Source: Bacteroidota bacterium (GTDB taxonomy: Bacteria > Bacteroidota > Bacteroidia > Flavobacteriales_F > PHOS-HE28). Taken from it: 64,000 nt of DNA. The stretch is taken from NCBI GenBank assembly GCA_014584605.1, contig JACTMO010000079.1, positions 1-64,000 on the forward strand, in the 5' to 3' direction. Below the pieces are notes generated by a model. The model was not told the origin of the DNA, ran no database searches, and saw only the letters and a program-made list of their open reading frames with translations. The position numbers were made by a program, and so were the translations under genes. Numbering within the stretch: position 1 is the stretch's first letter; the number at the start of each line of letters is the position of its first letter. Below are positions 1-64,000 of the stretch, piece after piece.

Positions 1-283
1 GTGTTTGAACTTGTCCATCACGATGAAGTATCAAGCAGGGCTTTGTGCTTGACTCCGGACACGATCTGGCCGGTTGAAGGTACAACGATAGCGTGACCAC
101 CCCGTGCGCTGATCGATCATCCTTCCCATTTTCCTGCTCGGATATACCGGTCCGAGCCCCCCGCGCCCCGACCACTGTTCGGCCAACTGTCGGACGGTGC
201 ATCCGCCTGCGCACGCTCCTTCCCGGCCCGCCATCCGTCCACTCCCGTGCGAACGGCTATTTTCGACCCCACAACCCGGATCC
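1..283. other. Left-edge stretch without a recognised gene
   Basis: No convincing gene is visible here. The first 60 bases are about 48 percent G+C, well below the rest of the window. A plus-strand frame is open from base 1 to a TGA ending at 96 and could be the last 31 codons of a gene that starts outside the window, but the peptide is not recognisable. The rest is the upstream region of fabI and carries its likely promoter near 258-265. Confidence 0.4.
258..265 (+). promoter_or_regulatory. -7 promoter box TATTTTCG of fabI
   Basis: TATTTTCG fits the Bacteroidota housekeeping -7 consensus TAnnTTTG with one change. It ends 18 bases before the fabI ATG. No clear -33 TTTG is seen at the expected distance. 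Confidence 0.5.
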
Positions 284-1099
284 ATGGCCTACGGTCTTCT
301 TAGTGGCAAACGAGGCATCATCAGCGGTGCCCTCAATGAACAGAGCATCGCCTGGAAGGTGGCCGAGCTGGCCCATGCCGAAGGTGCGCGCTTCGTGCTC
401 ACCAACGCGCCGGTGGCCATGCGCATGGGCGAGATCAAGAAGCTGGCCGATGCCACCGGAGCCCCGGTGATCCCCGCCGATGCCACCAACGACGCCGACC
501 TGGAGAAGCTCTTCGCTGAAAGCGTCAAGCACCTGGGCGGTCCGGCCGACTTTCTGCTGCACAGCATCGGCATGAGCCCCAACGTGCGCAAGGGGCGACC
601 GTACGACGACCTGAACTACGACTGGTACAAGCAGACGCTGGACGTGAGCGCCATGAGCCTGCACCGCATGCTGCAGGCCGCCGAGAAGGCCGGGGCCCTG
701 GCCCCCGGGGGCAGCGTGGTGGCCCTCACCTACATCGCTGCCCAGCGCGTGTTCCCCGACTACGGCGACATGGCCGACGCCAAGGCGCTGCTGGAGAGCA
801 TCACCCGCAGCTGGGGCTACCGCCTGGGCCGCAGCAAGCGCATCCGCGTGAACACCGTGAGCCAGAGCCCCACCATGACCACCGCCGGCAGCGGCATCAA
901 GGGCTTCGACGGCTTCTACGGCTTCGCCCAGGCCATGAGCCCCCTGGGCAATGCCCCGGCCGTGGACTGCGCCGGCTACTGCATCACCCTCTTCAGCGAC
1001 CTGACCCGTTACGTCACCATGCAGAACTTGTATCACGACGGCGGCTTCAGCACCACGGGCGCCACGCCCGAGGTGGTCGCCAAGTTCTCCGGCGAGTAG
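284..1099 (+). CDS. fabI: Enoyl-[acyl-carrier-protein] reductase FabI
   Basis: Cytoplasmic NADH-dependent reductase that performs the last step of each fatty-acid elongation cycle (enoyl-ACP to acyl-ACP). The 271-residue product has the usual FabI length and the divergent short-chain dehydrogenase fold: an N-terminal nucleotide-binding GIISGALNEQSIA segment, then the catalytic pattern Tyr150-x9-Tyr160-x6-Lys167, matching Tyr146/Tyr156/Lys163 of E. coli FabI. The C-terminal DGGFSTTG segment is also typical. The reading frame extends 29 codons further upstream, but those residues are proline-rich and unlike any FabI N-terminus, so the ATG at 284 (MAYGLLSGKRG) is preferred. It is probably monocistronic; the next gene starts 48 bases downstream. 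Confidence 0.95.
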   Translation: MAYGLLSGKRGIISGALNEQSIAWKVAELAHAEGARFVLTNAPVAMRMGEIKKLADATGAPVIPADATNDADLEKLFAESVKHLGGPADFLLHSIGMSPNVRKGRPYDDLNYDWYKQTLDVSAMSLHRMLQAAEKAGALAPGGSVVALTYIAAQRVFPDYGDMADAKALLESITRSWGYRLGRSKRIRVNTVSQSPTMTTAGSGIKGFDGFYGFAQAMSPLGNAPAVDCAGYCITLFSDLTRYVTMQNLYHDGGFSTTGATPEVVAKFSGE

Positions 1100-1147
1100 C
1101 GCCATTGCGCGCCTCGCGGGGGTTGATAACATGAACCGACCCATCCC

Positions 1148-2614
1148 ATGCGCCACTCCGTCCGCTTCCTTTCCGCCATGGCCGGCCTGCCGCTGGCCCT
1201 GGCCGCCACGGCCCAGACCGAAGGGCCCTCCTTCACCGTCACCGGCACTGGCATCGCCACAACGCTGGCCTCGGACTATCAGAGCATCGGCATCAACCCG
1301 GCCAACCTGGGCTGGGACCTGAAGTACGAGGACCCGCGCTTCGTCTTCGGGCTGCTGGAGGCCACCTACGCGGTGCATACCACCGGGGCCACGCGCAAAG
1401 TGCTGCGGAAGGACATGCTCCGCGACTTCGACCGCACCTTCAGCGGAAAGGAACAGGACGCCGCCGCGAAGAACTTCAGCGATGCCGACCTGGCCCTGAA
1501 CGCCGATGTACGGCTGCTGGGCTTCAGCTTCCTGAACGACGATGCGGGGGGCTTCGCCGTCAGCATCGGCGACCGCTTCCAGTGGGACAGCCACTTCAAC
1601 AGCACCACCAGCGACCTGCTCTTCCAGGGCCGACATGCCTCCTACTTCACCCATCTGGAGCTGACCGACGGCACGGTGATCGCCAACCGGCCCGACCTGG
1701 GCGCGGACACCCTGGCCATGGTGCGCCGCGGCTTTGTGGACCCCGGCCAGGGCCAACGCATCAGCCAGTTGATGAGGGACACCCGCATGACGCTGAGCTG
1801 GACGCGCGAGTACGCCTTCTCGTGGGGCCGCCGCCTGTTCACCACCGGCACGGTGGAGTGGCACGGTGGCATCGGCTTCCGCTACCTGCAGGGCTTCGCG
1901 CACATCGACATCGGCGAGAAGGACGGGCGGTGGCAGGCCTTCAGCGCCCTGAGCCCCGTGTTCGACGTGGACTACGGCACGGCTGCCGCCAGCAACCCCA
2001 GCACGGTGGGCGGCAGCGGGCTGCGCAGCGTGGGGCGCGGCTTCAGCGGCGATGTCGGCATCAGCGCGGTGTACAAGGACCGCCTGAAGGTGGGCGTGGC
2101 CGCCACGGGTCTGGGCTCCATGACGTGGGATGGCAACGCATACAGCGCCAAGGACGACACGCTGCACACCCTGGACAGCCCGGGCTTCACCAGCTACAAC
2201 TTCTTCGACCAGGCCGAAGTGATCGCCTCGGAACTGGGCATCCTGGACTGGGACGGGGTGGTGGAGAAGCGCGTGTCCACGCCGGCCATGCTGCGCGTGG
2301 GCGTGGGCTATGTGGTGCCGGACAAGGCCGAGGTGGGCCTGGACGTGGTGCTGCCGTTGAACGAGGTGCCCGGCAACCTGGCCAAGCCGCAGTTCAGCGT
2401 GGGCGGGGAGTACAGCCCGGTGAAGTTCCTCACCCTGCAGGCCGGCGTGGTCACCGGTGGCAACTACGACACCCGCCTGCCCATGGGCCTGCTCTTCCGC
2501 CTGCCCTCGGGCCAGTGGGAGGGTGGCTTTGCCAGCCGCGACATGCTCTCCTTCTTCAGCCAGGACACGCCCACGGTCTCCCTGGCCATGGGCATCCTTC
2601 GGTTCCGGATCTAA
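1148..2614 (+). CDS. DUF5723-type outer-membrane beta-barrel protein
   Basis: 488 residues beginning with a signal peptide (cleavage probably after AATAQ, about residue 24). The mature protein has the alternating, glycine- and aromatic-rich strands of an outer-membrane barrel and ends in a phenylalanine-containing strand (MGILRFRI). The early motif SIGINPANLGW followed by long loops resembles the Bacteroidota DUF5723 family, which is related in fold to PorV/FadL barrels. Function unknown; a pore or surface-assembly factor is possible. It is followed after 51 bases by the TPR/caspase-like gene in the same direction, so co-expression is plausible. Family assignment is from recalled sequence pattern only. 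Confidence 0.7.
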   Translation: MRHSVRFLSAMAGLPLALAATAQTEGPSFTVTGTGIATTLASDYQSIGINPANLGWDLKYEDPRFVFGLLEATYAVHTTGATRKVLRKDMLRDFDRTFSGKEQDAAAKNFSDADLALNADVRLLGFSFLNDDAGGFAVSIGDRFQWDSHFNSTTSDLLFQGRHASYFTHLELTDGTVIANRPDLGADTLAMVRRGFVDPGQGQRISQLMRDTRMTLSWTREYAFSWGRRLFTTGTVEWHGGIGFRYLQGFAHIDIGEKDGRWQAFSALSPVFDVDYGTAAASNPSTVGGSGLRSVGRGFSGDVGISAVYKDRLKVGVAATGLGSMTWDGNAYSAKDDTLHTLDSPGFTSYNFFDQAEVIASELGILDWDGVVEKRVSTPAMLRVGVGYVVPDKAEVGLDVVLPLNEVPGNLAKPQFSVGGEYSPVKFLTLQAGVVTGGNYDTRLPMGLLFRLPSGQWEGGFASRDMLSFFSQDTPTVSLAMGILRFRI

Positions 2615-2651
2615 GCTGGTACCGGGGCGGCACGGCATGGGAGGGGCCGCG

Positions 2652-2659
2652 TAACTTCG
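2652..2659 (+). promoter_or_regulatory. -7 box TAACTTCG, 6 nt before the start codon
   Basis: TAACTTCG ends six bases before the ATG at 2666. If transcription starts 4-7 bases downstream of the box, as in other Bacteroidota, the mRNA of the TPR/caspase-like gene would be leaderless or nearly so. Confidence 0.5.
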
Positions 2660-2665
2660 TCGGCC

Positions 2666-4864
2666 ATGCCCCAACGGATCGCCACCTGCCTGCTGATCGC
2701 CATCTGCCTGGTCCTGGCCCCCGCCGCGTCCGGTCAGAGCGGAAAGGCGTTCTTCAAGGATGCCGAGGCGTTGCGCGAAGCCCAGCGGCTCACCGAGGCC
2801 CTGGAGAAGTACGGCCTGGCGGTGCAGGTGGAACCCGGCATGACCAAGGCCTACCAGGCCCGCGCAGAGGTCTTCGTCCTGCTGGGCCGGCGCGAGGATG
2901 CTGCGGCGGACCTGCTGAAGGTGCATGAGCTTGACCCCAGCGATGCCGGCCATGCCGCCCGCGCGGCCCTTGCCTTGCTGGAAGTGGGACGCGACCGCGA
3001 GGCCCGGACCTTGTGCGACAAGGCGCTGGCGATCGACCCGAAACACTTGGACGCCCTGGAGGCCAAGGTGCGCGTGTGCCTGGCACTGAACGACCTGGAC
3101 GGCGCCGCCGCCGCCAGCGATGCCGCCCTGGCCCAGAAGGGCACCACCGACACCTACTACCTGCACGGCCTGGTGCGCATGGCCCAGCGCGACTACCGCA
3201 CCGCCGAGGCCGATCTGGAGCGCGTGATCGAGTGGAACTACCTCTACGAGGATGCCTACGTGGCATTGGCCGAGGTGCAGCTCAAGCTCTTCGAGCAGTA
3301 CAGCGGCCCCACCATGCAACTGCGCACCCTGGACAAGGCCGTGGAACGGACCACCACCGCGCTGGAACTGAACCCGCGCAGCACCTCAGCGCTCTTCACC
3401 CGCAGCAAGGCGTACGCCCTGCAGAAGGAGTACGCCAAGGCCATCGACGACATCAGCAAGGTGATCGCCAACGGACGCACCGATGCCGAGGTGTTCCTCC
3501 AGCGCGCCCGCTACTACAACGGCCACGGCCAGCAGCAGAACGCGGTCAACGACCTGAACCGGGTGCTGCAGGAAAGGCCCGAGGACGTGCAGGCGCTGCT
3601 GCTGCGCGCCGCATGCAAGGAGGCCAACGTGGACCTCGAGGGGGCCCTGCACGACCTGGACCTGGCGGCCAAGGCCCTGCCCGACGGCCTCCACGCAGAA
3701 GGCGTCACGGCGCAGGACATCCAGGAGCGGCGCAAGCGGGTGGCCGATGCGCTCTTCGAGCTGAACCGGGAAGAGGACCCGCCGTCGATCACGCTGGTGG
3801 AGCCGGGCCGTGCAGGGGATGTTGTGCATGTGGGCAGCGCCCTGCGGCAGATCAAGGTCGCCGGGCATGTGCGCGACCGCAACCTGTTGAAGGCCATCCG
3901 CGTCAACGGCACGGAGGCCGACTTCGGCAAGGACGAGAAGGACCCGGAGTTCTTCACCAGCATCCCGTTGGCGGCCACCGAGGAGCGCCTCACCGTGGAG
4001 GCCGAGGATGTGTACGGCAACATCGCCACCATCGACCTGAAGGTGGAGCGTACCGAGGGGGAAGCACCGGTGCTGGTGCTGACCTCGCCCGAACCGGGCC
4101 CCGACCGGATCATCACCGTACCGCACGGCCGCGAGGAACTGTTCCTCGAAGGTCTGGCCACCGATGCCAGCATCATCCGCAGGGTGACGGTGGACGGCAT
4201 CGTGGCGAGCTACGTCCCCGACACCAACCGCACGGAGTTCAGCATCAAGCTGGTGATCGCCGGCAAGGACCGGATCACCGTGCGGGCCGAGGACCGTTTC
4301 GGCAACGCCGGCGAACTGCAGGTGCAACTGCAACGCAAAGCGGCCCCGCCGCCGACCGATGGCGGTGCCACGGCGGACAGGCCCGTCGAAAGACCTGCGG
4401 AACGGCCGCCCGGGAGGTCCGGTGGTGGTACCGTCTCCTCGGGGACCACCTGGGTGGTGTACATCGAGAACAGCGATTACCGCAGCTTCCCGGCCTTGCT
4501 GGGGCAGGGCAGCGATGCATCCAAGATGCAGAAGGCCTTCGCCAAGTACGATGTACAGCGCACCATCTCCCGGAAGAACATGAGCAAGCAACAGCTCGAG
4601 CGCTTCTTCAGCACCGAACTGCGCGACCTGGTGCGCAGCAACAAGGTGAACACCGTGCTGGTGTGGTATGCCGGACATGGCCGCACCGTGGGCGGCAAGA
4701 GCTACTGGATCCCCGTGGATGCGAAGAAGGATGACATCTACACCTTCTACAACTACGGCCCGCTGAAGAACCTGATCGAGAACTACAGCGAGTCGGTGTC
4801 GCATACGCTGGTGGTGAGCGATGCCGCCGGATCGGAGGCGAGCTTTTACGACCTCACCCGGTAG
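2666..4864 (+). CDS. Secreted TPR/Ig-like protein with degenerate C-terminal caspase-like domain
   Basis: 732 residues. A signal peptide (residues 1-24, ending AASGQ) is followed by about nine TPR helix pairs (about 25-370), two Ig-like domains (about 375-560, each with an ED-x-(Y/F)-GN-A/I motif), a Pro/Arg/Gly-rich linker (about 560-590) and a caspase (peptidase C14)-like domain from about 593. The catalytic histidine is present in WYAGHGR (His671). Where the catalytic cysteine normally sits (DAC-x-G) the sequence reads SDAAGSE, so Ala721 replaces Cys. The protein then stops 11 residues later, losing the rest of the p10-like half. No continuation exists in another frame, because the next gene begins with its own signal peptide three bases after the stop. 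The domain is therefore probably a non-proteolytic binding module. Likely co-transcribed with the downstream cyclase. Confidence 0.8.
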   Translation: MPQRIATCLLIAICLVLAPAASGQSGKAFFKDAEALREAQRLTEALEKYGLAVQVEPGMTKAYQARAEVFVLLGRREDAAADLLKVHELDPSDAGHAARAALALLEVGRDREARTLCDKALAIDPKHLDALEAKVRVCLALNDLDGAAAASDAALAQKGTTDTYYLHGLVRMAQRDYRTAEADLERVIEWNYLYEDAYVALAEVQLKLFEQYSGPTMQLRTLDKAVERTTTALELNPRSTSALFTRSKAYALQKEYAKAIDDISKVIANGRTDAEVFLQRARYYNGHGQQQNAVNDLNRVLQERPEDVQALLLRAACKEANVDLEGALHDLDLAAKALPDGLHAEGVTAQDIQERRKRVADALFELNREEDPPSITLVEPGRAGDVVHVGSALRQIKVAGHVRDRNLLKAIRVNGTEADFGKDEKDPEFFTSIPLAATEERLTVEAEDVYGNIATIDLKVERTEGEAPVLVLTSPEPGPDRIITVPHGREELFLEGLATDASIIRRVTVDGIVASYVPDTNRTEFSIKLVIAGKDRITVRAEDRFGNAGELQVQLQRKAAPPPTDGGATADRPVERPAERPPGRSGGGTVSSGTTWVVYIENSDYRSFPALLGQGSDASKMQKAFAKYDVQRTISRKNMSKQQLERFFSTELRDLVRSNKVNTVLVWYAGHGRTVGGKSYWIPVDAKKDDIYTFYNYGPLKNLIENYSESVSHTLVVSDAAGSEASFYDLTR

Positions 4865-4867
4865 CCG

Positions 4868-7800
4868 ATGCGGGCCATCCTCTCCTTCCTGGTGGCGGCC
4901 ATGGCTCTGCCCTTGGCCGGGCAGCGCTTCTACTTCGAGCGCCTCGACATGCGGAACGGGCTCACCTCGGGCAACGTTTATGACGTGGTGCAGGACAGTA
5001 CGGGCCTGGTGTGGCTGGGCACGGAGGACGGGCTGGTGAGCTTTGACGGTCGCGAGCGGACGGGCATCGCCACCTACGGGCCAGCGGAAGGCACCGCCGC
5101 CAAAGGCGTACGCTGCCTGATGATCGACCGGGATGGCAGGCTCTGGGCGGGTCATACCGGAGGGGGCATCACGCGGTCCTCCGGCAGTTCCTTTTCCGTC
5201 CTGACCCTTCCGGGCGAACCGCTCACCACGGATATCACCGCCCTGGTGCAGGATGCCGATGCCGCCGTGTGGGTGGCCACGATGGGGCAGGGCGCCCTGC
5301 GCATCGGTCCCGTTGCGCACGGCGGTCCGCTGACGGTGGAGCGCTTCGGTCACGACCAGGGGCTGCTGGACCACCTGGTGGACGCCCATCGTTTCCGCGA
5401 CGGCACCCTCGCCTTCCTGGAGGACGGCGGGACCATGAAACGCTGGGACCCCACCACCCGGCGCTTCACCTCCCTGGAGTGGAAAGGGATGGAGGATGTG
5501 CTGGGCATCAGCGCCCTGTACGAGGACTCGAACGGACGTCGATGGCTGGGCACACAGGCCAGTGGCGCCTTCGTGCTGGACCCCCGCAGCGGCCAGGTGG
5601 TCAACCACAACGTGGCCGGTGGGATGCCGAGCGATTTCGTGACCTGCTTCGGCGAAGATGCCGTCGGCCAGGTGTGGGTGGGCACCTGGGGCGGTGGTGC
5701 CGCGGTGATCGGGTTGCAGGGCATCCGTCGCCACTACCACCCCGGCAACGGCTTGGAGAGCGTGCACATCCGCCGGATCATCCGGGACCGCGAGGGCAAC
5801 ATGCTGCTGGCCACCAACGACCGCGGTCTCAACATCTTCAAAGGGGAGCAGTTCATGAACCTGCTGGAGCAGGACGGGCTTCCGGACCAGCAGGTCTGGG
5901 CCGTGATGGAGGACCGCTTGGGCCGCATCTGGTTCGGCACCGACGGGGGCTTGAGCGTCCTGGACCCCCGCGTACAGGGCACCGGGATGATCAAGAACAT
6001 GCAAACGGTGCGCACCGCGCGGGTGCGTGCGCTGGCGCAGGGCCGCAACGGCAACGTGTGGGTGGGTACCGAGAACGACGGGCTGGTGGAGTTGGACCCC
6101 GTGGCCTTCCAGCCCGTGCCGCACCCCGACCTGGACGTGCTGATCCCGCGCGGCAAGGTGACCGCCCTGGCCGTGGGCGGGTCGGACGATCTGTACATCG
6201 GCACCATCACCGGCCTGCGTCGGTACACCGAAGGTGCGCCGCCCATGGTGTACACCGAAGAGGACGGCGTGCCCGCCGCACCGGTGACCGCCCTGTTCTG
6301 CGACACCCAGGGCACCGTGTGGGTCGGCAGCAAGGACCGGGGGATCAGCCGCATCGACCAGGGCAGGGCCAGACCGGTGGACCTGGGAAGGAGCCTGACG
6401 CCCACAGCCTTCGCGCAGGACGATCGCGGCCGCCTCTGGGTGGGCACCCGCAACCAGGGCCTGGTGGTGCTCGCGGACGGCCGTGAGGAACGCACCTGGA
6501 CCCAGGACGACGGCCTCCTGGACAACACGGTGCGCTCCTTGTTGTACGACGCCGGGGGCGCCCTGTGGATCGGGACCGTGAACGGGCTCAACTGCCGGCC
6601 CAAGGGCCAGGATGGCTTTCTGCCTTACACGGAACGCTCGGGCTTCATCGGGGTGGAGGCCAAGCCCAATGCCGCCTGTCTCACCCGCTCCGGCGATCTG
6701 TGGTTCGGCACGGCCCGCGGCGCCACCCGCGTGGTACCTGGAATGGGGAAAGGAGCGCCCACGCCTCCGATCACGGCGCTGCGCGGGCTCAGCGTGAACC
6801 AGGAGGACCGCCCCTTGGAACAGGACCTGAGCCTGGCGCACAACGAACGGTCCATCCGCATCCGGTACGGCTCGGTGAGCCTGAGCGACCCCGGCGCCGT
6901 GCGCTACAGCACCTTCCTGGAAGGGCTCGACCCCGACTGGCAGCCCTTGACGACGACCACCGAGGCGTTCTTCCCGGCACTGCCGCCCGGCCGCTACACC
7001 TTCCAGGTGAAGAGCATCAACCACGCCGGCTTGTGGAGCCCCCCGGTCAGCCTGTCCTTCACGGTCCTGCCGCCCTGGTACCGCACGTGGTGGTTCTACA
7101 CGGCGCTCACGGCCTTCATCGCGCTGGTGCTCTTCAGTTGGGTGAAGGTGCGCGAACGCCAGCTGCGGGCACGCAACCAGCTGCTGGAGACCAAGGTGGA
7201 GGAACGAACGGCCGAGGTCCGGGCCCAAAGCCGCGAGATCGAGTACCAGAAGGGCCGCATCGAGGACCTGCTGCTGAACATCCTGCCCAAGGAAGTGAGT
7301 GAAGAGCTCAAGGACAAGGGCCGGGCGACGGCGCGGCGCCACGAGGCGGTCACCGTGCTCTTCACGGACATGAAGGGTTTCACCAAGGCCGCGGAGAACA
7401 TGAGCCCTGAAGAACTGGTCAGCGAGCTGGACGAGTGCTTCATCCGCTTCGATGAGATCACGGTCCGCTACGGTATCGAGAAGATCAAGACCATCGGGGA
7501 CAGCTACATGTGTGCCGCCGGCGTGCCGGTCGCGGACCCGCACCACGCGGTGAAATGCGTACTGGCCGCGCTGGAGGTGCGCGACCTCATGGAGGATGCG
7601 CGCCGTCAGCGCGAGGCCAGGGGCAAGGCACCGTGGGCCCTGCGCATCGGGGTGCACAGCGGTCCGGTGGTGGCCGGCGTGGTGGGAAGGCGCAAGTTCG
7701 CCTACGACATCTGGGGCGATACGGTGAACACCGCCAGCCGGCTGGAGAGCAGCGGCGAACCGGGGGAGGTGAACATCAGTGGCACCACCCATGCCCTGGT

Positions 7801-7981
7801 CAAGGGCCGCTTCGAGTGCGCATACCGCGGACGCGTGGCCGCCAAGAACAAGGGCGAGATCGACATGTACTTCGTGCGTCGCATCCTTCCCGGCTTCAGT
7901 GCCGATGAGGCGGGCAGCAAGCCGAACGCGCGGTTCCTGCAGGAGATCGGCGTGGCTTCAACCGCCGAGCAGCTCGCGTAG
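4868..7981 (+). CDS. Membrane adenylate cyclase with two-component-type propeller sensor
   Basis: 1037 residues: signal peptide (1-19), a periplasmic beta-propeller of repeated VWVGT/LWFGT-type units (about 20-640), a Y_Y_Y Ig-like domain (about 650-735, ending FTVLPPWYRTWW), one membrane helix (about 741-762), a coiled coil (about 765-815) and a class III nucleotide cyclase domain (about 820-1010). Both metal aspartates are present (Asp834 in FTDMKGFT, Asp878 in IGDSYM). The substrate-selecting pair is Lys874 and Asp947, the combination that reads adenine; Asn954 and Arg958 complete the active site. It should act as a homodimer making cAMP in response to a periplasmic ligand. In Bacteroidota this sensor normally feeds a histidine kinase. 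The gene starts 3 bases after the preceding stop, and its last 24 bases overlap the convergent Nudix gene. Confidence 0.9.
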   Translation: MRAILSFLVAAMALPLAGQRFYFERLDMRNGLTSGNVYDVVQDSTGLVWLGTEDGLVSFDGRERTGIATYGPAEGTAAKGVRCLMIDRDGRLWAGHTGGGITRSSGSSFSVLTLPGEPLTTDITALVQDADAAVWVATMGQGALRIGPVAHGGPLTVERFGHDQGLLDHLVDAHRFRDGTLAFLEDGGTMKRWDPTTRRFTSLEWKGMEDVLGISALYEDSNGRRWLGTQASGAFVLDPRSGQVVNHNVAGGMPSDFVTCFGEDAVGQVWVGTWGGGAAVIGLQGIRRHYHPGNGLESVHIRRIIRDREGNMLLATNDRGLNIFKGEQFMNLLEQDGLPDQQVWAVMEDRLGRIWFGTDGGLSVLDPRVQGTGMIKNMQTVRTARVRALAQGRNGNVWVGTENDGLVELDPVAFQPVPHPDLDVLIPRGKVTALAVGGSDDLYIGTITGLRRYTEGAPPMVYTEEDGVPAAPVTALFCDTQGTVWVGSKDRGISRIDQGRARPVDLGRSLTPTAFAQDDRGRLWVGTRNQGLVVLADGREERTWTQDDGLLDNTVRSLLYDAGGALWIGTVNGLNCRPKGQDGFLPYTERSGFIGVEAKPNAACLTRSGDLWFGTARGATRVVPGMGKGAPTPPITALRGLSVNQEDRPLEQDLSLAHNERSIRIRYGSVSLSDPGAVRYSTFLEGLDPDWQPLTTTTEAFFPALPPGRYTFQVKSINHAGLWSPPVSLSFTVLPPWYRTWWFYTALTAFIALVLFSWVKVRERQLRARNQLLETKVEERTAEVRAQSREIEYQKGRIEDLLLNILPKEVSEELKDKGRATARRHEAVTVLFTDMKGFTKAAENMSPEELVSELDECFIRFDEITVRYGIEKIKTIGDSYMCAAGVPVADPHHAVKCVLAALEVRDLMEDARRQREARGKAPWALRIGVHSGPVVAGVVGRRKFAYDIWGDTVNTASRLESSGEPGEVNISGTTHALVKGRFECAYRGRVAAKNKGEIDMYFVRRILPGFSADEAGSKPNARFLQEIGVASTAEQLA

Positions 7982-8590
7982 TTCGGCCAGCATCATGGCG
8001 GTGGCCCCCCACACCACCTGGCCCGCCAGATCGAAGTAGGGGACCTCCGCCTCGCGGCCCAGCAGCCGGATGTACTGAAGGCGCACGCGCAGTACGTCGG
8101 GGCGCAGCAGCTCGGCCAGCGGCACCTCCAGCAGGGCCTGCACCTCGCGCGGGTCGGGCCGTGTGGGCCCCAGGGCCCGGGCCATGGCCACAAAGGGCGT
8201 CACCAGCGACCGGCTTGGAGGAATGTAGACCTGCGACAGGCAGCCCAGCACCTGCAGGTCCGAAGGTGTGGCGCCCGTCTCTTCGCGGAACTCGCGCAGC
8301 GCCGTGGCCCGCAAGTCCACGTCCTCCACCTCGCGCCGGCCGCCCGGGAAGCTCACCTGCCCGCCGTGCACGCCTTCGTACTCGGGCCGGCGCATGAGCA
8401 GCAGGTGCGGGCTCCCCTCGTGCGCGTACAGGAGGGCCAGCACGGCGCTCGCGCGCGGTGCTGCATCGGCGCGCAGGGCGGCCTGCAGGTCGGCGCGCGA
8501 ATAGCCGCTGCGCGCCAGGAAGGCGGCATGGCCGGGCAGCGGCCCGAGCAGGGCCTGGGCCAGTCGCTCGTGCACCGCCTCCAGCGTCAT
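7958..8590 (-). CDS. Nudix hydrolase, CoA-pyrophosphatase-like
   Basis: 210 residues. The Nudix box is visible: FPGGR, a short insertion, then ALREFREETGA, fitting GX5EX7REUXEEXGU. The upstream RRPEYEGVHGGQVSFPGG segment resembles the CoA-pyrophosphatase subfamily (NUDT7/8, YeaB), which hydrolyses CoA to 3',5'-ADP and 4'-phosphopantetheine. The reading frame can be extended upstream, but the ATG at 8590 begins a normal N-terminus and overlaps the stop of the preceding lipoprotein gene as ATGA, which suggests translational coupling. It is the last gene of the long leftward parA-lepB run and overlaps the adenylate cyclase 3' end by 24 bases. Confidence 0.85.
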   Translation of the reverse strand: MTLEAVHERLAQALLGPLPGHAAFLARSGYSRADLQAALRADAAPRASAVLALLYAHEGSPHLLLMRRPEYEGVHGGQVSFPGGRREVEDVDLRATALREFREETGATPSDLQVLGCLSQVYIPPSRSLVTPFVAMARALGPTRPDPREVQALLEVPLAELLRPDVLRVRLQYIRLLGREAEVPYFDLAGQVVWGATAMMLAELRELLGG

Positions 8591-9066
8591 CCGCCCAGGT
8601 CCTCCACCAGTTGCTCGGCCCGGGACTTGAATGCGTGGCGCGGCCGGGCGGCGATGGTGCGCGCGCCGTCCAGGGCCCGGTCCTGCTGACCGGAGCATAA
8701 CCAGCAGAGCACCGTGTACCACGCGGCGGCCTCGTCGTAGTCGTTGCGCGCCGAGTGCTCGATGAAGTCCAGCTGCAGTTCAGCATCATAGGGATGGCCG
8801 GTGCCCAGCAGCGCGCTGGCCAGCAGCATGCGGACCTGTTCCTGGTTGGGGGCGCTGCGCAGCTCCGCCTCGAGCACGGGAATGGCCGCGGCAAGGTCGC
8901 CTGCGCTGTAGCGTTCCATGGCGTCAAGAAGCGCGGCGTTCTTCTCGGTGCGCGCCCGTCCGCTGATCAGGTCCGGGAAGGGTTCGTAGTGACGGGCGCA
9001 AGGGTCCGAGGGCTCGGAGCAGGCGGCCAGGGCCAGCAAGGGCAGCAGCAGGGCCGGGTGGCGCAT
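8587..9066 (-). CDS. Small TPR-like lipoprotein
   Basis: 159 residues. The N-terminus is a lipoprotein signal (LLALAAC lipobox, lipidated Cys16). The rest is helical with TPR-like spacing (AGDLAAAIPVLEAELRSAPN followed by a second helix pair). No enzyme motif is visible. It sits between a signal peptidase gene and the Nudix gene, whose start codon overlaps its stop. Probably an envelope-anchored scaffold; function unknown. Confidence 0.7.
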   Translation of the reverse strand: MRHPALLLPLLALAACSEPSDPCARHYEPFPDLISGRARTEKNAALLDAMERYSAGDLAAAIPVLEAELRSAPNQEQVRMLLASALLGTGHPYDAELQLDFIEHSARNDYDEAAAWYTVLCWLCSGQQDRALDGARTIAARPRHAFKSRAEQLVEDLGG

Positions 9067-9070
9067 GGTG

Positions 9071-9078
9071 CGAAGGTA
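9071..9078 (-). promoter_or_regulatory. -7 box TACCTTCG, 4 nt before the lipoprotein start
   Basis: Read on the minus strand, TACCTTCG ends four bases before the ATG at 9066, so this gene may have its own promoter and a leaderless mRNA as well as read-through from lepB. Confidence 0.45.
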
Positions 9079-9099
9079 CCGCGCGCAACAGGGGCGGTC

Positions 9100-10044
9100 C
9101 TACCGCCCCAAGGACCGCCACCACCGTTGCCCGCGCAGGCGGTGTTGCCCGGCGTCCCAGGACAGCAGCACGCGTGCGGCACGGCCCACCAGATGGTCCG
9201 CCGGCACGAAGCCCCAGTGGCGCGAGTCGGCGCTGTTGTGGCGACTGTCCCCGAGCACGAAATAGTGATCGCGGGCGATCACCGCCCGGGTGGCCGGCGC
9301 GCCGTCCAGGAGCAGCCCGTCCTTTCCCACTTCGAGCACATGCCCTTCGTAGCGCGTGAGGATCCGATCGTGGAGCGGCAGTTGGGCGGGGTCCAGGGAT
9401 ACGCTGTCCCCTGCGGCCGGCACGCGCAAGGGGCCGTAGGCATCGCTGCTCCACGGATGGAAGGGACTGAAGGGGAAGAGGTGGCGCGCCGGACGCCGGC
9501 TCAAGCTCATGGGTTCGGCCGCGCGCACGCCCGTCACACGTTCGAGCCGCCGGGCCAGGGTCGGGTTGAGCGGAAGCTCCAGCTGCCGTTCGCCGCCGTT
9601 CACGAAGGCGCGCGGCGATCCGATGGCCTCGGCGATGCTGTCCAGGGAGGTGCCCGGGGCGATGCGGACCAGATAGCGGCGCGTCTCACCGGGCCAGGGC
9701 GGCAGCGGGTCGCCGTTCACCAGCACCAGTCCGGCGCGCAGCTCCACGGTGTCGCCGGGCAGGCCCACCACGCGCTTCACGAGCAGCTGGCGCTTGCGCA
9801 CCGGCCGATCGTCCTGGGCGGGATCGCGGAACACCAGCACATCGCCGCGGCTCACACCGGTCCACATCGGCCAGCGCTGCACCACCAGCAGGTCGCCGGG
9901 CACCAGCGTGGCGAACATGCTGGTGCTCTCCACGATCACCCAGCGAAGCACGAAGGCATGCACCACGGCCATCAGCAGCAGGGCCTGCACGAAGGCCCGG
10001 GTCCAGGGTCCCAGGCGCAACCAACGGTGCCACAGCGCGCGCAT
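9100..10044 (-). CDS. lepB: Signal peptidase I (shorter copy)
   Basis: 314 residues. A membrane anchor lies near residues 18-38, followed by the S26 peptidase boxes: box B with the nucleophile Ser42 (ESTSMFATL, Thr instead of the usual Pro before the Ser), box D with the general base Lys90 (LLVKRVVGLPGD), and box E near the C-terminus (GDSRHNSADSRHWGFVP). It removes signal peptides from exported proteins at the outer face of the inner membrane. A second, larger copy lies 27 bases upstream in the same run. An insertion of about 120 residues separates boxes D and E, which is usual for Bacteroidota paralogues. Confidence 0.9.
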   Translation of the reverse strand: MRALWHRWLRLGPWTRAFVQALLLMAVVHAFVLRWVIVESTSMFATLVPGDLLVVQRWPMWTGVSRGDVLVFRDPAQDDRPVRKRQLLVKRVVGLPGDTVELRAGLVLVNGDPLPPWPGETRRYLVRIAPGTSLDSIAEAIGSPRAFVNGGERQLELPLNPTLARRLERVTGVRAAEPMSLSRRPARHLFPFSPFHPWSSDAYGPLRVPAAGDSVSLDPAQLPLHDRILTRYEGHVLEVGKDGLLLDGAPATRAVIARDHYFVLGDSRHNSADSRHWGFVPADHLVGRAARVLLSWDAGQHRLRGQRWWRSLGR

Positions 10045-10071
10045 CGCCCAAAGCTCGGCGATCGGCGGGGT

Positions 10072-11631
10072 TCACTCCAGGCCGTTGCGCACCACGGTGA
10101 ACAGGCGCTTCCAGCGGATCCCGGTGTAGGGGTCCTTGGTGAACCACACCAGCACGGCCTTGCCCACCACGTGGTCATGCGGCACGAAACCCCAGAAGCG
10201 AGCGTCCTGCGAACGGTGCCGGTTGTCGCCCATCAGCCAGTAGTAGTCCTGCTGGAAGGTGTAGCTGGTGGCCGGGGTCCCGTTGATCAGGATGCGGTCG
10301 CCCTCCACGCGCAGGTCGTTGTGCTCGTACACCCGGATCACGCGTTCGTACAGCGGCAGGTTGGCGGTGGTCAGCGCCACGGTGGCCCCGGCCTTGGGGA
10401 TCCACAGCGGGCCGAAGTTGTCCTCCGTCCAATCGAAGGCCGGATGGTTGGGGAAGTAGGGCAGCTTGTGGTAGGGCGAGCTGTAGCCCTTGGGATGGTC
10501 CTGCCGCGTCATGCTGACCACGTTGCTGAAGCCTTTCAACCTGGCGGCGTTGGCCTCGGTGAGCGGGATGCTGACCCCGCCGTTCTCGCCCTGCGAGAGG
10601 TCGTCCGGGCTGATGTCGTACTGCTCCTTCAGCATGCGCTCGTTGAAGCGGTCCTTCAGCATGAACTCATAGGCGTACTGGGCCATGTCGGGCACGTGCT
10701 GCTTCACACCGTTGATGTACACCAGCCCGCCGCGCACCTCCACGGTATCGCCGGCCACGGCCACGCAGCGCTTGATGTAGTTCTCCTTCTTGTCCAGCGG
10801 CCGCACCAGGATCCCGCCGGTGGGCATCTGCCGCACCTGGCCGTCCACCATGTTCAGCATGCGGTAGTTGGGGTCGTGGATCTTCTCCCGGCCGTGGTCG
10901 CGCACCAACTGGTAATAGCTCTGGTTCTGGAAGTTGGCCACCACCGTGTCCCCCTCCGGGAAGTTGAACACCGTAGCATCGCCCCGCTGCGGCGTGCCGA
11001 AACCGGGCAGCCGACGGTAGGGCTGGCTGAACCAGGTGACGAAGCTGGGCGTGCTCGCCGTGAGCGGCATCGTGTGGTGCGTGAAGGGGAAGGTGAGCGG
11101 GGTCATCGGCATGCGCGGCCCGTAGCTCAGCTTGCTCACGAACAGGTAGTCGCCCACCAGCAGGCTCTTCTCCATGCTGGGCGTGGGGATGGTGAAGGCC
11201 TCGAAGGTGAAGGTGCGGAACACCGTGGCCACGATGACGGCGAAGAGGATCGCATCGCCCCACTGGCCAAGGAGCCCGCGCTTGCGCTGGGCCACGGGGA
11301 TCGGGCCCACGTAGGCGTGCCTGGGCGAGAAGGCCAGCTGCGGGACCTTCACCCACGGCAGCAGGGTCATCACCAGGTGGTCCTTGAAGGTGCGCTCGCC
11401 CAGAGTGATGCTGATGTTCACGTTCATGATGATGAACATGAGCAGGTTGACACCGGGAACCAGGAAGAGGAAGATCCACCACCAGGGCTTGCCGCAGAGC
11501 TTCAGCCAGATCAGCAGGTTGTAACCGGGCACGAAGCCTTCCCAGGCCTTGCGGCCGGCCTTGACGAAGTACTTCCACAGGCTGCCGAACAGGACGGCGA
11601 AGTAGGCGAAGAGAAAGAGGTAGGGGATCAT
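10072..11631 (-). CDS. lepB: Signal peptidase I (long Bacteroidota form)
   Basis: 519 residues, far longer than the E. coli enzyme (324). Residues 1-100 form an extra hydrophobic N-terminal module with two helices (about 3-18 and 50-70) containing a WEGFVPGYNLLIW motif. A third helix (about 125-142) anchors the S26 peptidase domain. The nucleophile is Ser152 (IPTPSMEKSL), the general base Lys287 (NYIKRCVAVAGD), and box E reads GDNRHRSQDARFWGFVP. A large insertion (about 165-280) lies between boxes. The ATG at 11631 was chosen because the upstream extension of the frame runs antisense-like through the dapB end. Likely the housekeeping signal peptidase; the downstream copy is a paralogue. Confidence 0.92.
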   Translation of the reverse strand: MIPYLFLFAYFAVLFGSLWKYFVKAGRKAWEGFVPGYNLLIWLKLCGKPWWWIFLFLVPGVNLLMFIIMNVNISITLGERTFKDHLVMTLLPWVKVPQLAFSPRHAYVGPIPVAQRKRGLLGQWGDAILFAVIVATVFRTFTFEAFTIPTPSMEKSLLVGDYLFVSKLSYGPRMPMTPLTFPFTHHTMPLTASTPSFVTWFSQPYRRLPGFGTPQRGDATVFNFPEGDTVVANFQNQSYYQLVRDHGREKIHDPNYRMLNMVDGQVRQMPTGGILVRPLDKKENYIKRCVAVAGDTVEVRGGLVYINGVKQHVPDMAQYAYEFMLKDRFNERMLKEQYDISPDDLSQGENGGVSIPLTEANAARLKGFSNVVSMTRQDHPKGYSSPYHKLPYFPNHPAFDWTEDNFGPLWIPKAGATVALTTANLPLYERVIRVYEHNDLRVEGDRILINGTPATSYTFQQDYYWLMGDNRHRSQDARFWGFVPHDHVVGKAVLVWFTKDPYTGIRWKRLFTVVRNGLE

Positions 11632-11713
11632 CAGGCTGCGAAGGTGCGCAACGATCGGGCAGCGACCATGCGCAGGTGGACGAACGGGCGGGAAGCCGGG
11701 GCGGGCGGCAGGG

Positions 11714-12460
11714 TCAGGGGTGGCCCAGCACGTCGTCCATGGTGAAGAGGCCCCGGCGCCGTTCGCCACCACCGGCCAGCCATTCGGCGGCATGCACGGC
11801 GCCGGTGGCGAAGCCACCGCGACCAAAGGCCTCGTGCGTCAGGATGATGCGGTCGTCCCCGCCGGTCCACTGCACACTGTGCTTGCCGGGCACCTCGCCG
11901 GTGCGCTCGCTGTGGATGGGGACGGGGCAGGGAGGCGCATCCCGACCGGTGGCCGCGGCAGGTGGGGGCGAGGCGAGGGCCCAGCCCGCATAGCCCGTGT
12001 GTTGCAGGTCGATGTCGCGGGCCAGGGTGATGGCCGTGCCGCTGGGCGCATCAAGCTTGTGCACGTGGTGCACCTCATCCAGCCGCACCCGGTACTCATC
12101 GCGACCGTTCATCAGCCCGGCCAGCAGGCGGTTGACGCGGAAAAAGAGGTTGACGCCGATGCTGAAGTTGCTGGCCCAGAGCACGGCACCTTCGCTGGCG
12201 GACAGCAGCGCACGCACTTCGGGCAGGCGGTCGTACCAGCCCGTGGTGCCCACCACCACCGGCACACCTGCCTCGATGCACAGGCGGATGTTGTCCACGG
12301 CGTGCGCCGGCCGGCTGAACTCGATGGCCACCTCACAGCCGGTGGGCGGGGTGCCCGCATTGGCCGAACCCACCTTCAGGGCGATGGCATGGCCGCGGTG
12401 TCGGGCGGCCTCTTCGATGGCGCGGCCCATGCGGCCGGTGCCGTAGATCGCGATCTTCAT
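11714..12460 (-). CDS. dapB: 4-hydroxy-tetrahydrodipicolinate reductase
   Basis: 248 residues, the usual DapB length. It reduces the dihydrodipicolinate precursor with NAD(P)H on the route to diaminopimelate and lysine. The N-terminal Rossmann motif is YGTGRMG, followed by VVVGTTGW and ASNFSIGVNLF. The family signature around His131-His132, Lys135 and DAPSGTAI (138-144) carries the acid/base and substrate-binding residues. The frame continues 11 codons upstream into the DUF5683 gene; the ATG at 12460 is the normal start. Gene order DUF5683-dapB-lepB is, as far as I recall, shared by many Flavobacteriia. Confidence 0.93.
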   Translation of the reverse strand: MKIAIYGTGRMGRAIEEAARHRGHAIALKVGSANAGTPPTGCEVAIEFSRPAHAVDNIRLCIEAGVPVVVGTTGWYDRLPEVRALLSASEGAVLWASNFSIGVNLFFRVNRLLAGLMNGRDEYRVRLDEVHHVHKLDAPSGTAITLARDIDLQHTGYAGWALASPPPAAATGRDAPPCPVPIHSERTGEVPGKHSVQWTGGDDRIILTHEAFGRGGFATGAVHAAEWLAGGGERRRGLFTMDDVLGHP

Positions 12461-12486
12461 GGGGGTGAAGGTCGGGTGCGGAAGGT

Positions 12487-13032
12487 TCACCACGCCACAC
12501 GCACGGACAGACCCACGGCGCGCTGGGCCGCAAGGTCCAGACCGGGCCGCAGCTGCAGGCTGAGGTCATCGCCCACATCGAACCGCACGAAGTGCGCGTC
12601 CACCGTGGCGTCCACGATGTTCAGGACGTACACCAGCGCGAGGCCCACATAGCTCAGGTCCATCCAGCGGCGGTAGGTATCGGCCACATCGCGGACGGCC
12701 GCAGCGGAATACGCACCGTTGAACTCGTCCACCGTGGCCGGGTCGTTGTCCACCAGCGCCACATAGGCGTCTTTGTACCGGTCGTACGCGCGGGTGTTGC
12801 TGGCGATGAAATACGCCGACACCCCGAGCCCTGCGGCCACGATGGGCACCTTCCAGTACTTGCGGTTGTACACCTGGCCCGCTCCGGGCAGCAGGGCGCT
12901 GTAGAGAGCGGCGCGTCCGGGTTTGTGGCGCAGGCGCCAGTCCGGCACGCTGTCGGTGGGGGTGGGGCCGCGTTGTGCGCGCAGGCCTGTGGCCAGGGGG
13001 ATCAGCAGCAACAGCAGCAGGCAGCGGCGCAT
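12487..13032 (-). CDS. DUF5683 membrane protein
   Basis: 181 residues with a signal peptide (ending GLRAQ). The core has the DUF5683 pattern KPGRAALYSALLPGAGQVYN followed by KYWKVPIV and a hydrophobic helix. A second helix lies near the WMDLSYVGLALVYVLNIVDA region, then a C-terminal beta-rich tail. The family is common in Bacteroidota next to parB and dapB; its role is unknown. The ATG at 13032 was preferred over an upstream TTG that would overlap parB. Confidence 0.8.
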   Translation of the reverse strand: MRRCLLLLLLIPLATGLRAQRGPTPTDSVPDWRLRHKPGRAALYSALLPGAGQVYNRKYWKVPIVAAGLGVSAYFIASNTRAYDRYKDAYVALVDNDPATVDEFNGAYSAAAVRDVADTYRRWMDLSYVGLALVYVLNIVDATVDAHFVRFDVGDDLSLQLRPGLDLAAQRAVGLSVRVAW

Positions 13033-13040
13033 GGCGGGGC

Positions 13041-13946
13041 TCAACTGCCCAGCTTGGCCAGTAGGGCCGCCAGCTCGTCGCCGTTGCGGAAGACGATCTC
13101 GATGCGGCCCTTGCCCTGGGCGTTCTGCTTCACGGCAACCTTGGTGCCGAAACGCTGGCTGAGCTGCTTGGCCGTCTGCTTGTGCAGGGCCCCGCTCAGC
13201 TTGGAGGTTCCGGAAGGCACCGGGCCCCGTTTGGCGGTGCGCGCCAGGTCCTCCACCTCGCGCACGCTCAGCTGGCTCTCCACGATGCGCCGGTACAGGT
13301 CCACCTGCTGGGCAGGGTCGCTCAGGGCCAGCAGCGCGCGCGCATGGCCCATGCCGATCTGCCGCTGGCGGATGCCCAGCTGCACTTCGGGGGGCAGCTT
13401 CAGCAGCCGCAGGTAATTGGTCACCGTGGTGCGGTCCTTGCCCACCTTCTCGCTCAGCTGCTCCTGGGTGAGCATCACCTCGTCGATCAGGCGTTCGAAG
13501 CTGATCGCCACCTCGATGGCGTCCAGGTCCTCGCGCTGGATGTTCTCCACCAACGCCATCTCCAGCATGGCCTCATCGTTGGCGATGCGGACATAGGCGG
13601 GGATCTCGGTGAGCCCGGCGGCCTGGCTGGCGCGGAAACGGCGTTCACCGCTGATCAGCTGGTACTTGTCGTAGCCCACCTTGCGTACGGTGACCGGCTG
13701 GATGATGCCGAGCTGGCGGATGCTCAGGCTGAGCTCGGTGAGCGCTTCGGGGCTGAAGTGCGTGCGGGGCTGGAAGGGATTGGGCTCGATGTGCGCCACG
13801 GGGATCGTGGCCACATGGCCGGTGCTGCGCGTAGGCGCATCGCCGGCCATGGCCAGGTGGCTGGCGGTGGGCGGGGTGGCCACCTCGGTTCCGCTGTCCT
13901 CCAGGAGGGCGCTCAGGCCGCGCCCCAGGCCGCGTTTCTTGGTCAT
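13041..13946 (-). CDS. parB: Chromosome-partitioning protein ParB
   Basis: 301 residues. The N-terminal ParB/Sulfiredoxin domain (about 40-135) has the GERRFRA CTP-binding box and IEPNPFQPR motif; a helix-turn-helix (about 135-205, including LTQEQLSEKVGKDRTTV) would bind parS; and the C-terminal about 50 residues fit the dimerisation domain. The start codon overlaps the parA stop as ATGA, giving translational coupling. No consensus parS palindrome was found in the window by eye. It works with ParA to segregate the chromosome origin region. Confidence 0.95.
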   Translation of the reverse strand: MTKKRGLGRGLSALLEDSGTEVATPPTASHLAMAGDAPTRSTGHVATIPVAHIEPNPFQPRTHFSPEALTELSLSIRQLGIIQPVTVRKVGYDKYQLISGERRFRASQAAGLTEIPAYVRIANDEAMLEMALVENIQREDLDAIEVAISFERLIDEVMLTQEQLSEKVGKDRTTVTNYLRLLKLPPEVQLGIRQRQIGMGHARALLALSDPAQQVDLYRRIVESQLSVREVEDLARTAKRGPVPSGTSKLSGALHKQTAKQLSQRFGTKVAVKQNAQGKGRIEIVFRNGDELAALLAKLGS

Positions 13947-14758
13947 TGCTCCTCGGGGATGGCGATCACGCGCTCCGAGCCGGGAATGCGCGTCATGTCG
14001 TTCTTCTGCAGGATCTCGCGCGCCAGGTTCAGGTAGTTCACCGCGCCCTTGCTGCTGGCGTCGTGCATGATGATGGTCTGCCCATGGCTGGGCGCTTCGC
14101 CCAGGGCCACGTTGCGGTGCACCACCGTGTCGAACACCAGCTGCTGGAAATGGGTCTTCACCTCTTCCACCACCTGGTTGGCCAGGCGCAGCCGGCTGTC
14201 GTACATGGTCAGCAGCATGCCTTCGATCACCAGCTCGGGGTTGAGGCGCTGTTGCACGATCTTGATGGTGTTGAGCAGCTTGCCCAGGCCTTCCAGGGCG
14301 AAGTACTCGCACTGCACGGGCACGATCACGCTGTCCGCTGCGGTCAACGCGTTCACCGTCACCAGGCCCAGGCTGGGGCTGCAGTCGATGATGATCAGAT
14401 CGTACCGGTCGCGCAGCGGGTCGAGCACCTTCTTCATCTGGCGCTCACGCTCGCTCATGTCGATCATCTCGATCTCGGCGCCCACCAGGTCGATGTGGCC
14501 CGGCAGCAGGTCCAGGTTGGGGTTGCTGGTGGTCAGCACCACTTCGCTGGCGGGGATGCCGTTGATGATGCACTCATAGATGCTGGCCTTCACCTGGCGC
14601 GGGTCGAAGCCCACACCGCTGGTGGCGTTGGCCTGCGGGTCGGCGTCGACCAGCAGGGTGCGGCGCTCCAGCACCCCGAAGCAGGCGGCCAGGTTGATGG
14701 CGGTGGTGGTCTTGCCCACGCCGCCTTTCTGGTTCACGATGGCGATGATCTTGCCCAT
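13943..14758 (-). CDS. parA: Chromosome-partitioning ATPase ParA
   Basis: 271 residues with the deviant Walker A box KGGVGKTT at residues 11-18 (signature Lys11 and Lys16), switch I region DADPQANAT and Walker [10 protein letters not shown]. It is the Soj-type chromosomal partition ATPase that forms nucleoid-bound dimers and is stimulated by ParB. First gene of the leftward parA-parB-DUF5683-dapB-lepB-lepB run. Confidence 0.96.
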
Positions 14759-14853
14759 TGGTGTGTACCGGCCCCGTCAGCCACCATCGCACAAAAGCGT
14801 TGGGTCAACGGTTAGGGTCGGCGCAAAGAAGGGCAGGGGAAGCTGGAGGGCAC

Positions 14854-14862
14854 TGTTGATAA
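14854..14862 (+). promoter_or_regulatory. DnaA-box-like site TGTTGATAA upstream of parA
   Basis: TGTTGATAA differs by one base from TGTGGATAA, the reverse complement of the perfect DnaA box. It lies in the 153-base gap between the PUR-family gene and parA. A single imperfect copy can be chance; low confidence. Confidence 0.2.
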
Positions 14863-14911
14863 CCGGACGATTTTTGAACAACCCGCTGTCGGCGCGGTCC
14901 GGCCGTGGTCC

Positions 14912-15274
14912 TCAGGGTTCCTTCCGGTCCAGATCGTCGAAGTCCAGGTCGGTGAACGAGGCGCCGCCTTCGGCCGGCGGTGCGGCATCGGGGTCGCGTG
15001 GGGGCTGTTCGGCCTGGTACTGCCCGGTGGCGCGCAAGCGGTCGATCTCGTCGAAGGCGTCGTGCAGGCCGTCCAGGAACTTGTCGAAGTCCTCCTTGTA
15101 AAGGAAGATCTTGTGCTTCTCGTAGCTGGCCGTACCGTCCGCGTTGCTGTGCTTCTTACTTTCGGTGATGGTGAGGAAGAGGTCGCGTCCCCGCGTGCTC
15201 TTCACGTCGAAGAAATAGGTCCGTTTCCCGGCCCGCACGGCCTTGGAATACACATCCTCACGATCGTCCGCCAT
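14912..15274 (-). CDS. PUR-family nucleic-acid-binding protein (DUF3276)
   Basis: 120 residues. Residues about 10-85 form one PUR repeat-like unit (SKAVRAGKRTYFFDVKSTRG, then LFLTITESK and FLYKEDFDKFLDGL), similar to the bacterial Pur-alpha-like proteins of spirochaetes and Bacteroidota, which bind single-stranded DNA or RNA. The last 35 residues are acidic and disordered (DLDFDDLDRKEP). It lies upstream of parA in the same direction and has its own clear promoter. Confidence 0.85.
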   Translation of the reverse strand: MADDREDVYSKAVRAGKRTYFFDVKSTRGRDLFLTITESKKHSNADGTASYEKHKIFLYKEDFDKFLDGLHDAFDEIDRLRATGQYQAEQPPRDPDAAPPAEGGASFTDLDFDDLDRKEP

Positions 15275-15297
15275 GGGTGGGTGCCGCTACAGACTAC

Positions 15298-15327
15298 CAA
15301 ATATAAAGATCGGTCCTGCCCGCGCAA
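15298..15327 (-). promoter_or_regulatory. Canonical Bacteroidota promoter of the PUR-family gene
   Basis: On the minus strand a TTG at 15327-15325 is followed after 19 bases by TATATTTG (15305-15298), matching the -33 TTG / -7 TAnnTTTG arrangement exactly. The ATG is 23 bases downstream. This is the best consensus promoter in the window. Confidence 0.7.
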
Positions 15328-15333
15328 GGACCG
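15311..15333 (-). terminator. Short hairpin after the ABC transporter gene
   Basis: CGGTCCT (15311-15317) pairs with AGGACCG (15327-15333) around a 9-base loop. On the minus strand it is followed by the T-rich stretch ATCTTTATATTTGG. It could end ABC transporter transcripts, and it overlaps the -33 element of the PUR promoter. Confidence 0.4.
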
Positions 15334-15380
15334 TCCCCTTGAACGAAGGGCCCGGCGGACGGCCATGGCGCCCCCCGGGC

Positions 15381-17252
15381 CTATCGGGCCTCTTCGAGCA
15401 GCTGTTCCTGGTGCAGGCGCGCATAGGCCCCGCCCCGGGCCAGCAGGGAGGCGTGGTCGCCCTCCTCCACCACCCGACCGTGGTCGAGCACCAGGATGTG
15501 CTGGGCATCCTGCACCGCGCTGATGCGGTGGCTGATGAGCACGGTGGTGCGTCCCTTGTCGCGCTGGGCGCGCAGGTCGCGCAGGAAGGCGGCCTCGGTG
15601 GCGGTGTCCACCGCGCTCAAGGGGTCGTCGAGCACGAGGATCCGTGGCTGTGTGGCCAGCGCCCGCGCGATGCTCACCCGCTGCTTCTGGCCGCCACTGA
15701 GGGTGATGCCGCGCTCGCCGAGCATGGTGCCATACCCCTTCGGGAAGCCTTCGATGTTCTCATGCACCTGGGCCTGTCGTGCCGCATCGACCACCTGGGC
15801 ATGGTCGGTCCCGTCCAACCCGAAGGCGATGTTGTCGGCGATGCGTTCGCTGAACAGGAACACGTCCTGGGGCACATGGCCCATGTGTCTTCGCAGTTCC
15901 GAAAGGTCGTACTCCGGCAGCGGCACCCCGTCGATGAGCACGCGGCCGGCCGTGGGGTCGTAATGGCGCAGCAGCAGGTCGGCCACGGTGCTCTTGCCCG
16001 AACCGGTATGCCCCACGATGGCGAGGGTGCCACCGGCCGGCACATGGAAGCTCACATCGCGCAGGGCATCGATGCCGGTGTCGGGGTAGGTGAAGCTCAC
16101 GTGCTCGAACCGCAGCTCGCCCTTCAGGTCCTTGGGCACCAGGGCGCCGGGCTCCACGGCGGGGCGCTCCTGGAGGAACTCGTTGATGCGCTCCATGCTG
16201 GCGGCGGCCTGCTGCACCAGCGACACCACCCAGCCCACCGATGCGAAAGGCCAGGTGAGCATGTTGACGTAGATGATGAACTCGGCGATGTGGCCCACGG
16301 TCACCGAGGGATCGCCGGCGATGATCATGCGCCCTCCCACGAACACGGTGAGCACCGAACTGATGCCGATGAGCAGGCCGATGGCCGGCATGAACACCGC
16401 ATCGATCCGGGCCTGGGCCAGGCTCAGGGTGCGGTAGCGCGCGCTGCCGGCCCTGAAGCGACCGGCGGCGTGGCCCTCGCGTGCGTAGGCCTTCAGCACC
16501 CGGATGCCGCTGAAGGACTCCTGGGCCAGGGTGCTCAGGGCGCTCTGCTGCCGTTGCACGTCCAGGCTTCGGCGGTTGATCAGGTCGCTCACCCGGTAGA
16601 TCGCCAGGCTCATGAGCGGCAGGGGCAACAGCGTCCACAGGGTCAGCTCCGGGTTCACCGACAGCATGAAGCCGATGCACATCACGAACAGCACCACCAG
16701 GTTGACGGTGTACATCACGGCCGGGCCCAGGTACATGCGCACCTTGCCCACGTCCTCGCCGATCCGGTTCATCAGGTCGCCGGTGCTGTTGCGCTTGTAG
16801 AAGGCCCGGTCCAGGGACTGGTAGTGGTCGAAGACCACGTTCTTCAGGTCGTACTCGATCAGGCGGCTCATCACGATGATCGTCTGGCGCATGAAGAACA
16901 TGAACAGGCCTTTGAGCAGGGCGAACACCAGGTAGAGGGCGGCCAGCAGGAGGGCGCAACGGGTCACGGTGGCGGCGATGGCCTCCTGATCGTGCAGATC
17001 GTCCAGCAGGCCGGGCAGGTCCAGACCGGTCCAGCCGGTCCAAAGCTCCAGGGTGGCGGGCACGGCCAGGGCGCGTTCGGCCGCGGGACGCTCGGCCTGT
17101 GCAAGGCCGGCGGCCACCAGGTCCACCGCCTCGCGCACCACCTGGGGGCTGTACACCGCGAACAGGTTGCTGAGCATGATGAACAGAAAGCCCAGCAGCA
17201 ACCGGCCCCGATAGCGGCGGAAGTAGGGGTTCAGCGTGAGGAGCGGACGCAT
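15381..17252 (-). CDS. ABC exporter, fused permease-ATPase (MdlA/MsbA type)
   Basis: 623 residues: six membrane helices (about 15-330) of the type I exporter fold followed by one nucleotide-binding domain (about 365-605) with Walker A GHTGSGKST, signature LSGGQ, Walker B ILVLDDP and H-loop LISHR. The residue after Walker B is Asp instead of the catalytic Glu, as in MdlA-like and other asymmetric exporters, so ATP hydrolysis may be slow or it may pair with a different subunit. No partner gene is nearby. Substrate unknown; lipid or drug export is the family range. Divergent from the dehydrogenase gene. Confidence 0.9.
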   Translation of the reverse strand: MRPLLTLNPYFRRYRGRLLLGFLFIMLSNLFAVYSPQVVREAVDLVAAGLAQAERPAAERALAVPATLELWTGWTGLDLPGLLDDLHDQEAIAATVTRCALLLAALYLVFALLKGLFMFFMRQTIIVMSRLIEYDLKNVVFDHYQSLDRAFYKRNSTGDLMNRIGEDVGKVRMYLGPAVMYTVNLVVLFVMCIGFMLSVNPELTLWTLLPLPLMSLAIYRVSDLINRRSLDVQRQQSALSTLAQESFSGIRVLKAYAREGHAAGRFRAGSARYRTLSLAQARIDAVFMPAIGLLIGISSVLTVFVGGRMIIAGDPSVTVGHIAEFIIYVNMLTWPFASVGWVVSLVQQAAASMERINEFLQERPAVEPGALVPKDLKGELRFEHVSFTYPDTGIDALRDVSFHVPAGGTLAIVGHTGSGKSTVADLLLRHYDPTAGRVLIDGVPLPEYDLSELRRHMGHVPQDVFLFSERIADNIAFGLDGTDHAQVVDAARQAQVHENIEGFPKGYGTMLGERGITLSGGQKQRVSIARALATQPRILVLDDPLSAVDTATEAAFLRDLRAQRDKGRTTVLISHRISAVQDAQHILVLDHGRVVEEGDHASLLARGGAYARLHQEQLLEEAR

Positions 17253-17271
17253 CGGGGAGCGGCGAACGTGC

Positions 17272-17279
17272 TAAGTTTG
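17272..17279 (+). promoter_or_regulatory. -7 box TAAGTTTG
   Basis: TAAGTTTG is an exact match to TAnnTTTG in the gap between the divergent ABC exporter and dehydrogenase genes. It would give the dehydrogenase mRNA a leader of about 75 bases. Confidence 0.5.
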
Positions 17280-17360
17280 CGCCGCCGTGGAGGACAGGCC
17301 CGCCAAAGGTAGCCGTCGCTCCTGCCTTCCCCGGCCCCCGTTCTCCCCAGCATCCGAACC

Positions 17361-18461
17361 ATGGGCACCACCACCGCCAAGACCGCCGAAGCCTCCGCCA
17401 TCATCGGCCGCATGGAACAGCACGACCACGAGGAGGTGCTCTTCTGCTTCGACCGCGCCACCGGCCTGCGGGCCATCATCGCCATTCACGACACCACGCT
17501 GGGGCCCGCCCTGGGCGGCACGCGCATGTGGCCTTACGCCACCGAGGCCGAGGCTGTGAGCGACGTTCTGCGCCTGAGCCGGGGCATGACCTACAAGAGC
17601 GCCCTGGCCGGCCTGGACCTGGGCGGGGGCAAGGCGGTGATCATCGGCGATGCGCGCAAGGACAAGACCGAGGCCATGTTCCGCCGTTTCGGGCGCTTCG
17701 TGCACAGCCTCAACGGCCGGTACATCACGGCGGAGGACGTGGGCATGAGCACGGCCGAGATGGTGAACATCCGGAAGGAAACGCCGCACGTGGCCGGCCT
17801 GCCGGTGGAGATCGGCGGCAGCGGCGACCCGAGCCCGGTGACGGCCTACGGCGTTTTCTGCGGCATGCGCGCCGCCGCCAAGACCGCCTACGGCAGCGAC
17901 AGCCTGAGCGGCCGCAAGGTGGCCATCCAGGGCGCCGGCAACGTGGGGCGCCACCTGGCGGCCCACCTGGTGAAGGACGGCGCACAGGTCTTCCTCACCG
18001 ACATCCACGACGAGAAGCTGGCCGCCATCAAGGCCGAACTGCCGGCCATCACCCTGGTGAAGCCCGACGCGATCTACGACCAGGACATGGACATCTATTC
18101 CCCCTGTGCGCTGGGCGCCACGGTGAACGACGACACCCTGGCCAGGCTCAAGTGCAGCGTGATCGCCGGTGCGGCCAACAACCAGCTGGCCAACGAGGCC
18201 GTGCACGGCCCCGAGGTGATGCGCCGCGGCATCCTCTACGCCCCCGACTTCCTGATCAACGCCGGTGGGATCATCAACTGCGCGTGGGAGCGCAAGGGCT
18301 ACGACCGCAAGGCGGCCCTGATGCAGACCGAGGGCATCTATCACACGGCCCTGGCCATCTTCAAGCGCAGTGCCGAGGAAGGCATCCCCACCTACCTCGC
18401 CGCCAACCAGGCCGCCGAGCAACGCGTGCGCAGCATCCGTCAGGCCGGTCTGGGCTCCTGA
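17361..18461 (+). CDS. Glu/Leu/Phe/Val dehydrogenase, leucine-dehydrogenase-like
   Basis: 366 residues, the size of leucine/valine dehydrogenases rather than glutamate dehydrogenase (about 450). The catalytic segment GMTYKSALAGLDLGGGKAV contains Lys79 and Lys91, matching the two active-site lysines of leucine dehydrogenase. The Rossmann motif GAGNVG follows in the C-terminal half, then CSVIAGAANNQLA and DFLINAGGIIN. It would reversibly deaminate a branched-chain amino acid with NAD+. Exact substrate is inferred from size and motif spacing. Confidence 0.9.
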   Translation: MGTTTAKTAEASAIIGRMEQHDHEEVLFCFDRATGLRAIIAIHDTTLGPALGGTRMWPYATEAEAVSDVLRLSRGMTYKSALAGLDLGGGKAVIIGDARKDKTEAMFRRFGRFVHSLNGRYITAEDVGMSTAEMVNIRKETPHVAGLPVEIGGSGDPSPVTAYGVFCGMRAAAKTAYGSDSLSGRKVAIQGAGNVGRHLAAHLVKDGAQVFLTDIHDEKLAAIKAELPAITLVKPDAIYDQDMDIYSPCALGATVNDDTLARLKCSVIAGAANNQLANEAVHGPEVMRRGILYAPDFLINAGGIINCAWERKGYDRKAALMQTEGIYHTALAIFKRSAEEGIPTYLAANQAAEQRVRSIRQAGLGS

Positions 18462-18491
18462 GCACGCCGCCACGCAACGACACCCGCTCGC

Positions 18492-19442
18492 ATGCTCAAC
18501 CGGCGCTACCTGCGCATCAAGGTGTACCAGTCGCTCTATGCCTTCTGGCAGAGCGGTCCGGCCAGTGCCGCGCGCATCGAGAAGGAGCTCTTCCTGAGCA
18601 TCGAGCGCACCTTCGACCTGTTCGTCTCCCTGCTGCTCACCTTCGGCGAACTGCGCCGGACCAGCGAGATGCGCATCGAGGAACGTCGCCTCAAGCGCCT
18701 GCCCACCCCCGAGGACCTCAACCCCAACCGCCGTTTCGTGGACGGGACCCTGCTGAAGGCCATCGTCGGCTCCGCAGTCCTGGAAGCCGAGGCCGGCAAA
18801 CGCAAGCTGGGGTGGATGGGACAGGGCGAGCTCTTCCAACGGGTCCTCAAGCAGATGGACCAGGACGAGAAGTTCAAGACCTTCCTGATCACGCCTGCGG
18901 ACGACCTGAGGGCCGAACAGCAGTTCCTGCTCCATCTCTTCGTGGAGCACGTGGCCAACCTGGAGGACCTGCACGACCACTTCGAGGCACGCAGCATCCA
19001 CTGGCTGGAGGACCTCGACCTGGCCTGTGCACTGGTGAAACGCGTGCTCGAGGCCATGCGCGGACCGGAGACCTTCGATCCGGCGGTGCTGGAAGTGCTG
19101 GCCGCGCCCGCCGGCGAACAGACCTTCGTCAGCACCCTGTTCCGCAAAAGCATCGATCAGGGCGAGGAGCACGGCCGCCTGATCGCCGAAAAGGCCGCCA
19201 ACTGGGAGGCGGACCGCATCGCCCTGAGCGACATGATCCTCATGCGCATGGCCCTCACCGAGGCACGCACCTTCGAGGACATTCCCGTGAAGGTGACCCT
19301 CAACGAATACATCGAGGTGGCCAAGGCCTACAGCACGCCCAAGAGCAAGGCCTTCATCAACGGCATCCTCGACAAGCTGTTCCAGGAGCTCAAGGAGCAG
19401 GGCGGCATCCACAAGGTGGGGCGTGGCCTGCTCGAAAGTTGA
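18492..19442 (+). CDS. nusB: Transcription antitermination factor NusB (long form)
   Basis: 316 residues, about twice the E. coli NusB. The C-terminal 150 residues carry the NusB fold, including EADRIALSDMILMRMALTE and the hallmark VTLNEYIEVAKAYSTPKSKAFINGIL-type region with the NGIL core. The N-terminal extension (MLNRRYLRIKVYQSLYAF) is characteristic of Bacteroidota NusB. It supports processive rRNA transcription. Downstream lipoprotein and yajC genes follow closely, an order I recall from other Flavobacteriia. Confidence 0.9.
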   Translation: MLNRRYLRIKVYQSLYAFWQSGPASAARIEKELFLSIERTFDLFVSLLLTFGELRRTSEMRIEERRLKRLPTPEDLNPNRRFVDGTLLKAIVGSAVLEAEAGKRKLGWMGQGELFQRVLKQMDQDEKFKTFLITPADDLRAEQQFLLHLFVEHVANLEDLHDHFEARSIHWLEDLDLACALVKRVLEAMRGPETFDPAVLEVLAAPAGEQTFVSTLFRKSIDQGEEHGRLIAEKAANWEADRIALSDMILMRMALTEARTFEDIPVKVTLNEYIEVAKAYSTPKSKAFINGILDKLFQELKEQGGIHKVGRGLLES

Positions 19443-19444
19443 CC

Positions 19445-19975
19445 ATGAAGTCCCGAGCAGCACATCGTTCACTGGCCGTGCACAACGTTGTTCGCACCTC
19501 GTTGCCCGTGCGCTGGCCCGCCCTCCTGCTCCTGGTCCTGCTGGGCGGATGCCGCATCACCGACCACAGCGAGCGCGGACCCGGCGAGGTGGACCCCACC
19601 GCCCTGGACGGCCGGATCTCCGGGAGCGGCGATGCCGAAGGCCCGCTGCCGGTCATGACCTTCGACAGCACCCTGCTCCACCTGGGCCGTATCTCGCAGG
19701 GCTCGGTGGTGGAACGCAGCTTTCACTTCCGCAACACCGGCCAGGGCCAGCTGGTGATCGCCGACGTGCGCGGCAGCTGCGGCTGCACCGTGGGCAAGGA
19801 CTGGCCGCGGCAACCCATCGCACCCGGCGGCAGGGGGACCATCACCGTTTCCTTCGACAGCGAAGGGCGCGAAGGCGTGCAGGAAAAGACCGTGTCCGTG
19901 GTGGCCAACACCCGGCCGCCCACCACCGTTCTCACCATCAAAGGCGAGGTCCTCGCCCCGCTCCCGAACCCCTGA
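19445..19975 (+). CDS. DUF1573 lipoprotein
   Basis: 176 residues. A hydrophobic stretch ends in a lipobox-like LLGGC (about residue 35), so the mature protein is probably lipid-anchored; the basic N-region is unusually long. The DUF1573 domain (about 70-170) shows the typical FDSTLLHLGRISQGSVVERSF-like start with the FHFRNTG and SCGCTV motifs, an ASH/MSP-like beta sandwich. Function unknown. It begins three bases after the nusB stop and precedes yajC by 14 bases, so it is in the same transcription unit. Confidence 0.85.
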   Translation: MKSRAAHRSLAVHNVVRTSLPVRWPALLLLVLLGGCRITDHSERGPGEVDPTALDGRISGSGDAEGPLPVMTFDSTLLHLGRISQGSVVERSFHFRNTGQGQLVIADVRGSCGCTVGKDWPRQPIAPGGRGTITVSFDSEGREGVQEKTVSVVANTRPPTTVLTIKGEVLAPLPNP

Positions 19976-19989
19976 ACACTCCCACGCTC

Positions 19990-20325
19990 ATGACCTTCCC
20001 GCTCTCCATGCTCCTCCAGGCCAATGCCCAACAGAACCCGTACAGCTTCTGGGTCATGATGGGCCTGCTGATGGTCGTCTTCTATTTCTTCATGATCCGG
20101 CCGCAGCAGAAGAAGGCCAAGGATGCCCGCAAGTTCCGCGAGTCCATCCAGAAAGGCATGAAGGTGGTCACCATCGGCGGCGTGCATGGCAAGGTGGCCG
20201 AGGTGAACGAGAAGACCGTGCTGCTGGAGGTGGACACGAATGTGAAGATCCGCTTCGAGAAGAGCGCCCTGGCCCTGGACAGCTCCCAGCAGCTGAACGA
20301 GGAGACCGTCAAGGCCGCCAGCTGA
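19990..20325 (+). CDS. yajC: Preprotein translocase subunit YajC
   Basis: 111 residues. One membrane helix (about 18-36) is followed by the signature MIRPQQKKAKDARKF, then GMKVVTIGGVHGKV and a short beta-rich cytoplasmic domain. YajC associates with SecDF at the Sec translocon. Start at 19990 fits the family; it follows the DUF1573 gene closely. Confidence 0.92.
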   Translation: MTFPLSMLLQANAQQNPYSFWVMMGLLMVVFYFFMIRPQQKKAKDARKFRESIQKGMKVVTIGGVHGKVAEVNEKTVLLEVDTNVKIRFEKSALALDSSQQLNEETVKAAS

Positions 20326-20395
20326 GGCGGCGGCGCACCTCGCACAGGCCAGGCGGCCTGGCCTTGGGCGATCGCCTGCAAGCACACGGACGACC

Positions 20396-20983
20396 ATGCT
20401 GAGGATCGGCATCACCGGCGGCATCGGCAGCGGCAAGACCACCGTATGCCGGGTGTTCCAGGTGCTCGAGGTGCCCGTGTTCGAGGCCGACGCCGAGGGC
20501 AGGCGCATCCTGGCCGAAGATCCGGCCGTGCGCGAGGCGGTGACCGGGGCGTTCGGTGCGGAAGCCTATCCGCAGGGTGGGCCGGACCGCGGCTTCCTGG
20601 CCCGGACCGTCTTTTCGGACAGCAGCGCACGGGCCCGGCTGAACGCCATCGTGCATCCCGCCGTGCGCACGGCCTTCGCCCGGTGGGCCGCCGAGCAGGA
20701 CGCGCCCTATGTCCTGATGGAATCCGCGCTGCTGGCCGACGCCGGCGCCATCGCACTGGACGGCCTGGTGCTGGTGACCGCGCCTGCAGCGCTGCGCCTG
20801 CAGCGTACCATGGCCCGCGATGGAGCGGATGAACAGGCGGTGCGGGCCCGCATGGCGGCTCAACCGGATGAGGAGCGGATGCGGGCGGCGGCCACACAGG
20901 TGATCATCAACGACGACCGCCGGCCGGTGATCCCCCAGGTGCTTGAAGTGCATCAGGCCCAGCTGCAACGCGCTGCGCGATGA
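20396..20983 (+). CDS. coaE: Dephospho-CoA kinase
   Basis: 195 residues, normal CoaE length. The P-loop GGIGSGKTT lies at residues 8-16; it is followed by the EADAEGR segment (the usual D in this region) and NAIVHPAVR, then the lid with a QRTMARDG motif. It phosphorylates dephospho-CoA at the ribose 3'-hydroxyl, the last step of CoA synthesis. Its stop codon overlaps the next start as ATGA. Confidence 0.93.
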   Translation: MLRIGITGGIGSGKTTVCRVFQVLEVPVFEADAEGRRILAEDPAVREAVTGAFGAEAYPQGGPDRGFLARTVFSDSSARARLNAIVHPAVRTAFARWAAEQDAPYVLMESALLADAGAIALDGLVLVTAPAALRLQRTMARDGADEQAVRARMAAQPDEERMRAAATQVIINDDRRPVIPQVLEVHQAQLQRAAR

Positions 20984-21261
20984 GCAACATGGAACCCGTT
21001 CCCTGGTCGCGGACGGCACGCGTGCTCGCGGTGCTCAGCCTGCCGACGGCCTTTCTGGCCCAGCTGGTGGCCCCGGCGTTGTTAATGGCCCTGGTCGCCC
21101 TGGGGCTCGCCTGGCGCGTCAGGGCGCGTGCCCTGACCCTTCCGCACCGCCATGGGCCGCAGGGCCTGCGCCAGGTGCAACGGACCCTTGTCCTTGCAGG
21201 GGCGGGAGCGACCCTCGCCGTGCTCTTGTGGGTCTTGTACGCCTCGGGGGTGCTGCCCTGA
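20980..21261 (+). CDS. Small two-helix membrane protein
   Basis: 93 residues with two hydrophobic helices (about 15-45 and 68-88) separated by a basic loop (RVRARALTLPHRHG). No family recognised. It is translationally coupled to coaE (ATGA overlap); an in-frame ATG at 20989 is an alternative start. Its position and GC-rich codon use support a real gene. Confidence 0.6.
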   Translation: MSNMEPVPWSRTARVLAVLSLPTAFLAQLVAPALLMALVALGLAWRVRARALTLPHRHGPQGLRQVQRTLVLAGAGATLAVLLWVLYASGVLP

Positions 21262-21266
21262 AGGGC

Positions 21267-21866
21267 TCAGGCGCGCGCCGCCTGGGGCGGATGCTTCACG
21301 GCCAGCGAGACGCGCTCCACGCCGAAGCCGTCGATCAGCCGTTCCAGCAACGCAGCCGTGGCGCGTGCGTCGTTCAGCGCACGATGCCGGCCCGTGAAGG
21401 GGATCCCGAAGTAGCGGCACATCTCGCCCAGGTTGTGATGGGAGAGCTGGGGCATAAGCTGTCGGCTGAGCCTTTCGGTACAGAGGGCGGGCCGCTCGAA
21501 GGTCACTCCGGCCCGGGCGCATTCGGCGGCGAGCGCGGTCATGTCGTACCGCGCATTGTGCGCCACCATCACCCGGCCCTCGGTCAACAGCAGCAGGCGG
21601 GGCACCAGGCGATGGAACCGGGGGGCATGGCGCAGGGCCCTGGCCGGGATGCCCGTGAGCATCCGTGCGAACGGCGGCACGGGCCCGGCGGGGTCCACCA
21701 GTGCGCTCCACGTCACCGGCCCATCCTCGTTCAGCAGCACGAGGGCCATTTCCATGATGCGGCCCCGCATGGGGTCGCCCAGCGTGGTCTCCACATCCAC
21801 CACGGCGTATTGCGCACGGTCCATGGTCCGCTCATACGGCGGGGCGGGCGGGCGGGTTCCGGGCAT
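21267..21866 (-). CDS. DnaQ-like 3'-5' exonuclease
   Basis: 199 residues of the DEDDh exonuclease superfamily. Exo I is VDVETT (Asp and Glu), Exo II is MVAHNARYD, and Exo III is RHRALNDA with the expected His and Asp. Such domains proofread DNA or trim RNA; stand-alone copies like this are common, and the exact substrate is unknown. The domain begins almost immediately after the internal Met at residue 15, so the ATG at 21824 is an alternative start. Convergent with the small membrane protein gene and divergent from the next. Confidence 0.85.
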   Translation of the reverse strand: MPGTRPPAPPYERTMDRAQYAVVDVETTLGDPMRGRIMEMALVLLNEDGPVTWSALVDPAGPVPPFARMLTGIPARALRHAPRFHRLVPRLLLLTEGRVMVAHNARYDMTALAAECARAGVTFERPALCTERLSRQLMPQLSHHNLGEMCRYFGIPFTGRHRALNDARATAALLERLIDGFGVERVSLAVKHPPQAARA

Positions 21867-21878
21867 GGGTTGCTTTGG

Positions 21879-21886
21879 TACCTTGC
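21879..21886 (+). promoter_or_regulatory. -7-like box TACCTTGC, 6 nt before the start codon
   Basis: TACCTTGC is a one-base variant of the TACCTTCG boxes and ends six bases before the ATG at 21893. Same short spacing as at other genes in the window. Confidence 0.4.
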
Positions 21887-21892
21887 CGTGCC

Positions 21893-22279
21893 ATGGAACC
21901 CGGGGGAACGATCGAGGTACGGCTGGCGGTGCTGCGCCTGCGCCCGGACGGCATCGTGGAGATCCGCTTCAAGCACGGCCTGGTCACCGATGTGGCCGGC
22001 GTGGAGGAGGTGGTGACCGCACGCCGCCGCATCTGCCGGTCGGAGCCCCGGCGGGTGATGGTCGTGCTGGCCCCGGACGTGGACTTCGAATTAGGCACCA
22101 CCACCACGGACACCGCGCCCATGGTGGCCGACCGGACCCTGGCCGAGGCCACCGTGGCCACCACGGCCCTCAACGGGAAGCTGGCCCGCATGTACTACGA
22201 CTACATCAAGCACCCGTACCCCACCAGCGTGCACACCACCGAGGAGGACGCCGTGGCCTGGTTGCTTCAACAGACCTGA
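21893..22279 (+). CDS. Hypothetical cytoplasmic protein, possibly STAS/SpoIIAA-like
   Basis: 128 residues with no signal peptide or membrane segment. The pattern (a beta-rich start, RIRFKHGL-like strand, VTDVAGVEEVVTARR helix, then RVMVVLAPDVDFEL and a late helix with TTEEDAVAWLLQ) is reminiscent of SpoIIAA/STAS-like proteins seen in Bacteroidota, but I cannot assign a family firmly. It is followed after four bases by the acyltransferase gene, so the two are probably co-transcribed. Confidence 0.65.
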   Translation: MEPGGTIEVRLAVLRLRPDGIVEIRFKHGLVTDVAGVEEVVTARRRICRSEPRRVMVVLAPDVDFELGTTTTDTAPMVADRTLAEATVATTALNGKLARMYYDYIKHPYPTSVHTTEEDAVAWLLQQT

Positions 22280-22283
22280 GCGC

Positions 22284-22832
22284 ATGTTCCGGCTTTTCTC
22301 GCTGTTCATGTTCCGCCTGATGGGCTGGCGCATCGAGGACCATCGTCCCAAGGACCTCGACCGCTACATCGTGGTGGTGGCCCCGCACACCAGCAACTGG
22401 GATTTCCCCATCGGCCTCTTCGCCCGCAGCATCGCACGCATGGGCGATGTGAAGTACCTCGCCAAACGCGAGCTGTTCCGCCCCCCGTTCGGTGCGCTGT
22501 TCCGCGCGCTGGGCGGTTATCCCGTGGACCGCAGCCAGAAGAACCAGCTGGTGGACCAGGTGGCGGAGCTTTTCCGGACCATACCGGGCTTCAAGATCGC
22601 CATCACCCCGGAAGGTACGCGCAAACGCGTGGACACCTGGAAGACCGGGTTCTACCACATCGCCGTCAAGGCTGGTGTCCCGATCATCCTGGCCGCCATG
22701 GACTACGGCCGCAAGTGCGTCTCCTTCTCCCCGCCGTTCCGGCCCACCGGGAATGTGGAGGCCGATGTGGAGGCCATGAAGGACCACTTCCGGCCCGTGC
22801 GCGGTCGGAATCCGGACCTGGGCGTTCATTGA
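22284..22832 (+). CDS. 1-acyl-sn-glycerol-3-phosphate acyltransferase-like protein
   Basis: 182 residues of the PlsC/LPLAT family. The catalytic HX4D motif is HTSNWD (residues about 35-40) and the glycerol-phosphate-binding motif is EGTRKR (about 113-118). At under 200 residues with a single weakly hydrophobic N-terminus it belongs to the short Bacteroidota subgroup whose acceptor (lysophosphatidate or an aminolipid precursor) is uncertain. Located directly after the STAS-like gene. Confidence 0.85.
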
Positions 22833-22861
22833 CGGCATCATTCCTGCAGTAAGGAACGACC

Positions 22862-23398
22862 ATGCGACCACACCCGATCCCGACCGTCCTGCTCGCTGCG
22901 CTGCTGTCCCTGCCCGCCACCGCCCAGACCGTGACCTTCCCGAGGTTGGAAGGGGAGAAGGCGGACGGCACCAAGGTGCAGCTGCCCGACCCGAAGGCCA
23001 CGGGGTTCACCGTGGTGGGGCTGGCGTACAGTCAGCAGGCCTCGCCCATGCTGGAGGAATGGGCCGAACCGGCCTTCCTGCGGCTGGTGGCCAAGCACGG
23101 TCTCTTCGCGAGCACCTACGAGGCCGACGTGTGGTTCATCCCCATGTTCGTCGGAGGGAACAAGGTGGCCTACGAGCCCAGCATGAAACGCTTCCGCAAG
23201 AGCGCCGACCCGGAAGTGGCCGACCATGTGCTTTTCTATCAGGGAGAGATCGCGCCGTTCGAACTGGCGCTGGGGCTCCACAACAAGGACATCCCGTACT
23301 TCTTCGTGCTGGACCGGGAGGGCCGGGTGGTGCATCGCACCGAAGGCGCCTTCTCCTTGGAGAAGCTCGACGCCATCGAAGAGCAGCTGATGGAGTGA
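22862..23398 (+). CDS. Exported thioredoxin-fold-like protein without cysteines
   Basis: 178 residues with a signal peptide (ending PATAQ). The mature part has the look of a thioredoxin-like fold ([21 protein letters not shown], then [11 protein letters not shown] and the C-terminal [17 protein letters not shown] strand-turn typical of TlpA-like proteins). The usual CxxC is replaced by SQQA and the mature protein has no cysteine, so it cannot be a thiol oxidoreductase. Function unknown; there is some resemblance to the ATP10-like thioredoxin relatives. A purine-rich AAGGAAC lies just before the start. Confidence 0.6.
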
Positions 23399-23421
23399 GG
23401 GTCGTGTACATTCGCGCCACC

Positions 23422-24114
23422 ATGTCCGCCATCCGCATCGCCGCCCCCATCTCCGCCTTCTGGGCCCTGTTGCTGGCCGCCTGCACTCCGTCCGGCCAGG
23501 ACGGTGCACAGCGGACCGCCCCGGCCACAGACCCTCTTACCTCCACCGAAAAAGCACCCATGAGCAGCGACCCGACCGAAGGCGTCTTCGCCAAGATCAC
23601 CACCAACAAGGGCCTCATCACCGTCCTTCTGGAGCACGAGAAGGCCCCGGTGACGGTGGCCAACTTCGTGGGGCTGGCCGAGGGCAATGTGAAGAACACG
23701 GCACGGGCACAGGGCCAGCCTTATTACGACGGGCTCACCTTCCACCGGGTGATCGCCGATTTCATGATCCAGGGTGGCGACCCCACCGGCACCGGTGCCG
23801 GAGGCCCGGGCTACGCCTTCCAGGACGAGATCCATCCCGCGTTGAAGCACGACCGGGCGGGCATCCTGAGCATGGCCAACGCCGGACCTGGGACCAACGG
23901 CAGCCAGTTCTTCATCACCCACAAGGAAACCCCCTGGCTGGACGGTCGCCACACGGTGTTCGGCCATGTGACCGCCGGGCAGGGCGTGGTGAACGCCATC
24001 GGCCAGGGCGACCGGATCGAGCACATCCGCATCGAACGGGTGGGGGAGAAGGCCCAGGCGTTCAATGCCACCGAGGTGCTGGCGGCCAACGCCGGCATGT
24101 TCCGCCCTCGCTGA
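23422..24114 (+). CDS. Cyclophilin-type peptidyl-prolyl isomerase lipoprotein
   Basis: 230 residues. A lipoprotein signal (LLLAAC, Cys about 21) is followed by a short linker and one cyclophilin domain (about 55-215). Key residues are visible: the catalytic Arg in [15 protein letters not shown], the [16 protein letters not shown] core and the HTVFGHV segment. It would catalyse proline isomerisation in the periplasm or on the outer membrane to help protein folding. Ends one base from the convergent helicase gene. Confidence 0.92.
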
Positions 24115-24115
24115 C

Positions 24116-25366
24116 CTAACGGCGGCCGCGGCCGCCGCCTGAGCTGCGCCCACCGCCGGAACGCGGGCCGCTGCGGCGTTGACCTCCGGCATCGTGCCGC
24201 TTGGGGGCATCGGGCCGGTACTCCGGTCCGGGGCCGAACTCAGCGGGCAGAGGCACCTTGCGCACGGCGTAGCCGATGAGCTTCTCGATGCGGCCGAACT
24301 CGCGCATCTCCTTGTCGTTGATGAAGGTGACCGCCTGTCCCTTCCGGGCGGCCCGCGCCGTGCGGCCCACGCGGTGCACGTAGTCCTCCGGGTCCTGGGG
24401 CACATCGTAGTTGATCACCATGTCGATGTCGTCGATGTCGATGCCCCGGCTCACCACGTTGGTGGCCACCAGGATCCGGAGCTTCCGGTTGCGGAACCGC
24501 AACAGCACCTCCTCGCGTTCGCTCTGTTCCAGATCGCTGTGCATGGCCTCGGCATCGAAGCCCTTGCGTTTGAGATGCCTGGCCAGGTTGCGCACCTCGC
24601 TCTTGCGCCCGGCGAACAGCACGATGCAGCTCGCCTCGGTGGTGCGCAACAGGTGTTCCAGCACGGGGGCCTTCTGCATCTCATGCACCACGAAGGCCTG
24701 TTGGTCCACCCCTTCGGCCGGCTTGCTCAGCGCGATGGTGATCTCCACGGGGTCCTTCAGGATGCGCTTGGTGAGCTCCCGGATCGCGGGCGGCATGGTG
24801 GCGCTGAACAACAGGGTCTGCCGGTCCTCCGGCAGGAAGCTGATGATGCGCATGATGTCGTCGATGAAGCCCATGTCCATCATGCGGTCGGCCTCGTCGA
24901 GCACCAGGAACTCCAGCCCCTGCACGGGCACATAGCCCAGATTGAGGTGGCTCAGCAGCTTGCCCGGCGTGGCGATCACCACCTCGGTACCCCCGGTGAG
25001 GGCCTGCTTCTGCTGGTCGAACGAAGAGGCATCGCTGCCCCCGTACACCGGTATGGAGGTGATGGGGGTGAAGTAGGCGATGGCCTGCAACTGCTGATCG
25101 ATCTGCAGGGCCAGCTCGCGCGTGGGCACCACCACCAGCGCCCGGATGCTGCCTTCCACCTTGGGCCGGTAACTGTGCACCACGTCCATGATGGGCAGCA
25201 GGAAGGCCGCGGTCTTGCCCGTGCCGGTCTGTGCGCAGGCGATCAGGTCACGTCCGTCAAGGGCGGCCGGGATGGCCTGCTCCTGGATGGGCGTGGGCGT
25301 GCGGATGCCCATGGCGGAAATGCCCTCGAGCAGGTCGGGGCAGATCCCCAGTTGCGAAAAGCCCAT
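24116..25366 (-). CDS. DEAD-box ATP-dependent RNA helicase (RhlE type)
   Basis: 416 residues. All superfamily 2 motifs are visible: Q motif (PTPIQEQAIP), Walker A AQTGTGKT, PTRELALQ, TPGK, DEAD in LVLDEADRMMDMGF, SATMP, and motif VI HRVGRTAR. The C-terminal tail is rich in Arg, Gly and Ser (GGGRSSGGGRGRR), a common RNA-binding extension. It remodels RNA, probably in ribosome assembly or mRNA decay at low temperature. The ATG at 25366 begins MGFSQLGI, the usual RhlE N-terminus; the longer frame was not used. Confidence 0.93.
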   Translation of the reverse strand: MGFSQLGICPDLLEGISAMGIRTPTPIQEQAIPAALDGRDLIACAQTGTGKTAAFLLPIMDVVHSYRPKVEGSIRALVVVPTRELALQIDQQLQAIAYFTPITSIPVYGGSDASSFDQQKQALTGGTEVVIATPGKLLSHLNLGYVPVQGLEFLVLDEADRMMDMGFIDDIMRIISFLPEDRQTLLFSATMPPAIRELTKRILKDPVEITIALSKPAEGVDQQAFVVHEMQKAPVLEHLLRTTEASCIVLFAGRKSEVRNLARHLKRKGFDAEAMHSDLEQSEREEVLLRFRNRKLRILVATNVVSRGIDIDDIDMVINYDVPQDPEDYVHRVGRTARAARKGQAVTFINDKEMREFGRIEKLIGYAVRKVPLPAEFGPGPEYRPDAPKRHDAGGQRRSGPRSGGGRSSGGGRGRR

Positions 25367-25414
25367 GTGGTGAAACGTGCATCCGGGCACCGGTTGGTCG
25401 GGTACGGAGCGGCG

Positions 25415-25422
25415 CGAAGTTA
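25415..25422 (-). promoter_or_regulatory. -7 box TAACTTCG of the helicase gene
   Basis: Minus-strand TAACTTCG, 48 bases upstream of the helicase ATG. The leader may hold regulatory structure, as in many cold-inducible helicases, but none was identified. Confidence 0.4.
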
Positions 25423-25442
25423 GGTCCTGCGGGCGGCAGGCG

Positions 25443-27341
25443 TCAGACGGCGGCCCGCATGGGTTGCTCCCCCGCCGCGATGCGGAGCTCCACGCGCAGG
25501 CCATCCCCGGCCTCCATCCGGAGCTCGCCTTCGAGCTGCTCGCTCAACGCTTGCAGCAGGTCGTGCCCAAAGCCGCCATTGGCGATCGCGGCGGTCCCGG
25601 CCTTGCCGCCCCCGTCATCCCGGTACAGCAGGCGGAGGCCGCCCTCCCAGGGTTCGAGCACCAGTTCGACCGAACCCTGCCGGCCTCCGGAGAACGCATG
25701 CTTCAGGGAGTTCATCACCAGCTCGTTGACGAAAAGCCCCAGGGGGATCAGCATCGGTGTGGGCAGCAGGTCCACGGCGCAGGACACCCGGACGGAGACG
25801 CGGTGCTCGGCGGCGAAGCTGCGCACCACCCCGCAAACCAGGTCGTTCAGGTGGTCGCACAGACCGATGTGCCGGAGGTCGTTCGAACGGTAGAGCCGGT
25901 CGTGCACCTGGGCCATGGTCCGAATACGGCGCTCCAGGTCCTCCAGGGCCTCGCGCGATCCGTCCGATGGTTCGTGCATGATGCGCAGCCGCACCAGGGC
26001 GCTCACCACCTGCAGGTCGTTCTTGACGCGATGGTGGATCTCGCGGAGCATCAGGTCCTTCTCTCCCTCGGCCATCAACGATGCGGCAAGCCGGGCGTTC
26101 TGTCGCTGAAGTTCGAGGTTCTTCGTCTGCAACTGCTCGCCCTGCTCACGGATCAACTGGCTCTTGTGCCGCATGCGACCGATGGTGCGCCGGACCTGGT
26201 ACAGGGTGGTGCCGAAGAGCAGGAGCAGTGCCGTGACCAGCACCAGCGACCAGGTCAGCAGCCGTCCCCGGCGACCGGACGAAGCGATGACCGCTTCGTT
26301 CATGGCATTGCGTGCGCGCAACAGAGCGTTGTCGCGGTCCCGCGCGGTCATTTCGTACATGGCCTGCAGGCCCGCCAACTGCCGCGCCATCTGGGCGTTC
26401 AGCAGCGAGTCCTTGAGCCGTATGCGCTGATCGATGTACTCCAGGGCCTGCTGTTCGGCGCCCAAGGCCCGGGCCGTCCGTTGCCGCAGATCGAGCAGAT
26501 GGAGGCGTTCCCACCGGTCGCCGCTCCGGTCGAGCAGCAGTTCCAGGGAATCGAGGTAGCGCTCCGCGCTGCGGGCATCGCCCATGTCCAGGGCCGCACG
26601 GGCCTGTTCCTCCCGCAGGGCGGTGAGCAGGGCCGGGTCCCCGCCGTGCTGCAGCAGGGTGGCGGCCTTGCTCAGGCAGGGGAGCGCGTCGGCCGGTTTG
26701 CGCAGGTCCAGCAGGGCCGTGGCGCTCAGGATCCAACGCCGTGCCCGGCCGTCCGTGTGCGCGCCGCCGGTGAAAAGAGCGTCGGCGCGGTGACCGTGTT
26801 CCTGGGCTTCCCGGTGGCGCCCGGCGGCGATCATGCGTTCCATCACATCGAGGTGGGCCAGGGCCAGTCGCAGGCTGTCCCCCAGCCCCTGGACGGCCAG
26901 GAGGGCGCGCTGGCTGATCTCCATGGCCCGCACGGGCTGGCCCAGTTCGCTGTAGGCGCGGCTCAGCCAGGCCAGGTCATTGGCCACCACGGCAGGCCGC
27001 CCCAGCATCTCGGACACCTCCAGGGCCCGCAAGGAAGCCTTCAGGACCCCATCGAGCCCGCCGGCATCGAGCTCGTTGCGGCGCAGCTCCACCAGCACAC
27101 GGTGCGTAAGCTCCAGGTCCTTGGACTGCTCGGCGAAATGGAGTGCACTACGACGTTGCGCGAGGGCCTCCATGGGCCGTTCCGCATCCATGGTGCGGGC
27201 CAGTTCCAGCAGGACCAATGCGCGGTCGTGGGCGTCGGCCGATCCAGTGGCCCGTTCGGTCCTGCCGTGTTCCAGACGGGAAGCCTGCAGCCCGCCGACA
27301 ACGGCGAGCCACGCGAACAGGGCCAGGAGCGCGCTGCGCAT
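25443..27341 (-). CDS. TPR sensor histidine kinase (HisKA_2 family)
   Basis: 632 residues: signal peptide or N-terminal helix (1-20), a periplasmic helical TPR array (about 40-345), one membrane helix (about 355-375), a coiled coil, then a HisKA_2 dimerisation domain with LREIHHRVKNDLQVVSAL (phospho-acceptor His436 or His437) and an ATPase domain with the N box NELVMNSLKHAF and G boxes RDDGGG and GGFGHDLL. Kinases of this build sense envelope or intracellular cues through the TPRs. No response regulator gene is adjacent, so the partner is elsewhere. Divergent from cutC with 59 bases between them. Confidence 0.92.
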   Translation of the reverse strand: MRSALLALFAWLAVVGGLQASRLEHGRTERATGSADAHDRALVLLELARTMDAERPMEALAQRRSALHFAEQSKDLELTHRVLVELRRNELDAGGLDGVLKASLRALEVSEMLGRPAVVANDLAWLSRAYSELGQPVRAMEISQRALLAVQGLGDSLRLALAHLDVMERMIAAGRHREAQEHGHRADALFTGGAHTDGRARRWILSATALLDLRKPADALPCLSKAATLLQHGGDPALLTALREEQARAALDMGDARSAERYLDSLELLLDRSGDRWERLHLLDLRQRTARALGAEQQALEYIDQRIRLKDSLLNAQMARQLAGLQAMYEMTARDRDNALLRARNAMNEAVIASSGRRGRLLTWSLVLVTALLLLFGTTLYQVRRTIGRMRHKSQLIREQGEQLQTKNLELQRQNARLAASLMAEGEKDLMLREIHHRVKNDLQVVSALVRLRIMHEPSDGSREALEDLERRIRTMAQVHDRLYRSNDLRHIGLCDHLNDLVCGVVRSFAAEHRVSVRVSCAVDLLPTPMLIPLGLFVNELVMNSLKHAFSGGRQGSVELVLEPWEGGLRLLYRDDGGGKAGTAAIANGGFGHDLLQALSEQLEGELRMEAGDGLRVELRIAAGEQPMRAAV

Positions 27342-27388
27342 CGGCCCTTCTACGCACGCAGGGCAGCACCGGTTGCATCCGCCCTTGC

Positions 27389-27396
27389 TACGTTTG
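27389..27396 (+). promoter_or_regulatory. -7 box TACGTTTG, 4 nt before the cutC start
   Basis: An exact TAnnTTTG match ending four bases before the ATG at 27401, predicting a leaderless cutC mRNA. Confidence 0.55.
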
Positions 27397-27400
27397 GCCC

Positions 27401-28138
27401 ATGAAGGTGCGCGTGGAGGTCTGCGCCACGAGCCTGGCCGAGGCCATGGCCGCCGCGCGGGCCGGGGTGGACAGCGTGGAACTGTGCACCTGGCCCGACT
27501 GCGGGGGCGTAACGCCCAGCTACGGACTGGTGAACGCCGTGAAGGAGGAACTGGGGATCCCGTTGCGCGTGCTGGTCCGCGCCACCCCGGGCGGCTTCCA
27601 CTACAGCATGGGAGAGCGACAGGCCATGCTGCGCGACGCGCTGCTGATCGGGATGAGCGTTCCGGGCCTGGTGGTCGGCGCCCTGGACGAGGCCGGCGCC
27701 CCGGACATCGCCTTCATCCGGGCCGTGCGGATGGCCGCCCCGGAAGCGGAGATCACCTTCCACCGGGCCATCGACCGCAGCGCCGATCCCGCGCAGGCCT
27801 TCGCCACCTGCATGGCCGAAGGGGTGCAGCGCGTGCTCACCAGCGGAGGGCGCACCCTGGCCCTGGACGGCGCGCTCACCATCAGGGCCATGGTGGAGGG
27901 GGCACAGGGCCGTCTTCAAGTGGCCGCCGCCGGTGGCATCGACCCGCAGAACGTGGTGGAACTGGTGGAACGCACCGGGGTCACCGAGGTACACTTCGCC
28001 GCCCGGCGAAAACTGCCGCCCGAGCCTCACGAAGTGAGCATGAGCTCGGGACATCGCGGCCTCAGCTTCGACAGCGTACCCGATGAGGCCAAGGTGGAAG
28101 GGGTGCTCAACGCACTGGCGAAGGCCCGACTGCGATGA
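27401..28138 (+). CDS. cutC: CutC family protein
   Basis: 245 residues, a TIM barrel with the family signatures VEVCATSLAEA near the N-terminus, RAGVDSVELC, VLVRATPGGFHYS, ITFHRAID and RVLTSGGR. CutC was named for copper homeostasis in E. coli, but a direct copper role is disputed. Its stop overlaps the start of the beta-mannosidase gene (ATGA), so the two are translationally coupled. Confidence 0.92.
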   Translation: MKVRVEVCATSLAEAMAAARAGVDSVELCTWPDCGGVTPSYGLVNAVKEELGIPLRVLVRATPGGFHYSMGERQAMLRDALLIGMSVPGLVVGALDEAGAPDIAFIRAVRMAAPEAEITFHRAIDRSADPAQAFATCMAEGVQRVLTSGGRTLALDGALTIRAMVEGAQGRLQVAAAGGIDPQNVVELVERTGVTEVHFAARRKLPPEPHEVSMSSGHRGLSFDSVPDEAKVEGVLNALAKARLR

Positions 28139-30318
28139 GGCCCGTGCTGCTCACCCTGTTCGTGGCCTGTGCTTCACCGCTCCTGGCCCAAACCATGCGG
28201 CAGGTGCTCGATACGGGCTGGCGCTTCCGCGAGGTCGGCACCGAACGGTGGTGGCCCGCCGTGGTGCCGGGGACCGTGCAGCAGGACCTCCTGCGCATCG
28301 GCCGCATCCCCGACCCGATGCACAACGCCGGCCACGACAGCGCGCGTTGGGTGGAACTGCGCGACTGGGAATACGTGCTGCACTTCGATGCGGATAGCAC
28401 CTGGATGGCGCATTCCGATGTGCTGCTGACCTTCAAAGGCATCGACACCTTCGCGGACGTACGGCTCAACGGCGTGCGGATCGGCGGGGCCGACAACATG
28501 TTCCGCACCTGGCGATGGCCCGTGCACGGGGTCCTGCGGCGGGAGGACAACGAACTGCAGGTCGTGCTGCACAGCCCGGTGCCTGAAGGGGCCCGCCTGC
28601 GGGCTGAGTACGGTGCACAGCTTCCCCACGACAGCGACCCCACCGGGGTGGCGCCCTACGTACGGAAGGCGGCCTACCAGTTCGGGTGGGACCTCGGGCC
28701 GCGTCTGGTCACCCTCGGCATCTGGCAGGACGTGGCCCTGGAACGGCCCGCCTCCCCGGAGCCTGCTGCGGTACGTACGGTCGTGCTGGACCAGGGACCG
28801 GACAGCATCGGGCGGGCGTTCCGCTTCCTGCGCGATGGGCGTCCCTTCTTCATCAAGGGCTGCAACCTGGTGCCGCCATCCATGTACCCCGGAGCGGACA
28901 GCCTGTGGGTGGCGCGCGTGGCCGACATGCGGCGTGCGGGCATGAACATGGTGCGCGTCTGGGCCGGTGGGGTGTACCCTCCCGATGCCTTCATGGCCGC
29001 ATGCGATACGGCCGGCATCCTGGTGTGGCTGGACCTGATGTTCGGCTACGTGCCGCCGGCCGAAGGGCCCTTCCTGGACAACGTCCGCGCCGAGGTCGCC
29101 GACCAGGCCGCGCGGCTGGCCCGCTGGCCCGGCCTGGTGCTCTGGTGCGGCAACAACGAACTGGAGGTGGCCTGGAACAACTGGGGCTGGCAGGACCGCT
29201 ACCGCCTGCACGGTGCCGATTCGGCAAGGGTGCGACGCGGCATGATCGACCTCTTTCAACATGTGCTGCCGAACGCGCTGCCGGCCAGCGACCGGGACCG
29301 CTACGTGCCGACATCGCCGTGGAGCAACTGGGGGAACAAGGCAGGGCTTCGCAGCGGCGACCTGCACTACTGGGGCGTGTGGCACGGCGATTCGGCCTTC
29401 AGCTCCTTGGCCCACAACGTGGGCCGCTTCGTGAGCGAGTACGGCTTTCAGAGCTACCCCGACAGCGCCACCCTGGCCACGCAGGTCGATCCCGGGCACT
29501 TGCATCTGGGCGATCCGGTCCTGGAAGCCCGGCAACGGAGCTACAAGACCGACCGCCCCATCCGGGAAGCGATCGAACGCGAGTACGGCATCCGGCCGCG
29601 GACGCTGGGGGAGTTCATCCTCTTCAGCCAGCTGGCCCAGGCCGAGGCCTACCGGCTGGCCATCTGGGCGCACGTCACCGGCCAGCCGCATTGCATGGGC
29701 ACCCTGTTCTGGCAGCTGAACGACGTGTGGGCCGGCCCCAGCTGGAGCACGGTGGACCACAGCGGCACCTGGAAGGCCGCCATGTACGAAGTGGCCCGCA
29801 GCTATCGGCCTGTGGTGATGGACCTGCGGATCACCGGGGACTCGGCGGAGGTGTGGCTGTGGAACGAAAGGAAGGGCCTGCACAACGCACATCTGCGGAT
29901 CGAGCTCTACCGCACGGACGGGACCCTGGTGCGTCGCGACAGCTTGCGGGCGGACCTTGTGCCCGGTCGGCAACGGCTGTTCGCGGGCAGCCTTGGCCTG
30001 CCTCCGGACCAGCGGGCGCTGCATGTGGTCCGTGCCGGGCTGAGCACCGCCGAAGGGGAAGCGCTCACGGAGCGCGTTCGGCCCGTGCTGCGGGTGGGGG
30101 AGACGGCCTGGCAGCGGGCCAGGGTCACCGTTGCGGCCGACCCGCTGGAGCAGGGGAGCTACCTCGTCCGCACGGACAAGCCGGTGGCCGTGGTGCGCCT
30201 GCATGCCTCCGGAGCGGTGTTCAGCGACAACTACTTCCCGCTCACTCCCGGGCCGGGTCGGCGGGTGACGGTGGTGGGCGCACCGCCCGAAGGCCCTGCG
30301 CTGGAGACCTGGCCGTGA
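28135..30318 (+). CDS. Glycoside hydrolase family 2 beta-mannosidase, compact form
   Basis: 727 residues with a signal peptide (ending PLLAQ). The N-terminal GH2 jelly roll (about 20-205) contains VPGTVQQDLLRIGRIPDP and ends with GIWQDVALERP. The TIM barrel starts near residue 235 with PFFIKGCNLVPPSMYP. Acid/base is Glu342 (WCGNNELE) and the nucleophile Glu435 (FVSEYGFQSYP); WQLNDVWAG and WSTVDHSG are typical of beta-mannosidases. The Ig-like domain that normally separates jelly roll and barrel (about 100 residues) is almost absent: only about 25 residues link them. It should cleave the beta-1,4-linked mannose at the core of N-glycans or manno-oligosaccharides in the periplasm. Coupled to cutC. 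Confidence 0.9.
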   Translation: MRPVLLTLFVACASPLLAQTMRQVLDTGWRFREVGTERWWPAVVPGTVQQDLLRIGRIPDPMHNAGHDSARWVELRDWEYVLHFDADSTWMAHSDVLLTFKGIDTFADVRLNGVRIGGADNMFRTWRWPVHGVLRREDNELQVVLHSPVPEGARLRAEYGAQLPHDSDPTGVAPYVRKAAYQFGWDLGPRLVTLGIWQDVALERPASPEPAAVRTVVLDQGPDSIGRAFRFLRDGRPFFIKGCNLVPPSMYPGADSLWVARVADMRRAGMNMVRVWAGGVYPPDAFMAACDTAGILVWLDLMFGYVPPAEGPFLDNVRAEVADQAARLARWPGLVLWCGNNELEVAWNNWGWQDRYRLHGADSARVRRGMIDLFQHVLPNALPASDRDRYVPTSPWSNWGNKAGLRSGDLHYWGVWHGDSAFSSLAHNVGRFVSEYGFQSYPDSATLATQVDPGHLHLGDPVLEARQRSYKTDRPIREAIEREYGIRPRTLGEFILFSQLAQAEAYRLAIWAHVTGQPHCMGTLFWQLNDVWAGPSWSTVDHSGTWKAAMYEVARSYRPVVMDLRITGDSAEVWLWNERKGLHNAHLRIELYRTDGTLVRRDSLRADLVPGRQRLFAGSLGLPPDQRALHVVRAGLSTAEGEALTERVRPVLRVGETAWQRARVTVAADPLEQGSYLVRTDKPVAVVRLHASGAVFSDNYFPLTPGPGRRVTVVGAPPEGPALETWP

Positions 30319-30369
30319 ACGCGGCGTTCAGGATTTCAACAACCGTGGAGGAAACGTACCGGCCCACGC

Positions 30370-30402
30370 TTTGGCCGATGCCGGGAACATGCCCTACCTT
30401 CG
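30370..30402 (+). promoter_or_regulatory. Bacteroidota-type promoter of the T9SS protein gene
   Basis: TTTG (30370-30373) and TACCTTCG (30395-30402) are 21 bases apart, close to the -33/-7 arrangement. The start codon follows 30 bases later. Confidence 0.5.
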
Positions 30403-30432
30403 GCATCCATCAACCGGACAACCGCCCCACGC

Positions 30433-32343
30433 ATGAGCGCATTCCGACCCCTTCACCAAGCTTTCATCCTTGCTGCGGCCATGCTTCCATGGGGCGCGGC
30501 CCTCGCACAAGGCAACTGCCAGAACGCCAGCCAGTACGGCCAGGCCACACCCGACCCTTTCGGAGCGCTGACCACCATCAGCACCTGCAGCTTTGAAGCG
30601 GAATATTCGTTGGTGACGGGCATCACGGCCGGGGCCAACTACCAGTTCACCTTGAGCAGCGGTGGCTACATCACCGTCCGGCAGGACTTCCCCGGGGGGG
30701 CCGTGATCGGGCAGGGGTACAGCCCGGTGACGGTGACGGCCGCGACCAACGGGGACCTCTACCCCCACTGGAACACGAACGACCAGTGCGGTACGGCCAC
30801 CAACTGCGTGACCACCACGGTCCAGCTTTTCCTGAACTGTACGCCGGTGCAGGCCACCTACACGGTGACCGATGACTGCAACACGAACAGCTTCACCATC
30901 GACGTGAACGTGCTGAGCACAGGGGATGGTGCTTTCGTGAACATCGACCACATGATCAACGGCACGCCGCAGCCGCAGATGCCCGGGCTGGGCGTTGGGG
31001 TGGTGACCCTGGGCCCCTTCACCGTGGGCGCGATCGTGGACATCACCGTGGGCCACGAGCTGGAGGCCGCCTGCAGCGTGACCTTCTCCGGGCTGGAGAG
31101 CACCGGCCTGTGCCCGACCATCATCGATTGCGGCGGGGTGGAGCTCAACGGCAACTACTGCTATGGACCCAGCGACTCCAAGTTCTGGTGGTACCAAAGC
31201 TCCTCCAACGACCCCCTGGCCCTGCTGTTCTCCTCGGGCACCATCGAAAGCTCGTCCTGGGACCACCTCACGGTGTACGACGGCCCCAACGACCAGAGCC
31301 CGATCCTCTGGGACCACAACGGCCCCACGCTGGACCTTTCGACCCTGCCCCCGATCGTGTCCACCGGACCGAACCTGTTCATGAAGATGAGCTCGGACGG
31401 TTCGGTCTCCTGCACCAACATGACGGGGTGGGAGTGGAACTGGACGGTGGGCTGCCTGGATTGCGACGTGCCGGCCGCCACCTTCTCGGTGGTGCCCGAC
31501 TGCATCCATCGTCAGTACAGCATCGAGGTGAACGTGACCTCCACGGGGGACGCTTCCACGGTGGACCTGGTGCTGCCGGGGGACACCCTGTTCGGCATCG
31601 GCACCGGCATCCAGAACTTCGGGCCCATCGGCATGGACACGGTGGTGAACCTGGCCGTGTTCAACGGCGACAACAGCCTGTGCCGCATCTTCAGCGGACC
31701 CGTGGTGGCTTACGAGGACAGCTGCGTGATCCCGGCCTGTCTGAACGTGAACAGCACGTACTGCTACGAGAATTCGGACGATGGCTGGTTCGTGTACCAG
31801 TCCAGCGATCCCAACCTGCCCATCACCATCACCTTCCTGCAAGGGCAGATGCTGGTGGAGGACAAGGTGGTGGTCTATAACGGGGCCTACGACCTGTCCG
31901 GGGTGCTCTTCAACGGCAACCTGGGCGGCGACCTTACGGGCCTGTCCATCAGCTCGGCCAACCCGGACAACCTGCTCACCCTGCGCGTACAGTCCAACGC
32001 CTCCGGCTCCTGCGACGATGGGCAGGCCACCATACCCATGGTGTGGGACGTGGGCTGCGGCCTGGTGGGCATCGCGGAGCCCGGGACCGATGCGGCGGAC
32101 TTCACGCTCTATCCGAACCCCACCACAGGTGCGGTCACCCTGCAACTCGACGTGGATCAGCTGACCAACGCAGTGCTGCGCGTGTACGACCTCACCGGCC
32201 GCCAGGTGATCGACCTGCCCGCACCCACGGTGAACGACCGCTCGGTGAAGGTGGACCTTTCCGGCCTGCAGAACGGCAACTACCTGCTGCAGGTGCATGC
32301 CGACGAGTTCGTGCGGACGCGCCCGGTGCAGGTGGCCCGCTAA
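30433..32343 (+). CDS. Secreted multidomain protein with T9SS type A sorting domain
   Basis: 636 residues with a signal peptide (ending AALAQ). The middle holds two tandem copies of a pair of beta domains: an Ig-like unit (starting TYTVTDDCNTNSF, then TFSVVPDCIHRQY; both contain a VNV-x-STGD motif) followed by a CUB-like unit (NGNYCYGPSDSKFW, then NSTYCYENSDDGWF, both ending in a DHLTVYDG/VVVYNG strand). The last 80 residues are a type IX sorting domain (FTLYPNPTTGAVTLQL to YLLQVHADEFVRTRPVQV). No catalytic motif is visible; it is likely a cell-surface adhesin or glycan/protein-binding protein exported by T9SS. Confidence 0.85.
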   Translation: MSAFRPLHQAFILAAAMLPWGAALAQGNCQNASQYGQATPDPFGALTTISTCSFEAEYSLVTGITAGANYQFTLSSGGYITVRQDFPGGAVIGQGYSPVTVTAATNGDLYPHWNTNDQCGTATNCVTTTVQLFLNCTPVQATYTVTDDCNTNSFTIDVNVLSTGDGAFVNIDHMINGTPQPQMPGLGVGVVTLGPFTVGAIVDITVGHELEAACSVTFSGLESTGLCPTIIDCGGVELNGNYCYGPSDSKFWWYQSSSNDPLALLFSSGTIESSSWDHLTVYDGPNDQSPILWDHNGPTLDLSTLPPIVSTGPNLFMKMSSDGSVSCTNMTGWEWNWTVGCLDCDVPAATFSVVPDCIHRQYSIEVNVTSTGDASTVDLVLPGDTLFGIGTGIQNFGPIGMDTVVNLAVFNGDNSLCRIFSGPVVAYEDSCVIPACLNVNSTYCYENSDDGWFVYQSSDPNLPITITFLQGQMLVEDKVVVYNGAYDLSGVLFNGNLGGDLTGLSISSANPDNLLTLRVQSNASGSCDDGQATIPMVWDVGCGLVGIAEPGTDAADFTLYPNPTTGAVTLQLDVDQLTNAVLRVYDLTGRQVIDLPAPTVNDRSVKVDLSGLQNGNYLLQVHADEFVRTRPVQVAR

Positions 32344-32360
32344 GCTGCCCCAACCTCTTG

Positions 32361-32385
32361 AAGGCCCGGCCCAGCGCCGGGCCTT
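32361..32385 (+). terminator. Bidirectional rho-independent terminator
   Basis: AAGGCCCGGC and GCCGGGCCTT form a perfect 10-bp stem around a 5-base loop, followed by CGTTCTT on the plus strand. It lies between the convergent T9SS and GH92 genes and can serve both. Confidence 0.75.
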
Positions 32386-32404
32386 CGTTCTTCCGGGGCT
32401 GTGC

Positions 32405-35365
32405 TTACCGGGGCGGGCCGGCCTCGATGCCGATCTCGTCCAGGAAGATCCAGCTGGTGCCGCCCTTGCCGGGATGCCAGTCGGGACAGGGGCCTGCGTT
32501 CTTCGCCATCACCTTCACGTACCGTGCGCGCTTGCCGATGGGGCCGGTGCGCAGGTCCATGCGCTGGGCGCCTTGTGCGTCGCGGGCCACCGTGTGCGTC
32601 AGCACCGTGCTGCTCCATTGGCGCCCGTTGATGCTCCAGGCCACGTCCACGTATTCCGGGTACCAGATCCACGAACGCTGGTCCTGCAGCACGCCCACGC
32701 TCACCGCATCCAGCCTGCGTTCGGCGCCCAGATCGATGGTGGCCAGCACGTCCTGGCCCTGAAAGCCCTGCCATTCCCCGGAACGAAAATCGGCGCCTCC
32801 GCGCAACCCATCCACCAGCGCCTGATCGCCACCGGCGGCGTACTGGTTGGCATAGGTGCTCTCCAGGCGCACGGTGTGCGTGGTCTCCAGCCGCTCGAAC
32901 CGCGCCTCCACCACGGGGCTGCTGCGATCGCCCAGCACCGCACGGGCCTCCACCGTGGCCGCCTTCCGCAGGGTGAGGACCTCGGGTGCGGGACGCCATT
33001 GCTTCGGACCGCCATGCTGAAAGCGATACTGGAGCACACCGTACGGAACAGGGGCCAGGAAGCGTACGGCCAGGGTATCCGTGAAGGTCCTGGCCCCCGC
33101 GTTCACCCATGGCGCGGGCAGGGGTCGTTCTGCGGAGTATCCGGTCACGTCCTGTGGGTGCGACGCAGGTGCCTGCCCCGGATGCGCGGCCAGCTTGAAG
33201 GCCAGGGTGCCGCCTTCCATCAGGCGGTCATGGCTCACCTGCCGGAAGATCTCCGGGGCGGATCCGTTCCAGCGCACCTCCTTCAGATAACGGTCGGTGG
33301 GGCCTGAACGTTCAGCGGTGACGCGCAGCATGCGACCGTTGGGAAGCTGCACCGCCACCTCATCGAAGAGCGGAAGGCCGATGGTGTACTGCGGTGAGCC
33401 GGGGCAGATGGGGTAGAGGCCCAGCGCGCTCAGCACGTACCAGCTGCTCATCTGACCGCAATCCTCGTTGCCGATCAGACCGTCCGGGGCATCGCGGTAG
33501 AACTCCTCGCGGATCCGGCCCACCAGTTCGTCGGTCCGGCCCGGGGCATCGGTGCGTGCGTAGAGGTAGGCCATGTGGTGGCTGGGCTCATTGCCGTGCG
33601 CGTACTGACCGATCAGGCCCGTGATGTCCGCCTGGTCCCGGCCGGTGGTGCGGCGATCGGCTCCGAAGAGCGCATCCAGCCGTGCGCGGAGGGCGTCATC
33701 GCCACCGGCATCCTGCATCAGTTCGTCCAGGTGCTGCGGCACAAAAAGGCTGTACTGCCAGGCGTTGGCCTCGGTGAAATGATGGTTCACCTCGTAGGGG
33801 TCGAAGGGCTCCACCATGCCGCCGTTGCGGCGTGCGCGGAAGAAGTGCGTCCGTGGGTCGAGCAGGTTCTGCCAGGCGTAGGAACGTTGGGTGAACACCG
33901 CAGCCAGGCTGTCCTCGCCCAGGATCTCGGCCAGCTGCGCGATGCACCAGTCGTCGTACGCGTACTCCAGCGTACGGCTCACGCTCTCGGCCTGGTCCTC
34001 GCTGCTGATGAAGCCCCGGGTCCGGTACGCCTGAAGCCCAGGCTCGTCGCGCATGGCACCCGCCACCAGGGCCTCCAGCGCCAGGCCGGCATCGAACCCC
34101 CGGATGCCCTTGCTGTGCGCGTCCACGATCACGCTGGCGCTGTGGTAGCCGATCATGCAGTCGGTCTCGTTGCCCCAGAGCTCCCACACCGGCAGCCGAC
34201 CACCTTGTTGGTAGTGCAACAGGAAGGTGCGGATGTAGTCGTTCACCCGGTCCGGTTCCAGCAGGACGAAGAGCGGGTGCGTGGCGCGGAAGGTGTCCCA
34301 GAGACTGAAGATGGTGTACACGTTGTGATCGGCCCGGTGCACCTGGCCGTCCATGCCCCGGTACTGGCCGTCCACATCGTTGAACACGCAGGGCGCGATC
34401 AGGCTGTGGTAAAGCGCGGTGGCGAAGATGCGCTGCTGTTCCGGCGTACCGCCCTTCGCCTGCACCTTGTTCAGCTCGGTGTTCCAGGCGGCCTCGGCCT
34501 CCGCCCGCACCCGGTCGAAGTCCCAATGCGGCACCTCGGCTTCCAGGTTCCGCCGTGCCCCTTCGATGCTCACGGCACTGATGCCCACCTTGATGAGGAA
34601 GGCGGTTCCATCGGGAGGCCCGGACAGGCGCAACACCGCCTTGGTGCTGTCCTGGAGGTGTTCCATACGCACAGCGACCGCTCCCTCCAGGCTGCCGAAG
34701 CGCACGCAGAAGAACAGGCGCTGGTCCCGGGCCCAGGATGTGCTCCGTCGTTCACCCACCAGTTCCTGACCGTCGAGCCTGATCTGCGCGGCGAGCAGCT
34801 GGTCCCTGTGGGCAAGGTCCAGCACCACAAAGGCCTCCCGGCCCTTCGGGAAGCTGTAGCGATGCATCCCCACGCGCGCCGTGGCCGTCAGCTCGGCATC
34901 CACGCCCTCCTCGTCCAGGTGCACGCGGTAGTGGCCGGCGTGGGCCGCCTCGTTCGCGTGGTTGAACGACGACCGGTATTCCTTGGGGTCCACCGACCAG
35001 CGGCCGCTCATCGGCATCAGCAGCACATCGCAGAGATCGGCCACACCGGTACCGCTCAGGTGCGTGTGGCTGAAGCCGTAGATCAGGCTGTCGCTATAGT
35101 GATAACCACCACAGCCATCCCAGTCGTTGTACCCATCCGGCCGGGTGTCCGGGCTCAGCTGCACCATGCCGTGGGGTACGCAGGCGCCGGGGAAGGTGTG
35201 CCCATGGCCGCCCGTGCCAACGAACGGGTTCACCAGGTCGCGGGCGGGGTGCTGGGCGTAGGCCGTCATTCCAACAGCGGCGGCGAGCACCATGCAAAGG
35301 CCCTGTAACGTCGACCCACCGGGTCGACCGTGCTGGATGCGATGAAACGTACCGATCATGGTCAT
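32405..35365 (-). CDS. Glycoside hydrolase family 92 alpha-mannosidase with F5/8C domain
   Basis: 986 residues with an N-terminal signal (a hydrophobic stretch ending AYAQ). The GH92 N-terminal beta domain starts DLVNPFVGTGGHGHTFPGA, and the (alpha/alpha)6 catalytic part contains LWDTFRATHPL, WELWGNETDCMIGYHS and the signature GNEDCGQMSSW (about residue 632), which carries a catalytic acidic residue. GH92 enzymes are Ca2+-dependent exo-alpha-mannosidases that act on N-glycan or yeast mannan branches. The last about 135 residues resemble an F5/8 type C (CBM32-like) carbohydrate-binding domain. The upstream TTG in frame was rejected in favour of ATG. It overlaps or abuts the ROK gene and forms the end of the MFS-ROK-GH92 operon. 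Confidence 0.93.
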   Translation of the reverse strand: MTMIGTFHRIQHGRPGGSTLQGLCMVLAAAVGMTAYAQHPARDLVNPFVGTGGHGHTFPGACVPHGMVQLSPDTRPDGYNDWDGCGGYHYSDSLIYGFSHTHLSGTGVADLCDVLLMPMSGRWSVDPKEYRSSFNHANEAAHAGHYRVHLDEEGVDAELTATARVGMHRYSFPKGREAFVVLDLAHRDQLLAAQIRLDGQELVGERRSTSWARDQRLFFCVRFGSLEGAVAVRMEHLQDSTKAVLRLSGPPDGTAFLIKVGISAVSIEGARRNLEAEVPHWDFDRVRAEAEAAWNTELNKVQAKGGTPEQQRIFATALYHSLIAPCVFNDVDGQYRGMDGQVHRADHNVYTIFSLWDTFRATHPLFVLLEPDRVNDYIRTFLLHYQQGGRLPVWELWGNETDCMIGYHSASVIVDAHSKGIRGFDAGLALEALVAGAMRDEPGLQAYRTRGFISSEDQAESVSRTLEYAYDDWCIAQLAEILGEDSLAAVFTQRSYAWQNLLDPRTHFFRARRNGGMVEPFDPYEVNHHFTEANAWQYSLFVPQHLDELMQDAGGDDALRARLDALFGADRRTTGRDQADITGLIGQYAHGNEPSHHMAYLYARTDAPGRTDELVGRIREEFYRDAPDGLIGNEDCGQMSSWYVLSALGLYPICPGSPQYTIGLPLFDEVAVQLPNGRMLRVTAERSGPTDRYLKEVRWNGSAPEIFRQVSHDRLMEGGTLAFKLAAHPGQAPASHPQDVTGYSAERPLPAPWVNAGARTFTDTLAVRFLAPVPYGVLQYRFQHGGPKQWRPAPEVLTLRKAATVEARAVLGDRSSPVVEARFERLETTHTVRLESTYANQYAAGGDQALVDGLRGGADFRSGEWQGFQGQDVLATIDLGAERRLDAVSVGVLQDQRSWIWYPEYVDVAWSINGRQWSSTVLTHTVARDAQGAQRMDLRTGPIGKRARYVKVMAKNAGPCPDWHPGKGGTSWIFLDEIGIEAGPPR

Positions 35366-35367
35366 GG

Positions 35368-36273
35368 TCAAAGGGAAACCAGCGCAGCAGCACCCAGGAT
35401 CCCCGCATCATCCTCGGGCAGTTCGCTGAGCACCAGGTCCACCTGACCCTGGTAGATGGAGAGCAGGTCCTGTTGGAACCGCTCCTTGAGCGGGCCGAGA
35501 AGGAGGTTGCCGTTGCGGGCAATGCCGCCGAAGAGCACGATGCGCCGGGGTGTTGTGAAAGCCACCGCATTGCTGAGGCCCACGGACAGCCAGCGGGCCG
35601 TGCTGCGGAAGGTCTGCAGCGCCTCGTCCACGCCGGCTTGTGCCGCCTCCGTGATGGGCAGCACGCCCTCGCGGTGCAACACCCGGGGTTCACCGCCGAG
35701 CTCGCGGAACGTCTCGCGCATGCCGCGGATGCTCACGTAGGCCTCCAGGCAGCCCTTGCGTCCGCAGGTGCATGCGCGACCGTCGATCACCACGATCGTA
35801 TGGCCCAGTTCGCCGGCGTTGCCGCACGGTCCCAGCAGCAGCCTTCCGTCCACGATCAGCCCGCTGCCCAAGCCGGTGCCGAGGGTCACCACCAGCAGGT
35901 CGTCGATGCCTCGACCGGCGCCGTAGCGCCACTCTCCCAGGGCGGCCGCATTGGCATCGTTGCCCAGGACGCACGGAACGCCCAGCCGTTGGCCGAGCAT
36001 GGACGCCAGCGGTACGTCCGCGCGCCAGGGCAGGTTCGGGGCCTGCACGATGCTGCCGCTGTGCTGATTCCCGTTCGGGGCGCCCACGCCCACGCTGTCC
36101 AGCACGCCGCCTACCTGGTCCACCAACTCCCGGACCGCTGCCGCGAGCGCGTCGGCGAAGGTGTCGGGGTCGGCATGTCCCACCGTGGCCATGCGTGTGC
36201 GCCCCACGATCCGATCGCCTTCCACCAAACCCAGCTTGGTGCTCGTCCCCCCGATGTCGATACCTGCGATCAT
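35368..36273 (-). CDS. ROK family sugar kinase
   Basis: 301 residues. The ATP-binding DIGGTSTKLG motif is at residues 5-14, the catalytic NDANAAALGE follows, and the ROK zinc site is in ELGHTIV to CTCGRKGCLEAY. It should phosphorylate a hexose (glucose, mannose or N-acetylated sugar) in the cytoplasm; the neighbouring mannosidase and sugar permease suggest mannose or GlcNAc as the substrate, which is inference. Its start overlaps the permease stop (ATGA) and its end lies 2 bases before the GH92 start. Confidence 0.92.
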   Translation of the reverse strand: MIAGIDIGGTSTKLGLVEGDRIVGRTRMATVGHADPDTFADALAAAVRELVDQVGGVLDSVGVGAPNGNQHSGSIVQAPNLPWRADVPLASMLGQRLGVPCVLGNDANAAALGEWRYGAGRGIDDLLVVTLGTGLGSGLIVDGRLLLGPCGNAGELGHTIVVIDGRACTCGRKGCLEAYVSIRGMRETFRELGGEPRVLHREGVLPITEAAQAGVDEALQTFRSTARWLSVGLSNAVAFTTPRRIVLFGGIARNGNLLLGPLKERFQQDLLSIYQGQVDLVLSELPEDDAGILGAAALVSL

Positions 36274-37637
36274 GTGCGTTGCGAACCCCGGAAGCCGTAC
36301 CAGGCGAGGAATCCGTAGCAGATGGCGGGCAACAGGAAGCTCAGATGAAAGCCCACCTCCGCGTCATCGCCGCCCTGGAACAGATCGATGAAGAGCCCCT
36401 GCAACGGCGGCACCAGCGCACCGCCGACGATCATCATCACCAGCAGGCTGCTGCCCTGGCCGGTGGCCGTTCCCAGCCTGTCGATCGCGAGGGTGAAGAT
36501 GTTGCTCCATTGGATGGAGTTGAACAGGCCGATGGCCACCACGGCCCAGAGGGTCCATGCACCACCGCTGGACATCACCAGCAGGCACAGTGCCATGGCC
36601 GCTGCGGCAAAGAAGCCCAGCACCTGGCCGGGTCGGCGGCCGGCCAGCATGAAGACCAGCATGTTGGCCAGGATCAGCACGAGCATTGGCCAGAGGTGTT
36701 CCAGCGTCAGGGCGCCGGAAAGCTGGTTGATGCCCCACAGCAGCACGAACAGGAGCAGCGCCAGGGCAGGCAGCAAAAGTTGCCGACGGCGGACGCTCAT
36801 CTGGCCCGCGAGGGCCACGGCACCCAGGAAGCGGCCCACCATGGCACCGCCCCAATAGAGGCCCAGGTAGTTCTTGCCGGCCGTCTCGGGCAAACCCAGG
36901 ACGCTGTCCAGCATCAGCAGGTTGATCAGCAGGCTGCCCACGGCCACCTCGGCGCCCACGTAGCAGAAGATGGCCATCATGCCCCAGCGCAGGGGGCGGT
37001 GCTGCAGGGCATCGCCTTTCGAAGCGGCACCGGCACCGGGCTCGGGCAGGGGGGTAAGGCGCACCCACAGGGCTTGCAAGAGCAACAGCATGCCTAAGGC
37101 GGCGTATGGCCAGCGCACCGCGGCATCGCCCCGGAACAGCTCGAAGATGAGCGTACCTCCGATCAGCGGAGCCAGGGTGGTGCCCAGGGAGTTGAAGGCC
37201 TGTGCCAGGTTCAGGCGGCTGCTGGCCCCTTCCGCCGGGCCGATGATGGCCACGAAGGGGTTCGCGGCGATCTGCAGCAAGGTGAATCCCAGGCCCAACA
37301 CGAAAAGCGCCAGCAGGTACATGCCGTAGGTGTGCAGGTAGGTGGCCGGCACGAAGAGCAGGCTGCCCACAGCGCTCAGCACCAGCCCGGCCTCCACGGC
37401 GCGCTTGTACCCCATCCGCGCGATGGGATCGCCGCCGTTGCGCGATACCGCGTAGTACGCCACCGAGCCCAGGAAGTAGGCACCGAAGAAGCTGAACTGC
37501 ACCAGCATGCTCTGGGCATAACTCAGCGTGAACACGGCCTTCAGGTGCGGCACGAGCACGTCGTTCATCACGGTCATGAAGCCCCACATGAAGAACAGGG
37601 TGGTGAGCACCACCATGGGGCGGGTCGTCGCAGGCAT
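36270..37637 (-). CDS. Sugar MFS transporter (FucP/GluP type)
   Basis: 455 residues with about 12 membrane helices. The N-terminus (FFMWGFMTVMNDVLVPHLKAVF pattern, here with WGF and NDxLVPHLK) and the ANPFVA plus RLNLAQAFNSLGTTLAPLIG regions are the hallmarks of the fucose/glucose-galactose proton symporter family. It would import a monosaccharide released by the mannosidases. First gene of the permease-kinase-GH92 operon, with ATGA coupling to the kinase. Confidence 0.92.
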   Translation of the reverse strand: MPATTRPMVVLTTLFFMWGFMTVMNDVLVPHLKAVFTLSYAQSMLVQFSFFGAYFLGSVAYYAVSRNGGDPIARMGYKRAVEAGLVLSAVGSLLFVPATYLHTYGMYLLALFVLGLGFTLLQIAANPFVAIIGPAEGASSRLNLAQAFNSLGTTLAPLIGGTLIFELFRGDAAVRWPYAALGMLLLLQALWVRLTPLPEPGAGAASKGDALQHRPLRWGMMAIFCYVGAEVAVGSLLINLLMLDSVLGLPETAGKNYLGLYWGGAMVGRFLGAVALAGQMSVRRRQLLLPALALLLFVLLWGINQLSGALTLEHLWPMLVLILANMLVFMLAGRRPGQVLGFFAAAAMALCLLVMSSGGAWTLWAVVAIGLFNSIQWSNIFTLAIDRLGTATGQGSSLLVMMIVGGALVPPLQGLFIDLFQGGDDAEVGFHLSFLLPAICYGFLAWYGFRGSQRT

Positions 37638-37653
37638 GGGCGAAGAGTGGCGG

Positions 37654-37661
37654 GAAAGGTA
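37654..37661 (-). promoter_or_regulatory. -7-like box TACCTTTC of the permease operon
   Basis: Minus-strand TACCTTTC lies 16 bases upstream of the permease ATG, with a TTGG about 22 bases further upstream that could serve as -33. Confidence 0.4.
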
Positions 37662-37790
37662 GGCGGTGAATGCCGTGTGCGGCCAAGATCGATCCTGACG
37701 GAGGCAGGCTCAGGTGGGCCTGCTGGGTTATCAACCGTCCGCGGTTCCCACACAATGGTCGGAGGTGATCCGTACTTCGGGGACGAATTC

Positions 37791-37798
37791 TACTTTTG
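37791..37798 (+). promoter_or_regulatory. -7 box TACTTTTG
   Basis: An exact TAnnTTTG match 28 bases before the start of the small T9SS protein gene. No clear -33 TTTG upstream. Confidence 0.5.
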
Positions 37799-37826
37799 GC
37801 CTGAACGAAACCCTAAACGATCTCAC

Positions 37827-38636
37827 ATGAAGCACTTTACCCTTGTGGCCAGCCTTGGCCTTGTACTCCCCCTTTCCGCCCAGGTGACGGATGGCGGTTT
37901 TGAAGGCGGCGCCGGCAGCGGCGCTTGGACGGAAGCATCGACCAACTTCGGTACCCCGCTGTGCGACGCGGCCTGTGGAACCTGCGGCGGCCCCTGCGCA
38001 CCCCGCACCGGTGCTTGGTACGTGTGGTACGGTGGTGCCGGTGGCGCCACGGAGACCGGCTCTGTGGAACAGAGTGCGACCATTCCCACCGGACCGGATG
38101 TGCGCCTGCTGCTGTACGTGAAAGTGGCCCTCTCCAACGGCTTGGTCGATGACCGTGTGGAGGTGAGCGTGGACGGCACCATACTGGAGACCGTCACCGC
38201 GTTGGACACCTTGGAGTTCGGCGACTATGCCCTGTTGAACGTTGACGTGAACGCCTACGCCAACGGTGCGGCGCACACCATCAAGATCGAAGGCTTCCAG
38301 ACCACCGCCAACGTCTCCAACATTCTGGTGGACGATGTGGAACTGGTGACGGACGGGGGTTCGATCGGTCTCTTCGAGAACGAGAACCTGCCTGGCATCA
38401 TGGTGTATCCCAACCCGGCCAATGGAACCATCAACCTGAGCTTCAACGCGCTGCAGGGTGAGGCCGTGGTGACCATCACCGACCTGGCCGGCAAGCTGGT
38501 GAACAGCGACCGCCTGGCCGAGGTGAACCGCCGCATCTACCAGTTCGACGCTTCCGAGCTGAACAACGGCGCGTATACCGTGACCGTGGAAATGGGCGGC
38601 AAGCGCTTCACGGAGCGCGTGGTCGTGGCCCACTAA
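37827..38636 (+). CDS. Small secreted protein with T9SS type A sorting domain
   Basis: 269 residues. Signal peptide ends PLSAQ; the mature N-terminal half is a carbohydrate-binding-like jelly roll (VTDGGFEGGAGSGAWTEAS to ILVDDVELVTDG) with a cysteine pair cluster (CDAACGTCGGPC). Residues about 190-269 are a type IX sorting domain (IMVYPNPANGTINLSF to GAYTVTVEMGGKRFTERVVV). Likely a surface-displayed binding protein. A strong terminator follows. Confidence 0.85.
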   Translation: MKHFTLVASLGLVLPLSAQVTDGGFEGGAGSGAWTEASTNFGTPLCDAACGTCGGPCAPRTGAWYVWYGGAGGATETGSVEQSATIPTGPDVRLLLYVKVALSNGLVDDRVEVSVDGTILETVTALDTLEFGDYALLNVDVNAYANGAAHTIKIEGFQTTANVSNILVDDVELVTDGGSIGLFENENLPGIMVYPNPANGTINLSFNALQGEAVVTITDLAGKLVNSDRLAEVNRRIYQFDASELNNGAYTVTVEMGGKRFTERVVVAH

Positions 38637-38654
38637 GCCTCCGGATCCGCATGG

Positions 38655-38680
38655 AAAGGCCCTGCTTTGGCAGGGCCTTT
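38655..38680 (+). terminator. Rho-independent terminator
   Basis: AAAGGCCCTGC and GCAGGGCCTTT form a perfect 11-bp stem with a TTTG loop, followed by CTCGTTTTCTTT. It ends the small T9SS gene; the T-run also resembles the -7 box of the next gene (TTTCTTTG at 38686-38693, 6 bases before its ATG). Confidence 0.8.
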
Positions 38681-38699
38681 CTCGTTTTCTTTGTCCCCG

Positions 38700-39677
38700 A
38701 TGTCGCTGGACCGCCGCCGCTTCCTCCGCCTCAGCTCCACCAGCGCATTGGCCACCGCTGTGCCCTGGGCCCGGGCCGCCCACCTGATGCTGCCTCCGGC
38801 CTCCCCGGTGGTCCTCAGCACCTGGGACCACGGCATGAACGCCAATCACAAGGCCTGGCAAGTGCTCGGCTCCGGCGGCAGCGTGCTCGATGCGGTGGTG
38901 GAAGGAGTGGCCGTGGTGGAGAACGACCTCGGCAACCGCAGCGTGGGCCAGGGCGGACGGCCCGATCGCGATGGCCATGTGACGCTCGATGCCTGTGTGC
39001 AGGACCACGATGGCCGCGCGGGAAGCGTCGCCTTCGTGGAGCACTTCCCCAACCCGGTGCGCATCGCCCGGGCCGTCATGGAACGGACGCCGCATGTGAT
39101 GCTGGTGGGCGAGGGTGCCGAGCGATGGGCCCGGGAGAACGGCTTCGCTGAACGGCGCATCACCCTGCCGGGCGTGCAGGCCGATTGGAAGGAGTGGGCG
39201 GTGAAGAGCGACTACAAGCCCGTGGTGAACATCGAGAACCACGACACCATCGGCCAGCTGGCGATCGACGCGCAGGGACGGCTGGCCGGCAGCTGCACCA
39301 CCAGCGGCCTGGCCTACAAGGTGCATGGCCGCGTGGGCGACAGCCCCATCATCGGCGCGGGCCTCTTCGTGGACGGCGAGGTGGGTGCGGCCTGCGCCAC
39401 CGGCACCGGCGAGCTCGTCATCCGCATCGCCGGTAGCCATACCGTGGTGGAGCTCATGCGCCAGGGGGTGGATCCCACCGAGGCCTGCCGCCAGGCCGTG
39501 GACCGCATCGTACGCCGCTCCGGGAACATCGACGGCCACCAGGTGGGCTTCCTGGCCTTGCGGGGCGACGGCGCGATCGGGGCGTACAGCATCTACAACG
39601 GGTTCACCTACGCGGTGAGCGACGCCGCAGGCCATCGCCTGCTGGAGTCGGGCCACATGCGGGAGTGGAAGCCCTGA
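38700..39677 (+). CDS. N4-(beta-N-acetylglucosaminyl)-L-asparaginase (glycosylasparaginase)
   Basis: 325 residues. An N-terminal twin-arginine-type signal (DRRRFLRLSS) suggests Tat export. The Ntn-hydrolase fold is made by self-cleavage at Asp182-Thr183 in NIENHDTIGQLA, freeing Thr183 as nucleophile; GRVGDSPIIGAG and CATGTGE are further family motifs. It cuts the bond between GlcNAc and asparagine, the last step in dismantling N-glycoproteins, and so fits the neighbouring GH92 and GH2 mannosidases. The start at 38700 avoids an extension that would run through the terminator. Confidence 0.92.
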   Translation: MSLDRRRFLRLSSTSALATAVPWARAAHLMLPPASPVVLSTWDHGMNANHKAWQVLGSGGSVLDAVVEGVAVVENDLGNRSVGQGGRPDRDGHVTLDACVQDHDGRAGSVAFVEHFPNPVRIARAVMERTPHVMLVGEGAERWARENGFAERRITLPGVQADWKEWAVKSDYKPVVNIENHDTIGQLAIDAQGRLAGSCTTSGLAYKVHGRVGDSPIIGAGLFVDGEVGAACATGTGELVIRIAGSHTVVELMRQGVDPTEACRQAVDRIVRRSGNIDGHQVGFLALRGDGAIGAYSIYNGFTYAVSDAAGHRLLESGHMREWKP

Positions 39678-39711
39678 GGCCCGCCGGTCCGGAGGCCCGC
39701 CCGCGCCGAGC

Positions 39712-39719
39712 TATCTTCG
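39712..39719 (+). promoter_or_regulatory. -7 box TATCTTCG, 4 nt before the start codon
   Basis: TATCTTCG ends four bases before the ATG at 39724, again suggesting a leaderless mRNA. Confidence 0.5.
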
Positions 39720-39723
39720 CCCC

Positions 39724-40050
39724 ATGCGCCACGTGCTACTCGCTTCGGTGTTGCTGGTCTCCTCCCTGTCCGTACAGGCCGGGAGCGAGGACCATGGCGG
39801 CTCCGCCCGGGTGGAATGCAGCCGCAGCTCCGGCCTGATCCGCCTCCACCTGAACGCCGAAAGGCGCATCGGGCGTGTGGTGCTCCAGATCGCCGATGCC
39901 GATGGCCGGCTGCTCTATCGGGAGGAAGGACGCGCCCTCCGCAACGAACTGGTCCGGGTTCTGGACAAGGGGCTCTTCCCGAAAGGGGAGATGGTGCTGA
40001 CGGTGAAGGCGCGGGACCTGGAGCTGGCTCAGCGCTTCACCATCGAATAG
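39724..40050 (+). CDS. Small exported beta-sandwich protein
   Basis: 108 residues with a signal peptide (ending SVQAG). The mature 85 residues look like one beta sandwich (RIGRVVLQIADADGRLLYRE, then LFPKGEMVLTVKARDLELAQRFTI) and recall the C-terminal sorting-domain fold of T9SS substrates, without a PNP motif or a passenger domain. Function unknown. Confidence 0.6.
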   Translation: MRHVLLASVLLVSSLSVQAGSEDHGGSARVECSRSSGLIRLHLNAERRIGRVVLQIADADGRLLYREEGRALRNELVRVLDKGLFPKGEMVLTVKARDLELAQRFTIE

Positions 40051-40054
40051 GCCG

Positions 40055-40948
40055 CTACCAGGCCGCACGCATCAACCCGAGCAGGTCGGCATTGCCGCCA
40101 CCCAGCGAGGCGGACGCCTCGCCATCCATCGACTCCTTGGCCATCTTGGCGGTGCCGGAGGTGCTCCGAACGTCCTCGCTCGCCGCGCGCGTCCGCCCAC
40201 CATCGCGTTCCACTGCGGGGGGCGCTGCGGCCACGCCGGTGGCTGCGGCCTGTTGCTCGAACAGGGGCAGCTCCTCCACCATTGCCGCGGCCTGGGCCGG
40301 CGATGGCTCTTCCTCCATCGCACGGTCCGCTTCGGCAGGTACTTCGGCCATGGCGCTGCCGTCCATGTCCCCATCGGTCGTTGCGGTATGCAAGACCTCG
40401 GTCTTTGCCGGGGCCTGTTCCGTGAGGGACTGCGCTCCGGCACCGGCACTGCTGGAAGGCTGTTCGCCAGTTTTGGTCAGCCCCGGATCGGTGTTCTTCG
40501 CGGGGCTCGCCGGCTCCGGCGGGGGTGCAGGCTTCAGTTCGGCGAGGCCTTCCTGCCGGTCGTCCGGCACCGGGGCCCACACGGCGATGCCCACGGCGAT
40601 TAGCAGGGCCAGGGTACCGAGAGCCAGTGCAGGCCGCCAATAGAAGGCGGGCTTCGGGGGCATCAGCCAGGTGCCCACGCTGTTGAGCCAGATGCGCCAT
40701 GCGGGGCGCCGGGCCTCACGAAAAGCCTCCAGGACCCGGTCGCGCACCTCCGGGTCGGCGATGATCATGGGGCCGGGACGGCCGTGCGCCCGCACCTGCG
40801 CCAGGGTGGTGCGAAGCGTATCGTACTCGGTGCGGTCGGCCACATGTCGGAGCACGAAGGCCCGCTCCTCGGCCAGCAACTCGTCGAAGGTCCGCTCGCT
40901 CAACAGGGCCTCCAGGTCCTCGGGGTCGTATCGCTCACGCGCGTCCAT
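40055..40948 (-). CDS. Membrane anti-sigma-like protein
   Basis: 297 residues: a cytoplasmic N-terminal helical region (1-95), one membrane helix (about 108-126) and a long low-complexity periplasmic tail rich in Ala, Pro, Glu and Ser. It overlaps the ECF sigma gene by 14 bases, the usual position of an anti-sigma factor. It lacks the HxxxCxxC zinc motif of classical ZAS anti-sigmas, so the functional call rests on context. The tail could serve as a signal-regulated cleavage region; that is inference. Confidence 0.7.
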   Translation of the reverse strand: MDARERYDPEDLEALLSERTFDELLAEERAFVLRHVADRTEYDTLRTTLAQVRAHGRPGPMIIADPEVRDRVLEAFREARRPAWRIWLNSVGTWLMPPKPAFYWRPALALGTLALLIAVGIAVWAPVPDDRQEGLAELKPAPPPEPASPAKNTDPGLTKTGEQPSSSAGAGAQSLTEQAPAKTEVLHTATTDGDMDGSAMAEVPAEADRAMEEEPSPAQAAAMVEELPLFEQQAAATGVAAAPPAVERDGGRTRAASEDVRSTSGTAKMAKESMDGEASASLGGGNADLLGLMRAAW

Positions 40949-41540
40949 GTTGGGGCAGGGGCAAGGGGCCGAACTCCTTGAGGCGTTCGGCCAGTTTCTT
41001 CAAGGTGTAGAACAGGCGGCTCTTCACGGTGCCTTCCGAGATGCCGAAGGCCATCGCGATCTCCTTGATGGCCAGGTCCTCCTCGTAACGCATCACGAAG
41101 GTGGCCTTCTGGTCGGGGTCCAGCCGGTCGAGCTCCTCTTCCAGGCGTTGCCTGAAAAGGGCCCGGTCCACGGCTTCGCCCGCATGCGGTTCCTGCACGG
41201 CCCGTCCGTTGTGCCGCAGCTCGGGCACGGCGGCGCGGCGCACCTCCTCGCGGCGGTATTCGTTCTTGCACATGTTGTTGGCCACGCTGAACAGCCAGGT
41301 GCGGAAGGGGCGGTCGGCATCGTACTGATCGGGCCGCTGGGCCAGCTTGGTGAACAGGTCCTGCAGCATGTCGCGGGCCCGCTCCCGGTCGCTCCACAAC
41401 ATGCGGTGGAAGTAGTTCAGCACCCGGACATGGTAACGGTCGTACAGAGCGGCGAAGGCGCGTTCATCCCCGCGCACCACGCGCTCCATCAGGCGCTCAT
41501 CGCTGGCGCTGCGCAGGTCGGTGCCGAAGAGGGATCCCAT
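40935..41540 (-). CDS. ECF-type RNA polymerase sigma factor
   Basis: 201 residues. Sigma region 2 (about 25-95; ALYDRYHVRVLNYFHRML, RARDMLQDLFTKL, FRTWLFSVANNMCKNE) and region 4 (about 130-185; LDRLDPDQKATFVMRYEEDL, IAMAFGISEGTVKSRL) are complete. It should direct transcription of an envelope-related regulon. Second gene of a leftward operon behind a secreted TPR-like protein and in front of the anti-sigma-like protein. Confidence 0.93.
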   Translation of the reverse strand: MGSLFGTDLRSASDERLMERVVRGDERAFAALYDRYHVRVLNYFHRMLWSDRERARDMLQDLFTKLAQRPDQYDADRPFRTWLFSVANNMCKNEYRREEVRRAAVPELRHNGRAVQEPHAGEAVDRALFRQRLEEELDRLDPDQKATFVMRYEEDLAIKEIAMAFGISEGTVKSRLFYTLKKLAERLKEFGPLPLPQHGRA

Positions 41541-41543
41541 GGT

Positions 41544-42632
41544 CTAATGCGACAGCACGCCCATCCGGTACAGTTCGTCCACGGCGCCGATGCGCCCGGC
41601 CAGCCGACGCAGCTGCTGTTCGGTCCGGGCCATGCCCGCCTCATCGTTCACCGCACGGTAGTGGCGCAGCAGCACGCTGCCGGTCACCAGGTAGTTCCAG
41701 GAGAGCGGGCCGACCTCGGCGGTGCGGTGCATGCGCTGCCAGCGGGCCGCCAGCTGTGCGATGGGCTCCCCGCTGCCGCCTGCGCGCAGGGTGAGGCCCG
41801 TGAGGGCCGAGCGTTCGTGCCAGGGGGCCAGCAGTTCGCCGGGCAGGCTCAACGCCAGGTGCACGGGCCGGGCGGTGGCCTGCGGCAGGGCGTTCACCAC
41901 GCCCTGCACCGTGCCGGGCGCGGTGCCTGCGGCGCCCGCTTCCTGCCACACGCGCTGGCGGTAGGCGGCATCGGCGAGCAGGCGCACGTCCACCACCAGC
42001 ACATCCTTCCGTGCCGCGTCGCCCTGCTGCACGGCGATGGTGGGGTAGGTGTCCAGCTCACCGCCCAGCAGCAACACGCCGCCAGGGTCCACGGAGGCCA
42101 GCAGGTCCTCGGCCATCAGCAGCAGGCCGGGGGCCACCAGGCCGTTCTCGCGCAGGTCCCTGGCGGCGGCGCGCATGGCGGTGGCGTCCCCGTTGCGGAG
42201 CGCCAGGGTCATGCGCGGCACCACCAGCCGGAGGGCCTTGGGGTCCAGGGCCAGGGCTGCCTCCAAGGCGGCGAAGGAGGAGGCTTCGGGGAATTCCTGG
42301 TAGTAGGTGACCAGCTGGGCGTCCACGCTGGTCGGGGCCATACGCACCAGCTCGTCCGCGGCCCCCTCCAACCGCTCGGCGTCGGCCGGGGCGATGTGGC
42401 CATTCCCCCGAAGCAAGGCCGCCTGCCGTTCGTTGCTGTAGAGCTGGTATCGGGCTTGGGCATCGGACGGACGGGCCTCCACGGCGCTGTTCCATGCCTC
42501 GCCGTTGCGACGCAAGGCAGGTTCGTCCCACGGCCCCTGCAGGGTGTTGGTGGGTGTCGGCGGCTGCGCGATCGCCTGTCCGAACGCTGGGAAGGCGATC
42601 GGCAACATCAGGGCAAGGAGGGAGGCTCGCAT
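41544..42632 (-). CDS. Exported TPR-like protein upstream of the sigma factor
   Basis: 362 residues. Signal peptide (ending PAFGQ), then alanine-rich helical pairs with TPR-like spacing (about 30-190) and an alpha/beta C-terminal part (VLVVDVRLLADAAYRQRVW to the end). The C-terminal half resembles the tail of large Bacteroidota TPR membrane proteins, but I cannot name a family. It ends three bases before the sigma factor start and is probably the first gene of that operon. Start at 42632 chosen for a clean signal peptide; 42653 is an in-frame alternative. Confidence 0.65.
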   Translation of the reverse strand: MRASLLALMLPIAFPAFGQAIAQPPTPTNTLQGPWDEPALRRNGEAWNSAVEARPSDAQARYQLYSNERQAALLRGNGHIAPADAERLEGAADELVRMAPTSVDAQLVTYYQEFPEASSFAALEAALALDPKALRLVVPRMTLALRNGDATAMRAAARDLRENGLVAPGLLLMAEDLLASVDPGGVLLLGGELDTYPTIAVQQGDAARKDVLVVDVRLLADAAYRQRVWQEAGAAGTAPGTVQGVVNALPQATARPVHLALSLPGELLAPWHERSALTGLTLRAGGSGEPIAQLAARWQRMHRTAEVGPLSWNYLVTGSVLLRHYRAVNDEAGMARTEQQLRRLAGRIGAVDELYRMGVLSH

Positions 42633-42689
42633 CGTATCCACAGCCCCGTACACGCCACGTGCCGATCGGTTCGATCGCCGGGCCGGGGC

Positions 42690-42704
42690 TACCTTTGCAA
42701 GGTA
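42690..42704. promoter_or_regulatory. Palindromic divergent promoter element TACCTTTGCAAGGTA
   Basis: A perfect inverted repeat TACCTT-TGC-AAGGTA. Read rightward it is a TACCTTTG -7 box 12 bases before the DUF493 gene; read leftward it is TACCTTGC, about 64 bases before the TPR/sigma operon. The two divergent promoters would share the same DNA. Confidence 0.5.
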
Positions 42705-42709
42705 CGCGC

Positions 42710-42985
42710 ATGCTGAGCGATGAGGTGAAGGAGCGGCTCCGGCAGCGGCTGGAGCAGGTGCACGAGTGGCCCTCGGTGTACATGTTCAAGTTCATCCTGG
42801 AGCCGGACACCGGACGTCTGGAGGCGGTCACCGCCCTGTTCCCGCCCGAGGCGGAGCTGTTGCGCAAGTATTCCACCGGGGGGCGGTACCTCAGCATCAC
42901 GGTCACCGAGGTGATGATGAGCGCCGATGACGTGGTGGACCGGTACGACCGGGCCTCCGCCATCCCGGGCCTCATCGTGCTGTGA
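42710..42985 (+). CDS. DUF493 family protein
   Basis: 91 residues, the normal length of the YbeD/DUF493 family: an ACT-like alpha/beta fold with YMFKFILEPDTGRLEAVTALF and YLSITVTEVMMSADDVVDRYD. The role is unknown; it has been proposed to be a small ligand-binding regulator. It starts a rightward group of three short genes. Confidence 0.85.
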   Translation: MLSDEVKERLRQRLEQVHEWPSVYMFKFILEPDTGRLEAVTALFPPEAELLRKYSTGGRYLSITVTEVMMSADDVVDRYDRASAIPGLIVL

Positions 42986-42994
42986 CCCCGGACC

Positions 42995-43369
42995 ATGGAG
43001 AACCTGCGCATCGCCCTGACCATCACGCTCAGCATCCTGCTCGTCCTGGTGCTGTTCCGGCGTTATCGCGACCGGGTGGTCCGGCGGGACCTGCCGGTGG
43101 CCGGGCATGTCGAACTGATCGGTCTGGAAGTGGCCTATCACCCCACACGGCTGTTGGTGCGGGTGCGCATGCCCATGGCCCGCTCGCTGTCGTGGACCCT
43201 GCTCGACGAGGCCCACCGTGAACTGCATCGCTGGCCGGACCAGCCCCTCCACGCCGGAGAGCAGGCGGTGGAACTGGCGCTCGGCACCCGGGCGGACGGC
43301 GTGTACCACCTGCAGATGGCCTCGGACAGCCAACGCACCATCCGCCGGTTCCGGCTGGCACAAGCATGA
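42995..43369 (+). CDS. Small membrane-anchored beta-domain protein
   Basis: 124 residues: one N-terminal membrane helix (about 5-21) followed by a basic stretch and a single beta-sandwich domain (about 38-122; SWTLLDEAHRELHRW and ADGVYHLQMASDSQRTIRRF). The domain has the rhythm of a T9SS C-terminal domain (L-x-D-x-x-G/H-x-x-L and DGVYxLxM) but sits alone on a membrane anchor. Not recognised otherwise. It precedes a gene that starts within its stop (ATGA). Confidence 0.6.
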   Translation: MENLRIALTITLSILLVLVLFRRYRDRVVRRDLPVAGHVELIGLEVAYHPTRLLVRVRMPMARSLSWTLLDEAHRELHRWPDQPLHAGEQAVELALGTRADGVYHLQMASDSQRTIRRFRLAQA

Positions 43370-44037
43370 TCCGCACCCTTCGCACGTTCGTCCTGGCCGG
43401 GGCCGCCCTGCTCGCACTGCGGATGGCGGCGCAGAAGGACCCGGGGACCCCCGAGCCGTCCTTCACGCTGAAAGGCACCCTCGTGCTGCCCGTGCCCGTG
43501 GGGATCCCGCTCTTCAACGCCCTCACCGAAAGCGTGGGCGGCATCGACCTGTGCGTGCAGTATCCGTTCTGGAAGGGGCTCGGCGCGGGCCTGGGCGGCC
43601 GGGCCACCTGGTTCGGGCTCGAGGAGCGCTCCTTCGCCCCGCAGAACATCAGCGGCGAGATCGTGCGGGCCACCTGGTTCGGCAAGCTGCAATGGGAGAA
43701 GTACACCGGCGGGCGCACCTTCATCGAACTGGCGGGCAAAGCCGGTGTCTCCGATTACCATTACACGAGCAGCGGGGTGGGGGAGCGGCGCACCGTGAAG
43801 GTCTCCGGCCTGCACTGGGGTGGCCAGTGCACCTTTTACCTGCATGCCACGGAGAACCTGGCCTTCGGCGTGCAGGTGGGCTACGAGCAGGACGCCCAGA
43901 CCCTGAGCCCGGACAAGTTCGGTCTGGAGAATTTCCCCGGCCGCACGGTGCAGGCGGAAGGCCCGCCGTACGGATTCCTCACCGTGGGCCTGGGCTTCAG
44001 CACGCGGTTCCGAAAGAGCGCGGACCGGGGGGAGTGA
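43366..44037 (+). CDS. Outer-membrane beta-barrel protein
   Basis: 223 residues with a signal peptide (ending RMAAQ) and about eight amphipathic beta strands, ending in YGFLTVGLGFSTRF. No specific family recognised. ATGA coupling to the preceding gene suggests they act together at the envelope. A long hairpin terminator follows. Confidence 0.65.
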   Translation: MIRTLRTFVLAGAALLALRMAAQKDPGTPEPSFTLKGTLVLPVPVGIPLFNALTESVGGIDLCVQYPFWKGLGAGLGGRATWFGLEERSFAPQNISGEIVRATWFGKLQWEKYTGGRTFIELAGKAGVSDYHYTSSGVGERRTVKVSGLHWGGQCTFYLHATENLAFGVQVGYEQDAQTLSPDKFGLENFPGRTVQAEGPPYGFLTVGLGFSTRFRKSADRGE

Positions 44038-44046
44038 TGGGTCCGG

Positions 44047-44083
44047 ATGCGAAGCGGCCCGCCGATGGCGGGCCGCTTCGCAT
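44047..44083 (+). terminator. Long perfect hairpin, bidirectional terminator
   Basis: ATGCGAAGCGGCCCGCC pairs perfectly with its complement over 17 bp around a 3-base GAT loop. It sits between the convergent barrel-protein and clpC genes. There is no strong T-run, so termination efficiency is uncertain, but position and stability fit a shared terminator. Confidence 0.75.
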
Positions 44084-44097
44084 GGAGGGTGAAACCC

Positions 44098-46698
<2,601 letters not shown>

Positions 46699-46730
46699 GC
46701 GGTGTGGCTGCGGTGCTGCTTCCGTGGGAT

Positions 46731-46738
46731 GAAAGGTA
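46731..46738 (-). promoter_or_regulatory. -7-like box TACCTTTC of clpC
   Basis: Minus-strand TACCTTTC ends 32 bases before the clpC start codon. No separate heat-shock element was recognised. Confidence 0.35.
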
Positions 46739-46804
46739 TGGCGCGAGGCACCGGGGGCAAGCTATCCAACGGGCTTCGAGCCCTCCGGTCCGGCCATCGT
46801 GCTT

Positions 46805-46813
46805 TTATTCACA
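46805..46813 (+). promoter_or_regulatory. DnaA box TTATTCACA
   Basis: Matches the E. coli consensus TTATNCACA exactly. It forms a convergent pair with the box at 46829-46837. Confidence 0.5.
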
Positions 46814-46828
46814 GGAAACTGTGCGGTC

Positions 46829-46837
46829 TGTGGATAA
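46829..46837 (-). promoter_or_regulatory. DnaA box TTATCCACA (written TGTGGATAA)
   Basis: The reverse complement is the perfect high-affinity DnaA box TTATCCACA. It is 15 bases from the first box and about 31 bases before the gyrA -7 box, so DnaA could regulate gyrA or clpC. Confidence 0.55.
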
Positions 46838-46867
46838 TTCCGGGGGGGGCGAAACCCTTCCGGGAAG

Positions 46868-46875
46868 TACCTTCG
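46868..46875 (+). promoter_or_regulatory. -7 box TACCTTCG of gyrA
   Basis: TACCTTCG lies 56 bases before the preferred gyrA start and just downstream of the two DnaA boxes. Confidence 0.5.
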
Positions 46876-46931
46876 GGCTCCCTTTTCGGCACCCCGTCCG
46901 CACGGACCGTGCCAATGACGAAATGACAGCC

Positions 46932-49487
<2,556 letters not shown>

Positions 49488-49510
49488 ACCGAAGACACGA
49501 CCGACCCTCC

Positions 49511-50686
49511 ATGAAGCGTACCCTTATCCTCCTGTTCGCCGCCGGCACCCTGGGCCTCCACGCCCAGAACAGCAACGTGGTGAACGCCTACAACTACCTC
49601 CAGGACGGCGACCTGGCGAAGGCGGCCGAGTTCATCGAGCCCGCCATCACCAACGAGGCCACCATGGGCAAGGACAAGACCTGGCGCTACCGCGGCGACA
49701 TCTACCGGCTCATGGCGCTGGGGCAGGACGAGACCCTGAAGGCCCAGTTCCCGGATGCCATGCAGCGGGCCATTGACAGCTACATCAAGGCCCAGGAGCT
49801 GGACACCAAGGGGAGCTACAAGAACGAGATCCAGCAGAACCTGCTCGCCTTGCAGGCCGCCTCGCTCAACAAGGGCAACGATGCCTTCAGCGCCAAGGAG
49901 TACGACAAGGCCATCGCGCTGTACGGCAACAGCGAGCGCATCGCCAAGGCCTTCGGGGCGGTGGACACCAACGCCATCTTCAACAGCGCCCTGGCCTACG
50001 AGACGAAGGGCGACGCGGCCAAGGCCATCGAGCGCTACGGCGAATGCCTGAGCCTGGGCTACGACAAACCGGAGATCTACCGCTACAAGGCCAACCTGCA
50101 GAAGAAGGCCGGGGATGTGGAGGGGGCCATCGCCACCGTGCGCCAGGGCCGCACCAAGCACGCGGGCAACAAGGACCTCATCCTGGACGAGATGAGCTAC
50201 CAGCTGGAGACCGGGCGCACCGAGGAGGCCGAAAAGAGCGTGAGCGAGGCCATCGCCGCCGACCCGGAGAACGCCGTGCTCTACAGCATCCTGGGCAGCC
50301 TGTACGACGCCAAGGCCAATCCGAAGGAGGGACCCGCCCCGGCCGAGGCCGATGTGGCCAAGTGGACCGACCTGGCCGAGGAGAACTACAAGAAGAGCCT
50401 GGAGCGGGACCCCAAGTTCTTCGACGCCTACTTCAACATCGGCGTGCTGTACAACAACCGCGCGGCCACCTGCTACAGCAAGGCCAACGGCATCAAGGAC
50501 AACACCGCCTACGAGAAGGCCAAGACCGCTTGCGACGCGGTCTTCGTGAAGGCCGTGCCGTACTTTGAGAAAGCGCACGAGCTCCGTCCGGACGACGTGC
50601 AAACGATCCAACAGTTGATGAAGCTGTATGCCAAGACCGACGACCAGGCCAAGTATGCCGCCATGAAGGCGAAGCTCGGACAATAA
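49511..50686 (+). CDS. Exported TPR repeat protein downstream of gyrA
   Basis: 391 residues. Signal peptide (ending GLHAQ) and at least eight TPR units through the whole length (for example AFSAKEYDKAIALYGNSERI, then EYYKKSLERDP-like units). No other domain. This gene commonly follows gyrA in Flavobacteriia, as far as I recall; its role is unknown and it probably acts as a periplasmic scaffold. Shares the gyrA transcript. Confidence 0.85.
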   Translation: MKRTLILLFAAGTLGLHAQNSNVVNAYNYLQDGDLAKAAEFIEPAITNEATMGKDKTWRYRGDIYRLMALGQDETLKAQFPDAMQRAIDSYIKAQELDTKGSYKNEIQQNLLALQAASLNKGNDAFSAKEYDKAIALYGNSERIAKAFGAVDTNAIFNSALAYETKGDAAKAIERYGECLSLGYDKPEIYRYKANLQKKAGDVEGAIATVRQGRTKHAGNKDLILDEMSYQLETGRTEEAEKSVSEAIAADPENAVLYSILGSLYDAKANPKEGPAPAEADVAKWTDLAEENYKKSLERDPKFFDAYFNIGVLYNNRAATCYSKANGIKDNTAYEKAKTACDAVFVKAVPYFEKAHELRPDDVQTIQQLMKLYAKTDDQAKYAAMKAKLGQ

Positions 50687-50707
50687 GGCCGTTGGCGCGT
50701 TAAGGGT

Positions 50708-50735
50708 GAGAGCTCCGGTCATGGCCGGGGCTCTC
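50708..50735. terminator. Bidirectional hairpin terminator
   Basis: GAGAGCTCCGG and CCGGGGCTCTC form an 11-bp stem with one G-T pair around a short loop, between the convergent TPR and FkbM genes. Confidence 0.65.
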
Positions 50736-50749
50736 TGCGCTTCAGGGGG

Positions 50750-51592
50750 TCAACCTTCGCGCAGCCAGAGGATGTCCTCCCGCAGTTCCCGGTGCGCCAT
50801 CACGTCCACAGGAACGGTGCGTCCGTCGGTGCGTGCCCGGAACGAGCGGAAGCCCGCCCCGCGCAGCAGGTCGTCCATGGCCTGCACCTCGGCCCGCGAG
50901 CGGTCCAGCAGGGTGGTCTCCACCATGATGCGGGCGATGCGCTCCTCGGCCAGCATGCGCTGGCAACCGCGCAACGCCGGCAGCTCCGAGCCCTCGATAT
51001 CCAGCTTCAGGAAGTCGACACGGCCGATGCCCTGCCCGGCGCAGAAGGCGTCCACCGTGGTCACCTGCACCGGATAGGGGATCTTGTCCTTGGGGTCGAA
51101 CGTGCCTTCCAGGCAGGCGAAGCCCCGCACCATCACCCGGGGCGTGTCATAGAACGTGTGCGTGCCGGTGTGGTCGGTCAGCGCCAGGTCCCACAGCGAC
51201 CAGGTGCGGAAGGTGCCCAGGTCGTTCAACTCCCGGATGCGGGCGTTCGCCGTGCGCGAAGGCTCGAAGGAGTGCACATGGCCCGAAGCACCCACCAGGC
51301 CCAGGCAATGCGCGGCGAAATAGCCGATGTTAGCGCCGGGGTCAAAGACCACCATGCCCGGACGCAGGGTGCGGGAGAGGTAGTTCATGATGTTCACCTC
51401 GTAGAGGTCGAAGAACATCATACGGTGCTGACGCACACCCAAGTCCAGCTCGAAACGCACACCGTGGCGCTCGGTCGGTACCGGTCGGCCCGTGTCGGTC
51501 CAGGTCCCCACCAGATCGGCCAGCCGATGCCGCCCCCGAACGGGGAGGCGGGTGAGCGAACGGGCCACGGACCGAAGGGGAGCACGCCACAT
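50750..51592 (-). CDS. FkbM family methyltransferase
   Basis: 280 residues with the class I SAM-binding fold: motif I VVFDPGANIGYFAAHCLG, HSFEPS (acidic end of beta 2) and the FkbM signature FLKLDIEGSELPAL. Such enzymes O-methylate sugars or other small molecules in surface polysaccharide or secondary-metabolite pathways; the substrate here is unknown. The ATG at 51592 was preferred because a TACCTTCG box lies just upstream; the longer frame would pass through that promoter. Confidence 0.85.
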   Translation of the reverse strand: MWRAPLRSVARSLTRLPVRGRHRLADLVGTWTDTGRPVPTERHGVRFELDLGVRQHRMMFFDLYEVNIMNYLSRTLRPGMVVFDPGANIGYFAAHCLGLVGASGHVHSFEPSRTANARIRELNDLGTFRTWSLWDLALTDHTGTHTFYDTPRVMVRGFACLEGTFDPKDKIPYPVQVTTVDAFCAGQGIGRVDFLKLDIEGSELPALRGCQRMLAEERIARIMVETTLLDRSRAEVQAMDDLLRGAGFRSFRARTDGRTVPVDVMAHRELREDILWLREG

Positions 51593-51599
51593 GGGGGCG

Positions 51600-51607
51600 C
51601 GAAGGTA
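51600..51607 (-). promoter_or_regulatory. -7 box TACCTTCG, 7 nt before the FkbM gene start
   Basis: Minus-strand TACCTTCG ends seven bases before the ATG at 51592; supports that start and a leaderless mRNA. Confidence 0.5.
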
Positions 51608-51682
51608 GTCCAGCCCGAAAGGGCGGGATCGATCGAGGGGACACAGTCTGGAAGGTCTGAAACTCAGAACAATGCAACTTAA

Positions 51683-51698
51683 CATAATATAAATTATG
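51683..51698. repeat. AT-only inverted repeat at the epimerase stop codon
   Basis: CATAAT and ATTATG form a perfect 6-bp inverted repeat with a 4-base loop in a very AT-rich segment (51661-51720 is about 32 percent G+C). It covers the stop codon of the epimerase gene. Possible operator or weak hairpin; purpose unknown. Confidence 0.4.
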
Positions 51699-52764
51699 CG
51701 CCAATTGGACCTTCAAACAAGCCAACGACCGGTTCCACGCCGAAGCCGGATGACCCGGTGGCCCGGTACGTTCCATCGTGCAGCACGAAGCCGGTGAACG
51801 GATCATTGTCGATGAGCCACGGCCCGTCGAGGTCGCAGAGCTCCGCCCAACCACCCAAGGCCGCCATGGCCGCACAACCCAGGCTGCTCTCGCTCATGCT
51901 GCCGAGCATGACCAGCTTGCCCAGCGCGCTTGCGCGTTCGGCCATGGCCAGTGCACGGTCCAGACCGCCGCACTTCATGAGCTTCAGGTTCACCCCGCCG
52001 AAAGCCCAGCCCCGCGCCTCCAGGTCGTCCAGCCCCTGAATGGACTCATCCGCGATCACGGGTACGGCGATCTCCAGGCCCAATGCGGCATGGTCGTCCA
52101 AGGCGTCCTTGTGGAACGGCTGCTCCATGGCGACCACCCGGGCGGGTCCGCCAGCGGCCTTCACCGCCTGCCGTGCCTGGTCCACGGACCGCAGGCCCTG
52201 GTTGGCGTCCAGCAACAAACCCGCCTTGGTGCGTGCCGAAACCCAGGCCAGGACCTCCAAGCTCGTAGCAGAACCATCGAGCTTGACCTTCAGGACCGGC
52301 ACGTCCGGCATCTCCGCCAACCTAAGATCGATCTCAGTCAACTCACAGATACCCAGCGTGTAGATAGCCTTACCCACCGGCCTGCCCGAACTTGGCATGA
52401 TCGCCGAAGCCGACAGACCTTTTCTCCTCCCTATCAGGTCCATAAAGGCCGTATGCAGTCCGGCGCGTGCGGCCGTGGTCGCCCTACCCATGACCACGCG
52501 GTCCAGAGACTTTGATAATGACTTAAAGTCAGATATATCAATCTCCTGAACATCAACACATTTACACGTTGACAATACACTTGCCTGATCCTCCTCGACA
52601 TAAGGAGGCGTGGTGGCCTCGCCATAGCCGGTGCTGCCGCCGTGTTCCACCCGGATCAGCACGCTGTCCGTGCCATCGCGCATGCCGTGCGCGGTACCGA
52701 ACGGGCGCTTGAAGCGCAGGCGGTAAGGCAGGAGGTCGATCTTCACGGCACCAAGGTCGGCCAT
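51694..52764 (-). CDS. Enolase-superfamily dipeptide epimerase (L-Ala-D/L-Glu epimerase-like)
   Basis: 356 residues of the mandelate racemase/muconate-lactonizing subgroup. The N-terminal capping domain includes RFKRPFGTAHGMRDGTDS; the barrel carries the acid-base KxK in VLKVKLDG, the metal ligands LLLDANQG, MEQPF and IADES, and the opposite-face lysine in NLKLMKCGG. These fit dipeptide epimerases that convert L-Ala-D-Glu from recycled murein. Exact substrate uncertain. Odd feature: codons for residues about 68-90 are strongly A/T-ending (region 52501-52560 is about 35 percent G+C), unlike the flanks, although the frame and motifs are intact. Confidence 0.85.
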   Translation of the reverse strand: MADLGAVKIDLLPYRLRFKRPFGTAHGMRDGTDSVLIRVEHGGSTGYGEATTPPYVEEDQASVLSTCKCVDVQEIDISDFKSLSKSLDRVVMGRATTAARAGLHTAFMDLIGRRKGLSASAIMPSSGRPVGKAIYTLGICELTEIDLRLAEMPDVPVLKVKLDGSATSLEVLAWVSARTKAGLLLDANQGLRSVDQARQAVKAAGGPARVVAMEQPFHKDALDDHAALGLEIAVPVIADESIQGLDDLEARGWAFGGVNLKLMKCGGLDRALAMAERASALGKLVMLGSMSESSLGCAAMAALGGWAELCDLDGPWLIDNDPFTGFVLHDGTYRATGSSGFGVEPVVGLFEGPIGA

Positions 52765-52843
52765 GGCGTGTGCCCGGTTTGTCCACCCGGTCCCGAGTTC
52801 CGAACAAGACCAGAGGAAGAAGCGCGGTGGTGCCGGACCGTCC

Positions 52844-53881
52844 CTACTTCACCGGATACACCACCCGGGTGAGCCACTTGCTGGTATCGGGCTCGGCAGC
52901 GGGATCGGTGATGTACTCCTCGATGACGACGGGCCCCAGGGTGGCGCCGTCCGCTTTGATCTTCTTGTCGATGGCCTCGTGGGCCTTGGCCGTGTTCGCA
53001 TACGGTCCGTAGTGATCGATCACGTACGCCTTGCCGGCGGGCACCTCCACCAGGGTCATGCCCTTCAACTTCGCGGTTGCTGTGACCGGTACCGGGATCC
53101 CCGCCATCATGTCCGCCTCCTGGCCGTCCTCATCCCAGGCGTAGAACAAACCGCTGGGGGCCGCCGCCGGTTGCACCCCGGCCGCATGGGTGATGCCCAT
53201 GGCCTTGCCCAGGACGCGGCTGTAAAAGGCGTCCATGTCCTTCCATTTCACCCGTTTGCGCTCGCCCAGGTACCACAGGGCCGGGCGTTCCACGATGTTC
53301 ACCTCGAAGCCATCGACCATTTTCGCCTGCTGCTCGGCGATGGCTTTGGCATCCGCCTCGGCCAGCAGCTTCAGGTTGCCCAGCCCACGCTCAAAGTCGG
53401 GACCGATCATCGCGTCCATGTCCATGAACAGGTTCATCACCCGGCCCAGGAACCCGTTCTCGCCCTGCAGGCCCCAGGTGATCCGGGTGCTGTCGCCCAA
53501 GGGCTCCAGGTCGTAGGTGCCCTCGTTGACGGCCTTCATGGGTTCCAGGAAAGTGAGCCGGGTGCGAACGCTCTTGTTGGGGACGATGGCGGTGATCTCC
53601 TGCATGCCCTTCCCCACGGTGTCGCCCTCCCACTTCCACACGGCGCCCACCGTGCCGTCGGTACCCTCGATGTGCTGCACCTGGTCCTTGTCCATGGCCT
53701 GCCATGGCCCCCAGTTCTTCATTTCCTCGAGCTTGCCCACGCGGTTGAACACCACTTCCGGCGCTGCGGCGATCACGGTGCTGCGTTCCACCCGGAAGGT
53801 CTTGGGGCCCATGAGGGCCAGGATCACGAAAAGGGCCAACAGGGCCAGCAGGATGATGAGGATGGTCTTCAATGCTCGCAT
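52844..53881 (-). CDS. SRPBCC domain plus GyrI-like ligand-binding domain, membrane-anchored
   Basis: 345 residues: an N-terminal membrane helix (about 5-24), a polyketide-cyclase/SRPBCC domain (about 30-175; RSTVIAAAPEVVFNRVGKLEEMKNWGPW) and a C-terminal GyrI-like/AraC-effector-binding domain (about 185-345; VPAGKAYVIDHYGPYANTAKAHEAI). The combination is common in Bacteroidota; it probably binds a hydrophobic small molecule. Function unknown. Confidence 0.85.
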   Translation of the reverse strand: MRALKTILIILLALLALFVILALMGPKTFRVERSTVIAAAPEVVFNRVGKLEEMKNWGPWQAMDKDQVQHIEGTDGTVGAVWKWEGDTVGKGMQEITAIVPNKSVRTRLTFLEPMKAVNEGTYDLEPLGDSTRITWGLQGENGFLGRVMNLFMDMDAMIGPDFERGLGNLKLLAEADAKAIAEQQAKMVDGFEVNIVERPALWYLGERKRVKWKDMDAFYSRVLGKAMGITHAAGVQPAAAPSGLFYAWDEDGQEADMMAGIPVPVTATAKLKGMTLVEVPAGKAYVIDHYGPYANTAKAHEAIDKKIKADGATLGPVVIEEYITDPAAEPDTSKWLTRVVYPVK

Positions 53882-53989
53882 GGGCGCGGACCGGTTTCGT
53901 CACAAAGATGCGCGACGCGTCGGATCCACCCGCCGCACGGGCCGAACGGTTGGCACGCTCTTTTCTTTGCAAGGACGAACCCCCTCCCC

Positions 53990-54553
53990 ATGATCCGGTC
54001 CATCCGCCTTCCGCTCCTGTTCCTTTCCACCGTGGCGCTCCTGGCCGCGTGCAGCAAGAGCACCTCGCCCGCAGGGAACAAGGTGAAGCAGCCCTTCAGC
54101 GGCAGCGCGTACGAGAGCAACAACCGCTACTTCCGGGGCACCGGGCAGGCGGTGAGCGCCAAGCAGAACATCGCCCGCAGCAAGGCCGATCTGGATGCCA
54201 GGAGTCAGCTGGCCGCCCAGGTGGGCACCAGCGTCAAGGCTGTGACCGATCAGTACCTGGGGCAGACCGAGAACGTCGGTTCGGCGGATGTGGCGGACAA
54301 GTTCCAGACGCTGGTGCGCGAGGTGATGAACACCGAGATGGCGGACCTGCGCAAGATCGGCGAGGAGACCTATCACAACCCGGAGACCCAGGCCTACACG
54401 GTGTACGTGGCGTACGAGATCCGCAAGGCGGCCATGTGGCGGTTCATGAAACAGCAGGCCCGCGCCCAGGCCAAGGTGAGCGCGCAGGAACTGAAGGTGA
54501 TGGAAGAGGTGTTGGACCTGGAGATCAAGAAGGCCGAGGCCGAGGGTGAATGA
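53990..54553 (+). CDS. LPP20-like lipoprotein
   Basis: 187 residues. A lipobox (LLAAC, Cys about 21) is followed by the LPP20/FlgT-like pattern: GTGQAVSAKQNIARSKADLDARSQLAAQV, then ADKFQTLVREVMNTEMADLRKIGEETY and QAYTVYVAYEIRKAAMWRF. The C-terminal 35 residues are a charged helix. Likely an outer-membrane lipoprotein; function unknown. Confidence 0.8.
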   Translation: MIRSIRLPLLFLSTVALLAACSKSTSPAGNKVKQPFSGSAYESNNRYFRGTGQAVSAKQNIARSKADLDARSQLAAQVGTSVKAVTDQYLGQTENVGSADVADKFQTLVREVMNTEMADLRKIGEETYHNPETQAYTVYVAYEIRKAAMWRFMKQQARAQAKVSAQELKVMEEVLDLEIKKAEAEGE

Positions 54554-54655
54554 ACTGCCATCTTTGCAGGCAGGGCTGCCCGACCGGCACCAGCGCCCCC
54601 CCTTTGCCGGAATGGAACCGGAATTGCGGGTGCCGACCCCAAACCTGAACGACCC

Positions 54656-55336
54656 ATGATGGGAGCCTATCTCATCGGCATCGTGGTGATGCTCGTGAGC
54701 CTGCTGGTGAGCCAGCAACTGAAGAGCCGTTTCCGCAAGTACAGCGCCACCCCGCTGGCCAACGGCATGAGCGGGGCCGAGATCGCGCAGCAGATGTTGC
54801 ACGACCACGGCATCGGCGATGTGCGGGTGGTGAGCGTGGCGGGCCAGCTCACCGACCATTACAACCCCGCGAACCGAACGGTGAACCTGAGCGAGGCGGT
54901 GTACCACGCGCGCAACGCCGCCGCCGCCGCCGTGGCCGCGCACGAATGCGGCCACGCCGTGCAACATGCCACCGCCTACCGCTGGCTCACCATGCGCAGC
55001 AAGCTGGTGCCCGTGGTGCAGGTGGCCAGCAACTTCATGCAGTGGGTGATCCTGGGCGGCATCCTGTTGATCAACACCTTTCCGCAACTGCTGCTCATCG
55101 GCATCCTCATGTTCGCCATGACCACGCTGTTCGCCTTCATCACCCTGCCGGTGGAGTACGACGCGAGCAACCGGGCCCTGGCCTGGATCAAGCGCAAGGG
55201 CATCGTCACCGCCGGGGAGTACGCCATGAGCGCCGACGCGCTGAAGTGGGCCGCACGGACCTACGTGGTGGCCGCCATCGGTTCGCTGGCCACGCTGCTG
55301 TACTACGTTTCCATTTTCATGAACCGCCGGGACTGA
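54656..55336 (+). CDS. Membrane zinc metallopeptidase (YugP family)
   Basis: 226 residues. One N-terminal helix (about 5-20), a zinc site HECGH (His96, Glu97, His100) within AAVAAHECGHAVQH, then two further helices (about 118-150) and a last one (about 207-224). The spacing matches the neutral zinc metallopeptidase family PF04298. The substrate is unknown; membrane-protein quality control is a common suggestion. Confidence 0.9.
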   Translation: MMGAYLIGIVVMLVSLLVSQQLKSRFRKYSATPLANGMSGAEIAQQMLHDHGIGDVRVVSVAGQLTDHYNPANRTVNLSEAVYHARNAAAAAVAAHECGHAVQHATAYRWLTMRSKLVPVVQVASNFMQWVILGGILLINTFPQLLLIGILMFAMTTLFAFITLPVEYDASNRALAWIKRKGIVTAGEYAMSADALKWAARTYVVAAIGSLATLLYYVSIFMNRRD

Positions 55337-55358
55337 CCCCCCCTGCCCCGTGCGGTCG

Positions 55359-55386
55359 AAAGGCCACTGCTCCGGCGGTGGCCTTT
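55359..55386. terminator. Bidirectional hairpin terminator
   Basis: AAAGGCCAC and GTGGCCTTT form a 9-bp stem between the convergent metallopeptidase and nuclease-family genes, followed by a T on the plus strand and preceded by A-rich bases that give a T-run on the minus strand. Confidence 0.65.
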
Positions 55387-55390
55387 TCCG

Positions 55391-56455
55391 TTACCGCAGC
55401 CGCAGCACAACGGGCAGGTGGTCGCTGAAGCCGCCCTTGTACGCACCGCGGTTGTACGTCTTGTCCGGGGCCGGGCCGTACTTGGGATGCCTGAACAGCA
55501 GCCGGTCGTCCGCGAAGGCGCTGGCCAAAACGGCATGGAGCCCCGGACCCGATGCCAGCGCCTGGCTCACGATCATCTGGTCCAGGTAGCCCCAGCGGCC
55601 CTGGTGCAGGTAGCTGCCGTCCACGCCTTCCCGGCCCGGGTCGGTGCACATCAGGTCGATGAGGTCGCTCCCGTCCCGGCGGTCGCAACCGGCGCCCAGT
55701 CCTTCCCGGATGCTGCGGTCTTGGGGGTGGTCGTTGAAGTCGCCCATGATGAGCACCCGGGCCTGCGGGTCCCGGGACAGGACCGCATCCACACGGCGGC
55801 GCACCAGGCGGGCGGCGGCCATGCGCTCGGGTTCGCTTTCGGCCACGCCTTTCCTGCGGCTGGGCCAGTGGCATTGGAGCACATGCAGTTCCTGCTCCTC
55901 GGCGATGGCGAGCCTGGCGTAGAGGACATCACGGGTGCGGTCGTTGCCCGGCAGGGTCAGGGCGAGCGGTTCGGTGTGCAGCACCGTGGCGAAGGGCCTG
56001 CGCACCAGCAGCGCCACATCGATCCCGCGTTCGTCGGGCGAGTCGAAGTGCAGTACGGCATAGTCCCCGCGGTCCAGCGGTGGCGTGCGGACCAGGTCCT
56101 CCACCACCGCACGGTTCTCCACCTCGATCAGCCCGACGATCGGCGGCAGCTCCTTCGCGGTCCAGGCGATGGCCCTGGCCAGTTGTGCGAGCTTGTGCCG
56201 GTACCGTTCGGCGGTCCAGTGCAGGTCGCCAGCGGGCAGGAACTCCTCATCGTCGGTAAGCGGGTCGTCCACCGTGTCGAAGAGGTTCTCCACGTTGTAG
56301 CTCACCAGCACCTGGCCGCCCAGGGGCCTCAGCGGACGGTGAGGCGTGGCAGGGAGGCCATCGGCCTGCTCTTTGGGGCGGTCCCTGGGCGCCGCCGCAG
56401 GACCACAAGCCATGGCCTCGACGACCAGCACGAGCCCCAACAGAACGGTGCGCAT
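55391..56455 (-). CDS. Endonuclease/exonuclease/phosphatase family lipoprotein
   Basis: 354 residues. Signal ending AMAC suggests lipidation at about Cys17. The EEP fold is complete: YNVENLFDT, the Glu of GLIEVEN, the His-containing HWPSRRKG, MGDFNDHP, and FSDHLPVV at the C-terminus. Members cleave nucleic acids or phosphoesters outside the cytoplasm. It follows the HerA-like ATPase gene by 2 bases and is probably co-transcribed. Confidence 0.88.
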   Translation of the reverse strand: MRTVLLGLVLVVEAMACGPAAAPRDRPKEQADGLPATPHRPLRPLGGQVLVSYNVENLFDTVDDPLTDDEEFLPAGDLHWTAERYRHKLAQLARAIAWTAKELPPIVGLIEVENRAVVEDLVRTPPLDRGDYAVLHFDSPDERGIDVALLVRRPFATVLHTEPLALTLPGNDRTRDVLYARLAIAEEQELHVLQCHWPSRRKGVAESEPERMAAARLVRRRVDAVLSRDPQARVLIMGDFNDHPQDRSIREGLGAGCDRRDGSDLIDLMCTDPGREGVDGSYLHQGRWGYLDQMIVSQALASGPGLHAVLASAFADDRLLFRHPKYGPAPDKTYNRGAYKGGFSDHLPVVLRLR

Positions 56456-56457
56456 GG

Positions 56458-57999
56458 TCAGCGGCGTCGGGTGCGCACGCCCAGCACGCCCAACAACCCG
56501 CGGGTGAGCTCGCGCACCAGGGTGTTGCCCACCTGCCGAACCATGGTGTTGCGGCTCAGGTCCTCCACCAGGGAGCGCTCGGGCTTGGCGGGCCGCGGTG
56601 CCGGTGTTGCGGGTTCCCGCTTGCCCTGTGCGTCGTCGTCGGCCGCCTCTCCCTTGAGCCTCTTCTCCAGGATCTCGAAGGCGCTGTCGCGGTCGATGAC
56701 CTCGTTGTATTTGGCCGCCAGGGCGCTGCGGGCCACCAGGGCGTCCAGCTCCAAGGCGGTGAGCACGTTCATGCGGGTGGCCGGTGCGCACATCAGGGTG
56801 TGGGCCAGCGGTGTGGGTGTTCCCTTCTCGCTCAGGGCCGTCACCAGGGCCTCGCCGATGCCCAGGGAGGTCAACAGTTCCTCGGTGTTGTAGTGGTCGG
56901 TGAGCGGGTAGTTCTCGGCCGTGCGCTTGATGGCGGTGCGGTCCTTGGCGGTGAATGCGCGCAAGGCGTGCTGGACCTTGAGGCCGAGCTGACCCAGCAC
57001 CTCGTCGGGCACGTCCGTGGGGTCCTGGGTGCAGAAGTACACCCCGACGCCCTTGGAACGGATCAGCTTGACGATGGTGCCGATCTGCTCCAGCAACGGC
57101 TTGGTCGCCGTGCTGAAGATCAGGTGCGCTTCATCGATGAACAGGCACAGCTTCGGCTTCTCAGCGTCGCCCACCTCGGGGAAGGTGGCGTACACCTCGG
57201 CCAGCAGGCAGAGCATGAAAGTGCTGAAGAGCCTGGGTTTGTCCTGGATGTCGGTCAGGCGCACGATGTGCAGCACGCCCTTGCCGTCGCGCACCTGGAG
57301 CAGGTCGTTCACGTCGAAGCTGCGTTCGCCGAAGAAGCGTTCGGCGCCCTGCTGCTCGATCTCGATCAGCTTGCGCATGATGGTGTTCACGGTGGCCGGG
57401 CTCACCGCGCCATACTCCTTCTGCACCTCCCGTTTCCCCTCCTGGGTGGTGAACTGCAGCACGCGCCGCAGGTCCTTCAGGTCCAGCAGGGGCAGCCCGT
57501 TGTCGTCGCAGTACTTGAAGACCAGGGCCAGCACGCTCTGCTGGGTGTCGTTGAGCTCCAGGATGCGGCCCAGCAGCACCGGTCCGAACTCGCTCACGGT
57601 GGCGCGGAGGCGGGCGCCTTTTTCATCGCTCAGGCTCAACAGCTCCACCGGCAGGCTGGCGGGCGTGTAGGGGATCCCGAGGCGGACGTGCCGTTCTTCG
57701 ATCTTCGGGTTCGGCGTGCCCGGTGCGGCGATGCCGCTCAGGTCGCCCTTGATGTCCATCAGCAGGCAGGGCACCCCGTTCAGGCTGAGCTGTTCGGCGA
57801 GCACCTGCAGGCTCTTGGTCTTGCCGGTGCCGGTGGCACCCGCGATGAGGCCGTGGCGGTTCATGGTGCGCAAGGGGATCCGCACCGGGGCCGTTGCCGC
57901 ACAGGTCCCCTGGTACAGCGGCGCGCCCAAAGTGATGGATCCGCCCTGCGTGGCGTATCCCGCCTGCATGGCCTGGGTGAACTCTTCCGTGGTCCGCAT
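56458..57999 (-). CDS. HerA-like/DUF853 ATPase
   Basis: 513 residues. Walker A GATGTGKT (about residue 55), followed by LLMDIKGDLSG, Walker B LCLFIDEAHL and an arginine-containing RTAENY segment. This is the DUF853 branch of HerA/FtsK-related ATPases, of uncertain function (DNA or membrane translocation proposed). The C-terminal about 85 residues include a disordered linker. A -7 box 5 bases upstream supports the ATG at 57999 rather than the GTG at 58044. Confidence 0.88.
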   Translation of the reverse strand: MRTTEEFTQAMQAGYATQGGSITLGAPLYQGTCAATAPVRIPLRTMNRHGLIAGATGTGKTKSLQVLAEQLSLNGVPCLLMDIKGDLSGIAAPGTPNPKIEERHVRLGIPYTPASLPVELLSLSDEKGARLRATVSEFGPVLLGRILELNDTQQSVLALVFKYCDDNGLPLLDLKDLRRVLQFTTQEGKREVQKEYGAVSPATVNTIMRKLIEIEQQGAERFFGERSFDVNDLLQVRDGKGVLHIVRLTDIQDKPRLFSTFMLCLLAEVYATFPEVGDAEKPKLCLFIDEAHLIFSTATKPLLEQIGTIVKLIRSKGVGVYFCTQDPTDVPDEVLGQLGLKVQHALRAFTAKDRTAIKRTAENYPLTDHYNTEELLTSLGIGEALVTALSEKGTPTPLAHTLMCAPATRMNVLTALELDALVARSALAAKYNEVIDRDSAFEILEKRLKGEAADDDAQGKREPATPAPRPAKPERSLVEDLSRNTMVRQVGNTLVRELTRGLLGVLGVRTRRR

Positions 58000-58004
58000 G
58001 GCGG

Positions 58005-58012
58005 CCAAGGTA
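58005..58012 (-). promoter_or_regulatory. -7-like box TACCTTGG, 5 nt before the ATPase start
   Basis: Minus-strand TACCTTGG ends five bases before the ATG at 57999, the same geometry as elsewhere in the window. Confidence 0.4.
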
Positions 58013-58040
58013 AGCGTGCTGGCCAACGAGGCCGGGCGGC

Positions 58041-58478
58041 TCACTTGAAGAGGCCGCCGAGCAGGCCCTTGGCCATGCCGGCCAGGCCGCCGTCCTTGCC
58101 CAGCTCGCCCAACAGTCCCTGGAGGTTGCCGGCGTTCCCACCCACCTTGTCGCTCAGCAACTGGGTCAGCAGCGGCAGCACCAGGGCCATCACCCCGCCG
58201 GCCTGCTGGCCGTTCAGGCCCACCTCGCCGGTGAGTTTCTGGTTGAACACCTTGCCGATCTGGTCCAGGATGCCGTTGGCTCCGGCGCTGTTTTGGGCAC
58301 TGCTGAACAGGTTCAGCACGTCGTCCAGCCCGAAGCCGTCGCCCCCGCCGAGCACCTGTTTCACACTATCGCCCACTGCGGCGACGGAGCCTTTCGCCTG
58401 GCCCTCGTTGAGGCCAAGCTGGTCGATCAATTGCGGGCCCACCTGGCCCTGCAGGGTGGAGAGGATCTGGTCCAACAT
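58041..58478 (-). CDS. DUF937-like protein
   Basis: 145 residues, all helical and Gly/Leu/Gln-rich: LDQILSTLQGQVGPQLIDQLG, then GDSVKQVLGGGDGFGLDDVLNLF, and repeated GLLGELGKDGGLAGMAKGLLGG at the end. The pattern resembles DUF937/YidB-like proteins. The ATG at 58478 is preferred; the longer frame runs into antisense sequence of the next gene. Function unknown. Confidence 0.7.
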   Translation of the reverse strand: MLDQILSTLQGQVGPQLIDQLGLNEGQAKGSVAAVGDSVKQVLGGGDGFGLDDVLNLFSSAQNSAGANGILDQIGKVFNQKLTGEVGLNGQQAGGVMALVLPLLTQLLSDKVGGNAGNLQGLLGELGKDGGLAGMAKGLLGGLFK

Positions 58479-58482
58479 GGGA

Positions 58483-58490
58483 GCAAGGTA
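58483..58490 (-). promoter_or_regulatory. -7-like box TACCTTGC, 4 nt before the DUF937-like gene
   Basis: Minus-strand TACCTTGC ends four bases before the ATG at 58478; supports that start. Confidence 0.4.
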
Positions 58491-58593
58491 CGTCGGCTCC
58501 GCCGCCGGATCGATCGCGGCCGCCAGCTGCTCAGCCTCGCGTGTGCCGGGCATGGGGCCGGGCCAGTTTCGCAGCATCAACACCGAACACCCC

Positions 58594-59124
58594 ATGACCC
58601 GCAAGCTCCTCCCCTACGCCTTCCTGTTCGCCACCCTCAGCGGCCATCTCGCCGCCCACGCCCAGCACAGCACCGTTCCGGCCGATCTGGACCGGATGGC
58701 GCAGCTGCAACACAGCGGGCGGACCGTCCTTGTGGACCACGGGGTGCGGTACGAGCGGGTGAACGCCGCCTTTCAGCCCTCCCCCACCGGCGACCACCTT
58801 CGGGCCGTCACCACCACGGAACAGGGGTATGAGGTGCGGATCACCGGCCCGACCGGCAGCCTGCGCATGACCGGTGCCTACCGCGATGCCGACCTCCACG
58901 TGGCCCACGGCGCCTTCGCCTACCACCATGCGAACGGCCGCCTGGAAAGCACGGGGGCGTACATGGATGGCGTGAAGCACGGGATCTGGTCGCGCTTCGA
59001 TACGGAAGGCCGTGCCCTGGCCGAACGCTGCTATGGCGTGGTGGAACCGGAGGCCATGATGGAGGTCAACGGCTGGGCCAGCCGGGCCACGACGGTGGAT
59101 CGAGCCAGCGCTTCCAGGCGGTGA
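58594..59124 (+). CDS. Exported MORN-like repeat protein
   Basis: 176 residues with a signal peptide (ending AAHAQ). Residues about 85-150 contain YwqK/MORN-like units (RMTGAYRDADLHVAHGAFAY, then GRLESTGAYMDGVKHGIWS). In other Bacteroidota such proteins are annotated as toxin-antitoxin YwqK-like, but without evidence of a toxin here. Function unknown. Confidence 0.65.
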   Translation: MTRKLLPYAFLFATLSGHLAAHAQHSTVPADLDRMAQLQHSGRTVLVDHGVRYERVNAAFQPSPTGDHLRAVTTTEQGYEVRITGPTGSLRMTGAYRDADLHVAHGAFAYHHANGRLESTGAYMDGVKHGIWSRFDTEGRALAERCYGVVEPEAMMEVNGWASRATTVDRASASRR

Positions 59125-59145
59125 CCCAGGCGCGTGCGTACAGCC

Positions 59146-60363
59146 TCAGGGTGCTTGAACAACGATGCGTGTCACCCGGCCCGGCTGCTGACGATCATGC
59201 AACAGGTAGGTACCGGGAAGCACGCCGAGGTCCAGAACGTGGTCGCCTTGCAGGCCGTTGAAACGGGCGACCAGGCGTCCGGTCGGATCGAAGAGGTCCA
59301 GAACGGTCGGCTGCGCGAGCGGGACCGTGAGCAGCCCGGTGCATGGATTGGGGAAGGCGACCAAGGGGTCGGCCGCAGCCGCCTCGGGAACGGAAGCCGC
59401 CTGGATGCCGCAGGCCGCAGGCTCACCACACACCACCTTGGCCAGGAAATCGACCACGAAGTCCTCGGCACCGACCGGATCGTTGCTCAGGTAACCCACG
59501 TGGCCATTGCCCGGGTACAGCAGGAAGCAATGCTCCAGACCGATGGCCTCGGCGTGCTGATGGATGTCGGCGCTGCCGCTGGCCACCAGCCCGGTGGGGA
59601 TACCGAAGACGCTCACCTCCTGGGTATAGCACGGCACGATGGCATCTCCGGCCTCATGCAGGCTCACCAGAGGCTGGTCGCCCGGCACGATCCAGGCGGT
59701 ATCGCCGATGGCGCCGCTGAAGCTGAAGCAGGCCAGCACTTCGCTGCTGTAACCCGGGGTGCCCGAGTTGCCTTCGATGCCACCAAGCGCGGCCGAGTCG
59801 GGCACCAGCACGGCCGGGATCTCATCGGGCTGGTCCAGGTAGGTGGCGTGGATGGCCGAGATGGCACCGGCGGAAACGCCACCCACGATGATCCGGTCGG
59901 GATCGATCCCGTACGGGTCGCCTTGCTCGGCCACGGTCTTCCGCAGGAAGCGCACACAAGCCCGCAGATCGTGGGCACCGCGCATCACCGCCTGCTGGGT
60001 GGTGGTGGCGTTGGGGAAAAAGAAACCCACGCGATAGTCCGGTGCCACGGCCACGTAGCCCCGATGGGCAAAGGCCCTGCACAGTCCGGCCACATCGGCG
60101 CGGGTGCCGGCCACAAAGCTGCCGCCGAAGGCCACCAGGACCACCGGCCGTGCGGTCATCGTGTCCACCGCCGGCCGGTACACGTCCATGTACAGGGTCT
60201 GGTTGTTGCCTGGAACACCGATGTTGGCCCCGAAGGGAACGGCCAGGTCCACCACCAGGCTGTCGAACAAGGTCGCATCCCGGTATCTGCCGTTGCTGCA
60301 TTCGTTCTGCGCCGCAAGCGTGGCGGCGGTGGTCAGGGCGACAAGGGTGGGAAGGGTGCGCAT
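59146..60363 (-). CDS. Secreted esterase/carboxylesterase with T9SS sorting domain
   Basis: 405 residues. Signal peptide ends TLAAQ. The alpha/beta-hydrolase domain (about 35-320) has the nucleophile elbow GVSAGAIS with Ser164, an oxyanion-hole FGGSF motif in place of HGG, and a late GNGHVGY supplying the histidine. The last 70 residues are a type A sorting domain (LVAFPNPCTGLLTVPL to RVTRIVV), so the enzyme is placed on the surface or released by T9SS. Substrate unknown. Start at 60363 gives a clean signal peptide. Confidence 0.88.
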   Translation of the reverse strand: MRTLPTLVALTTAATLAAQNECSNGRYRDATLFDSLVVDLAVPFGANIGVPGNNQTLYMDVYRPAVDTMTARPVVLVAFGGSFVAGTRADVAGLCRAFAHRGYVAVAPDYRVGFFFPNATTTQQAVMRGAHDLRACVRFLRKTVAEQGDPYGIDPDRIIVGGVSAGAISAIHATYLDQPDEIPAVLVPDSAALGGIEGNSGTPGYSSEVLACFSFSGAIGDTAWIVPGDQPLVSLHEAGDAIVPCYTQEVSVFGIPTGLVASGSADIHQHAEAIGLEHCFLLYPGNGHVGYLSNDPVGAEDFVVDFLAKVVCGEPAACGIQAASVPEAAAADPLVAFPNPCTGLLTVPLAQPTVLDLFDPTGRLVARFNGLQGDHVLDLGVLPGTYLLHDRQQPGRVTRIVVQAP

Positions 60364-60383
60364 CGGTGCGGAATATAGGTCGG

Positions 60384-60391
60384 GCAAGATA
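60384..60391 (-). promoter_or_regulatory. -7-like box TATCTTGC of the esterase gene
   Basis: Minus-strand TATCTTGC ends 20 bases before the ATG at 60363. Confidence 0.4.
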
Positions 60392-60445
60392 GACCAGCGG
60401 GCCTTGGGTCAGGCCCAGCTCGCGGGAATGGGCGTACGACCTTCG

Positions 60446-61690
60446 TCAGGCCCGGTGCCGGGCGGCATGGAGACCCGCGACATGGCCCGTGCTCCATGCG
60501 GCCTGGAAGTTGAACCCGCCGGTGAGCCCATCCACGTCCAGCACTTCCCCGGCGAAGAACAGGCCTGGGGCGACCGTGCTTTCCATGCGGCGTGGGTCCA
60601 CCTGATGGAGCGCCACCCCACCGGCGGTGACGAACTCCTCCTTGAAAGTGGTCTTGCCCTGCACCGGGAAGCTTTGGTTGGTGAGCACGGCCACGAGCTT
60701 GTCACGGCCGCGTCGGCCCAGTTCGTTCCAGGGTTTGACCGGCGGCATTCCGGCGGCCTCCAGCAGAAAGAGCCACAGGCGTGCGGCCAGGCCGAAGAGC
60801 GGGGTGTTGGCCAGGTGCTTGCGCGGATGTTCCACGACCGTTCGCTCCAAAGTCCGGACCACCGCCGCCTCCCCTGCCCCGCCGGTCCAGTCCACCAGCA
60901 CGGTGCAACGGTGACCGCGCTCGGCGAGCCACCGCGCTCCGTAGGCACTGAGGCGCAACACGGCCGGTCCGCTCAATCCCCAGTGGGTGACCAGCACAGG
61001 TCCCGATGCCTCCAGCCCAAGGCCCGCCAGGCGCACACGCACCGGGTCGGCCACCACGCCCATCCGTTCCCGCAGCGCACGGTCCGCGATGTTGAAGGTG
61101 AAGAGCGATGGCACCGGCGGCACGATGTCATGGCCCAGGTGCCGGAGCCAGTTCAACCCTTCGGCCTTGGGGCTTCCGCCCGAAGCCACCACCACGGCAT
61201 CGGCCTCCACCGCGCCGAAAGGGCCGTGCGCTCGCCAGCCCGGACCAAGGGCTTCCAACGCGCGCACCGGATGCTGCATCCGGGTGACCACCCCGGCCCG
61301 CAGCGCAGCGGCCCGCAGCGCATCGATCACGGTGCCTGAGTCGTTGGTGATGGGGAACATGCGACCATCGGCCTCGGTGTGCATGTCCACCCCCCAGGAG
61401 GCGAACAGCGCCACCGTTGCCGGCTGATCGAAGGTCCTGAACACCTGGCGCAGGAAGGCGGCACCTCGCGGATAGTACCGGGCCAGTTGTGCCGTTCCGG
61501 CGGAACGGCGGGCGAGGTCCGCGTTGGTGACGTTACAGCGCCCTCCACCGCTGATGCGCACCTTGGCCAGCGACTTGTCGCTTCCCTCCAGCAGCAGCAC
61601 CCGCCCCCCCGCTCCGGCCGCAGCGATGGCGGCCATGTGCCCCGCAGCACCGCCACCGATCACCACCACCGGCCACCGGGCACCCCCCAT
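60446..61690 (-). CDS. HI0933/BaiN-like NAD(P)/FAD-dependent oxidoreductase
   Basis: 414 residues. The FAD-binding GxGxxG is VVIGGGAAGHMAA at the N-terminus; the family hallmark SGGGRCNVTN follows near residue 48; and the C-terminal GLTGGFNFQAAWSTG is typical of the HI0933 family. Members reduce unsaturated or steroid-like substrates, but most are uncharacterised. A GAACTTCG box, close to the -7 consensus, lies four bases before the start on the minus strand (61695-61702). Confidence 0.9.
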   Translation of the reverse strand: MGGARWPVVVIGGGAAGHMAAIAAAGAGGRVLLLEGSDKSLAKVRISGGGRCNVTNADLARRSAGTAQLARYYPRGAAFLRQVFRTFDQPATVALFASWGVDMHTEADGRMFPITNDSGTVIDALRAAALRAGVVTRMQHPVRALEALGPGWRAHGPFGAVEADAVVVASGGSPKAEGLNWLRHLGHDIVPPVPSLFTFNIADRALRERMGVVADPVRVRLAGLGLEASGPVLVTHWGLSGPAVLRLSAYGARWLAERGHRCTVLVDWTGGAGEAAVVRTLERTVVEHPRKHLANTPLFGLAARLWLFLLEAAGMPPVKPWNELGRRGRDKLVAVLTNQSFPVQGKTTFKEEFVTAGGVALHQVDPRRMESTVAPGLFFAGEVLDVDGLTGGFNFQAAWSTGHVAGLHAARHRA

Positions 61691-61862
61691 GCGGCGAAGT
61701 TCGGCCAGCGTTCCCGACCACGGTGCACCGGACGCAGGAACGCCCCTCGGAGGTCACCGGCGTGGAGGCGCGGTCATGCTCCCTGCACAACAAGCTGGTG
61801 CACAGGGCCCGCCCGGCTTTGGCACACGGCTTGGAACAGGGGGTGCGGCAACAGCCAACACC

Positions 61863-62480
61863 ATGAAAAAGCTCACGATCATCGCCGCCTTCGCGCTCCT
61901 GGGCGGAGCGGCCTCCGCCCAGTTCCAGGCGAACCCCCAGCTGGGCCTCACTTACCAGAACCTAACGGCGGATGCGGATGCCAACGTGGAATTCCGCGGC
62001 ACCATCGGCTGGCAGCTGGGCATGGACTTCCGCATCGGCAACAAGGCCTACATCCAGCCCGGCGTGTTCCTTGGCCGCAACGTCACCGCCGTGAAGACCA
62101 CCTTGAACGACTCGGTGCTCGCCGAGGGCGACCTGATGCGGACGACCCTGCGCCTGAAGCTGCTGGGCGGATATCGCATCGTGGACAGCTACCAGTTCGA
62201 CCTGCGGTTCTTCCTGGGCCCCACCTACGACGTGCTGCTGAGCGTGGACGACCGCGATGACCGCATCGGCTGGAACAAGGGCGACTTCAACAAGGGCTCC
62301 TTCAATGTGGACGCCGGCCTGGGCTTCGACATGGGCATGTTCACCCTGGAACCCAGCGTCAGCTTCGGCCTGAGCCGGGTGTTCAGCGACAACGTCCTGG
62401 TGAAGGACATCGGCTCACGCTACCTCACTTACGGACTGACGGTGGGCCTGAACTTCGGCGATGACGACCGGAGGGACTGA
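61863..62480 (+). CDS. Outer-membrane beta-barrel protein (PorT-like)
   Basis: 205 residues with a signal peptide (ending GAASAQ) and an eight-strand barrel pattern ending YGLTVGLNFGDDDRRD. Resembles the general Bacteroidota outer-membrane beta-barrel domain (PF13568) used by PorT and many unknown proteins. No specific role can be assigned. Confidence 0.75.
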   Translation: MKKLTIIAAFALLGGAASAQFQANPQLGLTYQNLTADADANVEFRGTIGWQLGMDFRIGNKAYIQPGVFLGRNVTAVKTTLNDSVLAEGDLMRTTLRLKLLGGYRIVDSYQFDLRFFLGPTYDVLLSVDDRDDRIGWNKGDFNKGSFNVDAGLGFDMGMFTLEPSVSFGLSRVFSDNVLVKDIGSRYLTYGLTVGLNFGDDDRRD

Positions 62481-62495
62481 CCACGGCACGCCGGG

Positions 62496-62532
62496 AACGG
62501 CCCCGCGCCTCCGCCTGGAGCGCGGGGCCGTT
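62496..62532 (+). terminator. GC-rich hairpin terminator
   Basis: AACGGCCCCGCGC and GCGCGGGGCCGTT form a perfect 13-bp stem with an 11-base loop right after the barrel gene. The T-run is only two bases long, so it may act with Rho or as an mRNA-stabilising hairpin. Confidence 0.6.
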
Positions 62533-62607
62533 GGCGTACCTGGCCGATGCCGCGGATCCGGCAGGGTATTTGACGAAACACACAGCAGCATCCAAGCAAC
62601 CCGCGTC

Positions 62608-64000
62608 ATGAACATGCTCCGTTCCCTGGGGATCACCGGCCTGCTGGCCGCCGCCCCGTCCCTTGCGCAAGAGAACTGGCCCTTGCGTTTCACGGCCGAG
62701 GGCATGGACATCCAGGTGTTCGCCCCTCAGCCCGAGCGGCTGGTCGGCATCCATTTCACGGCCCGGATGGCCGTGGCCGTGAAGCGTCCCACCGATGCCA
62801 CGCCGGTGTTCGGAGCGGTGTGGGGCGACGGCATGCTGGAGATGGACCGTGCCGACCGGATGGGCCGCCTGCTGTCGTTGAGCGTCACCGATGCCCGCTT
62901 CCCGGGGATCACCGACGAGGGCGAGCTGCTGCGGCCGCGGACGGCCCTGAGCACCGAGGTGCCCAAGCGCGCGCCCCGTCTGAGCATGGACCTGCTGGTG
63001 GCGGCGCTGGAGGACGAGCGCACCCAGGAGGATGGCCTGGGCAATGCGGCACCGGAGATCATCTACACGGAGACACCGAGCGCGCTGCTTTTCATCGACG
63101 GCGCTCCGCGCTACGAGACCCTGGACGAGGTGGCCGACACGGACGACCCGGTCTATCGATCGGCGAAGAGCGCACGTGTGGAGCGGGTCATGAACACCCC
63201 GTTCCTGGTGATGCGCCTCGAGGGCCAGCACTACCTGTACGGTTCCGGACTGTGGTACGCCAGCACGGCCCTCGAAGGGCCCTGGGCCGTGAAGCGCGAG
63301 GTGCCCCAGGTGTTGCGCGACCTGGCCGCAAAGGCCGGGGATGGCGCGGCACTGACCGCCGCCAATGAATCCGCCGCGCAGCCGCCCGCCATCGTGATGC
63401 GCAGCACGCCGGCGGAACTGCTGGACATGGACGGCCCGCCCCAGTATGAGCCTGTGGAGAACACGGGGCTTCTGGCCGTGATGAACACCGACCGCAACCT
63501 GTTCCTGGAGATCGCCACGCAGCAGCACTACGCGCTTTTCAGCGGGCGTTGGTACCGCACGGGCGACCTGCGCAACGGCCCGTGGACCTTCGTACCATCG
63601 GCCGACCTGCCCAAGGATTTCCAGGCCATCCCCGAGGGCGGTAAAAAGGACGCCGTGCTGGCGCATGTGGCCGGCACCCAGGCCGCGCGGGAGGCCGTGC
63701 GCGATGCACGCATACCGCAGACGGCCAAGGTGGACCGCCGGAGCGCGAGCCTGACCGTGACCTATGACGGAGCGCCGGTGTTCGATGCGATACCCGGCAC
63801 GGCCGTGGAACTGGCGCGCAACGCCAGCACCAGCGTGCTGCGGATCAACGGCCGTTACCATGCCTGCGACAACGGCATCTGGTTCGAGGCCGATACGCCG
63901 GACGGCCCGTGGATGGTGAGCACCGAGGTGCCCGCCGCCGTGAACGACATCCCGCCCAGCAGCGAGGCCTACAACCTGCGCTACGTGTACATCTACGACC
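62608..64000 (+). CDS. Exported protein with repeated GxWY...GPW units (partial, runs off the right edge)
   Basis: At least 464 residues, open to the end of the window. Signal peptide ends SLAQ. From about residue 180 there are three copies of an about 85-residue unit, each with a short strand, an aromatic turn and a GPW motif: GSGLWYASTALEGPWAVKREVP, SGRWYRTGDLRNGPWTFV (followed by ADLP), and NGIWFEADTPDGPWMVSTEVP; two copies also share a TPAELLDMDGPPQYEPV-like lead. The visible end (YVYIYD) suggests a Tyr/Val/Gly-rich C-terminus. Related proteins in Bacteroidota and Proteobacteria are annotated as carbohydrate-binding V/XII-like, without known function. Confidence 0.7.
   Translation, partial: MNMLRSLGITGLLAAAPSLAQENWPLRFTAEGMDIQVFAPQPERLVGIHFTARMAVAVKRPTDATPVFGAVWGDGMLEMDRADRMGRLLSLSVTDARFPGITDEGELLRPRTALSTEVPKRAPRLSMDLLVAALEDERTQEDGLGNAAPEIIYTETPSALLFIDGAPRYETLDEVADTDDPVYRSAKSARVERVMNTPFLVMRLEGQHYLYGSGLWYASTALEGPWAVKREVPQVLRDLAAKAGDGAALTAANESAAQPPAIVMRSTPAELLDMDGPPQYEPVENTGLLAVMNTDRNLFLEIATQQHYALFSGRWYRTGDLRNGPWTFVPSADLPKDFQAIPEGGKKDAVLAHVAGTQAAREAVRDARIPQTAKVDRRSASLTVTYDGAPVFDAIPGTAVELARNASTSVLRINGRYHACDNGIWFEADTPDGPWMVSTEVPAAVNDIPPSSEAYNLRYVYIYD

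Follow-up and report, generated by a model that had tools for sequence, protein, structure and literature searches.

Gene and domain layout at the locus

The 64,000-nucleotide stretch of DNA that we analyzed (the window) carries, at positions 2666–4864 of its forward strand, an open reading frame for a secreted protein of 732 residues with TPR, Ig-like and half-caspase domains. Its signal peptide (residues about 1–24, MPQRIATCLLIAICLVLAPAASGQ; 2666–2737) was read by eye from the sequence as a hydrophobic N-terminus followed by Gln24, a residue that is invariant across 76 orthologues, and suggests that the protein is periplasmic. A TPR solenoid formed by residues 26–366 (2741–3763), matched by Pfam TPR models and predicted by AlphaFold2 (AF2) as helices with pLDDT values mostly of 95–98, is followed by two Ig-like β-sandwich domains (residues about 374–463 and 482–557; 3785–4336). 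The latter are visible as sandwiches of AF2-predicted strands and through a match to Pfam Glucodextran_B (28.3 bits over residues 396–461 of the 732-residue protein). The Ig models PF00047, PF13895 and PF13927, the criterion for paracaspases used by Klemencic et al. (2019, PMC6426788), gave no match in the 732-residue protein at E values up to 0.1. A disordered, proline-rich linker (residues 563–591; 4352–4438; pLDDT <50) then leads to the half-caspase, or p20-like, domain (residues 592–732; 4439–4861), which was identified by Pfam Peptidase_C14, by AF2 and by superposition on caspase-1.

The full-length protein matched Peptidase_C14 (PF00656) with 34.0 bits, against a cut-off of 21.4, and the match covered positions 4–107 of the 233-position profile, or 3–126 when the domain was scanned alone. 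By homology the protein thus belongs to the C14 family, but it has neither the DxC cysteine nor the p10-like half of an active C14 peptidase. The former catalytic histidine, His671, is retained in a WYAGHG motif (codon 4676–4678), whereas the position of the catalytic cysteine is occupied by Ala721 in the sequence SDAAGSE (codon GCC, 4826–4828). Only 11 residues further on, the protein ends at Arg732, the last residue of a conserved SFYDLTR end (4841–4864 with the stop codon; TAG at 4862–4864). The next gene begins three bases past this stop, with an ATG at 4868, and encodes a signal peptide. The initial annotation, made from the letters of the window, had claimed the histidine motif, the alanine at the cysteine position, the end 11 residues later and the start of the next gene, with its signal peptide, three bases downstream, and each of these claims held. 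Loss of proteolytic activity is what these residues would imply.

The annotation had also proposed that the domain is a caspase fold carried on a periplasmic TPR/Ig stalk, a proposal that would have failed had structure prediction returned no such fold. AF2 modeling of the domain with 61 aligned sequences gave a predicted caspase fold (pLDDT 78.7, pTM 0.78), and the full-length model (pLDDT 87.6) reproduced the layout of TPR solenoid (26–366), two β-sandwiches (374–557), disordered linker (563–591) and half-caspase (592–732). Residues 727–732 were predicted at pLDDT <50. The best solved matches of the domain model in Foldseek were MALT1 and caspase-1. VIA-align superposed model residues 1–135 onto residues 159–289 of the caspase-1 large subunit (Z 12.6, rmsd 3.0 Å over 125 residues), an offset that places Ala721 on Cys285. 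The predicted structure and the genus-wide conservation described below thus support the stalk-borne fold; the binding role suggested along with it is a more conditional matter, taken up in the last section.

Conservation in the genus and intact orthologues elsewhere

We examined 45 genomes of the family and order, all of which fall in one genus of uncultured Bacteroidota, and found the domain in 39. The catalytic cysteine is replaced in every one of these (Ala in 37, Val in one and Ser in one), and the protein ends at the identical residue in 39/39, after S-F-[YF]-[ED]-L-T-R or one of the minor variants SFYDLSR, SFYEMTR and SVYELTR. The stop codon itself is TGA in 22 genomes, TAG in 14 and TAA in three; with three codon types at one site, it is the place of termination and not the codon that is conserved. 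Both His671 and Asp617 persist in 36 of the 39 genomes, and Asp719 persists in 35, the other four having Lys or Asn. The histidine count comes from whole-genome searches, since the pattern-based scan of a sequence collection favored His-bearing sequences and is unusable for counting His loss.

Within the genus, conservation along the protein peaks in the half-caspase domain, with an identity of 0.735 as against 0.598 and 0.558 for the other regions. When the window was compared with its three closest relatives, the dN/dS of the domain was 0.09–0.16; another close pair of loci, L082/L083, gave 0.02. The median dN/dS was likewise lowest for the domain (0.27, versus 0.35 for the TPR and 0.42 for the Ig regions), although high G+C and saturation in distant pairs affect dS, so that we draw evidence from the close pairs alone. 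The domain is therefore clearly constrained in sequence, which points to purifying selection. Indeed, half a caspase domain can persist for tens of species without its other half. The phylogeny of the domain alone (126 columns) leaves the inner order of the pseudo-caspase clade without resolution.

Intact orthologues were found outside the genus. A pattern scan of the genome_contigs collection returned 33 loci of the genus, which are named records of genomes already among the 39, and 47 loci from other Bacteroidota records (Flavobacteriales, Bacteroidales and others, one of them labeled Chlorobiota), to which we refer as the outgroup. All 47 fetched outgroup orthologues have the catalytic cysteine, in DACESG in 46 and DACASG in one. 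Measured from the tblastn start, their C14 domains are 233–235 residues long, versus 135–142 in the genus, and they extend about 92 residues beyond the genus end point; this extension is the missing half. Genus and outgroup proteins align over the TPR, Ig and caspase parts with 30–34% identity at full length and 48–56% identity in the shared part of the C14 domain. The 15 out-of-genus loci read from a class-wide sample were all of the intact type, and a phylum-level sample of 395 genomes, which leaves room for others, gave no further match at an E value of 1e-15. In a domain tree built without the Cys-motif columns, active and distant C14 sequences each fell on one side of a branch with support of 100. 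Since all five distant C14 sequences have the cysteine, parsimony makes this the older state.

The alignment with homologues for which the initial annotation had called therefore shows that the loss of the cysteine and the short end are common to all congeneric orthologues. Full-length orthologues with an intact cysteine exist, but outside the genus only, which identifies a subfamily rather than local decay. The annotation had further argued, from the closeness of the next gene, that the short end is not a sequencing frameshift, and this is borne out by the same cysteine loss and end point in 39/39 genomes with three types of stop codon. Sequencing or assembly error, a recent pseudogene, local decay and chance are thus explanations of vanishingly small probability: the 39 genomes agree, dN/dS of close pairs is well below 1, and nothing was found in their favor.

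We also searched for the missing half elsewhere, using the p10-like half of an orthologue (102 residues) as the query. There was no match in the genome from which the window comes, nor was a second C14 protein or other caspase homologue found there. Across 44 genomes of the genus nothing matched at E <0.001 except in one genome, G041, in which the hit belongs to a separate 385-residue intact caspase with the motif DACFSG; the idea that another gene encodes the missing half was accordingly rejected. This extra caspase (L166, G041:C76) contains hydrophobic segments that, as judged by eye, may lie in the membrane, and it is located apart from the pseudo-caspase locus.

The adjacent sensor gene and its output domain

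The gene that begins at 4868 and ends at 7981, on the same strand, encodes a protein of 1037 residues (the partner), in which Pfam Reg_prop, Y_Y_Y and Guanylate_cyc models match. Its layout is a signal peptide, Reg_prop repeats forming a β-propeller, a Y_Y_Y domain, one transmembrane helix, a coiled coil and an output domain, the last being the catalytic domain of a class III adenylate cyclase (residues 822–1003; 7331–7876). The cyclase retains FTDM, KTIGD and YDIWGDTVNTASR, which we take to be the residues expected of an active, ATP-using class III cyclase. The NCBIfam models gave no name above cut-off for either the half-caspase protein or the partner. A PADLOC scan for defense systems gave no caspase match for the half-caspase protein, its sole match being a weak PrimPol hit, and the partner was matched only as a generic cyclase: the PycC models, built for cyclases of Pycsar defense, hit it in the cyclase domain only, with 56.1 bits, as they would any class III cyclase.

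When the neighbors of the half-caspase gene in the window were used in tblastn searches, the downstream gene proved to be the one common to both clades. It follows the C14 gene in 33/33 genus loci and lies downstream of it in 43 of the 47 outgroup loci; of the remaining four, three run out of sequence no more than about 350 bases from the C14 gene, and L152 is the last. The output domain differs between the clades, a swap that the initial annotation had missed along with the linked sensor gene itself. All 30 uncut genus partners combine the disarmed caspase with a class III cyclase output, whereas all 37 uncut outgroup partners, which accompany a Cys-bearing caspase, have a SpoIIE (PP2C) phosphatase in its place, a correlation that amounts to one evolutionary event on each side, so that the species are not independent and their counts show conservation only. 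The outgroup orthologues (L114–L160) thus resemble the window in architecture, gene order and an orthologous sensor ectodomain, and differ from it in the DACxSG cysteine, the roughly 92 additional residues and the phosphatase output. The pair of a caspase gene and a Reg_prop/Y_Y_Y/SpoIIE gene is itself conserved across these outgroup loci, and its phosphatase part resembles SiaA (NF038263, 192 bits against a cut-off of 700).

The ectodomain of the window's sensor scored 352–480 bits against outgroup partners and at most 218 bits against in-genus Reg_prop paralogues that carry a cyclase. In an ectodomain tree, the genus partners, the outgroup partners and the in-genus paralogues separated with supports of 99–100. 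Similarity of the partner to the outgroup ends at about residue 800, and similarity to other cyclases of the genus begins at about residue 786. On the simplest reading of these sequences, the genus partner and the phosphatase-bearing sensor would be orthologues, and the output domain of the genus partner would have been exchanged near the coiled coil. The genus is rich in class III adenylate cyclase paralogues, with dozens of matches across its genomes at 50–60% identity in the catalytic domain, and such paralogues are the likely source of the new output domain.

The two genes are also absent together. Two genomes that are 99% complete (G020 and G048) lack both the domain and the orthologous partner, although the fabI and nudix/tpr/lepB flanks are present in them, and present together; the 1.1-kb gap between fabI and nudix in G020 holds no trace of either module gene. 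In a fabI tree, both genomes fall inside a group of species that have the module (support 100/100), which indicates that the pair was lost rather than never gained. Two further genomes, G056 and G057, also lack both genes but are only about 82% complete.

Several other features of the neighborhood were seen. A gene for a DUF5723 protein lies upstream in the window (1148–2614); beyond the closest relatives, such a gene was detected beside the module in just two loci, L090 and the outgroup locus L120. The fabI–nudix interval of a module-less genome (L174, about 923–2068, about 1.1 kb) lacks this gene as well as the two module genes. On the minus strand of the window, two adjacent genes for signal peptidase I (lepB-like; 9100–11667) are conserved beside the module in the genus.

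Proposed function and relation to known caspase homologues

The reading that we favor, at somewhat better than even confidence, is that the protein is a former protease that now serves as a secreted pseudoenzyme, a binding module in a periplasmic receptor complex that controls cAMP. The ancestor of the genus would have had a periplasmic TPR/Ig/caspase protein that lost both its catalytic cysteine and the entire p10-like half, and the residual p20-like half would have been retained by purifying selection as a noncatalytic binding module on the TPR/Ig stalk. The half-caspase protein would then most likely act as a periplasmic co-receptor or regulatory subunit of the downstream Reg_prop/Y_Y_Y sensor: the sensor ectodomain might change state when it binds the pseudo-caspase protein, or a ligand that this protein has captured, and the activity of the cytoplasmic adenylate cyclase would change in turn. 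Both the physical contact with the ectodomain and the control of the cyclase, and hence of cAMP, are inferred. Adjacency and joint loss could instead mean co-regulation of the two genes within one pathway.

A protein with a scaffolding or structural role in the envelope, unrelated to the sensor and kept beside it by shared transcription alone, is unlikely but deserves serious thought, as TPR and Ig-like domains are common among periplasmic scaffolds. Against this, the pair is retained from the genus to other Flavobacteriales and to Bacteroidales records while the rest of the neighborhood varies, and both genes are jointly absent from the same site. A protein in which the TPR/Ig stalk is the working part, and the half-caspase an idle leftover on its way to loss, would fit the low-confidence tail of the model and the loss of His671 in three and of Asp719 in four of the 39 genomes, which indicates that former active-site residues are relaxing; we nevertheless consider this decidedly improbable, because no other part of the protein is as well conserved in the genus as the half-caspase, whose end motif and stop position are found in all 39 genomes.

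Two further alternatives give the half-fold a more enzyme-like role. Half of the substrate cleft of a caspase is built by the second part of the domain, and the absence of that part counts against a role as peptide receptor, in which the half-caspase would be a decoy or trap that still holds a basic residue of a target peptide or protein in its p20-side pocket. Asp719 is moreover Lys or Asn in four genomes, and we regard this role as improbable. In its favor, Asp719 lies two residues before the cysteine position, as does Asp211 of Trypanosoma brucei MC2 (PMC6426788), and Asp617 is, by motif position, the likely equivalent of Asp95; with these two residues retained in most genomes, a pocket for basic side chains is conceivable, as has been argued for cyanobacterial pseudo-orthocaspases (PMC6426788). 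The other alternative is a split enzyme: a different protein would contribute the p10-like half in trans to form an active complex, or some other chain would complete the half-domain. The sheet is cut after the catalytic strand, which exposes an edge that the second half covers in full caspases, and the conserved S-F-[YF]-x-L-T-R end might suit a partner protein. We think this very unlikely: the search of the 44 genus genomes found a p10-like half only within the separate intact caspase of G041, and the alanine at the nucleophile position in 37/39 genomes means that catalysis would be lost even if that half were supplied.

Taken more broadly, and only tentatively, the comparison of the clades suggests a two-gene envelope module of Bacteroidota, a periplasmic caspase with a Reg_prop sensor over a PP2C phosphatase, that would have been rebuilt in one genus with a half-fold pseudoenzyme and a cyclase, so that a proteolytic signal may have become a binding signal that controls cAMP. 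To our knowledge, it is mostly unknown what bacterial caspase homologues and their inactive relatives do. The gene pair offers a concrete partner to test, and the orthologous pairs, intact in one clade, disarmed in the other and tied to two sensor outputs, constitute a natural experiment and a route to asking what the proteolytic step contributed. Word searches of one literature library found no description of a caspase/Reg_prop/SpoIIE module, a result that falls short of proving absence.

Inactive bacterial caspase homologues as such are already known and make up 8.6% of bacterial sequences (Klemencic et al. 2019, PMC6426788). In that survey, 90% of pseudo-orthocaspases were from Alphaproteobacteria or Cyanobacteria, 10 of 1078 Bacteroidetes sequences were of this kind, and Tyr-Ser was the commonest dyad, with His-Ala variants mentioned for Rhizobiales. 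Pseudo-orthocaspases have a p20 domain with a substituted dyad, and the window protein appears to be of this type, with His-Ala in place of the His-Cys dyad and no p10 in its truncated domain. What is new is a Bacteroidota clade with a genus-wide His-Ala form whose fold, in addition, always stops at one residue, and in which this change goes along with the exchange of the output domain in a linked sensor. The paracaspase MALT1 combines Ig domains with a caspase domain, as the window protein does, and is its nearest solved sequence at a nonsignificant E value of 0.045; the eukaryotic MALT1 has enzymatic activity and a complete caspase domain, and the likeness is at the level of the fold only. 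The EACC1-associated caspase model NF047832 aligned to the p20-like half of the window protein with 25.7 bits, against a cut-off of 140. The alignment covered positions 3–83 of its 211, compared with 3–209 for the outgroup orthologue at L114.

Follow-up and report, generated by a model that had tools for sequence, protein, structure and literature searches.

A propeller-adenylate cyclase receptor and its pseudocaspase neighbour: a candidate two-gene signalling module in uncultured Bacteroidota

The 64,000-nucleotide stretch of Bacteroidota DNA analysed here (the window) carries two adjacent genes, P0002 and P0001, which we lean towards viewing as one trans-membrane signalling module, made up of a non-proteolytic pseudocaspase partner and a cAMP receptor whose output would have been exchanged from a PP2C phosphatase. 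The individual domains are known. Apparently unreported is their combination into a two-gene module that keeps a pseudocaspase and would have had its output exchanged. An earlier, sequence-only reading had described the receptor as a propeller and Y_Y_Y sensor joined to a class III cyclase, which the open reading frame, Pfam, the structural model and the fold matches all bear out. That account holds for the cAMP-type output and the external input, but it overlooked the partner gene (2666-4864), which is paired with the sensor in both of the output types described below.

Propeller receptors of Bacteroidota are known as histidine kinases, and we know of little that assigns a role to bacterial caspase homologues. 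If our reading is correct, a cAMP-making, ligand-gated membrane receptor is added to the phylum Bacteroidota, and nature provides an example of a single input coupled to two distinct second-step chemistries. The two-gene module ties bacterial caspase homologues to a defined receptor. Some lineages have this input together with a phosphatase and an intact caspase, others with a cyclase and a caspase that is dead, which opens a direct way of testing what caspase catalysis does in bacterial signalling.

Architecture of the receptor

The receptor gene and its parts are as follows.

4868..7981, + strand: P0001, propeller-Y_Y_Y-TM-adenylate cyclase receptor gene, 1037 aa (open reading frame, Pfam, AlphaFold2)
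4868..4924, + strand: predicted signal peptide, residues 1-19 (sequence reading; predicted helix 2-11 in the model)
4925..6763, + strand: Reg_prop beta-propeller ectodomain, about residues 20-632 (Pfam; BT4663-like fold)
6884..7069, + strand: Y_Y_Y domain, residues 673-734 (Pfam)
7088..7153, + strand: transmembrane helix, about residues 741-762 (hydrophobic stretch; model helix 741-769)
7154..7330, + strand: coiled-coil / LLLNILPKEVSEEL linker preceding the cyclase, residues 763-821 (sequence, Pfam, model)
7331..7876, + strand: class III cyclase domain, residues 822-1003 (Pfam; catalytic residues; conservation)

Pfam matched Reg_prop in seven stretches, each of which passes singly (E 8.8e-49), Y_Y_Y at residues 673-734 (E 1.1e-13) and Guanylate_cyc at residues 822-1003 (E 2.8e-54), with a weak HNOBA match at 766-814 in the linker. 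The Pfam scan of P0001 found no histidine kinase domain; the cyclase occupies the output position. On the input side, P0001 has the Reg_prop propellers, Y_Y_Y domain and membrane helix of a HTCS, as judged from Pfam, model and fold. The AlphaFold2 model comprises the propellers, the Y_Y_Y domain, helix 741-769, helix 780-803 (with low pLDDT) and the cyclase; its mean pLDDT is 79.5, and residues 759-811, 874-879 and 937-949 are of low confidence.

When the model was compared with the PDB, the first 10 fold matches were chains of the BT4663 ectodomain, with TM-scores <=0.81 of the target, followed by BT3049 and BT4673; the bacterial adenylyl cyclase domains 5o5l and 5o5k came at ranks 23 and 34. 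By sequence, the nearest solved chains of the C-terminal part are mammalian and bacterial adenylate cyclases, and that of the ectodomain is BT4663, whose PDB entry refers to a sensing system for heparin/heparan sulphate. P0001 thus has in common with BT4663-type HTCS (PDB 4a2l, 4a2m, 3v9f) a two-propeller/Y_Y_Y periplasmic ectodomain. In contrast, the output of the latter is a histidine kinase/response regulator rather than a class III cyclase, and unlike them P0001 has a dedicated, predicted secreted partner encoded upstream. Conversely, the cyclase domain and its catalytic residues are like those of mammalian adenylate cyclases types 5, 8 and 9 and of bacterial Cya (PDB 5o5k, 4p2f), unlike which P0001 has an HTCS-type ectodomain as its membrane input. 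An identity as the type IX secretion protein PorZ was rejected, as the NCBIfam model scored 60.9 bits against a cut-off of 260 and matched the propeller part alone.

Catalytic residues and likely product of the cyclase

Asp834, Lys874, Asp878, Asp947, Asn954 and Arg958 are all found in P0001, exactly as the sequence-only reading had listed them. We aligned 53 orthologue rows, many of which are the same genes fetched twice and three of which are cut by contig ends. Asp834, Lys874 and Asp878 are identical in 53/53 rows, and Asp947, Asn954 and Arg958 in all 50 rows long enough to include them. We take these residues to be the two metal-binding Asp, the adenine-selecting Lys and Asp, and the transition-state Asn and Arg, with Lys874 and Asp947 presumably forming an adenine-type pair. 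The full residue set of a class III adenylate cyclase is thus present on one chain, so that a homodimer would hold two complete active sites. Given its conservation, the cyclase very probably uses ATP, and its product is likely cAMP.

The earlier proposal of cAMP signalling in response to an external ligand agrees with the presence of an HTCS-type ectodomain on a complete adenine-type cyclase. The same reading had pointed to CRP-family regulators as a check and would have been refuted by a genome with no cAMP-binding regulator. This is not outright the case, as the genome codes for four CRP-like proteins with cNMP-binding domains, and such domains are present in all 44 genus genomes searched; however, by reading, 0/4 of the proteins of the own genome carry G-E-[LI] ... 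R-[ST], which we take to be the classical cAMP phosphate-binding motif of the CRP family. Two of the four were aligned to solved relatives that do carry the motif residues. The absence of the motif would fit a cyclase that makes another nucleotide (cGMP or a mixture) or acts mainly through protein contacts, with the CRP-like regulators unrelated to it. We regard this as very improbable, since the Lys874/Asp947 pair, presumably adenine-type, is invariant in the rows that cover both residues and the closest solved relatives of the domain are adenylate cyclases.

One of the cNMP-binding proteins, encoded at L027:3844-4905 (- strand), is a response regulator that combines a receiver, a cNMP-binding and a Crp-type HTH domain and may be CRP-like and gated by phosphorylation. 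In many same-genus genomes, the best cNMP-binding match is a protein whose frame is of similar length.

Our literature search is in keeping with the view that such signalling has been little described in Bacteroidota; so is a 2005 census, in which none of the four Bacteroidetes sequenced by then was reported to have an adenylate cyclase (PMC1183210). No publication on a propeller/Y_Y_Y plus cyclase or a caspase plus propeller arrangement was found in a search whose scope left subscription journals and preprints mostly outside.

The partner protein

The gene upstream of the receptor has the following parts.

2666..4864, + strand: P0002, partner gene, predicted secreted TPR-Ig-Ig-pseudocaspase, 732 aa (Pfam, neighbourhood, AlphaFold2)
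2741..3676, + strand: TPR superhelix, residues 26-337 (Pfam, AlphaFold2, Foldseek)
3785..4336, + strand: two Ig-like beta domains, residues 374-557 (Glucodextran_B match 396-461; strands in the model)
4445..4861, + strand: caspase p20-like domain, residues 594-732 (Pfam, core alignment, AlphaFold2)

P0002 starts with an export-signal-like stretch, followed by TPRs and by Glucodextran_B and Peptidase_C14 matches; the latter (E 3.2e-8) is the sole Peptidase_C14 match in the genome. The AlphaFold2 model (mean pLDDT 84.2, the linker before the caspase-like core being of low confidence) shows a TPR superhelix at 26-337, beta domains at 374-463 and 469-557 and a caspase-like core at 594-732. The top 50 Foldseek matches listed for it include TPR proteins and do not address the caspase part. 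His671 of the catalytic dyad is kept, the Cys position is occupied by Ala721 and the p10 half is absent. P0002 therefore lacks the His-Cys dyad of active caspases and orthocaspases and is a pseudo-orthocaspase, i.e. a p20 domain with a substituted catalytic residue.

Pseudo-orthocaspases (PMC6426788) share with P0002 a p20 domain with a substituted dyad, and some of those described earlier also have TPRs; that survey gives only 10 pseudo-variants among 1078 Bacteroidetes sequences. Relative to them, P0002 differs by having Ala for Cys with the His kept, a missing C-terminal half, an export-signal-like N-terminus and a pairing with a receptor.

The end of P0002 and the start of P0001 are separated by TAG CCG (4862-4867), and the two open reading frames share one frame. 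A fusion by read-through was considered and rejected: the gap is of 13 nt in L070 and 10 nt in L071 and variable elsewhere, and thus read-through is not conserved.

Pairing of the two genes within the genus

The group that carries the pair consists of uncultured Bacteroidota. A first orthologue search covered 58 genomes, i.e. the own genome, 34 of the same genus and 23 others, and found full-length or contig-cut P0001 orthologues (48-86% identity) in 27 of the 34 same-genus genomes. A second search of 17 genomes, seven of them without an orthologue in the first, added 10 more orthologues and a contig-end fragment in G034, located 77 bases past the TPR gene. The architecture thus recurs in related genomes, where the sequence-only reading had suggested looking for it.

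A search for the TPR gene covered 45 genus genomes, of which 42 have it; the receptor is present in 38 of the 45, with a fragment in one more. The three genomes devoid of the TPR gene (G020, G026 and G028, two of which are 99% complete) are also devoid of the receptor. In G001, G015 and G030 the TPR gene is partial and the receptor was not found. At all 29 genus loci that hold both genes, the TPR gene lies directly upstream of the receptor on the same strand, with a gap of -4 to 203 nt, usually 3-76 nt. P0002-P0001 corresponds to what we define here as a caspase-propeller module, i.e. a propeller/Y_Y_Y receptor gene immediately preceded by one for a TPR-Ig-caspase. From this neighbourhood and co-occurrence, we infer that the two proteins may form a physical complex. 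The partner-sensor distances correlate with r 0.83, or 0.71 after FabI, compared with r 0.75 for partner-FabI, all these genes being neighbours; the first value is only modestly above the last and lends weak support to the two forming a module.

A gene for a DUF5723 protein (1148-2614 in the window) lies upstream of the module, and a homologue occupies the same place in 5/27 genus loci (L067, L068, L069, L073 and L081).

The same pair with a phosphatase output

Partner homologues (E <= 1e-20) were found in 49 of 295 sampled genomes of the class, and we inspected 39 loci outside the genus and one within it. At 14 of these 39, the gene that follows codes for a propeller/Y_Y_Y receptor that ends in a phosphatase domain, identified as SpoIIE by Pfam, after a gap of 0-46 nt or an overlap of 37. 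At 22, there is no sensor neighbour; the sensor is cut by a contig end in L139, and L144 and L154 run off their contigs. Together with a further locus in G039 (L102), the phosphatase pairing spans seven family codes.

A scan of named genomes gave 270 relatives, the best 80 of which, all from MAGs, were analysed; its patterns, which included [VI]WYAGHG[KR], favour rows that keep the His, though not the Cys. Downstream of these 80 are 24 sensors with a cyclase, 45 with PP2C and eight whose output is cut or was not seen. For the remaining three, nothing was found in the stretch read around each; two of them are at contig ends, and L214 has a PP2C-type sensor with an overlapping start.

In L102, L137, L202 and similar loci, from several families, a TPR-Ig-caspase with an intact His-Cys dyad is encoded directly upstream of a SpoIIE/PP2C propeller receptor. 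A full-text search, with subscription journals and preprints mostly outside its scope, found no report of such a pair. Its gene order, TPR-Ig-caspase and sensor architecture are the same as those of P0002-P0001, unlike which it has a phosphatase output, a complete dyad and the p10 half.

These loci bear on a rival account, according to which P0001 senses its ligand alone, in the manner of BT4663-type HTCS, and makes cAMP, while P0002 shares no more than transcription with it and has a task of its own in the envelope. The closeness in fold of the P0001 ectodomain to BT4663 and the homologues without a sensor neighbour are in keeping with it. Nevertheless, the invariant adjacency in the genus, the joint absence from three genomes and the recurrence of the pairing with a different output in seven family codes lead us to consider it rather unlikely, and we favour a functional pair.

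Dead and intact caspases

None of the 33 distinct cyclase-linked caspase cores has a Cys at position 721 (31 have Ala, one Ser and one Val); three have also lost the His, and all 33 end at the same residue. In contrast, the 56 distinct PP2C-linked cores all have both His and Cys and 93-95 further C-terminal residues. Among 17 cores without a sensor neighbour, the dyad is kept in 10 and lost in seven. Loss of the dyad is thus not peculiar to the cyclase form, whereas truncation is confined to cyclase-linked cores among those compared. Since cyclase output and caspase death fall on one branch, their association counts as one event rather than many.

In three close pairs, the dN/dS of the pseudocaspase domain is 0.089-0.141. 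The TPR and Ig parts give 0.22-0.25 and 0.21-0.32, the sensor 0.18-0.24 and the cyclase 0.08-0.17, so that the pseudocaspase domain is the most constrained part of its own protein and resembles the cyclase in this respect. These low values suggest that selection maintains the domain for a role other than catalysis.

The invariant dyad of the PP2C-linked cores suggests that proteolysis matters there. The caspase might hence be the primary sensor or processor, cleaving a substrate to make or release the signal in the PP2C form; with this step lost, the cyclase-linked receptor would be constitutive or respond to another cue. We find this improbable, because a mere relic would decay and the pseudocaspase of the cyclase form is strongly conserved. 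A retained binding role for the pseudocaspase is the reading that we prefer.

Origin of the cyclase output

In a careful sensor tree of 46 rows, the cyclase-linked group forms one clade (100/100) inside a larger PP2C-linked clade (100/100), and other propeller-cyclases stand well apart from it. This set of rows was obtained after a first quick tree with long branches that met, by dropping eight long rows and adding 10 named PP2C-linked ones. Forcing all PP2C-linked sensors into one clade cost 35 log units (AU p = 0.014), and forcing all cyclase-linked sensors into one clade cost 61 (AU p = 0.0009), both tests having been named after the first sensor tree was seen. In the cyclase domain tree, P0001-type domains fall together with those of the other propeller-cyclases (100/99) and away from TPR-cyclases. 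The nesting of the sensor together with this grouping of the cyclase fits an exchange of outputs, and it looks as if a phosphatase was replaced by an adenylate cyclase while the partner caspase was retained as a pseudoenzyme. In the TPR-Ig tree, built without seven homologues and the window-genus row L090 that the cutting pattern did not match, the genus is one clade on a long branch attached elsewhere than in the sensor tree; it neither confirms nor contradicts the nesting of the cyclase form.

The sequence-only reading had noted that such sensors normally feed a histidine kinase. The sensor of P0001 probably does not come from one, as its nearest relatives in the trees and loci are sensors with a SpoIIE/PP2C output. 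A close kinship with the propeller kinases of the genome, or with its second propeller-cyclase (L021, see below), was also unsupported in the sensor trees.

As we picture the system, the TPR-Ig-pseudocaspase P0002 would be periplasmic and, without proteolysis, would assist the propeller dimer as a co-receptor or by presenting its ligand. Such binding would shift the register of the Y_Y_Y domain, transmembrane helix and coiled coil of P0001, altering how the two cyclase domains pair and, with it, the production of cAMP from ATP. The ancestor would have been a caspase, propeller and SpoIIE/PP2C phosphatase module whose cytoplasmic output was exchanged; around that exchange, the caspase would have lost its Cys and p10 half, while strong selection would have maintained it for binding. 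That a caspase fold devoid of proteolysis acts as the extracytoplasmic co-receptor of a cAMP receptor, and that it evolved by an output swap from an active-caspase and PP2C module, is a proposal that we put forward tentatively.

Other cyclases of the genome

The own genome has 11 class III cyclase matches. Seven were scanned with Pfam and comprise two propeller-cyclases, P0001 and L021:123-3248, and five TPR-cyclases. Of the eight Y_Y_Y matches in the genome, two are these propeller-cyclases, and several others adjoin response-regulator-like genes. The gene at L021:123-3248 (C64) codes for a second, distant propeller-Y_Y_Y-cyclase that is also present in other same-genus genomes; no TPR-caspase neighbour was found in the stretch read around it. 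Two weak class III cyclase matches in L025 (C4:2314-2829, + strand, and 4227-4745, - strand) have membrane-spanning-looking N-termini and are apparently of another subtype.

At L022:4927-12004 (C49), a tandem array of three genes for TPR-class III cyclases is followed by a further weak, partial cyclase match. The cyclase domains of the TPR-class III cyclases L022, L023 and L024 are related to that of P0001, but these proteins have a TPR input in one chain and form a separate group in the cyclase tree. Two propeller-cyclases of the same genus, L103:3445-6945 and L104:3051-6749, have cyclase domains that group with those of TPR-cyclases, which suggests a separate fusion.
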